A DNA stretch of 54,152 bases, taken from NCBI GenBank assembly GCA_018820855.1, contig JAHJNL010000019.1:1-54152 (forward strand), given 5' to 3'. This DNA comes from Pseudomonadota bacterium (GTDB taxonomy: Bacteria > Desulfobacterota > Desulfobulbia > Desulfobulbales > Desulfocapsaceae). Shown here one piece after another: positions 1 through 54,152 of the stretch. The position numbers were made by a program, and so were the translations under genes. Numbering within the stretch: position 1 is the first letter of the stretch; the number at the start of each line of letters is the position of its first letter. The notes beneath the pieces are model-generated. The model did no database searches. It was not told where the DNA came from and saw nothing but the letters and a program-made list of their open reading frames with translations.

Positions 1-795
1 CATTGGGATACGGTCAAGAAAGTTTTCCAGATTCTGGTGATCCGGCGCCTCCAGAAGATCCGCCAGCAGACTCATGGTTTTTTTAATTCCATCCATGCTT
101 CTGCCCCAGCCTGCTTCAAATCCTATACCACGAAAATCCTGCTCCAGGTCCTGCCATTCCAGACTCCGATTCTGCCGACTGACAAACTCCATTCCCTGTA
201 TCAGGGCCGTTCGCAGTTTGTTGACGCTTGTAATACTGCCGTTGATCATAAAGGGCGTATTTTGATAGCCGTGTACCCGTAAAAATTCGAGGAGCAGTTC
301 ATCTCCTTTTGTCAGCTCATTGGCCAGACGGCTTGAAAATCTACGGTTTAAGAATTCCACTCCGTGGCCGATGGAGCGGGTCTGATTCATCTTGGGAAAA
401 TCACGCTCAAAGGGGGCCAGATCGATTTCCAGAATGCGCTCATCTTTTTCTGTATTGATCAAGTTTTCTTTGAAAGCAAGAAATTCAGTTACCGAGATTT
501 CCTCAAACGACATGGTCTCAAAATGATAGCGTATGTATTGCCACTGGGCGACCGCAGGACGGATATCAAGATAGAACCAGGCGTCTGCAACCGCAGCCTC
601 CTGGGTCTTTCTTAATGCATTGGCAAGCGGAGAATTGACTAACTCGGATTCTCCGGTTTCGTGGCAAAAGGCATTGAATTCATCCCATAACTCACTGCCA
701 AGAATGAGCGCGTTACCCCGGCTCTAGTAGCGTCGAAACAGGCTGTATACCGTATCTCGATTTTCTTGGACAAAAGACAGTAAGTTATTGAGCAT
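1..795 (-). CDS. Sucrose synthase, N-terminal third (runs off left edge, in-frame TAG)
   Basis: Reversible cleavage of sucrose with UDP to UDP-glucose and fructose, cytoplasmic. The minus strand from an ATG at 795, with GAGGAG 8 nt upstream, encodes 265 codons up to the window edge. They match the N-terminal regulatory region of bacterial sucrose synthases: QENRDTVYSLFRRY, LWDEFNAFC, FPKMNQTRSIGHGVEFLNR, EAGWGRSMD, LLADLLEAPDHQNLENFL and the DRIPM that precedes the glucosyltransferase half. Full-length enzymes are about 790-800 residues, so most of the gene lies outside. Codon 24 (positions 726-724) is TAG exactly where the family continues, and the frame resumes cleanly after it. It could be a point-mutated pseudogene, an assembly error, amber read-through or pyrrolysine, or a protein using a later non-ATG start. 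Family identity is firm; functional status is open. It is divergent to a PfkB kinase that could take the fructose. Confidence 0.85.
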
Positions 796-916
796 GTTAT
801 TCTCTCCTCAGAACGGTTAGCCTGTATTCTATTTGCGAAGGAACCCACATTTGTCTATAGTTCCTATCAAAATGACTCTCATGGTAGCAAAAAATAGACA
901 CGTCAGGAAGGTTTAA
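796..916. promoter_or_regulatory. Divergent intergenic region between sucrose synthase and sugar kinase
   Basis: This 121-bp gap separates two divergently read genes that should act in the same pathway, so it must hold both promoters if both are expressed. It contains the Shine-Dalgarno of each gene (GAGGAG on the minus strand, AGGAAGG on the plus strand). No convincing operator palindrome or consensus -35/-10 pair was identified. Confidence 0.4.
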
Positions 917-1789
917 ATGATGAAAAAATCGATTGTTTCTTTTGGTGAGATTGTCTGGGACCAATTTAAAGATGCTTCAATATTGGGAGGAGCCCCGTTA
1001 AATGTTGCTTATCACCTGTATGCTGCGGGATGGCCAGTCCATATTGTCAGTCGGATTGGTGACGATGGGCTTGGCCGTGAGACGTTGCAGCAGATAAAAC
1101 AACTTGGGCTGACGGTTACGACTATCCAGCAGGATCCTGATCTTCCTACGGGGCGGGTACTGGTTTCCCTTGATGCAGACAATGAACCAAGCTTCGAGAT
1201 TGCAGCCCCTGCAGCCTGGGACAATATTGAGGCGGAACCTGTGCTCTGTCAAATGGAAGATACTCCCTTCCACCTGGTCTTCGGAACCCTGGCTCAGCGC
1301 AGCGAAACCAGTCGCAGTTCCCTGCACCGTCTTCTGGAAAAAGCCGATATAAAGTTTTATGATGTCAACCTGCGCCCTCCATATACCAAGCCGGAACTGG
1401 TCCTGGCCTCCCTGAAGGCCGCAAATGTTGTTAAAGTCAATCGGGAAGAGCTCATGTCACTGGCTGACTGGTTTATGAAGGGCAAGAAAGGAGTGGTAGA
1501 GGATATCGGCCGGGAGTTGCTGGTCGCCTTCGATCTTTCACTGTTGGCTGTAACAGATGGTGATAAGGGGGCCCAGCTCATCACCAGGGATGAACGTGTT
1601 GAGCATAAAGGATTTCAAGTAAAAGTGATCGACCCGGTGGGCAGCGGTGATGCCTTTTTTGCAGCGTTGATCAACGGTTATTTGGGTGGGCTGTCACTTG
1701 ACGAGTGCCTGCAGCAGGCAAATCGACAGGGGGCCTGGGTTGCTTCGCAACAGGGGGCGACCCCTCTATATCCTGGAAAAGGCATATAA
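917..1789 (+). CDS. PfkB-family carbohydrate kinase, probable fructokinase
   Basis: ATP-dependent sugar kinase of the ribokinase/PfkB fold, cytoplasmic, 290 residues (usual family length about 300). The N-terminal glycine-rich substrate motif is LGGAPLNVAYHL (about residues 22-33). The sugar-contact/lid segment follows with SRIGDDGLG. The C-terminal signature is DPVGSGDAFFAAL (from residue 239), where the Asp of GSGD is the expected catalytic base and GSG the anion hole; the family more often has GAGD. The start is the ATG at 917 with AGGAAGG 5 nt upstream. Fructose specificity is inferred from the divergent sucrose synthase, which releases fructose; ribokinase-like or adenosine-kinase-like specificity cannot be excluded from sequence alone. 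Confidence 0.85.
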   Translation: MMKKSIVSFGEIVWDQFKDASILGGAPLNVAYHLYAAGWPVHIVSRIGDDGLGRETLQQIKQLGLTVTTIQQDPDLPTGRVLVSLDADNEPSFEIAAPAAWDNIEAEPVLCQMEDTPFHLVFGTLAQRSETSRSSLHRLLEKADIKFYDVNLRPPYTKPELVLASLKAANVVKVNREELMSLADWFMKGKKGVVEDIGRELLVAFDLSLLAVTDGDKGAQLITRDERVEHKGFQVKVIDPVGSGDAFFAALINGYLGGLSLDECLQQANRQGAWVASQQGATPLYPGKGI

Positions 1790-1854
1790 TAAAGGTGATT
1801 TTTCAAGACCCGCCCCATTCTTCTCACTTATTCGCAAAAAATGGCTGTGATGGC

Positions 1855-1879
1855 TTTTCTGCTTATGGAAGCAGGAAAA
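1855..1879. terminator. Candidate convergent terminator
   Basis: TTTTCTGCTT (1855-1864) and AAGCAGGAAAA (1869-1879) pair around an ATGG loop with one bulged base. The A/T flanks would give a U-tract in either direction. It lies between the 3' ends of the convergent kinase and secreted-protein genes and overlaps the latter's stop codon. The stem is imperfect, so confidence is limited. Confidence 0.35.
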
Positions 1880-2621
1880 CTTGTACTGAAGAGCCCTGTC
1901 CATGGGCAAAGGACACCTGAATATCAGTTGCATCTGCCGGTACATCCAGTGTGAACTCATTATCACCACTGGACAATCGTGCACCCACAGTTTTCCAGCC
2001 GAGTTTTCTTTGGTTTGACAACATCAGGATTGAATTGACGATCACTGCGTGTTGTTCCCCAATATGGACTCTGAAATTGATTCTTGAAAAACCTCCAGAG
2101 GGAAGAGAAAACCTTTTGACTTCAGATTGGTAGTTTGTTTTGACAAAATTTCCTATTTCAACAGTTCTCTTGGGTTCAAGAATTCTTTTATGCTTGGGGA
2201 ATCTGTCCTCCCTTCTCTGGTCAAATCCTCTTGGGTATCCCTCTGTAATAAATTCAATTCTGTCCAAATAAACATCATTTTCAAAATGAAGAAAAGCTGG
2301 TCTCTGGTACTCCCCATATACGGGCAACGATGCGTACCCATTTGCCAAAGAGTCTTCGGAGATAAGTCTTCTGTTGTCATCCAGAAGTTGTACATAGCCA
2401 CCATAACGGCTAGTTCTGGAATTTGCATATACGACTAGTTCAGTAATTCTTTGTCTTGCATATCCAGGAGCTCTGCGTTCAATAAGGTCCATCAAATAAA
2501 CAGGTTCACCGCCAAAAACTGATTTTTCACCTCTAAAGTCAATTACAAAATTATTGCTGCTGTGAGCTGGCGTAGATACAAAAAGTGAAAACAAACATAT
2601 GATCAAAGAAAGTTGTTTCAT
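1863..2621 (-). CDS. Secreted protein of unknown function
   Basis: A protein of about 252 residues starting at MKQLSLIICLFSLFVSTP. The start at 2621 is chosen because GGAG lies 6 nt upstream; an upstream in-frame ATG at 2642 has no ribosome site. A hydrophobic stretch then STPAHSS looks like a Sec signal peptide cleaved after about residue 20, so the mature protein is probably periplasmic or secreted. The rest is mixed beta-rich sequence with many basic and aromatic residues (YARQRITELVVYANSRTSRY, HFENDVYLDRIEFITEGYP) and a C-terminal segment, FTLDVPADATDIQVSFAHG, typical of a small beta-sandwich. No family was recognised. It stands alone between a convergent kinase and a minus-strand flavin reductase 268 bp upstream. 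Confidence 0.6.
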   Translation of the reverse strand: MKQLSLIICLFSLFVSTPAHSSNNFVIDFRGEKSVFGGEPVYLMDLIERRAPGYARQRITELVVYANSRTSRYGGYVQLLDDNRRLISEDSLANGYASLPVYGEYQRPAFLHFENDVYLDRIEFITEGYPRGFDQRREDRFPKHKRILEPKRTVEIGNFVKTNYQSEVKRFSLPSGGFSRINFRVHIGEQHAVIVNSILMLSNQRKLGWKTVGARLSSGDNEFTLDVPADATDIQVSFAHGQGSSVQVFLLP

Positions 2622-2765
2622 AGCTGACTCCAGATAAATCATAATAATGGGGCACCGATCAGACGTTCCTCACAACATGCAACAATGCAGGCATGAGACA
2701 GTTATTTTATCACTTGAGTTTTAAAAAAAACAGTCTCGATGTGAGTATCCCAAGTAGAACCCGAT

Positions 2766-2799
2766 AACTATACTATCAGGAAAGCCTGACAGTATAGTT
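2766..2799. other. Strong hairpin: 15-bp stem with one mismatch, AAAG loop
   Basis: Left arm AACTATACTATCAGG (2766-2780), loop AAAG, right arm CCTGACAGTATAGTT (2785-2799), with one A/C mismatch. It sits between the flavin reductase 3' end and the next minus-strand gene. No T-tract follows on either strand, so it is not a typical intrinsic terminator. It may be an mRNA-stabilising 3' hairpin or a protein-binding palindrome. Confidence 0.5.
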
Positions 2800-2888
2800 G
2801 TCCGAGTTTGCAATATTAATACTTCTCTTCCGGAAGTACAGACAGCATGGTTAGCCGGATAAACAAGAAAAAAGTATCGTCTTTCCTC

Positions 2889-3584
2889 TCAATCATATCC
2901 AAGAAACATATCGGTACGGATTTGGTCTTCCGTGACATTGATCGCGGCCAGAGATTTCTTTATCGCCTCAACCATAACCGGCGGACCGGAGATCATATAT
3001 TGTACATTACTCTCTTTCGGAACTTCTTTTGAAATTATATCAGCAGTTATGAATCCCTGGTAAGCGTTTTCCATACCGGCGGTGTTCGATAAAACATGGA
3101 CCAGACGGTAATCAGTAAGCTTTAGATTTTCCAGTTCGTCCCTGAAAGCAATATCTTCCCTGTTCAGATTTCCGTAGATAAGGATTACCGGACAAAGGCG
3201 TTCTTTCTTTTTTTCGAGGCTTGTAAGGATACTCCTGATCGGAGTGATGCCGATGCCTCCGGCGATCAGGACAAGAGTCTCGTTCGAGTCATCGCAGTAA
3301 AATTTGCCACTCGGTCCTTTTACGCTGATAGTTTCCCCTTTTTCGAGGGATTCCAGGCGACGGCAGTAAGGGCTGCCGGTCATTCGTTTGGTGAATTCAA
3401 TGAAAGCGGTCTCTTCAGGGCAGCTGCTGATTGTTAAGGGATGAACCAGTTCATTACCCAGATCCACCAACATATACTGACCGGCAATAAAGTGTAACCC
3501 CTCGGGCACCTTGAAGCGATAACTCATAGAAGCCGGGGTTCTTTCTATTCGTTCAAGAAATTCAGTTTGATATTTCATTGTCAT
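2889..3584 (-). CDS. Ferredoxin-reductase-type FAD/NAD(P)H oxidoreductase
   Basis: A 231-residue flavoprotein of the FNR superfamily with no iron-sulfur domain. The FAD-binding beta-barrel comes first (FIAGQYMLVDL, then HPLTISS in place of the common RxYS motif). A Rossmann nucleotide-binding half follows (LIAGGIGITPIRSI, ILIYGNLN, ISGPPVMVEA) and it ends F-LGYD, the usual terminal aromatic region. It should move electrons between NAD(P)H and an unidentified partner, possibly a separate ferredoxin or flavodoxin. The start at 3584 has AGAGG 6 nt upstream; a second ATG lies 6 nt inside. It is monocistronic here and no electron-acceptor gene lies next to it. Confidence 0.8.
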   Translation of the reverse strand: MTMKYQTEFLERIERTPASMSYRFKVPEGLHFIAGQYMLVDLGNELVHPLTISSCPEETAFIEFTKRMTGSPYCRRLESLEKGETISVKGPSGKFYCDDSNETLVLIAGGIGITPIRSILTSLEKKKERLCPVILIYGNLNREDIAFRDELENLKLTDYRLVHVLSNTAGMENAYQGFITADIISKEVPKESNVQYMISGPPVMVEAIKKSLAAINVTEDQIRTDMFLGYD

Positions 3585-4123
3585 GTGTTGCCTCTTTTAT
3601 GATTTGTATAACTGAGGAGGACGGTTAGAATTAAGAGTAGCAATATGTTCTGTTCAGTACATCAGTTATACATGGTCACTCTTCAATCTGCCAACTTCAT
3701 CCATTATTCTTAGCGCCTTTGTATCAAAATATCCTAATATCTTTTGCCTGAAAGATATCCTGCAAATGGTATAGCCCAATTCTTCCAGGCCCATATGCTT
3801 ATCAACCGAGGTTGCAGACACCAGTACTTACTAGGTATAACTCCCTCTCAACACACCGTCTTTGCAGATATTTTCTTTTACTTTTTGTTTACATTGTTAT
3901 TTACTTTGTGCGATAATAAAAGAAAAATATCAACAAAACGACTAGTTGTTGCATTGGTCAGCCAACCTGTCGCTTTATCAACCGTGAAAATAAAAAGAAT
4001 CATAATCGGGACATCTGCTCCGAAACAACTTTTGTCTGAGATCTACATTTTTAGTCTTCCGGACTAATTTTTCAAAAAGCGATTACTTATCATCTTCCAA
4101 ACCAGGGGTGGGGGGAGGTCGTC
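3585..4123. other. AT-rich intergenic region before the giant gene
   Basis: About 540 bp without a credible gene. Short reading frames here lack ribosome sites and family similarity. It separates the divergent flavin reductase from the giant-gene operon and should contain the promoters of both. The only structure noted is a small hairpin with a T-run at 4051-4073. Confidence 0.5.
4051..4073 (+). terminator. Small hairpin with T-run upstream of the giant gene
   Basis: TTAGTC (4051-4056), loop TTCCG, GACTAA (4062-4067), then TTTTTC. It is terminator-like but only 6 bp of mostly A/T pairing. It lies 50 bp before the start of a 7.5-kb gene, so it could act as a leader attenuator or be incidental. 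Confidence 0.3.
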
Positions 4124-7100
4124 ATGGATATACGAAAGAACATCCTCAGTGACAAGCTGACGGATTATCTCGGTGTAGCTACGATTCTGGTATCTCTTTT
4201 TCTGATAGTCACCTTCTCGATCGGTGCAGACGCAGCCGAAGGACAACGCCTTGCACCCGGTCCACTAACCGTTACCTTGCAATCTGCATCGTCGCAAAAA
4301 CCGATCGCCGACGCTCAAGTGTGGTTGGGAAAACGCTTTGTCGGTTCCTCGGTTGACGGGAGCGCAAGCTTCGACGGTGTCCCCGCCGGTACCTATGCCC
4401 TAAGGGTTCAACACCTGGACTATGATGAACACCTCCAAGAAATCGTCCTGTCGGACGGTAAACGAAAACCAGTAACGATACAGCTTCACCCCACGGAACG
4501 CAAAAGGCTGGCTGGGCGGGTGACCTTGGAAGACGGGACAGCAGTGCCCGGTGCGCACATTGTCGTGAAACCGCTATCCGTTCCAGCCAGCATTTCCGGC
4601 AGCTACGAATTTTCCACTGACTGGCAGGGAGATTACGAACTACTGGAGATTCCCGCAGGTAACTACGTGGTGGAATTGTCCGCATTTGGCTGTGCGTCGA
4701 AAATATTCGAATTGCACACCTCAGCATGGCCCGAAGTATTTATGTTATCACCACTCACCCAGCCTATCACCCTGCTGGTGCAGGTAAGGGGCGTAGAGTC
4801 CGGGCAACCTCTCTCTGGCGCCCATGTTGTGATTTCCGATAGTTGGCCGCTTGGCATTTTAGGTGACAGGGTCACCGATGCACAAGGAGTTGTCCAATTT
4901 TCGGATCTGCAGGTTGGGCAACTGAATTGGATGAATAAGACCAGGCAACTTTCGATAACCAGACCTTGGGTTACCGTCAGGGTGGAGGCGGACGGTTATG
5001 CGCCACAGCTACAGATTGCAAACCTGCTTGCCAGCGGTGGTAAAGGCTCTATCTTGGAAGTGCAGTTGATTTCAAGTGAAGCGGTTCAGGAACAAGAGGG
5101 TAATGACTCTATTGCTCAGGCCCAAAAGGTATGGCCGGGAAGACCGATTGTGCTGGCCATCGACCGAACCGGCGATGTTGATACCTTTACGTTTCTGCTT
5201 GAGTATCCCGCCCGATTGCAGATTACCGCCCACTCGCCGCCCATCGAGACATACCTCACTCTCTACGATGTGAACGGAAAGCGGTTGGTCACGAAGGGAG
5301 GCGCACTCGGTAAGGATAATGCCATTGATCAGGGATTCCCTGCCGGACTCTATTTTCTTGAGGTACGTGAATGGGGAGACAACGCCTCAAGCCAGCAAAC
5401 ATTTCAGGTAAACCTTGCGGCAACCACCTCGCCGGACCCGTTCGAGCCTAATGACAGGAATGATCAGGCGCGGCTCATTCAACCGGGTAACGAACTGCGC
5501 GGTTCGATTCTGCCGCGAGGGGACTTGGATCTATATCATTTTCAACTGGACCGCCCCGGGACCGTGCGATTTTCTGTGGACGTGCATGCTCTGGAGACCT
5601 ATCTGCAACTACAGAGTGACACCGGTCAGGTCCTAAAGTCAGTGGGGATCGCCAAAAACACGCCGGGCGTGTTGGAGGTGGGATTGGATACCGGGCGTTA
5701 TATTTTCGCGGTTCGGGAGTGGGGCGATAACGCTGAAAGCGCTGAACCTTACTCGATTCGCTTCCATCTCGTTGCTGACGATGACTATCGGGATCCGGAT
5801 AAGGAAAGCCAGTGGCTGGCCGCGGTACGGGAGCAAGCCCTTACTGGAATCAGTGGCGCCACCATTAACCGTCTAGGCGACTACGACCGTTATCGACTGG
5901 TCACCGACCAATCCGGCTTGTTGCGTGTTCATCTGCTCTCGCCAATCGAAATCTTTGTGCGGGTGCGCGACCAAGCCGGCAAGGTGTTGGCGCAGGGAGG
6001 TCAGGCCGGGGGGACACCCCTCAGTCTCAGTTGGAGTGCGCCGGGTCCGATGACTGTTTTTATAGATATAGAAGAGTGGGGCAATAACCAGTGGTCGGCT
6101 TCTCCTTACCTGTTGCAAACCTGGTGGGAACCGGCCGATGAGTATGAATGCACAGGGCGTAATGACGACCCCATGAATGTCACTGTTGCCGCAGTCAACG
6201 AAACCCTGCGCGGCAGCATCACCCCGTTTGCAGATGTCGATCATTATCACTTTCCCCTGGACCACCCGGGATATTTCGAGATCAACGGTAAGGCGCCGAC
6301 TGAACTCTTCATTGGCATCTATGCCGGCAGCCTTGACTCTGCGCCGTTGGTCCGTAGAGGATTTGCCGCCAATACCCCTATCAAGATCGGAGCCGATGTG
6401 CCTGCCGGAGATGTCTACCTCCGTGTTGAGGAGTGGGGCAATAACCACAGTCGCGTGGGGGCCTATGCACTGAATACCCGACTGGATCGCGCTGAACCAA
6501 ATGAATCGGGGAATGAGATCGCCAATGAAACGCCGCGCCAACTTCTGTTGGGAGAAGCGCAATCCTTTGCTATCGATCAGTTTAGCGATCGCGACCGATT
6601 TTTATTATCCGTTGATCAGGCCGGAGAATATCTGCTCCATTCCCTGGCACCGGTGGAAACCTACCTGACCATTTTTGACGACCGCAGCGGTAAACTGGTA
6701 GCTCGATACGGCGTTGCGGCCAACCGCCTCAGCAAACAAAAAATTGTTGCCGGCGGTCCTACTCGATACCGCATCGAAGTAGGCGAATGGGGAAATAACA
6801 GTCGCTCGACTCTGCCGGGACATCTTCTGGTACAGCGTGCTGATGGACAGTGTGATTTGATCGTTGAAAATATTGTCTGGTCCAATGAAAGCACTGACCC
6901 CACGTTGGTGTATTTCAGCCGTACCCCGGAACAGCAAGCGGCCAAGGCTGGCCGTGTGCGTCTGGATGCGGATGGAGACGGTCAATGGGATATCGATATT
7001 CCGCCTTCCGGTTCTGTCACTTACCGGTTTAAAGAAGAGGGAATCTATGCCGCCACCGCGCTGCTCGAAGGGGCAACTCCCACTCGTTCCCGATTTTGGA

Positions 7101-10100
7101 TTAACGCTGTCGGACCCCGGGAGAGAAAGGGGATCTGGGTAAGTGTCTATCAACCCGTTGACGGTCAGATTGTTGCTACCGACATTGCGGTAAAAGTACG
7201 GGCGATCAGCTATTCCGGGGCTCGCGTCGAACGTGTGACTCTGACAGTTGACGGAAAACATATGGATACCGTCTATAAGCCGCCCTTTGATCTGCAGGTT
7301 CCCTGGACGGCACTGCGTGCAGGCCGCCATGAGATGGAGATAAGCGCTTTTGATCGTGCCGGTAACCAGGCGACGCTAAAAAGAGTAATTGAACGCGCGC
7401 CATATTTCGACTTGCAGCCGAGGGAGGGCGCCGCTGTGACCGGTGAAACGGTAATTGTCAGATGGACCGGCTATGAATTCGGACAGGCCCAAGTGCGTTA
7501 TCGACGTCAGGGCACGGAGCGCTGGCAGGTGGTTGTCGGCGAGCATGCAATACAGCGAGCGGTGGCCTTACAGGGATTAGAGGCAGGTGTGGCCTACGAA
7601 TTCCAGCCTCTCGGTGATGGTGAATGGGGACCCATACGCCGTTTTAGCCGGGTCAAGGGACTGGCGTTCGCTCGCTCTCGCTACGGCGCCAATATTGCCC
7701 GGGACTATGATCAACGGCTCGCTATTTCGGTGCGCAATCATGCGGAACATCCGATGGCGGTACGTCTGCACAGCGTAGCCCCCCAGGAGAGTCGTCTCTT
7801 AGTTGGCTTTGTCGGTGAAGGATCCGAGAATGTGCCGTTTACACTCAACGCGGGTGAAGAACGGGAATTCATGCTTGGTATCAGCGCCCAGGATGCGCTT
7901 AAACCGCTCCATTCATTTCCGGTATGCATCGAATCGGCAGAGGGGTTACGAGATGAAGCCCTGGTGGAAGTCAAGGTCAAACTGCCGGAGGTTGTACTCA
8001 AGTGGGAAGCCTTGGGGCCAAGCCAGGAGGGAATGAGCCAACGGTTTAGGCTTCGCAACGACGGGGACACTCTGACTGATCTTCAGATAGTCAGCGATCA
8101 AAGCGACGCCGTTATTACACCGGCAGTCGATCATGCCACGTTTCCCCGCGGTGCCACTCTTGAAGTCACGGTAACACCAGCTTTGTACGAGGGCTTTCAG
8201 CAACTGCAGGGTAAACTTATGGCCAAGGCACTGGCTAAAACCGTCTCTCAGGATTTTGAGATAGCACTCGATGAAGGGAAGTCGGTATACCCGGTAACGC
8301 TCTCACCGGGTGACTCTATCGAGGACGTTGAAACGCGAATGTTACAGGACGCCTACCGCATGGTGGGGGCTAACCTGGATGCCGCTGCCGTTGATTGGAG
8401 TTCCCGCCAATTCCCGGAAGACACCGATGGCGACGGTAACGTCGATCGCTGGTTTATGATCTTGCCGCAAAACAACACCTTATGGGTTGGCGACGATACC
8501 GATGGTGATGGTCAAGTCGACTTTGCTCACGCCGACGTGGGTAACGACGGCAAGTTCGACTATTCCGCATATAAAACTCAAGACCGGTGGCAGCAGACAA
8601 ACATTGTCGAAACATGGCTCGAACTGAATTTCAGACTCCCTTGGGCGCGCAGCCGTTACGAAAAACATGATGTGGAAATCGTTCTCAACGACCAGGTGGT
8701 AGGAACACTCAATGATCAGATTCCGGAAGGGAACTACCGGTTTCGGCTGCCGCCTTCGGCGGTCAATCTGGGGGACAAGGAAAACCAGGTCATGATTCGC
8801 TCGAAACACCTACGGGGCGGGCATTATGTGGTAAGCAGCGATTTCAGGATTATGTTACGCCTCACCGGTGCAAAACTCTGGGGGATAGGCACCTCACGTG
8901 AAGATGCAGGCCGGCGGCTCAGGCAGACGCAGGAGATCATGGTCGATGCGCCGGATTACAGTGTTTCGTCTCGGGAACTCCGTATAGAGGGTGAACTGCA
9001 AGCCGGCAAGGAGGTGACGGTCACCATTCCGTTACGCAATCTCGGCGCCCGTCGCACCTGGTATGTTCCTGTAGCGCTGGTGCGATCGCAACCGGGCAGG
9101 AAAGACGTTACTGTTGCGGAACAGTTGGTGGAAGGGGTTTCATTAATAGACAGTGCGCCGCTGTCTATTCCCTGGAAGATCGAAGCGGGTAGTTATCAAT
9201 TGAAAGTGGTTGTCGATCCAGATAACCTTACGCCGGATCAGAGACGGGAAAATAATGTGGCCATGCTGAGTGTCGATATTGCCGGAGACACTACAGTGCC
9301 GACAGCAGAGATCCAACAACCTCTGGAAGGCACGGCTTATGAAACTTCGTTGGTTATGCTTGAGGCGATGGCCAAGGATGACGTGGGAATCGCTGTTCTT
9401 GAAGTACAGATTGACGGCGGCTTGTGGGCACCGTTAACTGCTGCTGATCAAAGCGGCGCGTATCGCGGCAAAGCATTGCTGCAACCCGGTGCACATCGGT
9501 TGACCTTTCGCACCACTGATTTAAGCGGCAACCTTAGCCTGCACACGGTTAATGTCAGGAGCAATGCCCCCCAACCTCGCATTGATATTTTGCAGCCCCA
9601 AGCAGGAAGTGATATTGATGCGCGGCAGACCACCGTTATTGCAGACGTCGGCACGGATGTCATATTTGCAGCGGGGCGTATCAACAACGGTTCCTGGACA
9701 CGTCTGGCAGTCAAAGACGGTCAGGCGAAAGGAGCAGTTCCACTGGCATATGGTTCCAATGTGATGGAACTCATGGTGGCTAACAACAGCGGAACGGTGA
9801 ATCATACTACGGTTACCGTTACGGCAACCCGGCAACCGAGCTCCGATGAAATACCCCTTGATTCAGTTTCTGAGGATGGACGCATAGAAATAGAAGGTCT
9901 TGGTGTCATTGATCTCTTCGGCCCGTTGAACCGAGTGATTGGTGTGACGGAACAAAATTCGTCAGGCGCAACCTCTCCGGATCTGAAGTCCTGGCCGAGA
10001 ATCGCGCAACTCCTTGAACTGCTGCAGCCTGTCAACATCGCGCTGGCCTCCGGTGGGGCGCCGGAAAACACAGAATCTTTCCCGGTTCTCCCCTCCTGCA

Positions 10101-11584
10101 ACGGTGCAACGGTTGTCTTGCAAAAGAACAAAACCGACTGGTATTGTACCAACCGGCCAAAGATCAATGTCGGTTTTCGTCTGCCACAGTGGGTAATGGA
10201 TCTGGACATACCTGATCCTGACAAAAACCCAGAGCAGTATGAGAAGATGATTCGTGGCCTTATGGAACGCCTTGCCCGCAACGGAGTGGATACCGAACCC
10301 TTTAAGCGCTACTTTGATGCGTTGCTGAAGCGGGTAAACAACTTAGACCATGTCACCCAACTGCCCCAGGGTGTTTCAGGTTTTTTTCAGTGGCTCGGGA
10401 TCTCCGCCAACATGCTGCATCCACCCGTCCAAGACCCTGAATCCCTGGCACGCTGGCGCAAACAGCTGGCAAACAAAACGAAGATTTTCTGGGCGCGCCT
10501 GCTCTCCACAGAAGATACGGCCTTGATAGCCGAGGGGCTGAAACGGCGCATGCAGGCGACCAGGAAATTCGATGAAGGTGTGGCCCTGGAGGCGCAAGCC
10601 GTTATTGATGCCATCGGTGCTCATCAGCAACTGACTCAGGATGTGTTGGAGATCGTTCCGCTGGTGGGGGAGGGTATCGATCTGTATGCGGCCTTTACGG
10701 GAACCGCGCCACTCACCGGTCAACAACTGAGTGCCTTTGAGCGTTCCGTGCGGGCTATCGCGTTTCTGGGACCCATCGCCTTTGATTCGGCTATGGCCCG
10801 TTACGCCGGTGCGGATGATGTTACTGATGTGTTGCTGGGAAAATCCGACGACATGGCCAGGAGCATGCAGGATTTTGCCAATCGCCTCAAGGATGCTGAT
10901 TTTCGCCAAGCGGTTGCCAAAGCCACGAAAGGCAGGATTCCTGAGGAGGAGCTCCTCAAGGCCAGCGAAAATATCCTGGCCAGCAAACGTTTGCGGGAAT
11001 TGATCGAAGCCGCCGGAAATTCTCCCCGCGGCAGGGCCTGGGAGACCTTTATCGCCAAGCGTGGTGGCGGGGTGGATCTCAATGACCTGAACCGCAACTT
11101 CCCGATCATCGATTGGATCACTCCGAAAGGAGAGTATGTATCCATCTATAACAGTCTTCTCAAGGGTGACAAGCTAGCCAGCGATTTGGTCAGTAAGTAT
11201 ATGGATCTGTTCGGCTTCGGCGCTAATCCAAAAAAAATGTTCGCCCTTTTAAAAAAACACGGGCATGCAATTTCAGAAATCGATTTTTTTAAGAAAGCAC
11301 GTTTCCATGTACCGACTAAAGAACATGCGGATCTGTTTCGCAAAACGCTTCTCGATCGATTCAACGAGTTTGGCCTGGATGAGATGATTTTGGATTCCGC
11401 CGACCTGCTGCGTAAGGCCTGGCCGGGAGCGAGCGATAAGCAGCTCTTGCAGAAAATGATGGATATGGTGATGTATACCGATAACCTGCCGAAGGTGGTG
11501 CAGCCGGTGGGGGCCATGCGGCGTGCCATCCTGCGTTCACCGGCGGTGATCGGCGGTCAACTGAGTGGATGCGATGCCGAGTAA
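4124..11584 (+). CDS. Giant exported multidomain protein with PPC-like repeats and toxin-like C-terminus
   Basis: A 2486-residue protein. The start is well supported (GGGGGAGG 5 nt before the ATG) and residues 15-38 form a signal sequence. Domains visible in order: three carboxypeptidase-regulatory-like beta domains (about 47-130, 131-205, 217-315); five tandem PPC-like repeats of about 115 residues (about 323-900), each with a D-x-D/DRD segment and a closing EWGDN or EWGNN motif; PKD/Ig-like and Fn3-like domains (about 908-1175); two DTDGDG calcium-type loops (about 1433 and 1457); a CARDB-like domain (about 1620-1720); two Ig-like domains (about 1726-1900). From about 2000 it is helical and includes EIVPLVGEGIDLYAAFTG and LTGQQLSAFER (about 2170-2220), which resemble pre-toxin segments of polymorphic toxins. 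The last 190 residues begin PRGRAWETF and contain FPIIDWITPKGEYVSI, recalling toxin nuclease domains but without the expected catalytic lysine. The function is inferred, not established. It heads an operon with a HEAT protein and a membrane protein. Confidence 0.8.
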   Translation: MDIRKNILSDKLTDYLGVATILVSLFLIVTFSIGADAAEGQRLAPGPLTVTLQSASSQKPIADAQVWLGKRFVGSSVDGSASFDGVPAGTYALRVQHLDYDEHLQEIVLSDGKRKPVTIQLHPTERKRLAGRVTLEDGTAVPGAHIVVKPLSVPASISGSYEFSTDWQGDYELLEIPAGNYVVELSAFGCASKIFELHTSAWPEVFMLSPLTQPITLLVQVRGVESGQPLSGAHVVISDSWPLGILGDRVTDAQGVVQFSDLQVGQLNWMNKTRQLSITRPWVTVRVEADGYAPQLQIANLLASGGKGSILEVQLISSEAVQEQEGNDSIAQAQKVWPGRPIVLAIDRTGDVDTFTFLLEYPARLQITAHSPPIETYLTLYDVNGKRLVTKGGALGKDNAIDQGFPAGLYFLEVREWGDNASSQQTFQVNLAATTSPDPFEPNDRNDQARLIQPGNELRGSILPRGDLDLYHFQLDRPGTVRFSVDVHALETYLQLQSDTGQVLKSVGIAKNTPGVLEVGLDTGRYIFAVREWGDNAESAEPYSIRFHLVADDDYRDPDKESQWLAAVREQALTGISGATINRLGDYDRYRLVTDQSGLLRVHLLSPIEIFVRVRDQAGKVLAQGGQAGGTPLSLSWSAPGPMTVFIDIEEWGNNQWSASPYLLQTWWEPADEYECTGRNDDPMNVTVAAVNETLRGSITPFADVDHYHFPLDHPGYFEINGKAPTELFIGIYAGSLDSAPLVRRGFAANTPIKIGADVPAGDVYLRVEEWGNNHSRVGAYALNTRLDRAEPNESGNEIANETPRQLLLGEAQSFAIDQFSDRDRFLLSVDQAGEYLLHSLAPVETYLTIFDDRSGKLVARYGVAANRLSKQKIVAGGPTRYRIEVGEWGNNSRSTLPGHLLVQRADGQCDLIVENIVWSNESTDPTLVYFSRTPEQQAAKAGRVRLDADGDGQWDIDIPPSGSVTYRFKEEGIYAATALLEGATPTRSRFWINAVGPRERKGIWVSVYQPVDGQIVATDIAVKVRAISYSGARVERVTLTVDGKHMDTVYKPPFDLQVPWTALRAGRHEMEISAFDRAGNQATLKRVIERAPYFDLQPREGAAVTGETVIVRWTGYEFGQAQVRYRRQGTERWQVVVGEHAIQRAVALQGLEAGVAYEFQPLGDGEWGPIRRFSRVKGLAFARSRYGANIARDYDQRLAISVRNHAEHPMAVRLHSVAPQESRLLVGFVGEGSENVPFTLNAGEEREFMLGISAQDALKPLHSFPVCIESAEGLRDEALVEVKVKLPEVVLKWEALGPSQEGMSQRFRLRNDGDTLTDLQIVSDQSDAVITPAVDHATFPRGATLEVTVTPALYEGFQQLQGKLMAKALAKTVSQDFEIALDEGKSVYPVTLSPGDSIEDVETRMLQDAYRMVGANLDAAAVDWSSRQFPEDTDGDGNVDRWFMILPQNNTLWVGDDTDGDGQVDFAHADVGNDGKFDYSAYKTQDRWQQTNIVETWLELNFRLPWARSRYEKHDVEIVLNDQVVGTLNDQIPEGNYRFRLPPSAVNLGDKENQVMIRSKHLRGGHYVVSSDFRIMLRLTGAKLWGIGTSREDAGRRLRQTQEIMVDAPDYSVSSRELRIEGELQAGKEVTVTIPLRNLGARRTWYVPVALVRSQPGRKDVTVAEQLVEGVSLIDSAPLSIPWKIEAGSYQLKVVVDPDNLTPDQRRENNVAMLSVDIAGDTTVPTAEIQQPLEGTAYETSLVMLEAMAKDDVGIAVLEVQIDGGLWAPLTAADQSGAYRGKALLQPGAHRLTFRTTDLSGNLSLHTVNVRSNAPQPRIDILQPQAGSDIDARQTTVIADVGTDVIFAAGRINNGSWTRLAVKDGQAKGAVPLAYGSNVMELMVANNSGTVNHTTVTVTATRQPSSDEIPLDSVSEDGRIEIEGLGVIDLFGPLNRVIGVTEQNSSGATSPDLKSWPRIAQLLELLQPVNIALASGGAPENTESFPVLPSCNGATVVLQKNKTDWYCTNRPKINVGFRLPQWVMDLDIPDPDKNPEQYEKMIRGLMERLARNGVDTEPFKRYFDALLKRVNNLDHVTQLPQGVSGFFQWLGISANMLHPPVQDPESLARWRKQLANKTKIFWARLLSTEDTALIAEGLKRRMQATRKFDEGVALEAQAVIDAIGAHQQLTQDVLEIVPLVGEGIDLYAAFTGTAPLTGQQLSAFERSVRAIAFLGPIAFDSAMARYAGADDVTDVLLGKSDDMARSMQDFANRLKDADFRQAVAKATKGRIPEEELLKASENILASKRLRELIEAAGNSPRGRAWETFIAKRGGGVDLNDLNRNFPIIDWITPKGEYVSIYNSLLKGDKLASDLVSKYMDLFGFGANPKKMFALLKKHGHAISEIDFFKKARFHVPTKEHADLFRKTLLDRFNEFGLDEMILDSADLLRKAWPGASDKQLLQKMMDMVMYTDNLPKVVQPVGAMRRAILRSPAVIGGQLSGCDAE

Positions 11585-11721
11585 CATTTTTCAGACCAAA
11601 ATAAAACCGGACAAGATTCTGCGAGAAACAGCAGATCAGTTATCATGAATACGTTTTTGCCGGCAAGGGTCCCGGCAGCTTGTGAGCTCCTGTGAATTAC
11701 CAGGTAACGGGAGAGTAAAAA

Positions 11722-11748
11722 ATGAACGAAAATACATTACAGGGTTGA
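11722..11748 (+). promoter_or_regulatory. Possible leader ORF coupled to the HEAT-protein start
   Basis: GGGAGAG lies 5 nt before an ATG that encodes MNENTLQG and ends in TGA. That TGA overlaps the ATG at 11748 as TGATG, the arrangement used for translational coupling. The ORF is only eight codons, so chance is possible. It does help to explain how the HEAT gene, whose own Shine-Dalgarno is modest, is translated. Confidence 0.35.
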
Positions 11749-14700
11749 TGCCAATGCCACTCTTTCAAGGTTTGCGCTCCATCACTCGTGATACAAAACA
11801 CTGTGTCCAGAAGGTAGGGTTCGTCCTGTTACTCGGATTTTTAGGCCACCCGGTTTTTTGTATACATTCCGCAGCGGCGGCTACTCCGGTCGTTGATTGG
11901 CTGGCGAAGCTGCGCAGCCCGGAAATCGGTGTCAGATTAGGCGCGGCCTGCAATTTTGAAGACTCTGGAATAGAGAAAGAGAAGACGGCAGACTTGTTGG
12001 CAGCTGCGCTCAAGGATCCGGACCCGTTTGTGCGGCGCAGTGTCGTCGTGCTCCTTGGTGAGCTGCAAGCGACCCGGGCCCCTCTGGTTGCCGTCTTGGT
12101 TCGCTCACTTGAGGACCCGGAACCTCTGGTCCGTTATCACGCGGCTCTGGCTTTGGGAAAAATAGGCAAATTGGCAACGCAACCATTGGTTAAGGCGATG
12201 TTGTCGGGACTCAAGCCCAAGTCTGAAGCGGAACCCAAAAGACTCCGAGCTCTGGACGAGCCAATGATAATAGCCGTCGATCCGCCCTTGGAAAAAACCC
12301 GGGAGAATCTTGACTTGGCGGATCATGCGGCGTTCGCACTGATTGAAATCGGTCCCGACAGCGTACTCGCCCTTGCCGATGCGGCCTTGGTAGACGATGA
12401 ACTCGTTGGAGAGTACCTGTCGTTTATCATTCGCTCCATTGAAGACTCACCCCAAAGCGAATTGGTGAAAACGTTGCGCAGCACTGATATCCCGGCGCAG
12501 CGTACAGCCATTCTTGTTCTTCTGGGGTTTGTCTTGCAAAAAGAAGAGGCGGCGCCGGACACCCTTGCCGTACTTCGTCAAGCCATGCAGGACCGGGACG
12601 CAAATGTTCGCCTGCAAGCAATACATGGATTGGCGGTAAGTCGAGATGCTGCCAAACCGGTGGTTTTGGAGTTAACTGCTCTGCTCGGCTTAGCGGAGGC
12701 CCCAATCCGTGAAGCAGCGGTAAAAGCCTTGGGCTCAATTGCGGTAAAGACGCCGGCTGTGACCTCCGCGCTTGCCGCGAGACTTGAAGATGACGCAACG
12801 CCTGTACGTATAGCTGCGGCAGTGGCGTTGGGGGCTATCGGTGTCGGACCCGATAATGAATCTGTCTCTGCCTTAGGCAACGCACTGTGTGACAAAAACT
12901 CGACTGTCCGTAATGCAGCCGTGCAGGCGTGGGGAAGAAGTGAAAATCGAGTCCATGCCGTAGCGGTTATTCCCGCCTTAATCGAGACCCTGGGGGACAC
13001 CAGCGGCCAGGTACGCGAGTCGGTGGCTTATACCTTGGGCCATATTGGAATGGCGGCTGTTCCACACCTTCAAGCGGCGTTTATATCGAATGATGTCCAT
13101 ATCCGTAGGGCCGCAGTGTTGGCACTTACCCGGATACAGCTACCACCGATTCGCTCTGTTGCAACTTTTGAGGGGGAAGATTTGACAACAGAACCTCAAA
13201 TATCCGCTGAATTAGACAGTATCGTGGCATTGCTGGACCATGCCTTGCATGATAAAGACGATAAAGCACGTCTTAACGCGGCAGAAAACCTCACCTATTT
13301 CTACAGATACAACCCAAAGGCCGTTGCCCCGCTATTGCTTGATGCCTTGCAAGATAGTTCCAAAAAGGTTCGTCAGAGTACATTGGAGTCGCTGAGATAC
13401 CTTGATCCGCCAGTGACCGAGGCTTTGCCCCTGTTGCAGAATCTCTTGTCCGACCCAGACCCTGAGATTCGTTTGGCAGCCATAGAATCACTGAGGCAGT
13501 TGAAAGGAGATGCCACTCCTGTCCTGCTCCAGGCCCTTCGCGATTCGGATCCACGGGTACGGGCGGTCGCTATTGATGGTTTGCAGGGGTTGGAGGACAA
13601 ACCGCAGTCGGTGATCGACGCCTTGATTCCCATGACCGTGGATGCGGATACAACAGTGCGTCGGAGAGCGTTATTTACTTTGTTTGACAGCAAAAATTCA
13701 GATGCCGTGCTCAGCACCACGACTCGCGCCTTAAAGGATCAGCAAGTGGAAATTCGCAAGGTGGCGATTAACAATCTGGCGAGGTTAGGAAATGCCGCAC
13801 AACCCTCTCTGCATGGATTGATGAGTGCTCTGGAGGACCCGGATAGAAATGTGAGACTTGGGGCGGAGTACGCGTTGGGGCGGGTTGGTGCCTCTGCCCT
13901 GCCCCGGCTCTATGCGGCACTGGACAGTCAGGACGCTCAGTTGCGCCGGCATGCGGTTGCAGCGTTGGGTTTTACGGTTGAAGCGAACCCAGAGACCATA
14001 GATAATATCAAGCGCCTGCTGTACGATGAGGATAAAGGGGTTCGCCAATCGGCGATACGGGCCTTGGTCTACCAGAGGACGCAATCATATCCTCAGCTCA
14101 TTGAGGCTTTGTCGAGTGATTATCCGGAAGTTCGCATTGCGGCGCTTGATGGGCTAAGCCGCAACTTTCCATCGCAAGGATCATCGTTTGTCGAACCTTT
14201 ACTAAAGATGGTTAGCGATGATAATTCCCAGGTTCGTAAGCACGCCATAGAGGCATTGGCCCGCATCAAACTGACAGGCCCTGAGACGAGGGGGCAAGCT
14301 CTGGTCAAAGCACTTTCCGATGAGGAAGCTGAGGTACGGCTCGCCGCTGTGGCAGCGATAAAGAAACTGGGGGTGCCGTTGTCCATGGTTGAAGGACCAT
14401 TGATCAATGGCCTGGATGATCCGCTGGAAGAGATCCGCTTGGCGATCGCAGATACTCTCTTAACACTCGGGAGCGACCCAAAAAAATCGGGTGTCATCAT
14501 GAACACCATACTCAGGGACGATTTTGTGAAAACCTACGTGTCAGGAAAAATCTCTCACTTGGCTGACGTATTGCATCCACAAGAGGATATGGCGATATAC
14601 TATTCTATGGATTCATCCGCATTTCTATTGCCGAAACTGCCATGGCCGCTGCCGCTCTTTTCGACCTGGGATCTGCTGCCGCGGCACTATCTGGGCAACG

Positions 14701-15221
14701 ATGGCGATTCCCTGGGAGATGTGCATGGCCGTCTGGAAGCAGCATTGGAGAAAGCCGGGTTCAGTGAACTGGGGTTGATGGAAGTATTCGGAGGGTTTGC
14801 CCTGGTGAGTCGCGTCGAACGTATCCATAGTGACGGTTCTTCTTTCGATCCTCCCCATCGCTGGACAAAAGGGAAAATCCCCCTTGATGAGAATCTCTGT
14901 TTACGGGAATATCTCAATCGACTGTTTCTAGAAAAACCCGGTCAGTTTCGGTTGTTTATGTTTATCGTGACGACCTTGGACCATCTGGAAACCAGTACAG
15001 ATAAATTAAGCGAGCAGCGAGCCCGCGAGTTTTTTCTGTCCGGAGCCGCCCACCTGCCCGAGGATATGCAAAAAATGGAGTTTAAGGGCAGGAAGTGTTA
15101 TGCCGTGGTTTATCATTTTGAGAAAAAAATAGGTGCAGGCGGTTCGTTAATACAACCAAGCTTTCTGACTGCCTCGACCCATTTACAAAAAGCCGGAATA
15201 CAAATTGTTTCGGATCTATAA
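11748..15221 (+). CDS. Exported HEAT-repeat protein with unknown C-terminal domain
   Basis: About 1157 residues from the ATG at 11748; an in-frame ATG at 11754 and a GTG at 11682 are alternatives. A basic N-terminus, the hydrophobic segment VGFVLLLGFLGHPVF and AAAAT form a signal peptide. From about residue 60 to 915 there are some 20-25 HEAT units with the recurrent pattern D-x-x-x-x-V-R-x-x-A-x-x-A-L-G/ (for example DPDPFVRRSVVVLLGEL, DATPVRIAAAVALGAIG, DPDRNVRLGAEYALGRVG). This should form a long solenoid that binds a partner. The last 240 residues are not HEAT-like (LADVLHPQEDMAIYYSMDSS, WPLPLFSTWDLLPRHYLG) and match no family recognised here. The gene follows the giant gene by about 160 bp and precedes a membrane-protein gene by 17 bp. 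An exported scaffold acting with the giant protein is inferred from this order. Confidence 0.8.
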   Translation: MPMPLFQGLRSITRDTKHCVQKVGFVLLLGFLGHPVFCIHSAAAATPVVDWLAKLRSPEIGVRLGAACNFEDSGIEKEKTADLLAAALKDPDPFVRRSVVVLLGELQATRAPLVAVLVRSLEDPEPLVRYHAALALGKIGKLATQPLVKAMLSGLKPKSEAEPKRLRALDEPMIIAVDPPLEKTRENLDLADHAAFALIEIGPDSVLALADAALVDDELVGEYLSFIIRSIEDSPQSELVKTLRSTDIPAQRTAILVLLGFVLQKEEAAPDTLAVLRQAMQDRDANVRLQAIHGLAVSRDAAKPVVLELTALLGLAEAPIREAAVKALGSIAVKTPAVTSALAARLEDDATPVRIAAAVALGAIGVGPDNESVSALGNALCDKNSTVRNAAVQAWGRSENRVHAVAVIPALIETLGDTSGQVRESVAYTLGHIGMAAVPHLQAAFISNDVHIRRAAVLALTRIQLPPIRSVATFEGEDLTTEPQISAELDSIVALLDHALHDKDDKARLNAAENLTYFYRYNPKAVAPLLLDALQDSSKKVRQSTLESLRYLDPPVTEALPLLQNLLSDPDPEIRLAAIESLRQLKGDATPVLLQALRDSDPRVRAVAIDGLQGLEDKPQSVIDALIPMTVDADTTVRRRALFTLFDSKNSDAVLSTTTRALKDQQVEIRKVAINNLARLGNAAQPSLHGLMSALEDPDRNVRLGAEYALGRVGASALPRLYAALDSQDAQLRRHAVAALGFTVEANPETIDNIKRLLYDEDKGVRQSAIRALVYQRTQSYPQLIEALSSDYPEVRIAALDGLSRNFPSQGSSFVEPLLKMVSDDNSQVRKHAIEALARIKLTGPETRGQALVKALSDEEAEVRLAAVAAIKKLGVPLSMVEGPLINGLDDPLEEIRLAIADTLLTLGSDPKKSGVIMNTILRDDFVKTYVSGKISHLADVLHPQEDMAIYYSMDSSAFLLPKLPWPLPLFSTWDLLPRHYLGNDGDSLGDVHGRLEAALEKAGFSELGLMEVFGGFALVSRVERIHSDGSSFDPPHRWTKGKIPLDENLCLREYLNRLFLEKPGQFRLFMFIVTTLDHLETSTDKLSEQRAREFFLSGAAHLPEDMQKMEFKGRKCYAVVYHFEKKIGAGGSLIQPSFLTASTHLQKAGIQIVSDL

Positions 15222-15238
15222 GCCATTGGGAGAGACAG

Positions 15239-15688
15239 ATGACAAACACAGAAGACACTCATCAAACCTTACCGTTGGAGCGGGCACGCTGGACCCTCGC
15301 AAAACTGTGGTTTGTTGGTGCGGGCTTGGTTTTTTTAATTTTGGTTGGGCAGTCTATTGCAGGAAAATACCAGGACAAAACTGAATTGGTATGGAGTTGG
15401 GCCTTGCCAACCGTGATGCCTACCCTCTCGCTGATTGTCACCGTTCTTGGTGCAAGTGCACTGCAAAAACAATTGGACGTTATTGCTGTCAGACGAAGTT
15501 TTTATACGCTTTCGTTATGGTTATCCGTTATCTATTTAGCGCTCATTTTACTAACCTTGGGGTTGGAACCTTTTTCGACCCTGGAGTCGCTGGAACTTCT
15601 CAATCTATCCAATCTGTGGCTGGCACCATTTCAAGGGCTTGTGATATCGGCGCTTGGAGTCCTCTTTTTTACGCAAAGTAAGAAATGA
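15239..15688 (+). CDS. Small inner-membrane protein with four predicted helices
   Basis: 149 residues. Hydrophobic segments lie at about 21-40 (LWFVGAGLVFLILVGQSIA), 53-72 (ALPTVMPTLSLIVTVLGASA), 87-107 (FYTLSLWLSVIYLALILLTL) and 122-144, joined by short polar loops, so it is a polytopic membrane protein. The N-terminus is hydrophilic and probably cytoplasmic. It begins 17 bp after the HEAT-repeat gene with GGGAGAGAC just upstream of the ATG, so it is the third gene of the operon. No family was recognised. A role as membrane anchor, export helper or immunity factor for its two exported neighbours is speculation from position alone. Confidence 0.7.
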   Translation: MTNTEDTHQTLPLERARWTLAKLWFVGAGLVFLILVGQSIAGKYQDKTELVWSWALPTVMPTLSLIVTVLGASALQKQLDVIAVRRSFYTLSLWLSVIYLALILLTLGLEPFSTLESLELLNLSNLWLAPFQGLVISALGVLFFTQSKK

Positions 15689-15754
15689 ATAAAAGATCAG
15701 GCAGTTATTTTCTTCGTTCACAAGTTGACTCTGTATCACCGTTTGGACTTAGTT

Positions 15755-16987
15755 CTACCTCGTGCTGGCTCTATTGCGGTCCTGGGCAGCAGTGAGCAAA
15801 CCTATAGTCGCTACAACCGCGAATCCTGCACCCGCAAGAAAGGTGGCTGATGCTCCGAAAATGCTCCACAAATATCCTGCAATAACACTTGCCAGCAGTA
15901 GCGCGATGCCACTCACGAGATTGAAGATGCCAAAACCCGTGCCGCGCAGCTCAGTGGGGGCGGTGTCAGCGATAAGTTTTGACAGCAAGCCTTGAGTGAA
16001 TGCCATGTGTAAGCCCCACAGCGCGGCCCCGGCAAAGACCACCAGTGGCGATGCGGCAAAGGCCAACACAACGTCCGCGGCGATCAGCAGGGCCAGGCCG
16101 ATGAACACCAAGGTACGCTGCCTCATGTGATCGGCGGCGGCTCCTGCAGGATAGGCAGCACCGGCGTAAAAGAGGTTCATCACAATCATCACCAGCGGGA
16201 CGTAGCCAAGCTCAAGTCCGACATCATTGGCGCGCAGCAAAAGAAATGCCTCGCTGAAGCGCGCGAGCGTAAAAACAGCACTCAGGAGAACAACAAGCCA
16301 GTAACGCAGGGGAAGGCGCTTGGCATCAGCAAGAGTAAGCGGTGTTTTTATCGATCCGTTCACATCAATGCGCTCGGGCTCGCGCACATAGAGAAGCAGC
16401 AAAGTCACTGCGATGAAAGCAGGTATCACCGCGATCCACATTACTGCTCTGATGTTATTGGTGAGCAAGAGCATGAGTACCACTGCCAGCAGCGGGCCGA
16501 GCAATGCGCCCACGGAATCGAGTGCCTGGCGGAGTCCGTAGGCTGCACCACGCAGTCGTGGTGGCGTAAGGTCGGCAATCAGTGCGTCGCGCGGCGCCCC
16601 GCGGATGCCTTTACCAATGCGATCGATAAAACGTGCCGTGAACACCCAGCTGACCGAATTGGCCAGGGGGAAGATCGGTTTTGTGAGTGCCGCGAAGGCA
16701 TACCCCAGAACCACCAAAACCTTGCGCTTGCCGAGATAATCGCTGAGTGTACCCGAAAAGACCTTCATAACGGCGGCCGTTGCTTCTGCAATGCCCTCTA
16801 TGATGCCGACTGTGACCATTGAGGCACCCAGGGTAGTAACCATGAATACCGGCAGGAGGCTGTGGATCAGTTCCGAGGAGATGTCCATGAACAGCGAAAC
16901 AAAGCCCAGTGCCCAGATACCCGAGGGTAATGCCCGCCATGCCGCATGAGTGGTGGAGGAGGAATTTTGGTTATTTGAAGATTGCAT
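15755..16987 (-). CDS. Major facilitator superfamily permease
   Basis: 410 residues with about 12 hydrophobic helices. Residues 20 onward (ALGFVSLFMDISSELIHSLLPVFM) form helix 1, and the loop 2-3 MFS motif appears as SGTLSDYLGKRK, matching G-x-L-x-D-x-x-G-x-[KR]. A large family of drug/metabolite permeases share this layout; the substrate cannot be told from sequence. The start at 16987 is preferred because GGAAG lies 7 nt upstream; a longer in-frame extension to 17128 has no ribosome site and no membrane character. It follows the CHAT cluster in the same direction after a 183-bp gap that holds a perfect palindrome, so it may be independently transcribed. Confidence 0.85.
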   Translation of the reverse strand: MQSSNNQNSSSTTHAAWRALPSGIWALGFVSLFMDISSELIHSLLPVFMVTTLGASMVTVGIIEGIAEATAAVMKVFSGTLSDYLGKRKVLVVLGYAFAALTKPIFPLANSVSWVFTARFIDRIGKGIRGAPRDALIADLTPPRLRGAAYGLRQALDSVGALLGPLLAVVLMLLLTNNIRAVMWIAVIPAFIAVTLLLLYVREPERIDVNGSIKTPLTLADAKRLPLRYWLVVLLSAVFTLARFSEAFLLLRANDVGLELGYVPLVMIVMNLFYAGAAYPAGAAADHMRQRTLVFIGLALLIAADVVLAFAASPLVVFAGAALWGLHMAFTQGLLSKLIADTAPTELRGTGFGIFNLVSGIALLLASVIAGYLWSIFGASATFLAGAGFAVVATIGLLTAAQDRNRASTR

Positions 16988-17107
16988 ACACACACTTCCA
17001 TGTTTAAGGCGACTGTAGTCTGCCTGACACCATAATTGCCGGTCTCCCCCGGTGTGTTTTACAGGTAGAGTTAATCTATAAAAACTATGTGTTGAGTTGA
17101 GATTATC

Positions 17108-17121
17108 CAGCCTTAAGGCTG
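17108..17121. promoter_or_regulatory. Perfect 14-bp palindrome upstream of the MFS gene
   Basis: CAGCCTTAAGGCTG is fully self-complementary and lies about 120 bp upstream of the MFS start and 50 bp downstream of the preceding gene. Short perfect palindromes without a loop are typical of dimeric-regulator operators. No regulator gene is adjacent, so the role is a guess. Confidence 0.3.
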
Positions 17122-17170
17122 TTAGCACGAAAGGTGCAGTTTACGAAAAGCATTCTGTCTCCCGGGTTCC

Positions 17171-17611
17171 TCAGTAGAGCTTCTCTCGCAGGTCAGTTAT
17201 CTGAAAGGGGCGAGGCTCAGTCTCGGCGGGCTCGTTATGGAAATGGTTTTCCAATCCGTTTTTCAAAGCGGTCAGCAGTGCTTTTGTCGCCGCAATGAAT
17301 TCAGGGGCATGTTCAGTCCTGTTGAAGGTGGCATGCAGCACAATTTTTTCCGGATATGGCGGATAGCCTGTTGTCACGGTCCAGGCCAGGGCATTAGGGC
17401 AGTCCGGCACGGAAAAGCGTGCACCGCCCATGACCGTTTCCCGCCGGATGTGAAAACGTCCCCAGTGCCGGAAGTAGATGACCCTGTCCAAGGCATCTTC
17501 ATCAGTTACCTCCTCAATCTCCTCGCAAAAAAATGGAAGATTATCGACAGATATTTTATCCCTGATTGTTTCCTGGCTTGTTACAACGTTGGCGTATTCG
17601 AAAAATTCCAT
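17171..17611 (-). CDS. Uncharacterised 146-residue protein, last gene of the CHAT cluster
   Basis: A soluble protein with no signal or membrane segment. The start at 17611 has GAGGAAAC just upstream. It begins MEFFEYANVVTSQETIRDK and is acidic in the middle (FFCEEIEEVTDEDALDRVIYF). A conserved-looking core follows (LAWTVTTGYPPYPEKIVLHA, FNRTEHAPEFIAATKALL) and it ends in an amphipathic helix. No family was recognised. It is read in the same direction as, and 46 bp after, the RyR-domain gene, so it is probably a component of the same CHAT/MPE/DUF4062 module. Sensor, adaptor or effector roles are all possible; the sequence does not distinguish them. Confidence 0.65.
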   Translation of the reverse strand: MEFFEYANVVTSQETIRDKISVDNLPFFCEEIEEVTDEDALDRVIYFRHWGRFHIRRETVMGGARFSVPDCPNALAWTVTTGYPPYPEKIVLHATFNRTEHAPEFIAATKALLTALKNGLENHFHNEPAETEPRPFQITDLREKLY

Positions 17612-17657
17612 GTTGTTTCCTCTGAGAATCTGTCTTCTGCGGAGGTTATAAGAAAAA

Positions 17658-17975
17658 TCACTGTTGAAGGATTCCCAGTCTGATCAGTTCTGCCACGATC
17701 GCTTTGGCACCCGCCACATCGATTTGTTTTTCCGCTTCCGTGAGGTGTTCATACGGAACAAGACCAGGATGAAGCTTCCTGGCGTCATCACGCTGTGTCC
17801 CGTAGCGCCAACCCTGGGAAATTCTCTCCGTTGCCCACTGATCATGGTTGACCTTGGCGATTGCCTGCACAGTGTCGCCCATGACCCCTGCAGCCTGTGC
17901 CAGTTCATCGCGGCTCGCGATTCGCGGCTCGTAGTCGCCGAAAGGGGTCTCAATCTTTTGTCTTGTCGTACTCAA
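17658..17975 (-). CDS. RyR-domain protein
   Basis: About 105 residues, essentially a single RyR domain (PF02026 type, first known from ryanodine receptors). The core reads AKVNHDQWATERISQGWRYG, then QRDDARKLHPGLVPYEHLTE, EKQIDVAGAKAIVAELIRLG, which matches the N-H-D-x-W-A, GWxYG, RDD and K-x-HP-x-LVPY signatures. The start is taken as TTG at 17975, because AAAGGAG lies 5 nt upstream and the longer ATG version (18023) has no ribosome site. Established knowledge: prokaryotic RyR domains occur in predicted conflict and signalling systems and are suspected ligand-binding modules. Lying between a CHAT protease gene and an unknown gene, it probably senses or binds a signal for the cluster. That role is inferred. 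Confidence 0.8.
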   Translation of the reverse strand: MSTTRQKIETPFGDYEPRIASRDELAQAAGVMGDTVQAIAKVNHDQWATERISQGWRYGTQRDDARKLHPGLVPYEHLTEAEKQIDVAGAKAIVAELIRLGILQQ

Positions 17976-18101
17976 GAATTCTCCTTTGTCCGGTTGTTTC
18001 CTACCATGGTCCCTTGCCCGCAACTCCTTTGTATCTGCAGCTGACCATGAAAGGGGTTCAGGAGGCGCCGCTTCCAGGTCTGATGAACATGTGATGATAT
18101 A

Positions 18102-20042
18102 TTACTGTGAACCGAGCGCGTCAAGGGCTGCCCTGGCCAGATCATCCCATTTCTCCTGTTTCCAGATATCGACATAGCGGCGGAACTGCCGCACGGTTGA
18201 TTGTACGGGAAAATCATGCGGACCGTAAATTTCCAGAATTTCCTTGCAGTAATGGCTGATTGTCTCTTTCGCTTTCTCTGCATCGTATTTCCTGCCTCCA
18301 TAAAGAGCGCCCAGCATCTCCAGTTCAGCAAGCGTTCCGTAGGCCCAGGCCCGGTCTATCCCCACTGCTGTGGGCAACTGCCAGTGGCTGATTTGTTGAG
18401 CTGCGTTCCACCAGTAGCCATACTCTTTTGCCAACCCGGACAGAGCACCGCCTTCTGTCAGCTTGGTGACCGCCAGCATTGACAGATATTGGGTGATAAC
18501 CCAGTGATTGGAGATATCGGCCTCGATGGCCTTTCTGTAGAAGTGACAGGATTTTTGATAGGCGTCCAGTCGTTCTTGTTTCTTGTCGGAGACCAGCTCA
18601 TAGGCGATGCCGATCCGTTTTTCACTGGCAGCGCTGACGCCCAGACGTTCGGTAAATTCCTTTCCGCAGGATTGCGCCTCGGGTTCTTCCCGCCATGCCT
18701 GAAGTTCCCGACGGATGGCATCACAGAGATCACCTATCTCCGGTGATAACGTTTGCTTATCGTGATCGTTGGATTCTTTTTCCTTGAGCAGATCGTCAAT
18801 TCGTTCGAATTTGGTTTCGATACGTCCGCGGGTCTGTTTGTCGCGAAAATCGCTGACCTGTTTTTCAAAATTCCAGGGCACGGTTGCATAGGCCACAATA
18901 CTTGCCCAGTCATGCGTCTCCGGGCAGGAGGTGCGCAGTCGCTGCCGCAATTCATGGAGGACGCAGCGGGGATCGGCTCCTTTGAGCAGACGTTTGTAGA
19001 GTACTTCGGTGAAGATGTTCGAGGAACGCATCCACAGGGGAAACTGCGAGGCGAAAACCCAGGGGATGCCGGCTGCGTGCAATTCGTGAGCTATGCTGCC
19101 GCCGGGGGTGAGGACGGACTTCACATTTGCGGAATCACAGGTAGCAAGAGAGAGTATGGTGGGCCGATTTCGGGTGCCGCAGGTCAGGGCGCGGTCTGTT
19201 GTGAGGGCGATGGCCAGTCGTTCGCCGTCAACCACATCGACCTCTGCCGGGTTTGTGCTGCTGCACAGGGCCAGGCCGTAGCGCTGTTCTCCGGCCTGGG
19301 TATAGGCGGCGCCATGGGCAAGGATATGGACATGAGTGTATTCGGTATCCATGCAGGTCTGTCGGATTTGTTCAAGCGTTGCCTCCGGCAGTATGGTGAG
19401 GATTTTTTTCACCTCGGTCAGGCGCTCTTCCTCACTGTTCTTGATTTTCACCCACGGGTCAATGGCCCGGCGCAGGGCGACAAGATGCTGCTTGGCCGGC
19501 ACCGAGGCCAATCCGTCGGGCGAGGCAAAGATAAAGAGGATACGGGGCGGACGATTCCACTCCACCGGCAGCGGCCGGCCGCGACGCACCTCCCTGGTCA
19601 GGGTGATGGGGGTCTTTGATTGCAGAAAAAGCGGCGAGCCGGAGCCGGGAAAACCATCCGGGGCGATGGCTGTTTCAAAGGGCAAAAGAGCAAGTTCGAA
19701 GGCGGACAGCGACAGCCGTAGATGCACGAACTTTCCTTTCTGGCTGCGGACACTGCCGAGTTCGGTAAGCAGTGCGGGAACCTGGCCGAACATCTGTCCG
19801 ATGATCTCGCCCAATTCGCGCAGCTCGGCCTCACGTTGATTGGGGGCAACAACTGTTCCTTCTGTGTAATAGCGGAGCCGTTCCAGGCGGACGCGCAACT
19901 GCCGCTGTTCAAAGGGCAGGCTCACGGTCACCGGTCCGTCGGCACCGCAGAGGACGAGGTAGGGGGTGAGTGGAGAAAGGAGCTGGTTGTGCGCCGGGCC
20001 GGGTCGCAGTATTTCCAGTTTGACGTTGTGGATGTCTGACAT
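18102..20042 (-). CDS. CHAT-domain (caspase-like) protease with C-terminal TPR-like region
   Basis: 646 residues, cytoplasmic. The CHAT peptidase fold spans about residues 160-395: the catalytic His is in YTHVHILAHGAAY and the catalytic Cys in ILSLATCDSANV, followed by GSIAHELHAAGIPWVFASQF, the usual post-Cys helix. The N-terminal 150 residues are a CHAT-associated beta-rich domain (VTVSLPFEQRQLRVRLERL). After a charged linker (about 410-440) the C-terminus is helical (YQKSCHFYRKAIEADISNHW, TQYLSMLAV), resembling TPR-S/MAP3K-TRAF-type sensor repeats found in conflict systems. The start has GAGGTG 5 nt upstream and the gene begins 4 bp after the phosphoesterase stop, so they are translationally linked. 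CHAT enzymes of other systems cleave a partner to trigger an effector; here no pore-forming partner is obvious. Confidence 0.85.
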   Translation of the reverse strand: MSDIHNVKLEILRPGPAHNQLLSPLTPYLVLCGADGPVTVSLPFEQRQLRVRLERLRYYTEGTVVAPNQREAELRELGEIIGQMFGQVPALLTELGSVRSQKGKFVHLRLSLSAFELALLPFETAIAPDGFPGSGSPLFLQSKTPITLTREVRRGRPLPVEWNRPPRILFIFASPDGLASVPAKQHLVALRRAIDPWVKIKNSEEERLTEVKKILTILPEATLEQIRQTCMDTEYTHVHILAHGAAYTQAGEQRYGLALCSSTNPAEVDVVDGERLAIALTTDRALTCGTRNRPTILSLATCDSANVKSVLTPGGSIAHELHAAGIPWVFASQFPLWMRSSNIFTEVLYKRLLKGADPRCVLHELRQRLRTSCPETHDWASIVAYATVPWNFEKQVSDFRDKQTRGRIETKFERIDDLLKEKESNDHDKQTLSPEIGDLCDAIRRELQAWREEPEAQSCGKEFTERLGVSAASEKRIGIAYELVSDKKQERLDAYQKSCHFYRKAIEADISNHWVITQYLSMLAVTKLTEGGALSGLAKEYGYWWNAAQQISHWQLPTAVGIDRAWAYGTLAELEMLGALYGGRKYDAEKAKETISHYCKEILEIYGPHDFPVQSTVRQFRRYVDIWKQEKWDDLARAALDALGSQ

Positions 20043-20046
20043 TTTT

Positions 20047-21531
20047 TCACCTCGTGAACTGTTTGATGATCTTGCGACTGATGGACTGGGTTCCTTCTAT
20101 GTGGGCCAGTTCGCCGATCACTGTTCCGTCTTTGGCGGTCTTGATGCAGACAGCGCTCTGCTGAGGGAGGACAAAATTAAACTCGGCCTCGTCTATGTCC
20201 TTCATTTTGCCACTGACGAGCAGGTCATACACCGGTTTAAAACTCTCTTCGTCTTTCAGCATCGCTTCTGTGAAGCGGAGCAGACGGATCCAGGTGCCGC
20301 AATTGAAGTAAAAACGATTGCCGCCAAGATCAATGGCCCGTTCGAGATGGGTGTGACCGGTAACGAGGAAATGGATATCCTGGCCTATGGAGTCAAGCAC
20401 CTCCTTGCAGGTGTCATCCTTATCCGTTATGTCGAAGGTCTTGTCATCCTTGAGCCAGTCCTGCAGCGCCCGGCGCAGGGCCTCGATCTTGCTGACGCCG
20501 GTGAACCAGCGGGTAAGCCGGTCCCAAAGATACTGGTTGGTGCCCAATGTCTTGTCCTGGGGGTCGGTGACGGCGCTACCGTTCTTATATTCCTTTTCTG
20601 CCGCGAGCAGCAGGGAATCGGCGCTGGGCCGGTTACCGTCCGCGCCGCTGCGCAGTCCGGCCATGAGATTCGGACCGAGCAGGCTGTCCACAGAGGCGGG
20701 TTGGGAGGGTTTACCGGTCGGGGAGGTGAAGCCCTCTGCGAAAAGTCGCTGGTCAACCTCTATACTGCCTTTCGCCTTTTCTCCAATGACAGGGATAAGC
20801 CGATTTATCTTGCTGAGCTGGTTGGGATCAAGGGCAAGAAGTACGCCGACCGCGGCCTGCATCTCAGGTTTTAACAGGTCGATCCAGGGGTATCGCCCTT
20901 TCACGGTGTTCATGACATCCTTGACCATCTTGGTACCGGCGTTGGGTTCCCATTCCTCGGCCTTGAGACTGCGGCCGGTGTTCAGTCGCCGGCCCGCCTT
21001 GGCGAGATCCTCATAACGGGTATAGTTCCAGGAGTCCACCTCGTTGCCGTGGGTGCAGAACACCCGCGATTCCCCCACCAGGCAGGAGTATCCGGCCCCC
21101 ATGGTGGAAAACTCGATGCGGCCTCGGGCTGTTGGGTCGGTATCGGCGAGTCGTTTGACAACCGCACGTTGCACCACGGGAAAGGACATCTCAAGGTCGT
21201 GGTTGCCGAGCGCAATGACCAGGGTGCGTCCTTTGATTTTCACAAATTTCGCAAGGGCGTCCCAGATCGGGGCAAAGGAGGGGTCTTTCATGATCCGTTG
21301 AATGACGGCCTCGGCATGGTCCACGACGATGTAGCCGTCGTTCTTTTCGGCCAGGGTGTCGATGACGTCGCCGTTCAGGACCAGGGCCACTTTGCCGTCC
21401 GGCCGCTGCTCTGCGACCCAACTGATGTATCCTGCCAGCTTCTCGGTTTCGCGAAGAATCTGAAAACCGGCTTCACCTCCCATGTGGAGGTCGGAGATGA
21501 TATGAACTTCGTCGTAGTGGGGGAAGGGCAT
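20047..21531 (-). CDS. Calcineurin-like metallophosphoesterase of the CHAT cluster
   Basis: 494 residues, cytoplasmic. All core metal-binding motifs are present in order: ISDLHMGG (about residues 12-19), NGDVID (about 53-58), LGNHDLE (about 107-113), FCTHGNEVD (about 157-165) and VTGHTHLERA (about 390-399). About 200 residues between the fourth and fifth motifs are an insert unlike small phosphodiesterases and may give specificity. Expected activity is a metal-dependent phosphodiesterase or phosphatase on a nucleotide or phosphoprotein. Fusions and neighbours of this type with CHAT and DUF4062 proteins occur in predicted NTP- or nucleotide-dependent conflict systems. The start has AAGGAG 7 nt upstream. 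It is the middle gene of the cluster, 4 bp before the CHAT gene. Confidence 0.85.
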   Translation of the reverse strand: MPFPHYDEVHIISDLHMGGEAGFQILRETEKLAGYISWVAEQRPDGKVALVLNGDVIDTLAEKNDGYIVVDHAEAVIQRIMKDPSFAPIWDALAKFVKIKGRTLVIALGNHDLEMSFPVVQRAVVKRLADTDPTARGRIEFSTMGAGYSCLVGESRVFCTHGNEVDSWNYTRYEDLAKAGRRLNTGRSLKAEEWEPNAGTKMVKDVMNTVKGRYPWIDLLKPEMQAAVGVLLALDPNQLSKINRLIPVIGEKAKGSIEVDQRLFAEGFTSPTGKPSQPASVDSLLGPNLMAGLRSGADGNRPSADSLLLAAEKEYKNGSAVTDPQDKTLGTNQYLWDRLTRWFTGVSKIEALRRALQDWLKDDKTFDITDKDDTCKEVLDSIGQDIHFLVTGHTHLERAIDLGGNRFYFNCGTWIRLLRFTEAMLKDEESFKPVYDLLVSGKMKDIDEAEFNFVLPQQSAVCIKTAKDGTVIGELAHIEGTQSISRKIIKQFTR

Positions 21532-21585
21532 TGGAGTTCTCCTTGGAACAGAGGGTTGTGATGTTTACCGGTCAGTGTGGACTGA

Positions 21586-22118
21586 TCAGGGCTTTGTCTT
21601 CTCCTTGCAGATCGTAACGCAGATTCCACGGTCTTTTTGAGCGGGTTGGACCATGGCTTGTTGCCGGGGGGATAGGTCGCGGCTGGTTAAAGACTCGCGA
21701 ATAAGGTCTTGCAGTTCTTGCAGGGAATGGAACTCGCGGCGGAGAACGCCGATGTCCCAGTTCTGCACCTTATCGAGGAAAGTCTGCTGGCGTGGTTCGG
21801 TAGCCTCGTCTTCTATTCGGTCAATGAAAGCATAAATTGGTTTGTGGAGTTCGCGGGCACGCTCGTATTCCTCCTCGGTCGGCGATAACCCTTTCTGGGC
21901 ACCGGTCCAGCCGTAGCGAGGTCCGTAGATGCTGATCATGGCCTGGCAGCCCTGATGGTATCATTGAGTATGATGTCACGCGGTGCTTCACAGGAGGCAT
22001 TCAGTGTTTCAGCCAGTACCTGTTCCATGCCAAGAGCTTGGATCACCCCCTCGGCTGCCTTTCTGCGGTCTTCGTAGGCACGCATAACTGAGCTGATGAA
22101 AACGCGTTGCCGTCGCAT
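21586..22118 (-). pseudogene. DUF4062-domain protein, interrupted by a frameshift at about 21940
   Basis: The first frame starts at 22118 (AAGGAG 10 nt upstream) with MRRQRVFISSVM, AYEDRRKAAEGVIQALGMEQ and SCEAPRDIILNDTIRAARP, then stops. The second frame begins MISIYGPRYGWTG and continues GLSPTEEEYERARELHKPIYAFIDR to 21586. Together they are one DUF4062 domain, whose family reads VFISSxxxDLxxER...YxGIxGxRYGW...THEEYxxAxxxxKPI. The break is at an ATGA overlap (21936-21942 region), so the two halves are +1/-1 related. Options are a deletion making a pseudogene, a sequencing error, a programmed frameshift, or two coupled polypeptides. DUF4062 has a TIR/Rossmann-like fold used as an effector or effector-associated module in conflict systems. 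It is the first gene of the cluster, 54 bp before the phosphoesterase. Confidence 0.75.
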
Positions 22119-22611
22119 ATCTGATGATCTCCTTCCTAAAGTTGCCAAGTCCCTTCCAAGCCCCCGTGTGAGCATGGGGGAGAAGGGTCCGTCTGTTTGA
22201 AGGTATAAGCTGGCTGGAAAACGAGACATTCCTGTGGCGAAAGAGCATTTAAGCTGGCTGTGCAGGTAACCTCACAGAATCATTAGTCACAAGGAAGTTT
22301 CTTATGAATACTATGCACTATATCTGATTTGATATCCACAAAAAGGTTATCAATTTTTGGGAAAAAACGTTGGAAGAAGTGGCCTCGGAAATTTGAACAA
22401 TGCGTTGAGTGAAACATCTGCTAGTCATTATGGGAATCGGTGAAATACAAATGATTTTATTTGGATGCCTATGATTCGGAAACAGCACCTAACAAACTCA
22501 GAGTAGTGGTTAACGATGGCAGCCATTTCTCTGGAGGGCTGGTTTTGATAGCTTGTGCCTGATCAGGAGATGCAGTGATGAGTTCATGATAGCTCAGATG
22601 ACAGATCGACT
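22119..22611. other. Intergenic region between the CHAT cluster and the lytic transglycosylase gene
   Basis: About 490 bp without a credible gene. It must hold the promoter of the minus-strand CHAT cluster. It also contains copy A of an intergenic repeat at 22388-22459. No other structure was recognised. Confidence 0.5.
22388..22459 (+). repeat. Intergenic repeat, copy A
   Basis: It begins GGAAATTTGAACAA and ends CGGTGAAATAC plus an A/T tail. It aligns over about 60-70 bp with copies at 24882-24946 and 29160-29234, all in the same orientation, sharing TTTGAACAA, CGTT, ATCTG-TAGT-ATT-TGG and GGTGAAATA. The copies are diverged, so the insertion is old. Confidence 0.6.
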
Positions 22612-24501
22612 TCAGGAGGCTTCCTGGTCAACATTGCAGGTCGCAAGATTTACCCGGCCGCCTGCTCTGATCCGTTGAAAATAGCCCCACAGGCGATCAT
22701 CGACTGTTTTTTGGCGGGCGGTAGCATTTTTTTTCATAAATCGACGTGCGGCCCGAGGACCGGCATTATAAGCTGAGTAGGCAGAGCGGGCCGCGTCTTC
22801 AGGTCTTCCGTATTGTTTTGCCACCTTAAGGCCATAGTCTTTATAATAGTGCATCAGAATTTCGGCGCCGGCTTGAATATTGTAGACGGTATCCCATTTC
22901 AGTCGTTCAATACTGTAAAATCCGCGCCAGACGTGTTGATTTATCTGCATCATCCCGATACTGCCGGCTTGAGAGCGAAGATAGGCTATCTGGTCGCCAT
23001 TGAGCACATACTGCCGCCAGCAGCTTTCCATCAGGGCGGTGGCGGGGACCAGATGTTGATAGATCAGGCTGGAGGTGCTGTCCAGTCCGGCTTTTTTTGT
23101 CTCTTCAAGCGCTGTTAAACGCAGCAACTCGGTGACGAGCGGTGTGAAATCATCCAGCTCATCCCGGGTCGGCACCCAGCGATCAAGCCGCCGACCCAAT
23201 TCGGCCGGGTTGCAGGGCATAGTTTCCGCAGCATGAGCGGTTTCAATGAATAACTCCAGGAAGTGTCTTCCTATTGGAGATGTCTCTTCTTTCGGATCGG
23301 GCAAAAAGTTAAAGAGATCACGCAGGTTGGGATCAACCTGCCAGTCGAAACGGAGTGGATCTTCGACAGAGCCAGGTTGTAGCATTCTAGCCAGATGGCG
23401 GAGGCCATTGGTGGTAATGCGCATGCCAAGTTGTGGAGCGGCAACATCCAGTATCAGCAGAGCATCACCGGCATTCATGAAAGTCATGTAGCGCAGCAGT
23501 TGTTCCTGCATGAGTCTGCTTTGTCCCTCATTGCTTTCAATAATCACTTTGAGCTGCTGCCAGGCTTCGACAAACAAATTGCGCAGAGGATCGTCTGCGT
23601 CCACCGCACTTTCTCCGGCCAATATGGCCAGCAATTGATACCGACTGCTGATGAGCAGGTCGAATAATTTCTCACGCTGCTGATACGTGACAAAATCAGT
23701 ACCAGCGGTTTTGACCACGAATACGAGAAATGCATCCAGAGGTTCGTAAACCTGCTGAAAGGCTTCCAATTCATCAACGCTGAGGGGCTGCTGCGATTTT
23801 GCGACATTCGTCGGGCTGTACGGTTGATTGCTCACAGTCAACAGCAGCGGCAGCACTATGCCGTCGGTATCAACCCGTAGAGGACCGGCCTGCATGGTAT
23901 TGAGCGTTTTCTCGAATGTTTGTGCATCTTCCGGAAAACCACAGGTGCGGAGCAGGGTTGTGATCTCCTGCTGCGGTACGGAAAGGTCGAGGGAAAAATT
24001 CTCCAGTGCTGGATAGAGATATTGTGTTGAGAGGAGCCAGACAAAATTTGAGACCAGAGCTTTTGAACCGTCTTTATCATAGATGGCAGAATCGGTGATC
24101 CGGTAACGTAGCTGCCACTGTTCATCCACATAAAAAAGGAGAGTAAGGTCAATGGTACCGCTCCATTCAATCCCGGATGGCAGTATTCCGATTGGTGCGA
24201 AGCCCATTCTGGCAGTCGCGCTGCATTTGAAATGGGTTTCTTTGTTATCTATATAGATAACGGGCTGGGTGATATGAAGAAAGGTATAGGGGTCTTTCTG
24301 ATACAGTACGGCCTTGCTTTCAGGTTCAAGATTCAATGATTTTTCCAGCGTATTCTGCAGAATCGGCATTCGCAGGAAGAGAGGCAGTTCAACGGTAGCC
24401 GCCCTCAGCATACAGGGAGTGGAGATCAACCATAAGATCACTATCGTCAGCATGGCGACAGGATGACGGGGAGTAATCGCGGAAATACCACGTTTATTCA
24501 T
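22612..24501 (-). CDS. Exported soluble lytic transglycosylase (SLT domain)
   Basis: 629 residues with a signal peptide (hydrophobic VAMLTIVILWLISTPCMLRA, residues 15-34), acting on peptidoglycan in the periplasm. The catalytic SLT domain is C-terminal (about 470-615): PATALMESCWRQY holds the catalytic Glu, then GSIGMMQIN, and YSAYNAGP. The long N-terminal region (40-460) has no recognised domain and probably forms helical solenoid structure as in Slt70-like enzymes. The mature enzyme would cut the MurNAc-GlcNAc bond with 1,6-anhydro formation. The start ATG at 24501 lies inside the last codons of a RAYT transposase relic, so the upstream region of this gene has been remodelled by that element; AAGAAAAG is the only ribosome-site candidate. 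Confidence 0.8.
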   Translation of the reverse strand: MNKRGISAITPRHPVAMLTIVILWLISTPCMLRAATVELPLFLRMPILQNTLEKSLNLEPESKAVLYQKDPYTFLHITQPVIYIDNKETHFKCSATARMGFAPIGILPSGIEWSGTIDLTLLFYVDEQWQLRYRITDSAIYDKDGSKALVSNFVWLLSTQYLYPALENFSLDLSVPQQEITTLLRTCGFPEDAQTFEKTLNTMQAGPLRVDTDGIVLPLLLTVSNQPYSPTNVAKSQQPLSVDELEAFQQVYEPLDAFLVFVVKTAGTDFVTYQQREKLFDLLISSRYQLLAILAGESAVDADDPLRNLFVEAWQQLKVIIESNEGQSRLMQEQLLRYMTFMNAGDALLILDVAAPQLGMRITTNGLRHLARMLQPGSVEDPLRFDWQVDPNLRDLFNFLPDPKEETSPIGRHFLELFIETAHAAETMPCNPAELGRRLDRWVPTRDELDDFTPLVTELLRLTALEETKKAGLDSTSSLIYQHLVPATALMESCWRQYVLNGDQIAYLRSQAGSIGMMQINQHVWRGFYSIERLKWDTVYNIQAGAEILMHYYKDYGLKVAKQYGRPEDAARSAYSAYNAGPRAARRFMKKNATARQKTVDDRLWGYFQRIRAGGRVNLATCNVDQEAS

Positions 24502-24880
24502 TGTTTTCTTTTCTTTTTGTGATTTTTCTAGGCCTACCGGTCTTTCCGGGAGTTACCCGGTGACCAAGCACGGCGGCTATTTCTTCTGTAACTCGTGAAT
24601 TGCCAAGGGCACAATTTCTGTTGGTGGCCCGACGAATCTGGTCAACAACACCGGGTTTCAGCTCATGACGAAAAAGTTCCCGGGAGAGAGTCTGCCGTTA
24701 TGCACCGGTCCTGCCAAGACCAAGGTAGATGGAATGAGGGCTTAGCAGGTCAGATCTTTCGCCCTGGCCGTTGCAAGTGTAGCTTGACCAACGATATTCG
24801 CACGGGTTCACAATAATACCCGCAGGAACAGGATTCAGCTCGATGTATCGTTGACACACCAGCAGATATAAAAGTGGAGC
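24494..24880 (-). pseudogene. RAYT (REP-associated tyrosine transposase, Y1_Tnp) C-terminal relic
   Basis: The minus strand encodes RYIELNPVPAGIIVNP, EYRWSSYTCN, DLLSPHSIYLGLGRTGA, then an in-frame TAA, then RQTLSRELFRHELK, QIRRATNRNCALGNSRV and GKTGRPRK in the same frame, ending at 24494. This is the C-terminal part of the Y1/HUH transposases that mobilise REP sequences. The N-terminal half with the HUH and tyrosine motifs is missing; the relic abuts copy B of the intergenic repeat at 24882. Its stop overlaps the start of the downstream transglycosylase gene. It is inactive, because truncated and stop-bearing. Confidence 0.85.
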
Positions 24881-24881
24881 C

Positions 24882-24946
24882 GGAAATTTGAACAAACCGT
24901 TACGTGCAACTTTTGTTAATTATAATGGAAAGTGGTGGAATATGGA
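24882..24946 (+). repeat. Intergenic repeat, copy B, next to the RAYT relic
   Basis: It begins GGAAATTTGAACAAACCGTT and continues TTTGTTAATTATAATGG and GGTGGAATATGG. It is collinear with copies at 22388-22459 and 29160-29234. It directly adjoins the truncated 5' end of the RAYT relic, so the repeat may mark an end of the mobile element. Confidence 0.6.
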
Positions 24947-25006
24947 CGAGTCTACCAGAAGGTGCACTTGGAAAGTGAATTTACCTCCTGGTATTGTCAG
25001 CAGCAA

Positions 25007-25042
25007 CAAAAAATGATTCAAAGAATCTGCTCCCGATTCTTT
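25007..25042 (-). terminator. Intrinsic terminator of the REC-GGDEF-EAL gene
   Basis: On the minus strand AAAGAATC, loop GGGAGCA and GATTCTTT (25042-25020) form an 8-bp stem. It is followed by GAATCATTTTTTG. It lies just after the stop codon at 25050. Confidence 0.55.
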
Positions 25043-25049
25043 TCGCTCT

Positions 25050-26912
25050 CTAAGCACCCTCGTATCTCTTGAGTTTGCGAAGAAATTGTTCAGTATCATC
25101 AGCAATCATCGGTTGACTGATATGGTAACCTTGTGCTTCATTGCATTTTCCCTGCATGAGAAACTGCAGTTGCTCGATGGTTTCGACACCCTCGGCCGTG
25201 ACCTGTAGTTTCATGCTTTCAGCCATGGCGATCACGGCATTCGCTATTGCCTGATCGTCAGGGTCGGTAGTAATTGCCTTAATGAACGATCTGTCTATCT
25301 TTAGCCGGTCAATGGGGAATTGTTTAAGATAGCTCAGGCTTGAATAACCGGTACCGAAATCGTCTATAGCTAACTGCACACCAACGGCTTTCAACTTCCT
25401 CAGTGTATCGATCGCACGATCTGCGTTATTCATCAAAATTGATTCGGTTATTTCCAGCTCCAATACAGATGGATCCAGATTTTCCTCTTTGAGCACTCGG
25501 GATATAATATTCGGGAAATCTGTCTGAGAAAACTGCAGTACTGACACGTTTACCGCGATGCGTTTAAATCTTACACCTGCATCCTGCCAGGATTTGGCTT
25601 GTCGGCAGGCGGTGCGCAAAACCCATTCGCCGATCGGAATGATCAGGCCGCTATCCTCAGCAATAGGAATAAAATCTAGCGGCGGTACGTTATCAAGGGT
25701 AAAGTTTTTCCACCTGATTAGGGCTTCAAGACCAGTTACTTTACCTGTCAGTAAGTCCACTTGCGGCTGGTAATACAGTGACATTTCATTACGCTCAATG
25801 GCATGGCGCAGTTCGTTTTCAAGGTTCATACGCAGTAGTGCCGTTTCGTTCATAGATCTTTCAAAAAATTGAACGTTGTTGCGTCCTGTACGTTTGACAA
25901 AATACATGGCCATATCTGCAGCTTTTAAAAGCGTTACAATATCTTCACCATCCTGTGGAAACAGGCTTATTCCGATACTCGAAGTGACAATTATTTTATG
26001 GTTGTCCAGTTGCATCGGCTTCGATATCTCTTCACGAATGCGGTTTGCTATGGTTAAGGCATCTTCAGGCTGCTCCAGGTCTGCAAGCAGTACCGTGAAT
26101 TCGTCCCCGCCGAGTCTGGCGAGATGTTGCTTTTCGTAGTCTTCGGGCAGTGACCTGGAAATCGCATCACTGCTCCGTAGACTGTGTGCGATCCGCTTTG
26201 CAACTGTGTGTAACAACTCGTCTCCAATGTTATGCCCCAGCGTGTCGTTAATGCGTTTAAAATTATCAAGATCTAGAAACAGAACGGCTAATGATCGCCC
26301 ATGCCTGTTGGCAAGATCGATTGCCTGTTCTATCCGGGTCATGAAAAAAGCACGATTGGGGAGTTGCGTTAACTCGTCAAAGTATGCCAGTCGAAGAATT
26401 TTGCTTTCAGCATACCACTTTTTCCCCAATGCAACGGCAAGCTGACGCACTTCGTGAGGGTGAAAAGGCTTTTGGACATAAAACATCTTCCCAATCGGTG
26501 GCACACGCAGCGAAATCTCGCCTGGGTCAACATCCGAATAGGCCGTAGAGATGACAATATCGGTTCTGGAGTCAAGGGCACGGATTTGAGCTGCTGCCCA
26601 GGCACCGTCCGGCCCAGGTGGCATACGCATATCAAGAAATGCAACGGCAAAACGCTTGCCAATAGCACAGTTTTTCCGCACTGCATCCACTGCAGCCTCT
26701 GCCCCACTGGTGTATACTATGTCAAACTCGGGCTCATGTACTTGTGGTGGTGTCGTGTTTTTTCCACCGAACAACCTGGACTTCAGGTCATCGATATCAG
26801 AATTGGTGGTTTGTTTGGCTGTGCCGAGTATCATGCGATAAGAGGCGATAACGCCAGGGTCATCATCGGCAACCAAAATCCGAATAGGTTGTCTAGTTTC
26901 GCAATCCATCAT
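25050..26912 (-). CDS. Response regulator with REC, GGDEF and EAL domains
   Basis: 620 residues, cytoplasmic, for cyclic di-GMP turnover. REC domain (about 10-165): acidic pair in ILVADDDPG, phospho-acceptor Asp in VAFLDMRMPPGPDG (about residue 93), conserved Lys in YVQKPFHPHE. It carries a roughly 40-residue insertion (AKQTTNSDIDDLKSRLFGG) unusual for REC domains. GGDEF domain (about 185-350): RLGGDEF intact, preceded by LDLDNFKRINDTLGH. EAL domain (about 365-610): GLEALIRW, EITESILM, IDDFGTGYSSLSYLK and TAEGVET all present, so both synthase and phosphodiesterase residues look functional. It overlaps the upstream histidine-kinase gene by 20 bp, so phosphorylation by that kinase is expected. 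An intrinsic terminator follows. Confidence 0.9.
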   Translation of the reverse strand: MMDCETRQPIRILVADDDPGVIASYRMILGTAKQTTNSDIDDLKSRLFGGKNTTPPQVHEPEFDIVYTSGAEAAVDAVRKNCAIGKRFAVAFLDMRMPPGPDGAWAAAQIRALDSRTDIVISTAYSDVDPGEISLRVPPIGKMFYVQKPFHPHEVRQLAVALGKKWYAESKILRLAYFDELTQLPNRAFFMTRIEQAIDLANRHGRSLAVLFLDLDNFKRINDTLGHNIGDELLHTVAKRIAHSLRSSDAISRSLPEDYEKQHLARLGGDEFTVLLADLEQPEDALTIANRIREEISKPMQLDNHKIIVTSSIGISLFPQDGEDIVTLLKAADMAMYFVKRTGRNNVQFFERSMNETALLRMNLENELRHAIERNEMSLYYQPQVDLLTGKVTGLEALIRWKNFTLDNVPPLDFIPIAEDSGLIIPIGEWVLRTACRQAKSWQDAGVRFKRIAVNVSVLQFSQTDFPNIISRVLKEENLDPSVLELEITESILMNNADRAIDTLRKLKAVGVQLAIDDFGTGYSSLSYLKQFPIDRLKIDRSFIKAITTDPDDQAIANAVIAMAESMKLQVTAEGVETIEQLQFLMQGKCNEAQGYHISQPMIADDTEQFLRKLKRYEGA

Positions 26913-28824
26913 GGTCCTTCAGTGTATCTGAGATTTGTTGAGTGTGGTCTTCTGCTGCGGGGAGAAGTACAAATATGCACGCACCACTACCTGTTCCAGC
27001 GCTCTCGATAGTCATTCGTCCGCCAAGGGCCTGCAATGTGTTGGCACTCCAATGTAACCCATATCCTGTTCCCTCTTTGTTTTTGGTTGAAAAGCCTCGT
27101 TCAAACAGCCGCCCGAGATGGTCGGGATCAATCCCGGCACCATTGTCTGCAAAGCGAAAACCCACCATCGATTGTCCTTGAAGTTCTTCACGTTCTGCCG
27201 TCACAGTAACACGACCTGGCACAGTGCCAGCCGACTGAATCGACTCGGCGGCATTGATAAATATGTTTGCAACTATCTGGTGCAGGGCGGCGCGAGACCC
27301 GGAGACAGTGGCGATATCAGCGACACCGGGTGCGACCTCAATCTGCATTGCATCTTTGAGCTCCGGGCTTAATCCGGCCTCCACGTCCTTGATGATGGCC
27401 ACTATGTCGACAGGCTCGATAACCCTTGCTGAGCGACTGAAACGTTGCTGATCAACAAGAATCTCTTGTACCTGCCCAACCTGTTGCATGGATGCTTCTA
27501 CTTTCTCTTGACAATTCTTTATCAAGTTGGCCAGTTCGTTCCCGGCTAATTTTACAAATTGCTGTAAATCTGCACGACGCTCAGGCGGTGTGGATGGATC
27601 AGCCAGTTCAGCTGCCGCCTGTTCCATTTCGGCCAATGGCGCAGTCCTGAGATCCTGTTGCAGCATGGTCAGCCGAACATTCAGTGGGGTCAGGGCGTTG
27701 CCAATGTTGTGCAGCACGCCACCGGCCATCTCGGCAATTCCGGAATGATACGATTGATCAACGAGATGACGCCTTGTCTCTGCAAGACGATCAACCATTT
27801 GATCGAAAGTATTTGCCAGAATGCCTACCTCATCCTTGCGGTGAAGATTAAGCCGTGTTGTAAGATTGTCGTTTTTACCAATAATTAGCGCATGTTCAGT
27901 CAGCTTTGCAATGGGTTGCAGGATAGCCTGTTGCAGTAATTTCCAGAGTACCAGCATCACCAACATACCAGTTGCAGCAAGCACCCACAGTGATTGTTTA
28001 ACCGCTTTTTCTCCCTGTGCGGAGATGTCACGCGGGGTATCAACCTGGAGAGCCAATATTGGATTGTTAAAGATGTCTTTTATTGTGGTGTGCATCTGCC
28101 AGTTATCAGAAGTCTCGACCATTTCTAATTCAGTGTACACCAAGCCCTCATTATTGTTACCTCTTTCTATCTGGCTTACAGGCTTTTTTTGTTGGCTGGC
28201 TGTGCTGACAACTATAGAGAGTTTAGTGAGGTCGGCGATCTGTTCAATGGCAGTGTCATCAAGAAAGCGTCCCATCATCAAGGTTCCGGCTATAGGCCCT
28301 TCTTCATTACTTGTCAGGATGGGCCCTGCCACTACCAGCAAAGGACCGTGCAGGGTGGGAATTATTCCTTTGATATCGCTCATCAGTTCTTTATGCTGCA
28401 TGAGTGGATGGTTGGCAGGGATACCTGCTCCAGTCAGTTGTCCGAGATCTACTGGCTCTCCCTCCAGATCTTCAGCTCTACTCCAAAGAGTTTTTCCGGC
28501 TGTGTCGTAATATCCCAGGAAGTTCATCTTCATGGCAATGAGTGTATTGTCTAAATCAAGGTTCACTGCCTGATATTCCTGCTGTTGTCCTTTTACGTAG
28601 TTGTAGCTATCCGTCCAATGAGACCAGTCTGTGACAAAATCAGTGATCTGACCGAGTTCGCGGTCGATGGCTCCCATGACACGTTCAGCATTCTGGGTTG
28701 CGGTCTCTTTTTCCAGTGTGATGAAACTCGGCATAATAAAGATCTGTTGGATACCAAAACTCAGCAGACCTGACATCAGGAAGGCGAGGATTACAAAAAT
28801 AGATACTTTGCGTGACAGAGACAT
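26893..28824 (-). CDS. CHASE4 sensor histidine kinase
   Basis: 643 residues. The start at 28824 (MSLSRKVSIFVIL) is chosen because it opens directly into transmembrane helix 1; the in-frame stretch further upstream is intergenic repeat. Helix 1 (about 8-28), a periplasmic CHASE4-type domain (FVTDWSHWTDSYNYVKG, about 50-250), helix 2 (LWVLAATGMLVMLVLW, about 280), HAMP, then a His-box unlike the standard HisKA: GVLHNIGNALTPLNV (about 365). ATPase domain: NIFINAAESI, DNGAGI, GTGYGLHWSANTLQALGG. It should sense an extracytoplasmic ligand and phosphorylate the overlapping REC-GGDEF-EAL regulator, so the pair links an outside signal to cyclic di-GMP. Confidence 0.85.
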   Translation of the reverse strand: MSLSRKVSIFVILAFLMSGLLSFGIQQIFIMPSFITLEKETATQNAERVMGAIDRELGQITDFVTDWSHWTDSYNYVKGQQQEYQAVNLDLDNTLIAMKMNFLGYYDTAGKTLWSRAEDLEGEPVDLGQLTGAGIPANHPLMQHKELMSDIKGIIPTLHGPLLVVAGPILTSNEEGPIAGTLMMGRFLDDTAIEQIADLTKLSIVVSTASQQKKPVSQIERGNNNEGLVYTELEMVETSDNWQMHTTIKDIFNNPILALQVDTPRDISAQGEKAVKQSLWVLAATGMLVMLVLWKLLQQAILQPIAKLTEHALIIGKNDNLTTRLNLHRKDEVGILANTFDQMVDRLAETRRHLVDQSYHSGIAEMAGGVLHNIGNALTPLNVRLTMLQQDLRTAPLAEMEQAAAELADPSTPPERRADLQQFVKLAGNELANLIKNCQEKVEASMQQVGQVQEILVDQQRFSRSARVIEPVDIVAIIKDVEAGLSPELKDAMQIEVAPGVADIATVSGSRAALHQIVANIFINAAESIQSAGTVPGRVTVTAEREELQGQSMVGFRFADNGAGIDPDHLGRLFERGFSTKNKEGTGYGLHWSANTLQALGGRMTIESAGTGSGACIFVLLPAAEDHTQQISDTLKDHDGLRN

Positions 28825-28897
28825 GTGTCGTTCTCTTGATAGGTTGAAAAATTCAATTTTAAAGCCAGTGGTTGGCAATGCCTCTTTTGAGGCGCAC

Positions 28898-28936
28898 AAG
28901 ACCACTTTCTGCCGAGTTAAACTCGAAAGTGGTCTT
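28898..28936. other. Nested inverted repeat upstream of the kinase gene
   Basis: AAGACCACTTTC (28898-28909) pairs perfectly with GAAAGTGGTCTT (28925-28936). Inside it CGAGTT A AACTCG is itself a palindrome. The plus strand ends in TTTT, so it can act as a terminator for plus-strand transcription. It lies only 74 bp upstream of the kinase start, so it may instead be a regulatory site. Confidence 0.5.
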
Positions 28937-29159
28937 TTAAGAAAGCGATGAAAAAATAAATGACCTGTCCTGGTGGAAAGAGATCGCCAACACTTCAATC
29001 CAACAAAAAAATATACATCATGAATAAGAATAGAGTTATTAAATGTAAAAAGCCAGGAGAGATTTACAAAGGCCTGTTGACAGAGTTGCTTTGTAATTGA
29101 TGCCTGGCAATTGATTGCGGAAGTTGTAGAGGTAAGCCTTACAAAGAGAAGTAGTCGAG

Positions 29160-29234
29160 GGAATTTGAACAAACCGTTTATTGGAAAATCTGTTAGTTAT
29201 TTTGGACGCTGGTGAAATACGAACCAAGATTTTT
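29160..29234 (+). repeat. Intergenic repeat, copy C
   Basis: It begins GGAATTTGAACAAACCGTTT and continues ATCTGTTAGTTATTTTGG and GCTGGTGAAATACGAA. It is the fullest of three collinear copies (see 22388-22459 and 24882-24946). It lies in a non-coding gap. Confidence 0.6.
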
Positions 29235-29331
29235 AAAAGTGCAGTGGTAGAGAAAATGGACACAACTTAAAAAAAATCATAATATATGGTAACGTAAAAT
29301 ATAATTGTTTCTAAAAAAGGAGAATTTAACA

Positions 29332-29697
29332 GTGATTACTTATTTATATTGGCTTGGAATAGTTGTTCTGGTTGGTGCGGCCCTGTACGGAATTGGAGTA
29401 AAAGCAGAGAACTGGAAGGTTGGCATTATTGTCGCTTTGGTCATCCTCTTTGTAGGATGGGCGACCTATTTTTTTCGTCTCCAGCAGGTTTTTGTCAAGC
29501 GCTATGGGGGTGTTATGAGTATCCGTGTCCCGGAAGGTCAGCATCATCTGGCAGCAACCTGGAAGGATGACAATCTATGGATTGAGAATTACGATCCCAA
29601 AACCAATACCTGTGTTTTCAGCGAATATTCCAAGGGAAACATGCTCCAGGGCAAAGTGACCATAACGAACTGCAATCCCCTTGTCCCTCGACAGTGA
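29332..29697 (+). CDS. Small membrane protein with C-terminal soluble domain
   Basis: About 121 residues starting at GTG 29332 (AAGGAG 9 nt upstream). Two N-terminal transmembrane helices (YLYWLGIVVLVGAALYGIG; VGIIVALVILFVGWATYFF) are followed by a charged turn and a soluble tail (RYGGVMSIRVPEGQHHLAAT, NLWIENYDPKTNTCVFSEYS). No family was recognised. It is monocistronic and convergent with the DUF2238 gene. Confidence 0.65.
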   Translation: MITYLYWLGIVVLVGAALYGIGVKAENWKVGIIVALVILFVGWATYFFRLQQVFVKRYGGVMSIRVPEGQHHLAATWKDDNLWIENYDPKTNTCVFSEYSKGNMLQGKVTITNCNPLVPRQ

Positions 29698-29744
29698 CAG
29701 AGGAGATCGGTGCATTTTCCTGGTAAGTGTATTGGTTCAGTGAG

Positions 29745-29813
29745 CAATCAGGGACAGACTATCTATGGTTTCACTTGTCCACTTAACAAGAAAACGTGGT
29801 TTGTCCCTGATTG
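29745..29813. repeat. Long inverted repeat between convergent genes, REP-like
   Basis: CAATCAGGGACA (29745-29756) and TGTCCCTGATTG (29802-29813) are perfect 12-bp arms around a 45-nt centre with an inner CTTGT/ACAAG stem. The shape and the GGGACAGAC core recall palindromes dispersed by RAYT transposases, a relic of which lies at 24494-24880. It may also serve as a bidirectional terminator for the convergent genes. Confidence 0.45.
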
Positions 29814-29819
29814 TTTGAA

Positions 29820-30554
29820 TTATGCTGATTGATTATCTTTATTTTTAATTAGACGAATAATTTCATCTTCTCCAAGAGGCTTTTTATTTTTAACGGATAG
29901 ACTGTTTGCCCATTCTTCACGAAAGTTTTTTTGGATTTTCAGGTTAATAAGAAGTGTGATACTCATAGCCACAAATGCCCCAAGACTTGCTAATGCCATA
30001 TCTTTATGGGCATCCCAGACATCGCCCTGTGTGCCTAAATATGCAACGCCCAACTCTCCGCCAAATATTTCTGCCGCCCCCCACTCAAACAATTCGAACA
30101 TCATTGAGGCTGCCATTGTTAATTCCAGTGGGAAAAAGTATGCCCAAAACCCTTTTGAATCGGCGATTCTGCAATAAAGCTCCCTTATCGGATAGGCCAG
30201 TAGAAGTCCAAATAGAAAATGAACCAAGCGATCAAAATGGTTACGCTCCCAACCAAAAAAGTCGTTTAAGCTAAAGCCAAGTTTGGTTGTGAAGAATTGA
30301 TCGTAGGGCACTTTTGCGTAAGTATAATGCGCGCCGATTTCATGGAGACACATGAAGACAAATATGAGGGAATACGAAATTCTGGATAGAGGAAATTTTT
30401 TGTAAGATAGACTGAGAACGGTTACAAACGACAGCGCAAGCAGGTTCTCTAAAGCCCAGTCGCCTCTATCATGGGGTGAAATTGCAAGAACCAGGAATTC
30501 AATACAAAACAACAGCCCAAGAATAGCTAAATATTTATGGTGTGAGATTTTCAT
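29820..30554 (-). CDS. DUF2238 / YjdF-family inner-membrane protein
   Basis: 244 residues with six or so hydrophobic helices. The family hallmarks are present: LHEIGAHYTYAKVP, FGWERNHFDRLVHFLFGLLL and the C-terminal YLGTQGDVWDAHKDMALASLG. The conserved His and Asp residues line up in transmembrane segments as in DUF2238 proteins (E. coli YjdF is a member). The molecular function of the family is unknown. It is isolated, flanked by a long inverted repeat on one side and a short direct repeat on the other, so it may have arrived as part of the accessory strip 29.3-33.2 kb. Confidence 0.8.
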   Translation of the reverse strand: MKISHHKYLAILGLLFCIEFLVLAISPHDRGDWALENLLALSFVTVLSLSYKKFPLSRISYSLIFVFMCLHEIGAHYTYAKVPYDQFFTTKLGFSLNDFFGWERNHFDRLVHFLFGLLLAYPIRELYCRIADSKGFWAYFFPLELTMAASMMFELFEWGAAEIFGGELGVAYLGTQGDVWDAHKDMALASLGAFVAMSITLLINLKIQKNFREEWANSLSVKNKKPLGEDEIIRLIKNKDNQSA

Positions 30555-30616
30555 AACCCTATTGCGATTCTTTTATTCGCCTCCTATGGCTGGCTGATAC
30601 ATAATGGCAGAATCAC

Positions 30617-30660
30617 CAGGTTATCTGGTGCATTGTTTTGTCGGAGACACCCGACCCCGA
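30617..30660 (+). repeat. Short direct repeat flanking a two-gene module, left copy
   Basis: TTATCTGGTGCATTGTTTTG (from 30621) matches TTAGTTGGTGCATTGATTTG (from 31770) with few mismatches. Both are followed at differing distance by CCGACCCC. The two copies bracket the genes at 30700-31714. Confidence 0.45.
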
Positions 30661-30699
30661 TTCTTTAACAGTTTTTATTGCAAAAGGATCATTTTCAGT

Positions 30700-31488
30700 T
30701 CAAGCATTACTGTCGTTCTTTTCACCTTGCCCCCAACCAAAAAAATTGGCTGCTCTGCGGGCAATAGGCACTTTGCTTTTTCCTGTCCAGAGGCTAAGGG
30801 TGGCTTTTGCCAGGTAACCAGGATTACTGCTTTTGTAGCTGATTATCGGAGGGAAAGTCTCCCCTTTGTCGAAGTTTACAGAACCTGGTGCCAAAGAGTT
30901 CCAAACAGAATAGAGTAATTCACGGATCAGGTCAATGTTGGCACGGGACGTATCAATCAAAAAAATGACATTTCTCAAGGGAATCGTGTTGAAAACATGA
31001 TTAATCTCTGTAAGTAAACCCTCCGGACGTTCGTCAGTAGTCAAGTCAATCACAAAATACTGACTACGCCCTGCCATTAGGCGAAACCCATATTCCCATG
31101 TCTTGTCCGTGCACCAGAGATAGTTTATAGGATATCCAAAGTATGAAGCTCGATACTCATAATCAATAAATTTTGGACATGTTTGTTTACCGGCTTCATT
31201 ATGAAATTGTTTTACCGCTGTTTCAATATCATGATGAGTTCGCAGAACGGGGCTATCAACTCTTGCACTCGGGCTAACCAACAGGTGCACAGGCCCAAGA
31301 AAGGCCCAACCATGTGCAATCAGTTGCCCATATAGACTATCTGGCCGTTCAAATATCCAAAGATACATAATTGATAACGGACTAACACCCATTGCATTTT
31401 GCGTATTGGAAACCAGTTTCGGATTCCAATCACCATCTGGCAAATCTGAATAATCAATTATGTCCAATTCTGGGGTATCATTTTTCAT
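30700..31488 (-). CDS. Uncharacterised soluble protein of a two-gene module
   Basis: 262 residues, no signal peptide. A central alpha/beta region looks Rossmann-like: FVIDLTTDERPEGLLTEINH and NVIFLIDTSRANIDLIRELL end in hydrophobic strands with acidic residues. The N-terminal half contains LYGQLIAHGWAFLGPVHLLV. No family was recognised. It overlaps the upstream small membrane-protein gene by 11 bp, so the two are translationally coupled and probably form a membrane-associated pair. The pair is bracketed by short direct repeats. A signalling or defence role is only suggested by this cassette-like context. Confidence 0.65.
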   Translation of the reverse strand: MKNDTPELDIIDYSDLPDGDWNPKLVSNTQNAMGVSPLSIMYLWIFERPDSLYGQLIAHGWAFLGPVHLLVSPSARVDSPVLRTHHDIETAVKQFHNEAGKQTCPKFIDYEYRASYFGYPINYLWCTDKTWEYGFRLMAGRSQYFVIDLTTDERPEGLLTEINHVFNTIPLRNVIFLIDTSRANIDLIRELLYSVWNSLAPGSVNFDKGETFPPIISYKSSNPGYLAKATLSLWTGKSKVPIARRAANFFGWGQGEKNDSNA

Positions 31489-31714
31489 TTTTCATTTTCT
31501 TGGCTCGAGACCTGCTATGCAATGCGCTGTTGATTACTGCACCACCACCAATCAAAATCCCAACACCTCCGGATGCCAGCAAAGTCTTCCATATTTCCGA
31601 GTTCAAATTCACTCCTATGATTAATAATGTGATGCCGAAAACAATAGCAATCACACCAAAACGTAATTGCCCTGCATAGTCGCTTTGTTTAGGATTTAAC
31701 CAAGAACGTGGCAT
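31478..31714 (-). CDS. Small two-helix membrane protein coupled to the preceding module gene
   Basis: 78 residues. Two hydrophobic helices (FGVIAIVFGITLLIIGV, TLLASGGVGILIGGGAVI) flank a short loop; the C-terminus is strongly basic (RSRAKKMK), so N-in/C-in topology is likely. The 3' end overlaps the start of the 262-residue gene by 11 bp. No family was recognised. It may anchor its partner to the inner membrane. Confidence 0.6.
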   Translation of the reverse strand: MPRSWLNPKQSDYAGQLRFGVIAIVFGITLLIIGVNLNSEIWKTLLASGGVGILIGGGAVINSALHSRSRAKKMKNEK

Positions 31715-31767
31715 AATAACAAACCTCTCATCTCCTATATTTCATGTAATAGTGATTCAAATAAATA

Positions 31768-31835
31768 GATTAGTTGGTGCATTGATTTGTTGTAATGGGT
31801 TCAGGGGCAAGTCCTGGTTTGGTCCGACCCCAGGT
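31768..31835 (+). repeat. Short direct repeat flanking a two-gene module, right copy
   Basis: It contains TTAGTTGGTGCATTGATTTG and, further on, GGTCCGACCCC within a partly palindromic stretch (TTCAGGGGCAAGTCCTGG). It pairs with the copy at 30617-30660. The element could be a degraded REP-type sequence. Confidence 0.4.
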
Positions 31836-31861
31836 TTCAGTTTTTCTCGCGCTCTTGTGCC

Positions 31862-32311
31862 TCACCTATTCCTCTTCTTGGTTTTCTGTAAGGCTGCGAC
31901 AGGATCCGCGTCTGGTGAGAGGCCCTCCACAGCGGCATGAACAGCAAGTTGGTCCTTCTCGAACGTGAGCGCATAGGCAGAGAGATACCCCCCAGTACCT
32001 GCGGAACGGGCGATGACTATGATCTCGGGCTGTCGATCACCATCGACATCAGCCAGCATGACATTCTCGAGGGTGCCATCGCGTAGGCGAATCAACCCAG
32101 AGGTGAAAAAAGTAGTTTCATCCGGAGGTGACGCAGCCTCATAGAGCCGAACGCTGAAGCTCCCTGTGGAACGGGCCTCAAAATCACCCTCGGCGACAAC
32201 AGCTGTCTGACCTGATGGGAGTTTGATCTTTGTTATGAAACGGTCTTGGGCTGCAGTATGCAGCGGGAAAGATAGAAGCAAGAATGCTGCAGATGCTAGA
32301 AGATTTTTCAT
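31862..32311 (-). CDS. pliI: PliI-type periplasmic lysozyme inhibitor
   Basis: 149 residues with a signal peptide (MKNLLASAAFLLLSFPLHTAAQ), so the protein acts in the periplasm. The mature part fits the PliI family: VVAEGDFEARSTGSFSVRLY, RDGTLENVMLADVDGDRQPE and the diagnostic IARSAGTGGYLSAYAL. Family knowledge: PliI binds and blocks invertebrate-type lysozyme through an SxxGxxSVR-type loop, consistent with the visible SGT/SFSVR segment. It protects the peptidoglycan of bacteria exposed to animal hosts or grazers. The start at 32311 has GGAGG 9 nt upstream. It is monocistronic. Confidence 0.8.
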   Translation of the reverse strand: MKNLLASAAFLLLSFPLHTAAQDRFITKIKLPSGQTAVVAEGDFEARSTGSFSVRLYEAASPPDETTFFTSGLIRLRDGTLENVMLADVDGDRQPEIIVIARSAGTGGYLSAYALTFEKDQLAVHAAVEGLSPDADPVAALQKTKKRNR

Positions 32312-32482
32312 GGTGGTTATCCTCCAATCAGGTTCCAGGCGATGTGACCAACGGTGAAATCTGCGGCTTGACGACAGCGTTGCCTTGTTAATAGCAAGGC
32401 TCTTGATCTTTGAGTTTTCAGGTAAACTTTTCTTAAAAGCCCCTTTTTGACCTTTAAAAGGTATATAAGTGTTATGTTGTTT

Positions 32483-33163
32483 TTAGTTATTGATTTCAAG
32501 TAGTTCGTTTCCGCCTTTCTGAAATTCATACGCAACTTTTTTTAATTGTACTCGGTAATTTTCTTTTTCTAATTTGTTTATGATGGTTTCAAGGTGGCGT
32601 GACTTTACCGAGCCCAGCTCTAGTACAGGAAATATTTTTACAATTTTAGCCACCCTGCATAACTCTTTGATTGATTCAAAATGAAATTTTTCTGTGAATT
32701 GCTCACTGTACAGGAATAGGAAATGTGAACAGAGGGCTATGTTGAATTCTTTATCTGAGAATGGCAATCGAGGTAGCGAGGCATTTATGTACCTTTTTTC
32801 TTTTTTGCCTTTCTCAAAGTCTTGTATGAACTCGTTCATGGCAGCCATACGGATTTTGCCTAATTCTTCGACTGAGGAAATGCTGTTCCATACGAATTCA
32901 CTATGGTTTTTTCGTGTTTGCTCAAGCACTGTCTCATATGTTTCATCTATTCTTTTTTTTATTTGGGCAGTGGTATGTGAGTAGAGTGGATCGACGGAGA
33001 CGATTGAGCCGTTTTGTTTGTTTAAAATGCTGTTAAAACTGGCTGGGCCATCACTACACCCTAAAATGGATTCTTTTAGTTCTGTAGGGGATAAAGAGAA
33101 CATTGAAATGTATTCATCGTATGATCTTCCCCAAGGAACGACTTTTGATAATTTGAAGGACAT
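32483..33163 (-). CDS. SAM-dependent methyltransferase-like protein
   Basis: 226 residues, cytoplasmic. The N-terminus MSFKLSKVVPWGRSYDEYISMF followed by ILGCSDGPASFNSI resembles a group of bacterial class I methyltransferase-like proteins in which the glycine-rich SAM loop reads GCxDGPASF. A second core segment is LPRLPFSDKEFNIALCSHFL (post-motif Asp strand). The C-terminal third is short and A/T-rich (about 70% A/T here, unlike the GC-rich genes nearby), a hint of transfer or of relaxed selection. The start at 33163 has no clear Shine-Dalgarno. Substrate unknown. Confidence 0.65.
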   Translation of the reverse strand: MSFKLSKVVPWGRSYDEYISMFSLSPTELKESILGCSDGPASFNSILNKQNGSIVSVDPLYSHTTAQIKKRIDETYETVLEQTRKNHSEFVWNSISSVEELGKIRMAAMNEFIQDFEKGKKEKRYINASLPRLPFSDKEFNIALCSHFLFLYSEQFTEKFHFESIKELCRVAKIVKIFPVLELGSVKSRHLETIINKLEKENYRVQLKKVAYEFQKGGNELLEINN

Positions 33164-33194
33164 GTTGTTATTTTTTTTTCACCAGTTAACAAGT

Positions 33195-33490
33195 GAGTAT
33201 CTAGTTTCCTGATATCTACGCAACGTCTTCCGGGTTAACAGCGTAATTACAGGCAGGTAGGTTGATTTCTAACCTGATATCATTCATTACCGACTAAATA
33301 ACAAGAAACCTTCCCAATATCTGCTTATCTTCTTCGTCAGTATTCAGCGTTTATTGGCCATAGCGGTGTACAGTCTTTCACGCAATGCTATTAGGTAACA
33401 TGGCTGTAGTAGTATCTCGATTTTTGCCATAACTCAAAATTCCAGCAAGATGCAAAAGAAAGCTTTTCTACCTTGGTTGAAAAGCTGAAA
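33195..33490 (+). repeat. Long direct repeat, left copy
   Basis: About 295 bp that align end to end with 33980-34260. Shared blocks include GAGTATC, GTTTCCTG, CAGGTAGGTTG, TCTGCTTATCTTCTT, GTGTACAG, CATGGCTG/AATGGCTG, CAAGATG/CAGGATG and GGTTGAAAAG/TGTTGAAAAG. Copies are strongly diverged and lack a conserved reading frame, so the conserved unit may be a structured RNA or a mobile-element remnant. Confidence 0.6.
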
Positions 33491-33664
33491 GAAAAAAAAC
33501 AAATCGAAAAACAAAGAAAACCGGCGCATTGTGTCATTTCTCTTTGTTTAAGGCACTATCTCCCCCATACTAAACAAGTATGATTTTGTCAAGAAAATCA
33601 ATTGGATGATGTCTTGCGCTTGCAGGTGGTTGAACCGGTACCTTGTGTTGGGACCGTGGTGTTT

Positions 33665-33760
33665 TTGTGCGAGCGGATTTATCCGCGAATGGGGGTGGTG
33701 TGGGTTGTGGTGTGGTTATGCAGGGTTGGGGGGAAGGTTCACGGTTGAAACCGCTCCCAC
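33665..33760. repeat. Inverted pair of REP-like hairpins (BIME-like)
   Basis: Unit 1: GAGCGGATTTATCCGCGAAT (33671-33690), with stem GCGGAT/ATCCGC. Unit 2, read on the minus strand: GGGAGCGGTTTCAACCGTGA, with stem CGGTT/AACCG (33742-33753). Both follow the pattern GAGCGG-loop-CCG[CT]GAA and face opposite ways, as in bacterial interspersed mosaic elements. A RAYT relic occurs 9 kb away. Confidence 0.6.
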
Positions 33761-33979
33761 ATTCCCACAGCTCCCACATGTGGAAGAGAGTTGTTGTTGG
33801 TAGGATTGGGTGGGTTTTGTTGGATTGTTGGGAAGGGGCTTGCTAAGGTTGGTGGTGTTTTGTTGCTACGGGATAGCAAGGTTCTTGTTTTTTGTCTGTT
33901 GTATTGGTTTGTTAAGACCCCTTATGCCCTTTGGTAGAGTAATGGATTATTCGGTCGGATTTTTCATTAGATAACAGTG

Positions 33980-34260
33980 GAGTATCCCGTTTCCTGTTTT
34001 CTGTAACGAGTCTAAAATGTTGACAAGGTAAGTGCAGACAGGTAGGTTGTTTTTGACAAGATAACCTTACATGGTCTCAATTTCTGCTTATCTTCTTAGC
34101 CAAGTACACAATGCTCAATGGTCACAGATGTGTACAGCCTTCTTTTATACAACACTTACCCTATGAAATGGCTGCGGAATTCTTTTGATTTCAGCTATAA
34201 CTACCAGTATCTGCAGGATGTAACGGGAGAGTCTTTCTGTCTTTGTTGAAAAGTTGAGCG
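33980..34260 (+). repeat. Long direct repeat, right copy
   Basis: About 280 bp collinear with 33195-33490 (see there for shared blocks). It ends about 120 bp upstream of the rlmKL start. The copy orientation is the same. Confidence 0.6.
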
Positions 34261-34332
34261 AACAACCAGATTTCCTTTCAGGTCATTACTGGTTGAGATT
34301 GTAAGCAAGACAGCTATCACCAAGAATCGTAC

Positions 34333-34369
34333 ACCCCTCAAAGGGGTTTAACAAATATCCTTTAGGGGT
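34333..34369 (+). promoter_or_regulatory. Possible alternative-hairpin leader of rlmKL
   Basis: ACCCCT (34333-34338) can pair with AGGGGT at 34342-34347 or with a second AGGGGT at 34364-34369. The second copy is the only purine-rich ribosome-site candidate upstream of the rlmKL ATG. Two mutually exclusive pairings could expose or hide it. Confidence 0.3.
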
Positions 34370-34382
34370 TACTTTTATCATC

Positions 34383-36557
34383 ATGACGGAAAACAAGAAC
34401 AAAATTTATAGCCTTACGGCCAGCTGTGCTGCCGGTCTTGAGACTCTGGTAAGCCAGGAAGTGCAGACCTTTGGCGGCACTGAGATTGAAGAGGCCAGGG
34501 GACTGGTGACCTGGCAGGGGAATCTGGAATCTGCCTACCGGACCTGTCTCTGGTCGCGCTATGCTTCGCGTATCTTTCTCATGCTCGCCGAGTTTCCGGC
34601 TCTGGATGAGGAGGCACTCTATCAGGGAGCCCTGACGGTGGATTGGGCGCAGCAGATGCGGGTGGGGGACAGTTTTGCCGTGGACTGCAGTATCAGCCAG
34701 TCGGCCATCACGCACAGCCGTTTTGCCGCCCTGCGGGTGAAAGATGCCCTGGTGGATCAGTTTCGCGAGCAATGCGGAGAGCGCCCCAGTGTGTCGGTTG
34801 AGCGACCTGATCTGAGGATTCGGCTGTATATCCATAAGGATCAGGCTACACTCTCGCTGGATCTGTCGGGTGAGAGTCTGCACCGGCGCGGATATCGCAG
34901 TGACGGCGGCAGTCTGGCCCCTCTGAAGGAGAGTCTGGCCGCGGCCATTGTCACCCTTGCCGGATGGACGCCTGAGATTGCACAGGATACCATGCTTCTT
35001 GATCCCATGTGCGGCTCCGGAACGCTGCTCATTGAAGGTGCCCTGATTTATGGTGACGCCGCCCCCGGTCTTTCCCGCAGCTATTTCGGCTTCAATGGCT
35101 GGAAGGAGCATGATGCGGCACTCTGGTCGCGGCTGGTCGAAGAGGCGGTGCAGCGGGAGGAAGCCGGGCTTGACAGGGACTGGCCTCTTATCCTGGGCTA
35201 TGATGCTGATCCGCGTGCCGTGGCCGTTGCCAGAAAAAATATCGAAAATGCCGGTCTCCAGGATCGGATAGTAATCAAGCAGGGCCAGCTTGCCCATCTG
35301 CGTCGCCCGGCAGGCAAAGGAATCCTGGTGGTCAATCCACCTTATGGTGAGCGTCTTGCTGAAAAGGATGAGGCGGAACAACTGCACCGGGCCCTGGGGC
35401 GTATCTGCAAGCGGGAGTTGGATGGCTGGCAGCTCGGTGTCTTTACCGCCAACCCCGATTTCGGCGATCGCATGGCAATCAAATGGGAGGAGACCCATCG
35501 TCTGTATAACGGTCCCATCAGCTGTCGTCTCTTCTGTGGCCGGGCACAGGCCGAAGACGAGCAGGAATTCCAGTGGCAGATGACCGGCGAACAGGGGCCG
35601 GCAGAGGCTGAGGAGTTTGCCAACCGTCTGCGCAAAAATGCAAAAAAAATCCTCAAGTGGGCGGATCGGGAAGGCATCCGATGTTTTCGCCTGTATGACC
35701 GGGATCTACCCCATTACAATGTGTCGGTGGATATCTATGAAAAATGGATACTGGTGCAGGAATATGCAGCGCCTGAAAGCGTTGATGAGAAGATAGCCGC
35801 CGAGCGTTTTCAGCAGAGCCTGGCCCAGATCCGTCATCTCTTCGGGGTACGCCGGGACCGGGTCTTTCTCAAGACCAGAAGAAAACAGAAGGGCAAGGCC
35901 CAGTATCAGCAACAGGCAAAGCGTAAGAAGATGCATGTGGTGCGGGAGGGAGATTGTTTCCTTCTGGTCAACTTCACCGATTATCTGGATACCGGACTTT
36001 TCCTCGATCATCGCAGCATCCGGGCCAGGGTGGGGAAAGAGGCCGCAGGCAAGCGTTTTCTCAACCTCTATGGCTATACCGGTTCGGCCACGGTGCATGC
36101 GGCGGTGGGAGGGGCGGAGACCACGACTACTGTGGATCTTTCGACCAACTATCTGAGCTGGGCCAGGGCGAATCTCAGTCTCAACGGTTTTGGCGGGCTG
36201 GCCCATGAAACCGTGACGGCGGATTGCCTGCAGTGGCTGCAGGAGAACAGGGGAGAATATGACCTGATCTTTGTCGATCCGCCGACCTTTTCCAATACAA
36301 AAAAACAGCGGCTGGTTTTTGATGTGCAGCGGGACCACAAGGTGCTGCTGGAGAAAGCCATGGCCCATCTGGCAAAGGACGGTCTTCTGATCTTTTCCAC
36401 CAATTTCAGACGGTTTCAGATGGACGAGTCACTGGCCGAGCGTTTTACAATACGCAATATCAGCCGGGACAGCATCCCTCTGGATTTCGCCCGGAACAGT
36501 AAGATCCATCAGTGCTGGGAAATACGCAGAAAACAGGAAACTGGGAAACAGAGATGA
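34383..36557 (+). CDS. rlmL: Bifunctional 23S rRNA methyltransferase RlmKL
   Basis: 724 residues, the usual length of the fused enzyme. N-terminal half: THUMP RNA-binding domain (about 45-155), then a guanine-N2 methyltransferase with DPMCGSGTLLIEGA (SAM loop, about 207) and NPPYGERL (catalytic motif IV, about 317), corresponding to G2445 modification. C-terminal half (about 450-724): HRSIRARV, LNLYGYTGSATVHAAVGGA (SAM loop) and DPPTFSNTKK (about 632), corresponding to the N7-G2069 methyltransferase. Both catalytic motifs are intact. The next gene starts inside its stop codon (ATGA), so the two are translationally coupled. Confidence 0.92.
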   Translation: MTENKNKIYSLTASCAAGLETLVSQEVQTFGGTEIEEARGLVTWQGNLESAYRTCLWSRYASRIFLMLAEFPALDEEALYQGALTVDWAQQMRVGDSFAVDCSISQSAITHSRFAALRVKDALVDQFREQCGERPSVSVERPDLRIRLYIHKDQATLSLDLSGESLHRRGYRSDGGSLAPLKESLAAAIVTLAGWTPEIAQDTMLLDPMCGSGTLLIEGALIYGDAAPGLSRSYFGFNGWKEHDAALWSRLVEEAVQREEAGLDRDWPLILGYDADPRAVAVARKNIENAGLQDRIVIKQGQLAHLRRPAGKGILVVNPPYGERLAEKDEAEQLHRALGRICKRELDGWQLGVFTANPDFGDRMAIKWEETHRLYNGPISCRLFCGRAQAEDEQEFQWQMTGEQGPAEAEEFANRLRKNAKKILKWADREGIRCFRLYDRDLPHYNVSVDIYEKWILVQEYAAPESVDEKIAAERFQQSLAQIRHLFGVRRDRVFLKTRRKQKGKAQYQQQAKRKKMHVVREGDCFLLVNFTDYLDTGLFLDHRSIRARVGKEAAGKRFLNLYGYTGSATVHAAVGGAETTTTVDLSTNYLSWARANLSLNGFGGLAHETVTADCLQWLQENRGEYDLIFVDPPTFSNTKKQRLVFDVQRDHKVLLEKAMAHLAKDGLLIFSTNFRRFQMDESLAERFTIRNISRDSIPLDFARNSKIHQCWEIRRKQETGKQR

Positions 36558-36925
36558 TAAAAGATATTTCCCCTGCAGAAGTAAGAGGGCAGATTGAACA
36601 GGGAGAGACCTTTGTGGTCAATATAGTTGCGTCCTGGTGCCCGGACTGTATCGAGCGGCAACGCCCTCATCTTCCCGGATTTGTTGAAAAGGTGGCGGGA
36701 GCAGGGATTCCTGTCTGTCAGTGCACGGTGCAGGAGGAAAAAATGGTTTTTATCTCCGCAGCTCACGAGGCCCTCACCAATGACTTCGGCGGGCATGGCT
36801 ATCCGCGCACGCTTCTGGTAATCAAGGGGGAGGTTGAGGATTCCAGGGTGGAGGTCATGGACCCCCTGTCCCTGGATATGTTGGCAACTGAATATATAGA
36901 AAGGGTCCGCTCAGCTTTTTCCTGA
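36554..36925 (+). CDS. Thioredoxin-like protein with CPDC active site
   Basis: 123 residues, no signal peptide. The active-site segment is VASWCPDCIERQRPHLPGF (about residues 24-42), a thioredoxin-fold CxxC (CPDC) after beta-strand FVVNIV. A cis-Pro loop is visible as GYPRTLLVI. It should be a cytoplasmic dithiol/disulfide oxidoreductase or a redox-active thioredoxin relative. The start ATG at 36554 overlaps the rlmKL stop (ATGA), and the 3' end overlaps by 15 bp with the convergent zinc-cluster gene. No dedicated reductase lies nearby. Confidence 0.8.
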   Translation: MIKDISPAEVRGQIEQGETFVVNIVASWCPDCIERQRPHLPGFVEKVAGAGIPVCQCTVQEEKMVFISAAHEALTNDFGGHGYPRTLLVIKGEVEDSRVEVMDPLSLDMLATEYIERVRSAFS

Positions 36926-37330
36926 GCTGTCTTCTCGCTTGGCAGGAAATTGCAGGAGTTTGCCTTCTTTCTTCGCTGGAGGCGGTCCACATTTTGCGCA
37001 GCCGGCACAGCCTTTGCCAAGCATGGACTGAACCAGCTTGAGAAAGGTTATTCTGCATGTGGGACAGAGTTGCAGGATGATTTCCTGGTAGATCTCGGCC
37101 AGGAGTTCCTCCTCGTCTTTTCCGCTGATTTCGGACAGGGCCTGGGCAATAAGTTTGTCCGGATGCTTCAGGTCGGGGATGGTCTCATCTTTGCCGGCAA
37201 TAATCTCTGTTCGGCAGTGATAAAAGAGTTCACCGTCCAAGAGGGGGACACCGCAGGAATCGCAGTGCCTTTTACTGATGTTGGGAATATCTGTCATATA
37301 AGTTTGCGGTAACTGCACAGTCGCACCCAT
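36911..37330 (-). CDS. Cysteine-rich (zinc-ribbon-like) small protein
   Basis: 139 residues, or about 128 if translation starts at the MTDIPNISKRH methionine (37297); neither start has a good ribosome site. Cysteine pairs are CDSCG (near residues 23-27 of the long form), CPTC (about 89-92) and a CAGCAKCG cluster (about 107-114), suggesting metal binding. The helical middle (IYQEIILQL) separates the clusters. No family was recognised. It overlaps by 15 bp with the convergent thioredoxin-like gene. Confidence 0.55.
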   Translation of the reverse strand: MGATVQLPQTYMTDIPNISKRHCDSCGVPLLDGELFYHCRTEIIAGKDETIPDLKHPDKLIAQALSEISGKDEEELLAEIYQEIILQLCPTCRITFLKLVQSMLGKGCAGCAKCGPPPAKKEGKLLQFPAKREDSSGKS

Positions 37331-37341
37331 CTGTCTGCTAT

Positions 37342-37380
37342 CAGACCGTTCAGCATACTGATGTATAGCCGGACGGTCTG
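37342..37380. other. Inverted repeat upstream of the cysteine-rich gene
   Basis: CAGACCGT (37342-37349) and ACGGTCTG (37373-37380) form an 8-bp stem with a 23-nt loop. It lies just upstream of the cysteine-rich gene start. It could be a promoter operator or the terminator of the amidohydrolase, but there is no T-run. Confidence 0.3.
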
Positions 37381-37446
37381 CTTAAGAACATATGAGGCAC
37401 TGTTGTACAGTCGCCTTCCGAGATTTTTTTAATTTTTAGTTCGTAC

Positions 37447-38235
37447 TTAACTGTCTATTAGTTTCCTGGCGTTTTCACCAAAGATGGCGGCAACAAGTTT
37501 TGGCTCGAGTTTTAATGCCTGCAGACGGGCAATACACTCTGCCTGATCATCCCAGGGTGAGTCGCTTCCAAAGAGAAGGTACTCCGGCGGGTGGCTGGTA
37601 AGCATTCGCACAGCCTGCTCCTCTTGAAGATACTGGAGAGCAAAGGATATTTCCATGTATATTTTCCTGCCGATGAGCATCTCTTCCACCTCGTCCCAGA
37701 GCTGCCATCCTCCAAAGTGGGTGGTAATCAGGCGCAGCCTGGGAAAATTTTGATGGAGGGTGAGGATCTGGACCGGGTCGGCACAGCGGATATGTGTGTA
37801 GGCAATATCGTAGCCGCAGTGGACCACGAGCAGCAGGCCGGTTTCGCTCAGGGCCTCGTAGAAAGGGGTCAGCCTTTTCTCGCTCAGGAAATAATTCTGA
37901 TAGTAGGGGTGCATCTTGATCCCGATAAAGCCTTGTTCGTGTACAGTATAGACTTTTTCCACACAGTCAGGGTCATCGGGGTGGATAGAGGGCAGGGGGA
38001 TCAGACGTTCGCAGCGAATCTGGCCTGACCAGTCAAGGATGGAGTTAAACTGTTCGGGGCGGGTGGCAATGGAGCAGATGATACTGCGATCAATCCCGGC
38101 CCGGTCCATGGAGGCCAGAAGGGAGCTGGCTGTTCCGGAAGTTTTTGCTTTGATGTCACCTTCCTTTTCCAATGCAGGAATGGCTTTGGCGGCCACATTG
38201 TCTGGAAAGGCGTGGGTATGGAAATCGATGATCAT
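37447..38235 (-). CDS. Amidohydrolase-2 family metal-dependent hydrolase
   Basis: 262 residues, a TIM barrel of the PF04909 type (ACMSD/uronate-isomerase-like). Metal ligands: FHTHAFPD at the N-terminus (residues 5-7), IKMHPYYQ, LVVHCGYD, THFGG and GSDSPW at the C-terminal side, so the full HxH...H...D set is there. Decarboxylase or amide/ester hydrolase activity is typical; the substrate is not inferable. It lies divergent to the ABC permease at 38351 but no functional link is evident. GAGAAAG precedes the ATG at 38235. Confidence 0.8.
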   Translation of the reverse strand: MIIDFHTHAFPDNVAAKAIPALEKEGDIKAKTSGTASSLLASMDRAGIDRSIICSIATRPEQFNSILDWSGQIRCERLIPLPSIHPDDPDCVEKVYTVHEQGFIGIKMHPYYQNYFLSEKRLTPFYEALSETGLLLVVHCGYDIAYTHIRCADPVQILTLHQNFPRLRLITTHFGGWQLWDEVEEMLIGRKIYMEISFALQYLQEEQAVRMLTSHPPEYLLFGSDSPWDDQAECIARLQALKLEPKLVAAIFGENARKLIDS

Positions 38236-38350
38236 CTTTCTCTTCGGTGAAAAGGGGTCAGGTTCTTGATTAGTATGGCATGTATCTATACTTGGAGACG
38301 TCCTTTTTGCAATTAAATATTTTATGTCTATTTGTTGAAAAATCTGTCTG

Positions 38351-39169
38351 ATGCACTCGTTATCGTCTGAGAAAAAGAGGGGAAACCGACTGCGTTTCTA
38401 TCGATCGCCCCTGTTCGATATTGCGCAGTTCCTCCTCCTCATTGTCCTGATATTCTGGTTTTTTAATCGGTCCGTGCAGGAACTGGGATATCACTGGCAA
38501 TGGTATCAGGTGCCGCGTTATCTGTATGTCTGGGAGGAAACGGGTTTTGTTGCCGGGCCACTTCTGCTCGGCCTGGGTGTAACTTTAAAAATATCGGCTA
38601 TCAGTCTGCTCCTTGCCTTTGCCATCGGCATGGTTACTGCCCTTCTCCGCCTCTCTAATTCCATGCCAGGACGGGTTCTGGCCCGGGTGTACCTTGAGGT
38701 GAGCCGCAACACGCCTCTCCTGATCCAGCTTTTTTTCATCTATTTTGTCATGGGGCCTATTCTTGATCTGGATCGGTTCTGGGCTGCTGTTTTGTCGCTG
38801 AGTCTTTTTGAGGGCGCCTATGCCTCTGAAATTTTTCGATCAGGGATTGTCTCTGTGGAGAAAGGACAGTGGGAGGCCTCACATAGTCTGGGCCTGAGCT
38901 CCAAGCACGCCTATCGTTTTGTGATCCTGCCCCAGGCCGTGCGCCGCATCCTGCCGCCCCTTGCCAGTCAGGCCATTTCCCTTATCAAAGATTCGGCCCT
39001 GGTCAGCACCATAGCTGTCTATGACCTGACCATGGAGGCCCAGGCCCTTATTTCCGAGACCTTTCTCACCTTTGAACTCTGGTTTACCGTGGCCCTTATG
39101 TATCTTGTGATCACGGTCTCTCTCTCGTTTCTCGTCTCGTATCTGGAGAAACGGATGGCTGTAGTTTGA
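38351..39169 (+). CDS. Polar amino-acid ABC transporter permease (HisM/GlnP type), first
   Basis: 272 residues, inner membrane, with about five helices after a charged N-terminus. The cytoplasmic EAA loop that docks the ATPase is visible: EKGQWEASHSLGLSSKHAYR, VILPQAVRRILPPLASQ. It belongs to the His/Glu/Gln/Arg/opine permease family. It lies in a cluster with a periplasmic binding protein (39263) and a second permease (40200), but no ATP-binding gene is present in the cluster. The start is taken at 38351; no strong ribosome site precedes it. Confidence 0.88.
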   Translation: MHSLSSEKKRGNRLRFYRSPLFDIAQFLLLIVLIFWFFNRSVQELGYHWQWYQVPRYLYVWEETGFVAGPLLLGLGVTLKISAISLLLAFAIGMVTALLRLSNSMPGRVLARVYLEVSRNTPLLIQLFFIYFVMGPILDLDRFWAAVLSLSLFEGAYASEIFRSGIVSVEKGQWEASHSLGLSSKHAYRFVILPQAVRRILPPLASQAISLIKDSALVSTIAVYDLTMEAQALISETFLTFELWFTVALMYLVITVSLSFLVSYLEKRMAVV

Positions 39170-39262
39170 GGGGGGATTTGTATTTTTGCTCTATATACAA
39201 TATGATGCTGCTGAATCCACACCATGTAATTGCTCTCTGAACGTATCCACAAGGAGGAAAAA

Positions 39263-40096
39263 ATGAAAACACTGAACAGGACTATCTTTTCTATTGCTCT
39301 CATGCTGCTGTTGATCATGGCAAGTGTACCCGCCATGGCCGGGAAACTACAGAATCAGCTCGTCGCAGAATCAACCCTGGACCAGGTTATGCGCCGGGGG
39401 GTATTGCGGGTGGGTATGGATACCTTTCTTCCCTGGGCCATGAAGGACAAAAAGGGCGAACTGGTGGGGTTTGAGATCGATGTGGCCCGGAGGCTGGCAG
39501 AAGATATGGGAGTCAAGGTGGAGTTTGTCCCCACCAAGTGGGCAGGAATTATTCCGGCACTCCTCACCGGCAAGTTTGATGTGATCATAGGCGGCATGGG
39601 TATCCAGACCAAGCGTGCCCTCAAGGTCAATTTTTCTATTCCCTACGATTATTCCGGCATGGACATTGTCGCCCATAAGGAGAAGGCTGCGGGCTTTCAC
39701 AGCCTGGAGGATTTCAATAAACCCGAGGTGGAGATCGCCTGTAAACTCGGGACCACTGCTGTTACAGCTGCCAAAAAATATATGCCCAAGGCTAAGTTAA
39801 GGCTTTTTGATGACGAGGCCCAGGCCTATCAGGAACTGCGTAACGGCAATGTGCTGGCAGTGGTGGGAAATGCGCCAAGACCGGCGTATGAGGCCATAAA
39901 ATATCCCGAGACCATGTTTTTGCCTCTGCAGTCAAATTTCACGAAGGAACCCATCGGATTTGCCGTACGGAAGGGAGATCCCGACACCCTGACCTTTTTC
40001 AATAACTGGATCACCATCGTCAGTCATGAAGGCTGGCTGGAAGAACGCCATCACTATTGGTTCGGTACTAAGGAATGGGCTCATCTGGTTGAATAA
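39263..40096 (+). CDS. Amino-acid ABC transporter periplasmic binding protein
   Basis: 277 residues from ATG 39263, chosen because AAGGAGG lies 5 nt upstream. Signal peptide: TIFSIALMLLLIMASVPAMAG, then the mature SBP_bac_3 fold: RGVLRVGMDTFLPWAM (N-terminal lobe), GFEIDVARRLAEDMG, IIPALLTGKFDVIIGGMG, NFSIPY, GTTAVTAAKKYMPKA and FAVRKGDPDTL. It binds a polar amino acid or opine in the periplasm and delivers it to the two permeases beside it. Ligand identity cannot be read from sequence. Confidence 0.9.
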   Translation: MKTLNRTIFSIALMLLLIMASVPAMAGKLQNQLVAESTLDQVMRRGVLRVGMDTFLPWAMKDKKGELVGFEIDVARRLAEDMGVKVEFVPTKWAGIIPALLTGKFDVIIGGMGIQTKRALKVNFSIPYDYSGMDIVAHKEKAAGFHSLEDFNKPEVEIACKLGTTAVTAAKKYMPKAKLRLFDDEAQAYQELRNGNVLAVVGNAPRPAYEAIKYPETMFLPLQSNFTKEPIGFAVRKGDPDTLTFFNNWITIVSHEGWLEERHHYWFGTKEWAHLVE

Positions 40097-40199
40097 GGTA
40101 AGAGTTCCCCCGCACCCCATAAAAGTAAATGCAACTCTTTGTTTTACAGGAGTTTGTATCCAAGTGATGAATGATTACGAATAAGACAGTTGTGAACGT

Positions 40200-41093
40200 A
40201 TGACCGGTGTCTACCTTGTCAAAAAGAAGAGCAACATTCTCGATTTTTCCGTGACTGCTGCTCTTCTGCTGTTTCTGGGCTATGTCACCTATCGGGTGAG
40301 CATCGGACTGCATTACCACTGGGACTGGGGGGTGATTCCGAACTATCTGCTGCGCTGGGATGAGGAGAAGGGGCGCTGGGTTACCAACATACTTCTGGAT
40401 GGTTTCTTTACCACTATCCGTCTCAGTATCTGGTCTATACTGATTGCCACCGGGATCGGGCTGGTGATGGGGATAATACGGACGCGGAAGCGCCTTTTCT
40501 TTCGTCTGGTGGGCCGCACTTATGTGGAGCTGATCCGAAACATCCCGCCCCTGGTCCTGATATTTATCTTTTATTTTTTTGTTTCCGATCAGCTCATGCG
40601 CCTGTTTGGGGTAGAAGAGTTTATCCGCAGCAGAACAGAGATGGCGAGCTGGTGGGTCACTATTCTTGTTGCTCCGCCTGAGCGTTTTACCGCCTTTGTC
40701 GCAGGCGTTTTCACCGTGGCCCTTTTTCAGGGTGCCTATATTACCGAGATTGTCCGATCCGGTATCCAGTCCATAGAAAAGGGACAATGGGAGGCCTCGG
40801 CAGCCCTGGGATTGACCTGGCTGCAGCAGATGCGTTATATCATTCTCCCTCAGGCTGCCAGACGGATGCTGCCACCTCTGGCCAATGAGCTGATCAATAC
40901 GGTCAAGTATTCCTCCATCGTCTCTATCATTTCTATCCAGGAGCTCACCTTCCAGGGAATGCAGATAATGGCCTCTACGCAACGGACCATAGAGGTGTGG
41001 CTGACTATCTCCCTTATGTACCTGCTGCTCTGCCTTTCCCTGTCACTCCTGGCCCGTCACCTGGAAATTTCCTTGGCCGAGAGCAGCCTTTGA
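40200..41093 (+). CDS. Polar amino-acid ABC transporter permease, second
   Basis: 297 residues, inner membrane. Helix 1 follows a short basic N-terminus (LDFSVTAALLLFLGYVTYRVS). The EAA loop is clear: SIEKGQWEASAALGLTWLQQ, YIILPQAARRMLPPLAN, then KYSSIVSIISIQEL. It should form a heterodimer with the first permease. A long extra-cytoplasmic loop follows helix 3 (about 125-155). The cognate ATPase is missing in this window, so it must be encoded elsewhere or shared. Confidence 0.88.
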   Translation: MTGVYLVKKKSNILDFSVTAALLLFLGYVTYRVSIGLHYHWDWGVIPNYLLRWDEEKGRWVTNILLDGFFTTIRLSIWSILIATGIGLVMGIIRTRKRLFFRLVGRTYVELIRNIPPLVLIFIFYFFVSDQLMRLFGVEEFIRSRTEMASWWVTILVAPPERFTAFVAGVFTVALFQGAYITEIVRSGIQSIEKGQWEASAALGLTWLQQMRYIILPQAARRMLPPLANELINTVKYSSIVSIISIQELTFQGMQIMASTQRTIEVWLTISLMYLLLCLSLSLLARHLEISLAESSL

Positions 41094-41285
41094 ATGAATA
41101 CAGGATCATTTGCCGAGTGATTCCTTATGTTGTTTTCCTTGGCTATACCTGCTACATTCTGCCTTGAAGAAGCATTAGAGTATACTATGGCGTGTTCTTC
41201 AAAATATCCGTTAATTCTCCTGCTGCTTTTTCCAATACAGCGAAAAAGGAAGAGATGTTGGCAGGAATGATGAGTTGAGTCAATT

Positions 41286-41900
41286 ATGCTGAGCACAGAA
41301 TTTCTGATCACATCATTAGTGGTTGTTCTCGTTCCCGGCACCGGGGTTATTTACACAATATCTTCCGGTCTTTTTATGGGATTTCGGGCAAGTATTGCAG
41401 CGGCATTTGGCTGCACAGTCGGAATTGTTCCTCATCTGCTTGCCAGCATATTGGGCCTGTCGGCTATTATTCATATGAGTGCCCTTGCCTTTCAGCTGGT
41501 AAAATATGCAGGTACCGCCTATCTCCTTTATCTTGCCTGGTCAATGTGGCGTGAAACCGGAGCATTGAAATTTGACGAACAGGATAAAAAAAGCAGCATG
41601 CTGCAGATCGCAATGAAAGGGTTCCTGATTAATATACTCAATCCCAAACTGTCAATTTTCTTTTTGGCATTTCTTCCGTTGTTTGTTTCACCGGATGCTG
41701 CATCACCAACGCTGCAAATGCTTCTCTTAAGTGCTGTATTTATGATTATGACTTTTGCTATCTTTATACTGTATGGGGTATCGGCACATAGCGTGCGAAT
41801 GCATGTGGTAAATTCGCCTAAGAGTATTCTTTGGCTGCAACGGACTTTTGCTGCTACTTTTGCAGCACTTGGTGCCAAATTAGCCATGTCCGAGCAATAA
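41286..41900 (+). CDS. LysE/RhtB-family amino-acid exporter
   Basis: 204 residues with six transmembrane helices. The family N-terminal signature appears as LVVVLVPGTGVIYTISSGLFMGFR, with PGTG for the usual PGP-G and the glycine after the first loop. Members export basic or small neutral amino acids and homoserine lactone. It follows the ABC importer genes but with a 190-bp gap and a weak ribosome site, so it is probably separately transcribed. Its location next to an amino-acid importer is suggestive only. Confidence 0.85.
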   Translation: MLSTEFLITSLVVVLVPGTGVIYTISSGLFMGFRASIAAAFGCTVGIVPHLLASILGLSAIIHMSALAFQLVKYAGTAYLLYLAWSMWRETGALKFDEQDKKSSMLQIAMKGFLINILNPKLSIFFLAFLPLFVSPDAASPTLQMLLLSAVFMIMTFAIFILYGVSAHSVRMHVVNSPKSILWLQRTFAATFAALGAKLAMSEQ

Positions 41901-41956
41901 AGGGCAGATAGTTTTTCTGCTGTAAAACAACCAGTGAAGACAGACAAGAGACGATT

Positions 41957-42991
41957 ATGCATTACTCAAAAGTTTGCCTCCATACATTTGCTTATGTTCT
42001 GCCTCCGCAGGTTCTGAGCTCAGAGGCCATTGAAGAGCGGCTGGCTCCCCTGTATCAGCGCCTGAAACTCCCGCGCGGACGGCTGGAGTTGATGAGCGGT
42101 ATCCGGGAGAGACGGCTGTGGGAGCCGGGAACCCTGCCGAGTCAGGGGGCTGCCATGGCCGGACAGAAGGTTCTGACAGAGAGTGATCTGGATCCTGAAT
42201 CTATTGAATGTCTCATCTTTACCTCGGTCTCCAGAGATATGATGGAACCGGCAACCGCCTCCTTTGTCCATGACCGACTCGGACTGTCAGAGGATTGTCT
42301 GCTCTTTGATATCTCGAATGCCTGTCTGGGATTCCTCGACGGGATGGTCATGCTGGCGAATATGATCGAACTGGGACAGGTGCGAAATGGGCTGATTGTC
42401 GCCGGTGAGACCGCTGAGGAGCTGGTTGAGTCCACTATCCAGGCACTGCTGGGCGATCAAGGGCTGACCAGAAAGGCAATCAAACCTGCCTTTGCCTCGC
42501 TCACTATCGGTTCCGGCGCGATTGCCTTGTACATGTGCAGCCTGCAGCCGACAATGGATAAGCCACGTCTTATCAGCGGGGCCTGGAAGGCCAATACCAG
42601 ACATTCGGATCTTTGCCAGGGAGCACAAAACGGTACCGATATTACCCTGATGAACACCAACTCTGAGGAACTGCTGCGCAGGGGGGTGGAGACTGCTCAT
42701 ATGACCTGGCAGGAGTTCTCTTCCATGGCGGGATGGAACTCTGATAATATAGACCGTTTTTTCTGTCATCAGGTGGGTACGGCTCACGCCAGGCTACTCT
42801 TTGATACCCTGGGACTGGACTCGAAAAAGAATTTTGAGACCTTGCAGATTCTTGGTAATGTGGGCTCTGTTTCAGCGCCGATCACCATGGCCATGGCCAT
42901 AGAGCAGGGTTGCTTTCAGCATGGTGAAAAGGCCGCCCTGCTCGGTATCGGCAGTGGTATTAATTGCCTCATGCTAGGAATTGAATGGTAG
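41957..42991 (+). CDS. 3-oxoacyl-ACP synthase III / OleA-like thiolase-fold enzyme
   Basis: 344 residues, cytoplasmic. The catalytic Cys sits in DISNACLGFLDG, the His in FFCHQVGTAHARL and the Asn in LGNVGSVSAPITM; the order Cys-His-Asn is that of KAS III enzymes. The stretch SGIRERRLWEPG matches the KAS III N-terminus. Length and the LFDISNACLG context recall OleA-like and FabH-like proteins. Genes for OleB, OleC or OleD are not adjacent, so the role (initiation of fatty-acid or polyketide synthesis versus head-to-head condensation) is open. Confidence 0.85.
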   Translation: MHYSKVCLHTFAYVLPPQVLSSEAIEERLAPLYQRLKLPRGRLELMSGIRERRLWEPGTLPSQGAAMAGQKVLTESDLDPESIECLIFTSVSRDMMEPATASFVHDRLGLSEDCLLFDISNACLGFLDGMVMLANMIELGQVRNGLIVAGETAEELVESTIQALLGDQGLTRKAIKPAFASLTIGSGAIALYMCSLQPTMDKPRLISGAWKANTRHSDLCQGAQNGTDITLMNTNSEELLRRGVETAHMTWQEFSSMAGWNSDNIDRFFCHQVGTAHARLLFDTLGLDSKKNFETLQILGNVGSVSAPITMAMAIEQGCFQHGEKAALLGIGSGINCLMLGIEW

Positions 42992-43163
42992 ATAAGCAGG
43001 CCATGCACTCCATCTTTGCGTAATTTCTTTCGACCGCACAGGCGGACTATAGCAGATGAAAGAAATTCCCCAAATATAAAGCACAGGTACCTGCTTATTC
43101 AGGAGTGGTATGTGATACTTATGATTATTCTGGATGGCCACTAGAAAAGAGGGGAGAGTTATC

Positions 43164-43733
43164 ATGCAGGAAGTGCTTAATCAGGAGCAGGGAAAGGTCT
43201 TGCTGCGTCTTGCCAGGCAGGCCATTGGGGAACAGCTTGGGCTTGTGGAGGAGAAACCCCTTCCTCAGGATCCGGGGCTTGACGTTGAATATGGGACCTT
43301 TGTCACCCTCAAGATTGGCGGGGCGTTGCGTGGCTGTATCGGCAACATCCTGCCTTCTGGATCTGTTGCTGAGGCGATAAAACGTAATGCCCTGAACGCG
43401 GCCTTTGATGATTCCCGCTTTTCTCCGCTCACTGCGGAAGAGCTGGCAAAGGTTCATATTGATATTTCTGTCCTCAGCCAGCCCCTGCTCTTGGATTACA
43501 GTGACGAAGAGGATCTCATTGCAAAATTGCAGCCGGGCAAGGATGGGGTGCTTCTGCGTTTGGGCATGGCCGGGGCTACGTTTCTGCCCCAGGTCTGGGA
43601 ACAATTGCCGGATCCACAGCTCTTTCTTGGACATCTCTGCCAAAAGGCAGGTCTTCCGGCAACGGCATGGCGTGATTCCCATCCGGAGATTCATATCTAT
43701 CATGTTCAATGTTTTGCAGAGGAAATGTCATGA
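43164..43733 (+). CDS. amrA: AMMECR1-domain protein (AmmeMemoRadiSam system protein A)
   Basis: 189 residues. The start ATG at 43164 is chosen for its GGGGAG site; an ATG 30 nt upstream in frame is less supported. The core motif is ALRGCIGNILPSG, with DSRFSPLTAEEL and ISVLSQP. AMMECR1 proteins often accompany MEMO1-type and radical-SAM proteins; those partners are not visible nearby. The stop overlaps the next start (ATGA at 43730), so it is coupled to the YkgJ-like gene. Confidence 0.88.
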   Translation: MQEVLNQEQGKVLLRLARQAIGEQLGLVEEKPLPQDPGLDVEYGTFVTLKIGGALRGCIGNILPSGSVAEAIKRNALNAAFDDSRFSPLTAEELAKVHIDISVLSQPLLLDYSDEEDLIAKLQPGKDGVLLRLGMAGATFLPQVWEQLPDPQLFLGHLCQKAGLPATAWRDSHPEIHIYHVQCFAEEMS

Positions 43734-44365
43734 AAGAGGTTGTGCTCAGCGGAGAATTGAGTGAGGAAATCCGCCAAATTTATGAGGAGATGGAAAGTGG
43801 ATATGATGAGGTTGCCAAGGCCCTGAAGTTCAGCTGTGACGGTTGTCCTGATAACTGCTGCGACTCCTATTTTCTGCATCATACCTATACTGAGTGGAGC
43901 TATCTCTGGCAGGGGCTTCGCCAGACTTCGGAAGCAAGGCAGAACGAAATCATGGAGCGGGCAAGGGAGTATATCCTGGCCTGTGAAAAGGCTGAAGCAA
44001 GAGGAGCGCGGCCTCAGGTCATGTGCCCCCTGAATGAGGATGGGCGCTGTATCCTGTATGTCCACCGTCTTATGGTCTGCAGGACACACGGAGTGCCTGC
44101 CTCCATGCGTCGGCCGGACGGACAGCAACTGAACTTTCCCGGTTGTTTCCGCTGTCAGGAGATTGTAACGAAAAGATTTGTCCACGACTCCGAAGCCCCG
44201 CGTATGGAGCGGACCCCTCTTCTGCAGCGGCTGGTTGCTGTGGAGCGGGAATTGATGGGAGAGAAGCTGCATCTCTATCCCAGAGTCAAGCTGACCATTG
44301 CCCAGATGCTGATTCAGGGACCTCCAGCCATCCCCACCCCGCACTGCGAGCGCAGCAAAATTTAA
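43730..44365 (+). CDS. YkgJ-like cysteine-cluster protein
   Basis: 211 residues. The cysteine pattern is CDGCPDNCCDSYFL (about residues 36-49), CPLNEDGRCILYVHRLMVCRTHG and GCFRC, typical of zinc- or iron-binding YkgJ-type proteins of unknown function. Its start overlaps the AMMECR1 gene stop, so co-translation is expected. The start at 43730 (GAGGAAAT upstream) is preferred over an ATG at 43709. A second YkgJ-like gene lies on the minus strand at 46499-46933. Confidence 0.75.
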   Translation: MKEVVLSGELSEEIRQIYEEMESGYDEVAKALKFSCDGCPDNCCDSYFLHHTYTEWSYLWQGLRQTSEARQNEIMERAREYILACEKAEARGARPQVMCPLNEDGRCILYVHRLMVCRTHGVPASMRRPDGQQLNFPGCFRCQEIVTKRFVHDSEAPRMERTPLLQRLVAVERELMGEKLHLYPRVKLTIAQMLIQGPPAIPTPHCERSKI

Positions 44366-44489
44366 TACCTTGCCAGCTACTTTCCTGCAGCTCGGGGCGG
44401 AAAAATAAAATTGTATAGTTTCCACAGGGATTGCCTGTTGGCCAGGAATGTATCTTTCAGGAACAAGGCAGAGAATAGGCGAAAAGAGT

Positions 44490-44990
44490 ATGTATAATCC
44501 AGGAGAAGAGATCGTTCAGATTGTTGACCGTGAGAACCGGGAACTTGATGCATTACCTCGACGTATCATGCGCCAGCAGGGGCTGATTCACCGTGCCTCA
44601 TATATCCTTGTGTTTAACGAGAAGAAAGAACTCTTCCTCCAGAAACGGACAGCTACCAAGGATCTGTATCCGTCCTGCTGGGATGTGGCAGCCGGAGGAG
44701 TGGTCCTGGCAGGTGAATCCTACGAGGAATCTGCGGACAGAGAACTGGCCGAGGAGTTGGGCATCAGCGGGATAACGTTTTGCCCCCTTTTTGATCAGTA
44801 TTTTGAAGAGGAAGATAACCGGGTTTGGGGGCGTATCTTTTCCTGTACCCATAATGGCCCTTTCCGGTTACAGGAGGAAGAGGTGGCATACGGAATCTTC
44901 ATGGATGTGCCTGCCATTTTTGAACTCAGCAAAAAAGAGCCCTTTACACCGGACGGTATTGATATCCTGCGCAAAGTAGCTCAAGGGTAA
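44490..44990 (+). CDS. NUDIX hydrolase (YfcD/IDI-like)
   Basis: About 166 residues from the ATG at 44490 (an in-frame ATG at 44448 would give 180). The NUDIX box is complete: GGVVLAGESYEESADRELAEELG fits G-x5-E-x7-REU-x-E-E-x-G-U with U = L, I. The N-terminal IVQIVDRENRELDALPRRIM matches YfcD-like NUDIX proteins related to isopentenyl-diphosphate isomerase. It hydrolyses an unknown nucleoside-diphosphate-linked or diphosphate substrate. It follows the YkgJ-like gene by about 125 bp. Confidence 0.85.
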   Translation: MYNPGEEIVQIVDRENRELDALPRRIMRQQGLIHRASYILVFNEKKELFLQKRTATKDLYPSCWDVAAGGVVLAGESYEESADRELAEELGISGITFCPLFDQYFEEEDNRVWGRIFSCTHNGPFRLQEEEVAYGIFMDVPAIFELSKKEPFTPDGIDILRKVAQG

Positions 44991-45043
44991 AAGTTCAGAG
45001 TAGCTCATCCCCTCCCGATCAGGGATAACCAGAGAAAAAATAG

Positions 45044-46492
45044 ATGATGAAAAAACAGGTCAGGCGACTGGCGAGAAAAAACAGAATTATTGCAGGAGCT
45101 GGAAGAAAAAGGAAACGTTTTTTGAAGGGGGGAACAGTCATTTCTACGGCCTTCAGTGTCCGAAAACCGGATGAGACGGCTGTTGTAGAAGAGATCCAGG
45201 TTCAAGCCCCGGCTGAGGCCCCTGTACAGGCTGAAAAAAGAGGCCGACGCAGCCCCAGGCGTTCTGGAAAAAGAAAGGAAAAGTGGAGTGTGTCCGATTT
45301 TGCGGTGGATCCGGTGGAAGGCAAGTTCCGTTTCCATGATTTTGACCTTCCCGTGCCTCTCATGCACGGTATCGCGGATCTCGATTTCAAATTCTGCACC
45401 CCTATCCAGGAACAGTCTCTGCCTGACGTCTTGAATGGCAAGGATCTTATCGGTAAAGCCAGTACCGGGACCGGAAAAAGCGCAGTCTTTCTCATCGGTA
45501 TCTTTGCCAGACTGCTCCGGGAGGAGCATATGGAGCGGCGTAAAGGCTGGCCCCGGGCCCTGATCATTGCCCCCACCAGGGAGCTGGTGATTCAGATTGC
45601 CAAGGATGCCAGGGCCATCGGCAAATATCTTTTCTTGAACGTGGCAGAGGCTTACGGGGGAACTGACTATGAACGCCAGTTGCGCAACATCAGCGAAAAG
45701 CCGGTGGACATTCTGGTGGCCACTCCAGGTCGTCTTCTCGATTTTTCACGAAAGCGGGTGGTACAGCTCAAACAGGCCGGTATCATGGTGATCGACGAGG
45801 CGGATCGGATGCTGGACATGGGATTTATCCCGGATGTGCGTTCCATTATTTCTAAGACACGGCCTAAGGAACAGCGGCAGACCATGCTCTTTTCCGCCAC
45901 CCTCACCGACGATGTCAAACGCTTGGCAGCTCAGTGGTGTGTTAACCCTGTTTCTGTCGAGACCGAGGCCGAGCAGATGGCAGTGGAAACGGTGGAGCAG
46001 ATTGTCTACATGACCACCAAAGAACAAAAGTACGTGGTGCTTTACAATATTATCACCGGTGAAAGCCATGAGCGCATCATTGTCTTTGCCAATATGAAGA
46101 GGGATGCGAAACGGCTTCATGATCGGCTGCTCAGGGATGGTATCAACTGTACCCTGCTCTCCGGCGATATCCCCCAGCAGAAGAGAACGACCCGCCTTGA
46201 GAGTTTCCGTAGCGGACGTGTTCAGGTGCTGATTGCTACAGATGTGGCAGGCAGGGGGATTCATATCGATGGTGTCAGCCACGTGGTCAATTACACTCTG
46301 CCCTATGAGCCGGAAGATTATGTCCATCGTATCGGGCGTACAGGTCGCGCAGGCGCAGCCGGGATTTCCGTCAGTTTTGCCGATGAAGAAAGTTCGTTTT
46401 ATCTCATGGATATTGAAGAATATATCGGTCAAGCGATGCCTTGCGTACAGCCTGCGGAATCGCTGTTGCGGCCGGTCCCGAAGAAGAAATAG
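45044..46492 (+). CDS. DEAD-box ATP-dependent RNA helicase
   Basis: 482 residues. A basic, low-complexity N-terminus (to about residue 85: RRLARKNRIIAGAGRKRKR, RRSPRRSGKRKEK) is typical of RNA-binding extensions. The Q-motif-like FCTPIQEQSLP, Walker A ASTGTGKS (about 138), APTRELVIQ, ATPGRLLDF, VIDEADRM (DEAD, about 250), LFSATL (SAT, about 283), the second RecA lobe with IVFANMKRDAKRL, and HRIGRTGRAG (about 427) are all present, so it should be an active helicase in ribosome assembly or mRNA turnover (RhlE/RhlB type). It follows the NUDIX gene with a 53-bp gap. Confidence 0.9.
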   Translation: MMKKQVRRLARKNRIIAGAGRKRKRFLKGGTVISTAFSVRKPDETAVVEEIQVQAPAEAPVQAEKRGRRSPRRSGKRKEKWSVSDFAVDPVEGKFRFHDFDLPVPLMHGIADLDFKFCTPIQEQSLPDVLNGKDLIGKASTGTGKSAVFLIGIFARLLREEHMERRKGWPRALIIAPTRELVIQIAKDARAIGKYLFLNVAEAYGGTDYERQLRNISEKPVDILVATPGRLLDFSRKRVVQLKQAGIMVIDEADRMLDMGFIPDVRSIISKTRPKEQRQTMLFSATLTDDVKRLAAQWCVNPVSVETEAEQMAVETVEQIVYMTTKEQKYVVLYNIITGESHERIIVFANMKRDAKRLHDRLLRDGINCTLLSGDIPQQKRTTRLESFRSGRVQVLIATDVAGRGIHIDGVSHVVNYTLPYEPEDYVHRIGRTGRAGAAGISVSFADEESSFYLMDIEEYIGQAMPCVQPAESLLRPVPKKK

Positions 46493-46498
46493 TCGGGC

Positions 46499-46933
46499 TT
46501 ATTTGTCCTTGTTCAGCGGCAGGCCGAATCTGTCCTGACCAAGGAGGTGGATGGCATCGTCACCAAAGAGAGAAAGGAAACTGTTGTCTGCCAGATTGCA
46601 GCGAAATCCCTGGCAGGAGAGGGGGCGGTAATGGTAGATCTTGCAATAGGATAAGCCGTTCCGTTGTTGCAGAAAGACACAGCCTTTGTCATCCGGGTGG
46701 ATCATGTAGACCTTTCCCTTCTTTTCATTTTCAGCGATGAGCTGGCTCAGGGGTTTTTCCCTGAGTTCTCTAAGGGTGGCATCAACTCCCACATGCCCCC
46801 CCATCTTTTTGATAAATTCTATTTCATCTTTCTGAAGCAGAACCTTTTTATACTTTTTGCAACAGGTTCCACATTGCCGACACTCCTGCAGAATGGTCTT
46901 CAAGGTGGCATTGTCGAGGTCTGTTTGTTTCAT
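46499..46933 (-). CDS. YkgJ-family cysteine-cluster protein
   Basis: 144 residues. Pattern: CRQCGTCCKKYK at the N-terminus (residues 17-28), GCVFLQQRNGLSYCKIYHYR, PLSCQGFRC; this matches the YkgJ/zinc-iron chelating domain (PF03692). The function is unknown; the cluster may bind Zn2+ or an Fe-S centre. It is convergent with the DEAD-box gene (6 bp gap) and 41 bp downstream of the HDAC-like gene in the same direction. Confidence 0.8.
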   Translation of the reverse strand: MKQTDLDNATLKTILQECRQCGTCCKKYKKVLLQKDEIEFIKKMGGHVGVDATLRELREKPLSQLIAENEKKGKVYMIHPDDKGCVFLQQRNGLSYCKIYHYRPLSCQGFRCNLADNSFLSLFGDDAIHLLGQDRFGLPLNKDK

Positions 46934-46973
46934 GGTCCTGTATCAGATACATAATAATCATCAATACTGGTGC

Positions 46974-48002
46974 TTAAATAGTCCAGTATTGGTGAATGGG
47001 GTGGCCGACCAGGAGTTTTTCAGCACGCGGGACAGGAAAAATTCCCGGCTTAATAACTTCTTTCTGCAGCATGGCATCAATGGTAGCCAGTACTGAGGCC
47101 TCAAGAGAAACTGCATTATAGCCACCTTCCATGACATAGAGCAAACGATTTTCGCAGCTTTCTGAGGCATGGCGTCGCAGGATATGGGTAATCAGACCAT
47201 ACCATTGGGTGCTCAGGAGTGTTTTGCCGATCGAATCATCGATATGCGCATCGTATCCTGCGGAAACCAGGATGAATTGGGGCAGATATTGTTCCACCAG
47301 CCCCTGCAGTATCCGACCGAGAAGATAAGTGTATTCCGAGTCGCCGAATTGGGGATGGACAGGGATGTTCACCGTATAACCTAATCCTGCTTCGCTTCCC
47401 ATTTCTTCCTGGCTGCCGGTGAAGGGAAAAATCCCCTTTTCATGAATGGAACAGAAGAGGACTTCATTTGTGTCGTAAAAGATTTCCTGGGTTCCGTTGC
47501 CATGGTGGACATCAAAATCCAGGATGAGGATGCGGCGCAGACCGTATTGGCGGCGGAGATATTCTGCAGTCAGGGCAATGTTGTTGAAGATGCAAAAGCC
47601 CATTCCTCTTCCCGGTGTGGCGTGATGGCCTGGCGGACGAACTAAGGCAAATCCGTAATCGATTTCTCCGGCCATGATACTATCAGCCAGTTTCAGGCAG
47701 CCGCCTGCAGCAAGTCGGGCAGTACTCAGAGAGTCATCCATCAGGTAGGTGTCACGGTCATACGAGTATGGGTCATCTTTTACCGCATGCTCCCGCAACT
47801 GTTCCATATAAAATGATGAGTGAGCCATAGCTATTTCTTCATCGGTCGCTTCCCGTGTTTGGATGTGGAAGAGAGAGCGATTGTTTTCCTGCTGTTGCAG
47901 ATGGCGATAGAGATTGCATACTCGATCCGGATTTTCCGGTGAAGGTGTCGAGATCGAATGGTACAGGTATCTATTGTCAAAGACCAGACCGAGTTTATTC
48001 AT
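46974..48002 (-). CDS. Histone-deacetylase-fold protein (class II-like / AcuC-related)
   Basis: 342 residues, cytoplasmic. The active-site signatures are all present: RPPGHHATPGRGMGFCIFNN (tandem His), DFDVHHGNGTQEIFYD (Asp and His zinc ligands), VSAGYDAHIDDS (Asp) and MEGGYN. Such enzymes remove acetyl groups from lysine, polyamines or small amides; in bacteria acetoin-use and polyamine types occur. The gene's 5' end overlaps by 8 bp with a GNAT acetyltransferase gene upstream, so the two are co-translated and probably act on the same target. Confidence 0.88.
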   Translation of the reverse strand: MNKLGLVFDNRYLYHSISTPSPENPDRVCNLYRHLQQQENNRSLFHIQTREATDEEIAMAHSSFYMEQLREHAVKDDPYSYDRDTYLMDDSLSTARLAAGGCLKLADSIMAGEIDYGFALVRPPGHHATPGRGMGFCIFNNIALTAEYLRRQYGLRRILILDFDVHHGNGTQEIFYDTNEVLFCSIHEKGIFPFTGSQEEMGSEAGLGYTVNIPVHPQFGDSEYTYLLGRILQGLVEQYLPQFILVSAGYDAHIDDSIGKTLLSTQWYGLITHILRRHASESCENRLLYVMEGGYNAVSLEASVLATIDAMLQKEVIKPGIFPVPRAEKLLVGHPIHQYWTI

Positions 48003-48573
48003 AATGGAATTGGTAGATAGGATGAGACTTGTATTGTTGAAAGGTCAGGCGGAAGAGGTGTCCTGTCCTTCTTTCTCCCTGATCCTCATAGACTAGTGAT
48101 TCGATGAGTTCAAAACCCAGTTTATTCAGACAACGTTGCTGGGCAGTGTTGTTGATGTCTGTATACATCTCCACGGCTTCCACCTGAAGTTGTTCAAGGA
48201 TATACATAATGAGAAATTTTTGGATCTCGGTGCCATAGCCTTTACACCGTTCCTCCGGAATGGCAACTTTCAGTGCCATGGCTATTGTATTTCTTCCTCC
48301 TGTGGCCTTCCAGTAATGGGCTGTGCCGATTGGTCGGCCTTCCTCTTTCAGTTCCACGAGAAACATTTTTTCCAGGTCTTTCCAGAAGACCCCGGAACGG
48401 ATTTGTTCACGCATCTGCTCTACGTTGTAGCTTTCAGGGGTCAGGTAGGAGCCACATGCAGTTTCGGATTGGCTCCATGTCACAATGGTTGGGATATCGC
48501 TTTCTCGAATCTTGGCCAGAGCTAATCTGCGAGTAAAGAGTTTGTCGCCATAAAGACTCATAATATCACTCAT
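47995..48573 (-). CDS. GNAT-family N-acetyltransferase
   Basis: 192 residues. The acetyl-CoA-binding motif A region reads VAIPEERCKGYGTEIQKFLI, where the usual R/Q-x-x-G-x-G/A is C-K-G-Y-G. The N-terminal FTRRLALAKIRESDIPTI and the C-terminal NKLGFELIESLVYEDQGERR fit GNAT (RimJ/RimL-like) proteins. Expected to transfer acetyl to an amine of protein or small molecule. It overlaps the deacetylase-fold gene by 8 bp. It starts at 48573; a second ATG 12 nt inside is possible. Confidence 0.85.
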   Translation of the reverse strand: MSDIMSLYGDKLFTRRLALAKIRESDIPTIVTWSQSETACGSYLTPESYNVEQMREQIRSGVFWKDLEKMFLVELKEEGRPIGTAHYWKATGGRNTIAMALKVAIPEERCKGYGTEIQKFLIMYILEQLQVEAVEMYTDINNTAQQRCLNKLGFELIESLVYEDQGERRTGHLFRLTFQQYKSHPIYQFHYE

Positions 48574-48580
48574 TGGTGTG

Positions 48581-48608
48581 GTGCCGGACCGGTGAGCTGG
48601 TCCGGCAC
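48581..48608. terminator. Hairpin between the GNAT and MCP genes
   Basis: GTGCCGGACC (48581-48590) pairs perfectly with GGTCCGGCAC (48599-48608), loop GGTGAGCT. On the plus strand it is followed by AGTAGTTTTTTC. On the minus strand an A-tract precedes it and no T-run follows. It most likely marks the end of the MCP transcript or acts in both directions. Confidence 0.5.
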
Positions 48609-48624
48609 AGTAGTTTTTTCAGTG

Positions 48625-51600
48625 TTACATCTCGTTGACAGCTTTGCTCAGTTCCTTACTGGAGGAGTCAAGCTTGTTCAGCGCTTCGATGGTACTGTCG
48701 ATGGAAAAGTTGATCGCCTTGGTGGATTCCTGGTTTTTCTGCGATGAACTGACCACACTCCTGAGTTGTTCTTTGACCGTCTGCCCGTTGCTGCTGAGAA
48801 CATCTGCCTTCTTGTCCAGTTCGTTAACAGAAGTGGAGATGGTGACAATACCGGTGGAGATTTTCTCCATGGCTTCAAGGGCGGTCTGGATGACCTCGCT
48901 GCCATCCCCGAGCATCTTCATACCGTCTTTCATGGCGACTATGGTTTCTTTCGACTCGTATTCCACTTTTTTCACGATATTGGCAATGTCCACTGCCGAT
49001 TTGGATGAATTTTCAGCAAGTTTGCGGATCTCATCTGCGACCACGGCAAAGCCGCGTCCTGCATCTCCTGCTCGAGCTGCTTCAATGGCAGCATTAAAGG
49101 CAAGGAGATTGGTCTGGGAGGCAATCTCCTTGATGATATCCACAAAACCACCGATTCGTTCAAGCTGGTTCACGAGATTGGCCACCATCTGGTTGGAGCT
49201 GCCCATGGAGTCATTAATGGCCTGCATCTTTTTTTCTGCATCAGCCCCGGCCTTTTTCCCTTGCGCTGCATCTGTGGCCACATTGGTGGCCATTTCACTT
49301 GATTTTGTGGTGAGAGTCACCATTTCATTGGCAAAACCCAACATGCCATCCACGGTGGAGGAGGATTGAGCCAGCAGATTAACCTCCTTCTCAATAAGAT
49401 GGTTCATGGCTTCCATATTACGGGTAGCTTCATTCATTTTTGACAAGGAGTCAGAGACAAGGGCTCCCACTTCAGCGGAAGCTGTGTTGATCAACCGCTC
49501 AACCTCTGCTTCTGCAGTTATGTCTACCATATATTCCAGACCGCCTTTTATGTTCCCCTTCGCATCTTTGATTGAGACACTGGTAACCTTCACTGGGATA
49601 TTCTTGCCATTGATATGGGCAGTGGTTTGTTCGGTAATTATCTGGTTTCCGCTAAGGGCACGCCGGATTCCGCAGTTCTCTGTTTGGCAGTGATCTTTGC
49701 CAAACAGATCCCAGCATTTTTTGCCCTGAGCTTCCTCCACGGTCATTCCTGCCATAGCGGCTCCGGCAGGGTTGATATAGGTAATATTGTGATTCAGATC
49801 CACTGCATGGATGGAGTTGGGAATGACATTGAGATTATCTATTTTTTCATTGGCTTCCTGGCGCTGTTTCACCTCTGCAGTGATGTCGAGAACAAACTCC
49901 AGTGCTCCTTTGATATTGCCTTTGGCGTCCCTGATGGGTGCTCCGGTATATTTGATAGGGAGTATAATGCCATCCTGGGGCCGGGCAATGGTCTCTTCGG
50001 TGATGATTTTATCCTCGCGCATGGCGCGTCCAACTGCACATTTTTCCGTTTGGCAATGGCCAGTCTTGAAGAGTTTGTAGCATTTTTTGCCAATGGTTTC
50101 GTCGGGGGTGAGTCCAACTACTCGTGCACCGGCTGGATTTATGAAGGTGACATTGAAATCCGTGTCCACAGACATGATGGGGGTGGGGATAGCGTTGAGA
50201 TTATCTATCTTTTCGTTGGCCGCCTGCTTCTGTTGGGCCTCCTCGGTGATGTCGAGGATGTATTCCAGTGCGCCTTTGATGTTGCCCTTGGCGTCTTTTA
50301 TGGGAGAGCCAGTGTACTTGATGGGGATGATTACACCTTCAGCAGGTCTGGCAATGGTATGGTCAGTAACCACAGAATCAGTCTGCATGGCCCTGGCACA
50401 GGCACATTTTTCCGTCTTGCAGTGGGGGGTTTTGAAGAGATCGAAACACTTTTTGCCCACCACTTCATCCGGGGTCATGCCGGCTACGGCAGCGCCTGCC
50501 GGATTCATGAAGGTGATGTTGAAGTCTGTGTCAATGGACATGATGGGCGTGGGAATTGTATTGAGATTGTTGATTTTCTCATCTGCCGCCTGCTTCTGTT
50601 GGGCCTCCTCGGTGATGTCGAGGATGTATTCGAGTGCGCCTTTGATGTTGCCCTTGGCGTCTTTTATGGGAGAGCCAGTGTACTTGATGGGGATGATTAT
50701 ACCTTCAGCAGGCCTGGCAATGGTATGGTCAGTAACCACAGAATCAGTCTGCATGGCCCTGGCACAGGCACATTTTTCTGTTCTGCAGTGGGGGGTTTTG
50801 AAGAGATCGAAACACTTTTTACCCACCACTTCATCCGGGGTCATGCCGGCTATGGCGGCTCCTGCCGGATTCATGAAGGTGATGTTGAAGTCTGTGTCAA
50901 TGGACATGATGGGCGTGGGAATTGAATTGAGATTGTTGATTTTCTCATCTGCCGCCTGCTTCTGTTGGGCCTCCTCGGTAATGTCGAGGATGTATTCCAG
51001 TGCGCCTTTGATGTTGCCCTTGGCATCCTTGATAGGTGCCCCAGTATACTTGATGGGGATGATTACTCCATCAGCCGGACGAGCAATGGTCTGCTCAGTG
51101 ATTACCGAGTCGGTTTTCATGGCCTTTGCACAGGCACACTGTTCTGTCTTGCAGTGGGGAGTTTTAAAAAGATCGTAACATTTTGAACCTATGACCTCGT
51201 CCGGATTTTTGCCGGCGACGGCAGCCCCGGCCGGGTTTATAAAGGTGATGGTGAACTTGTCGTCTATTTCCATAATGGGGGTTGGAATGACATTCAGGTT
51301 CGTTTCCATCTGTCTCAGTTGGGCGTGGAGTTTTTTAAGGTGAGTAATGTCGTTCATGGTGACCAGGGTTCCACTGTTGTCGGGCATGGGGGTCGCTTTG
51401 GAGTGATACCAACTCACAGTATTTTCGTCTTTCTTGTGGAAAACCTCCCCTTCGGCACTTTTTTTGAGTCGTTTTGCCTTGGTCACCGGGCAGTTTTTGG
51501 TTACACAGAGTTGAGAGGGGCAACTTTCCTCACAGGTGAGTTTTCCGATGGCCTGATTTCCCATGAGTTTGAACTCGTTCAGGTAGGCCTCGTTTGCCCA

Positions 51601-51699
51601 GATGATGACCATGTCGTCATTGACAAGATAACTGGGGGTTGTTAACAGGGAAAAATAAGAATCTTTTAGGTTTGCTTGAATTGCTGAAACAGTGGTCAT
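48625..51699 (-). CDS. Soluble methyl-accepting chemotaxis protein with six PAS domains
   Basis: 1024 residues with no transmembrane segment, so it is a cytoplasmic chemoreceptor. The N-terminal PAS (about 10-120) carries [16 protein letters not shown]. Five tandem PAS units follow (about 125-735, about 122 residues each) with C-x8-C-x4-C in each (for example [11 protein letters not shown] plus RTEKCAC); the first three keep a fourth Cys, the last two lose it. At the DNA level three units repeat with exact 366-bp spacing. The C-terminal MCP hairpin (about 760-1024) has the tip [20 protein letters not shown], which binds CheA/CheW. It follows the triple-CheW gene by 3 bp (stop at 51703, start 51699, AGGAG). 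Metal, haem or redox sensing through the Cys clusters is a reasonable guess, not shown. Confidence 0.9.
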
Positions 51700-51702
51700 C
51701 GT

Positions 51703-53229
51703 CTAGCTCCTTTTTTTGTTGTCTGTTAACAGGTCTGTTTCTTTGTTATGCCCAGGGTGTTCAAGAGTGTGATCTGTGAATGATTCGTCTTGTGGCAAAT
51801 GATTGTTAATCAGGTTGTGGGTGTTGAGCACCAGGATATGTTCATTTATTTCTCTTTCACCAACGAATTCAATGAGACGATCCAGGGTATCTTTTTTCGG
51901 CTGCAATTGAGGGTTTAATGACGGTGTTGCGTGAAACTGTTCCTGTTTGTAAATGGTGACAATAGTATCAACCTGCAAGGCTACAACGTGTTTACTGTCA
52001 CTGCAGATTATCAGTCTGGAGCCGCTTGCCTCCTGGGCATGTTCTGGATAACCGTAGAATTGGCGCAGATTGATCACCGGGATAATCTGTCCTCGCAGGT
52101 TGAGGACTTTGGAGTCAAAGCCCGTTGCTGCAGGAATGGACATAAGCATATTAGGTTCTATGATTTCCTGCACATCCTTGAGTTCTATGGCAAAGTGTTT
52201 TCCGATGGAAAAGATGAGATAACAGTTTTCTGTGATCAGGTGCCTGGCCTTGGCTACTACAGCTTCTTCTGTGCCATCATCACTTTTGATTCGGGCCATG
52301 GATCGGAGGAGCTCCATTTGGGACGCGACAAGGCTTACTACATCAAGGAGCATGATGTTGCGGCCAGGAACAGGCTCGTAAATACCGGCTACTGATTGCT
52401 CTTTTTTTCTCGGCATGGGGAGAATCTCTTCGTTGACCACAGTGAGGATCTCACGTATTTCATCAATGATCATACCAAAGATCAGAGAATCAGTGGACAT
52501 GATCAGGATTCGACTTGATTCCCCGTGTCCTTCTGCAGGTGCTCCACCGTTGAGTAGGGAACCTGCACTCATGACCGGGATAGTGTGGCCTCGTAGCTGC
52601 AGGGCACCTTCCAGGCTGCCGGTTTTGAACATGTCATCGATGTCGGTGAGAAAGGTGAGTTCCCGTGAATTTTCCACAGGAACTCCATACTCTCGACCAC
52701 CACAAGAAAAGATGACATATCTGGAATAGGTTCGGTCCTTGGATATTTGACTGTGGGGCCTGGTAATGACGTCCTGATCTGCAAGCAGTTTACTGCTGTG
52801 AAAGAGCCTGCTCAGATCAAGGACTTCAAGGGTACGATGTTCTTTTTCGAGGGTGATCAGGTCAGAGATGACATAATCGTCAGACTGTAGGGCGGGTCGG
52901 ACAGGAATGAGTTTTGATTTATCTACCCGCAAGACTTCTTTTATGTCGTCAAAGAGAAGGCCGAATCTTTGATTGGCGAGAATAATAACCGCAATCTTGG
53001 AATTTTTGTCATAATCCGATTTTTTCAGACCCAGTCGTTTCTTCAGGTTGAGTACCGGAATGACCTTATCGCGAAGATGCATGATACCCTGAAGAAAGGG
53101 GACACTGGCCGGTAGGGGCTGGATATTGCCGGTAATGGGTGTGGCTTCCGTAACGCTTTCTGCTGCGATGGCAATTTCAAGTCCCTGTTCCCGATCTAGA
53201 ATGAATGACGCAAAAAGTTGTTCAGTCAT
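51703..53229 (-). CDS. Triple-CheW scaffold protein
   Basis: 508 residues with three CheW-like domains in tandem (about 5-150, 165-310 and 330-480). Repeated family elements are visible: FLQGIMHLRDKVIPVLNLKKRLG, LQLRGHTIPVMSAGSLL, LNLRGQIIPVINLRQFYG. CheW domains bridge chemoreceptors to CheA kinases; a protein with three could crosslink larger arrays. It is upstream of, and co-transcribed with, the multi-PAS MCP. AGGAGG lies 9 nt before the ATG. No CheA is in the window, so the kinase comes from elsewhere. Spanning 53266-53311 an ATAAATGTGG/CCACATTTAT inverted repeat lies in its promoter region. Confidence 0.9.
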   Translation of the reverse strand: MTEQLFASFILDREQGLEIAIAAESVTEATPITGNIQPLPASVPFLQGIMHLRDKVIPVLNLKKRLGLKKSDYDKNSKIAVIILANQRFGLLFDDIKEVLRVDKSKLIPVRPALQSDDYVISDLITLEKEHRTLEVLDLSRLFHSSKLLADQDVITRPHSQISKDRTYSRYVIFSCGGREYGVPVENSRELTFLTDIDDMFKTGSLEGALQLRGHTIPVMSAGSLLNGGAPAEGHGESSRILIMSTDSLIFGMIIDEIREILTVVNEEILPMPRKKEQSVAGIYEPVPGRNIMLLDVVSLVASQMELLRSMARIKSDDGTEEAVVAKARHLITENCYLIFSIGKHFAIELKDVQEIIEPNMLMSIPAATGFDSKVLNLRGQIIPVINLRQFYGYPEHAQEASGSRLIICSDSKHVVALQVDTIVTIYKQEQFHATPSLNPQLQPKKDTLDRLIEFVGEREINEHILVLNTHNLINNHLPQDESFTDHTLEHPGHNKETDLLTDNKKRS

Positions 53230-53265
53230 GACCAGTCGCCTCCTGTGTAGAGTGTTATCGATGAA

Positions 53266-53311
53266 ATAAATGTGGTCATTACGGGTATAGTCTCACAACT
53301 GCCACATTTAT
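53266..53311. promoter_or_regulatory. Inverted repeat in the promoter of the chemosensory operon
   Basis: ATAAATGTGG (53266-53275) and CCACATTTAT (53302-53311) are 10-bp perfect arms separated by 26 bp. They start about 37 bp upstream of the triple-CheW start codon. The spacing could fit a dimeric regulator binding on both sides of a promoter. No regulator was identified. Confidence 0.35.
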
Positions 53312-53464
53312 AGAAGGGATATCGTAAGCATAGTGAAAAAATATTTTTTACTGTTGTCCATTGTATTTTTTGCTTATCTGCCTGACGATTTGGTGGGTAT
53401 GATAGGGTTTTTATTTCCAGTAGTTAGCTTGTCAGCATGTCATGTGAGGAAAAGTGTCAGATGC

Positions 53465-53672
53465 AGGGAGATCAGGTCGGAAATGACATAGTCTTCGGAC
53501 TGGAGAGCGGGTTGTCTCGGAATTAGCAGAGATTCTTCTACTCGCAGAACTTCGCGAATGTCATCAAAAAGCAGTCCGAAGCGCTGGTTTGCCAGCATGA
53601 CCACTGCAATCTTGGCATCTTTGTCCTACTCCGAACTGCTCAGTCCCAGCCGTTTTTCAGATTGAGTATTCA
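53465..53672 (-). pseudogene. CheW-domain relic, partial duplicate of the triple-CheW gene
   Basis: The minus strand reads KRLGLSSSE, a stop, then DKDAKIAVVMLANQRFGLLF, DDIREVLRVEESLLIP and QPALQSEDYVISDLI. This is clearly homologous to residues about 63-125 of the adjacent triple-CheW protein (KKRLGLKKSDYDKNSKIAVI, LLFDDIKEVLRVD, ALQSDDYVISDLITL). It has lost both ends and bears an in-frame stop, so it is a duplication remnant. Confidence 0.8.
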
Positions 53673-53889
53673 CTTTTTTTCCATCAGAGTAACATTTTCA
53701 TAGGAAAAATCTTATCACTAGAAAAATAATAAACACTAATGATAATCGTAATAAAAAACTAACAAATTGATGTTTAAAATGTAGAATTATCAGTAATATC
53801 AATTTTATATGAATAGAAAATTTTTGGAACCAAAAGACCCTGGAGGATACAAAGGGGACTGGTTTATGGAGGGGGATTACAGATATGTT

Positions 53890-53942
53890 ATCAATGTGGT
53901 ACCAGGCGGGATGCTTTGTAGGTCATATGGTACCACATTGAT
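53890..53942. terminator. Perfect 15-bp inverted repeat at the nitroreductase 3' end
   Basis: ATCAATGTGGTACCA (53890-53904) and TGGTACCACATTGAT (53928-53942) are exactly complementary, with a 23-nt loop. The plus strand continues TTTTT. On the minus strand it begins 3 bp after the nitroreductase stop, so it is probably the gene's terminator or 3' stabiliser, although the T-run is on the opposite strand. Confidence 0.5.
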
Positions 53943-53944
53943 TT

Positions 53945-54152
53945 TTATTCGAGCCAGCGACAGAACTCTTTCGTCTCTGCCCGTTCCGTACGATAAGCAT
54001 TGGCAGGAGATGCCATATCCGGGTAACCGACGGAGAGCCCGAGAACCAGTCGCTTGGAGGCCGGGACACCAAGGAATTCTTTGACCTCTTTTGCATAATC
54101 GGTGGCAAAGGCCTGGGGAACCGTGGCCAGTCCTTTGGCGTGGGCGGCAAGC
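53945..54152 (-). CDS. Nitroreductase-family protein, C-terminal end (runs off right edge)
   Basis: The minus strand codes for about 68 residues: AAHAKGLATVPQAFATDYAK, KEFLGVPASKRLVLGLSVGY, PDMASPANAYRTERAE, then FCRWLE and a TAA at 53945. The pattern L-x-x-x-A-x-x-x-G-L-x-T, LGxP-x-x-x-x-x-x-x-x-x-GY-P-x-x-x-x-x-N matches the C-terminal part of FMN-dependent nitroreductases. The N-terminal FMN-binding and dimer regions lie outside the window, so the exact subtype is unknown. It is read leftwards and followed by a strong hairpin. Confidence 0.8.
   Translation of the reverse strand, partial: LAAHAKGLATVPQAFATDYAKEVKEFLGVPASKRLVLGLSVGYPDMASPANAYRTERAETKEFCRWLE

Follow-up and report, generated by a model that had tools for sequence, protein, structure and literature searches.

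Related systems

CHAT proteases are known chiefly within CRISPR-linked, CBASS-linked or gasdermin-linked systems. Here we study a CHAT protease encoded in a window of 54,152 nucleotides (the whole stretch of DNA that was analysed), together with the gene for a calcineurin-like metallophosphoesterase (MPE) beside it. Among the closest described proteins are the SAVED-CHAT proteases (PADLOC SAVED_CHAT), which are ancillary to CBASS or type III CRISPR systems. As in these, an N-terminal CHAT domain is followed by a C-terminal sensor-like region, and PDLC02016 aligns with the window protein over its CHAT part (6e-12). In contrast, the window family gives no SAVED match among the families listed, carries a TPR-S-like tail and has a phosphoesterase partner in its own operon.

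TPR-S conflict systems, reportedly described by Burroughs and Aravind in 2020, resemble the locus in two ways: TPR-S is matched by 26 of 41 CHAT relatives at E<=1 (best 2.4e-6), and TPR-S proteins adjoin the pair at two loci, L051 and L064. However, the tail of the window copy stays under the TPR-S cut-off. Plasmid operons of a caspase and a metallo-beta-lactamase (MBL)-fold protein also combine a caspase-like protease gene with a metallohydrolase, one homologous to the MBL domain that is fused to CHAT in our loci L082-L084, but their protease is a Peptidase_C14 caspase, not CHAT, and the parts are encoded separately, by two or three genes. RADAR (RdrA-RdrB) is met in L056, where 14 nt separate the end of an RdrB-like gene (PADLOC 6.4e-27) from the start of MPE, while RdrA is without a PADLOC match. 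L056 and L060 are near-identical at the RdrB-MPE junction and represent one lineage only, so RADAR was rejected as a repeated partner.

A further comparison is with the TPR-CHAT protein Csx29 of Craspase, from type III-E CRISPR. There is no gRAMP gene in the window, and in the window protein the TPR region comes after CHAT, unlike in Csx29. The likeness is a CHAT protease with TPR repeats that works with another enzyme (PMC9729208).

The MPE-CHAT operon

The features at the locus, listed in the direction of transcription, are:

21586..22118, minus strand: DUF4062 (PF13271) pseudogene with a frameshift and an internal deletion; partial DUF4062 matches in each of two frames
20047..21531, minus strand: calcineurin-like metallophosphoesterase (MPE), 494 aa; Pfam Metallophos (PF00149), 7.9e-8
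18102..20042, minus strand: CHAT (caspase-like) protease with a C-terminal TPR-S-like region, 646 aa; Pfam CHAT (PF12770), 1.8e-23
17658..17975, minus strand: RyR-domain protein, 105 aa from a TTG start; Pfam RyR (PF02026), 5.9e-19

A preliminary description of this DNA had listed five same-strand genes with gaps of 4-126 bp. The MPE, CHAT and RyR genes and an open reading frame of 146 residues are indeed there, with gaps of 4 and 126 nt, but the DUF4062 gene is broken. The metal motifs of the phosphoesterase and the intact His and Cys of the protease, also part of that description, are borne out by the alignments. In MPE the residues D14, H16, D55, N110, H111, H161, H393 and H395 are invariant over 45-48 ungapped rows, and in CHAT, where the His lies in HILAHG and the Cys in ATCDSA, H243 is invariant in 45 of 45 rows and C302 in 44 of 44. 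Both family assignments are above the Pfam cut-offs (33.4 bits vs 21.5 for Metallophos, 83.9 vs 24 for CHAT), and all 43 of 43 members of the MPE family match Metallophos.

The tail of CHAT is less clear. Against Pfam TPR-S (PF20308) the window copy gives an E-value of 0.0088 and 17.1 bits, below the cut-off of 27.6, and an hhalign comparison of the tail with two TPR-S proteins is weak (probability 1.1 percent, E 0.05). The TPR-like tail proposed earlier thus has weak support in the window copy, while 26 of 41 relatives match TPR-S at E<=1. A Pfam scan of 41 members of the CHAT family shows CHAT and TPR-S and no SAVED among the 25 of 32 families listed.

In a profile scan 46 MPE loci were found, and in 42 of them CHAT lies directly downstream. 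The median gap is 1 nt, and it is at most 30 nt in 37 of the 41 loci in the gap table, from which L008, L063 and L064 were left out; in the window MPE comes first and CHAT second, 4 nt apart. Pairwise distances of MPE and CHAT correlate with r 0.93 (n 43), a value reached in 0 of 2000 permutations, and shared ancestry by itself raises r. Three duplicates on the same contigs as L006, L007 and L008 (L017, L019 and L054) were dropped from the alignments, as was L062 (26% identity); the tree excludes these and also L046 and L052. The dN/dS ratios are 0.16-0.19 for MPE and 0.11-0.16 for CHAT, that is, both genes are under purifying selection. The pairing goes beyond chance, given its recurrence in 42 of 46 loci and this selection on both genes. 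The unit at the locus is a two-gene MPE-CHAT operon, not a five-part system.

Among the models of Pfam, PADLOC and NCBIfam there is none that names this pair, and no description of it was found in the literature searched. With PADLOC 2.0.0 the MPE is without a match and CHAT matches SAVED_CHAT only, via the CHAT domain; no one system covers both. Profile searches of the PDB and searches of NCBIfam were uninformative for both MPE and CHAT, and by sequence CHAT matched none of the solved CHAT structures.

Genes next to the pair

The RyR-domain protein is present as had been described (68.6 bits vs a cut-off of 27.4), 126 nt from CHAT. In the window's own clade every locus (4 of 4) has RyR as its third gene, behind CHAT, and no other clade has it in this place; the single RyR gene seen elsewhere is on the opposite strand in L024. 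Its dN/dS is 0.13-0.23.

DUF4062, previously taken as a gene, consists of two overlapping frames, 22118-21936 and 21939-21586. L007 has an intact relative of 308 aa; measured against it, the window copy changes frame after residue 56 and has lost residues 155-286. The alternative of two real genes overlapping at ATGA was not adopted, because the two parts line up in register with a single 308-aa protein, of which a long section is lacking. DUF4062 in the window is a decayed former neighbour and not one intact reading frame.

The open reading frame of 146 residues, on the minus strand, has no confident Pfam family, in agreement with the preliminary description. Three further genomes of the family hold relatives of it and its own genome holds another copy; none of these adjoins an MPE-CHAT pair. 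This gene is a passenger, an unrelated neighbour of the pair.

Distribution and neighbourhoods

The spread is patchy: 4 of 56 relatives are positive, and MPE is found in 8 of 121 genomes of the order to which genome G442 belongs. In the phylum (395 genomes) there are 8 extra matches, all incomplete and weak (E 7e-11 to 7e-4). The pair is on 8 plasmid records (a Tolypothrix record with 43% coverage was left out of a plasmid count), and MPE is absent from the phage records and viral contigs searched. The tree has cross-phylum nesting. The pair is horizontally mobile and occurs in scattered bacteria.

A lack of conserved co-occurrence outside this genome had been named as what would refute the original proposal. 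MPE and CHAT do co-occur in other genomes, but the five-gene set does not. Defence-type genes are beside some copies: Thoeris in L047, a TIR protein gene 25 nt upstream of the pair in L018, and SIR2-TIR and nSTAND1 in addition to TPR-S in L064. However, over 36 genomes the enrichment is not significant (TIR_2, 2 observed vs 0.51 expected; TPR-S, 1 vs 0.10; P about 0.09 each). Many pairs, that of the window included, sit among ordinary genes.

The hydrolase seen from the CHAT side

In searches led by CHAT (E<=1e-30) there were 24 homologues among the matches listed: 21 have an upstream MPE, 3 a fused C-terminal MBL-fold domain and 0 neither, where the profile used, A2, consists of 41 CHAT rows that all come from MPE-led loci, and where part of the census scored just 3 or 4 candidates per genome and may miss copies. 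Given this census, a metal-dependent hydrolase looks like a constant partner of this CHAT protease. In the CHAT-TPR-MBL fusions (L082-L084) the MBL-fold hydrolase replaces MPE. Relatives of the fused MBL domain occur in 66 matching records; on all 4 plasmids inspected out of these, they adjoin genes with a caspase annotation.

Possible functions

We favour, at a little under an even chance, the reading that MPE and CHAT work together as a single mobile module of two genes, probably serving biological conflict (immunity or self-limitation), in which the protease gates the phosphoesterase. An invasion or stress signal would reach CHAT through its C-terminal TPR-S-like region or through a locus-specific accessory sensor, which in this clade may be RyR. 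The cysteine protease would then turn on and target MPE, the simplest route being a cut within the variable stretch of that protein at about residues 241-330. Of the long stretches in MPE, residues 241-320 are conserved least, and they hold islands such as QRLSAEG. The freed metal-dependent phosphoesterase might attack nucleotides or nucleic acids.

The direction of action may also be the opposite. TPR-S is said to have been proposed earlier as a sensor of NAD+-derived signals, and CHAT could be the effector, with MPE (or the fused MBL) hydrolysing an activating nucleotide and thereby holding the protease off or resetting it. Some pairs adjoin SIR2, TIR and TPR-S genes, and the interchange of two unrelated metallohydrolase folds fits a common small-molecule substrate. 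Calcineurin-like and TIR/DRHyd domains are also grouped as nucleotide and NAD+-processing in PMC8195603. Yet most pairs are without a linked nucleotide-producing gene and the TPR-S assignment is weak, and we consider this arrangement rather unlikely. Another context is suggested by the lipid-type enzymes beside 10 loci, all in one tree region, where a GMC oxidoreductase is directly upstream, in most of them with patatin, acetoacetate-decarboxylase-like and alpha/beta-hydrolase genes. Together with the many pairs beside ordinary genes this would fit a regulated stress or lipid-remodelling module without an immune role, carried as an accessory gene set. Against it, the remaining 33 of the 43 tree rows lack such neighbours, the distribution is patchy, and the GMC gene is found in 19 of the 121 genomes vs 8 for MPE, the two being adjacent by coordinates in G442 only. 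Such a role is unlikely, and the lipid-enzyme cassette, limited to one tree region and with a GMC gene that mostly occurs without the pair, was rejected as a part of the system.

In the original proposal RyR or TPR is the sensor, CHAT the cleaving enzyme and MPE or DUF4062 the acting component, with the 146-residue protein as a further part. This proposal draws on the same-strand order of the genes in the window and on L007, which has an intact DUF4062 upstream of MPE-CHAT-RyR with a 379-aa receiver/kinase-like gene in between. However, the window has DUF4062 as a pseudogene and L006 has only a remnant of it, a TIR gene takes its place in L018, and the 146-residue family is found elsewhere without the pair. 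None of the loci examined has the exact combination intact. The full set is refuted by the broken DUF4062 and by the independence of the 146-residue family, and we regard the five-part mechanism as highly improbable.

The pair may belong to an unnamed and more general class of immune modules, a possibility that we put forward tentatively. In this class a caspase-fold protease would be permanently tied to a metal-dependent phosphohydrolase, with either one gating the other: MPE-CHAT in trans, CHAT-TPR-MBL in cis, and the operons of caspase and MBL, with exchangeable sensors that include bacterial RyR. A stand-alone operon with a protease always beside a metal-dependent hydrolase would offer a small two-gene system for testing a protease-effector partnership, and the exchange of MPE for an MBL fusion narrows the role of the hydrolase to what two unrelated folds can do. 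The RyR clade is a defined setting for asking what a bacterial RyR domain senses; the PDB relatives of the RyR protein include the bacterial 3nrt.

A conserved pair within the gene row

The conserved unit is a pair of genes encoding a calcineurin-like metallophosphoesterase (MPE) and a caspase-like CHAT protease. In the window it belongs to a row of five genes, which the preliminary description had proposed as one conflict system.

Genes of the row, in order of transcription
22118-21586, minus strand: DUF4062, broken gene, first in transcription order
21531-20047, minus strand: MPE, 494 aa (Pfam Metallophos, 7.9e-8)
20042-18102, minus strand: CHAT protease, 646 aa (Pfam CHAT, 1.8e-23)
17975-17658, minus strand: RyR-domain protein, 105 aa counted from a TTG start (Pfam RyR, 5.9e-19)
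17611-17171, minus strand: 146-aa open reading frame, without Pfam match above cut-off

The CHAT part gives the sole PADLOC match in the window gene set (SAVED_CHAT, 6e-12), and NCBIfam, searched with MPE and CHAT, has no name for either.

A scan of genome contigs with an MPE profile gave 46 loci, and CHAT lies directly downstream of MPE in 42 of them. At L058 and L060 the contig stops within MPE, at L057 MPE is broken and without CHAT, and L062 is an archaeal match of 26% identity. With script-chosen starts, the median distance from MPE stop to CHAT start is 1 nt, and it is at most 30 nt in 37/41 cases. The metal motifs and the catalytic His and Cys, previously described as intact, are indeed so: MPE ligands D14, H16, D55, N110, H111, H161, H393 and H395, all those expected, are invariant wherever aligned (48 rows), as are CHAT His243 and Cys302 (45 rows). 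Pairwise distances of MPE and CHAT correlate with r 0.93 (n=43), a value reached by 0 of 2000 permutations (maximum 0.45), and common descent contributes to this correlation. Between the window and its close relatives, purifying selection is seen on MPE (dN/dS 0.16-0.19), CHAT (0.11-0.16) and RyR (0.13-0.23).

The proposed gene order recurs in other genomes for MPE-CHAT, and the full five-gene set is intact at none of the loci examined. The window DUF4062 is a pseudogene. In G006, a genome of the same genus, an intact 308-aa DUF4062 protein is encoded upstream of MPE (locus L007), with a 379-aa receiver/kinase-like gene in between. Set against this protein, the window copy covers residues 1-56 in one frame, switches frame for 58-154 and returns to the first frame for 287-305, with the middle gone; in another close relative (L006) a 35-residue remnant is left (residues 192-226, 60% identity). 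DUF4062 can therefore not be kept as a working member of the set. The 146-aa gene is a passenger rather than a part of the system. Its family, named in neither Pfam nor NCBIfam, is present at five places in 4/60 genomes of the bacterial family, own genome counted: besides the window copy, the own genome holds another one (C66), and relatives occur in three other genomes. MPE and CHAT are absent from the 3.0-3.4 kb around each of the four other copies, and the gene is not found after RyR in L006 or L007.

Searches led by CHAT

Because loci found through MPE are biased, CHAT was also used as query, in plasmids, in 121 genomes from the order of genome G442, in 398 from its phylum and in 294 from the phylum of genome G449. 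With a profile built from the MPE-led loci, genome searches limited to E<=1e-30 and 3-4 candidates scored per genome in the 398 and 294, at least 24 distinct homologues were found: 8 on plasmids, 10 in the 121 genomes, 2 further in the 398 and 4 in the 294. The plasmid homologues are not independent, since 7/8 are from Paraburkholderia.

By coordinates or ORF search, MPE is directly upstream of 21 of these at least 24 homologues, its frame seemingly interrupted close to the start in genome G774. Three loci are without MPE, and there the CHAT protein itself (1049-1078 aa) carries a C-terminal metallo-beta-lactamase (MBL) fold domain with an HxDxDH motif (Lactamase_B, 3e-7 to 6e-6). None of the homologues found lacks both an upstream MPE and the MBL domain.

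CHAT-TPR-like proteins with C-terminal MBL fusion, no adjacent MPE
L082: 3784-7017
L083: 3999-7235
L084: 5166-8315

Relatives of this MBL domain occur in 66 plasmid records. In all four plasmids inspected an annotated caspase gene adjoins the MBL relative or lies one gene off; Pfam backs the caspase annotation in 2/2 proteins tested, and Lactamase_B is above cut-off in 1/3 MBL proteins tested. The most telling observation is that caspase-fold proteases come time and again with a metal-dependent hydrolase, and that this hydrolase has one of two unrelated folds.

Neighbours and the link to defence

RyR follows CHAT in all four loci of the window's clade (the window, L006, L007 and L018); at L024 it is on the opposite strand. 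Around the row in the window, ORF lists show genes for an MFS transporter, a lytic transglycosylase and signalling proteins, as well as rlmKL-like and amino-acid-transport genes, a setting unlike a defence island in appearance.

Elsewhere, defence-type genes do adjoin the pair. A TIR protein lies 25 nt upstream at L018 (TIR_2 8.9e-14, NACHT below cut-off), L041 has a TIR gene, and ThsB- and ThsA-type Thoeris genes are downstream at L047. TPR-S proteins are found at L051 and L064, the latter with SIR2-TIR and nSTAND1 proteins too. An RdrB-like gene (RADAR component; PADLOC 6.4e-27) is upstream at L056 and ends 14 nt ahead of the MPE start; L060 nearly duplicates this locus.

Immediately before MPE-CHAT in a planctomycete lineage: an RdrB-like gene and a large gene of AAA type
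L056: 1893-7953, and L060

In 36 genomes with 219 TIR_2 and 39 TPR-S matches, 2 TIR_2 were observed in flanks (L018, L041; Pfam on loci) against 0.51 expected (P 0.092), and 1 TPR-S (L051) against 0.10 (P 0.093). Ten loci within one tree region (L026, L027, L030-L034, L037, L038, L059) have a GMC oxidoreductase directly upstream of MPE, most adding patatin, acetoacetate-decarboxylase-like and alpha/beta-hydrolase genes, and many other loci have ordinary neighbours only. Given these counts and neighbourhoods, the link to defence is suggestive only.

Possible mechanism

The partnership of MPE and CHAT is the best-supported part of any mechanism. We favour a phosphoesterase that would be gated by the protease, the direction of action being inferred; the main rival is that MPE acts as a signal-quenching phosphoesterase. 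MPE residues 241-320, its least conserved long stretch, hold short conserved islands (QRLSAEG; Leu263 in 45/45), a pattern that might resemble a docking or cleavage site. The CHAT tail shows weak likeness to TPR-S.

Passages of PMC8195603 place calcineurin-like domains among conflict effectors, and passages of PMC10907252 include CHAT and PF00149 among the domains listed for hypervariable conflict targets. No description of the pair was found in the literature searched; an earlier listing (Burroughs and Aravind 2020) may still exist.

Distribution and mobility

Horizontal spread of the pair is well supported. MPE is sparse: it is found in 4/56 relatives and in 8/121 genomes from the order of G442, and among 395 phylum genomes the own genome alone gives a strong match. 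In a tree from a quick ML analysis of 43 pairs, each concatenated, with rows labelled Thermodesulfobacteriota, Pseudomonadota, Planctomycetota and Acidobacteriota, Candidatus Loosdrechtia (Planctomycetota) groups with Methylocaldum (SH-aLRT 100) and one Shewanella is nested within Rheinheimera. GC3 of the window MPE (20047-21531) is 0.715, the highest of 13 window genes measured, and that of CHAT is 0.643, values compatible with acquisition.

The phage records and viral contigs searched gave no match. Copies were found on plasmids, one of them of 37.6 kb. On this Methylobacterium plasmid (L063, 9186-14084) genes for a Dam-type methyltransferase, a second metallophosphoesterase and an ORC-CDC6-like ATPase lie near the pair.
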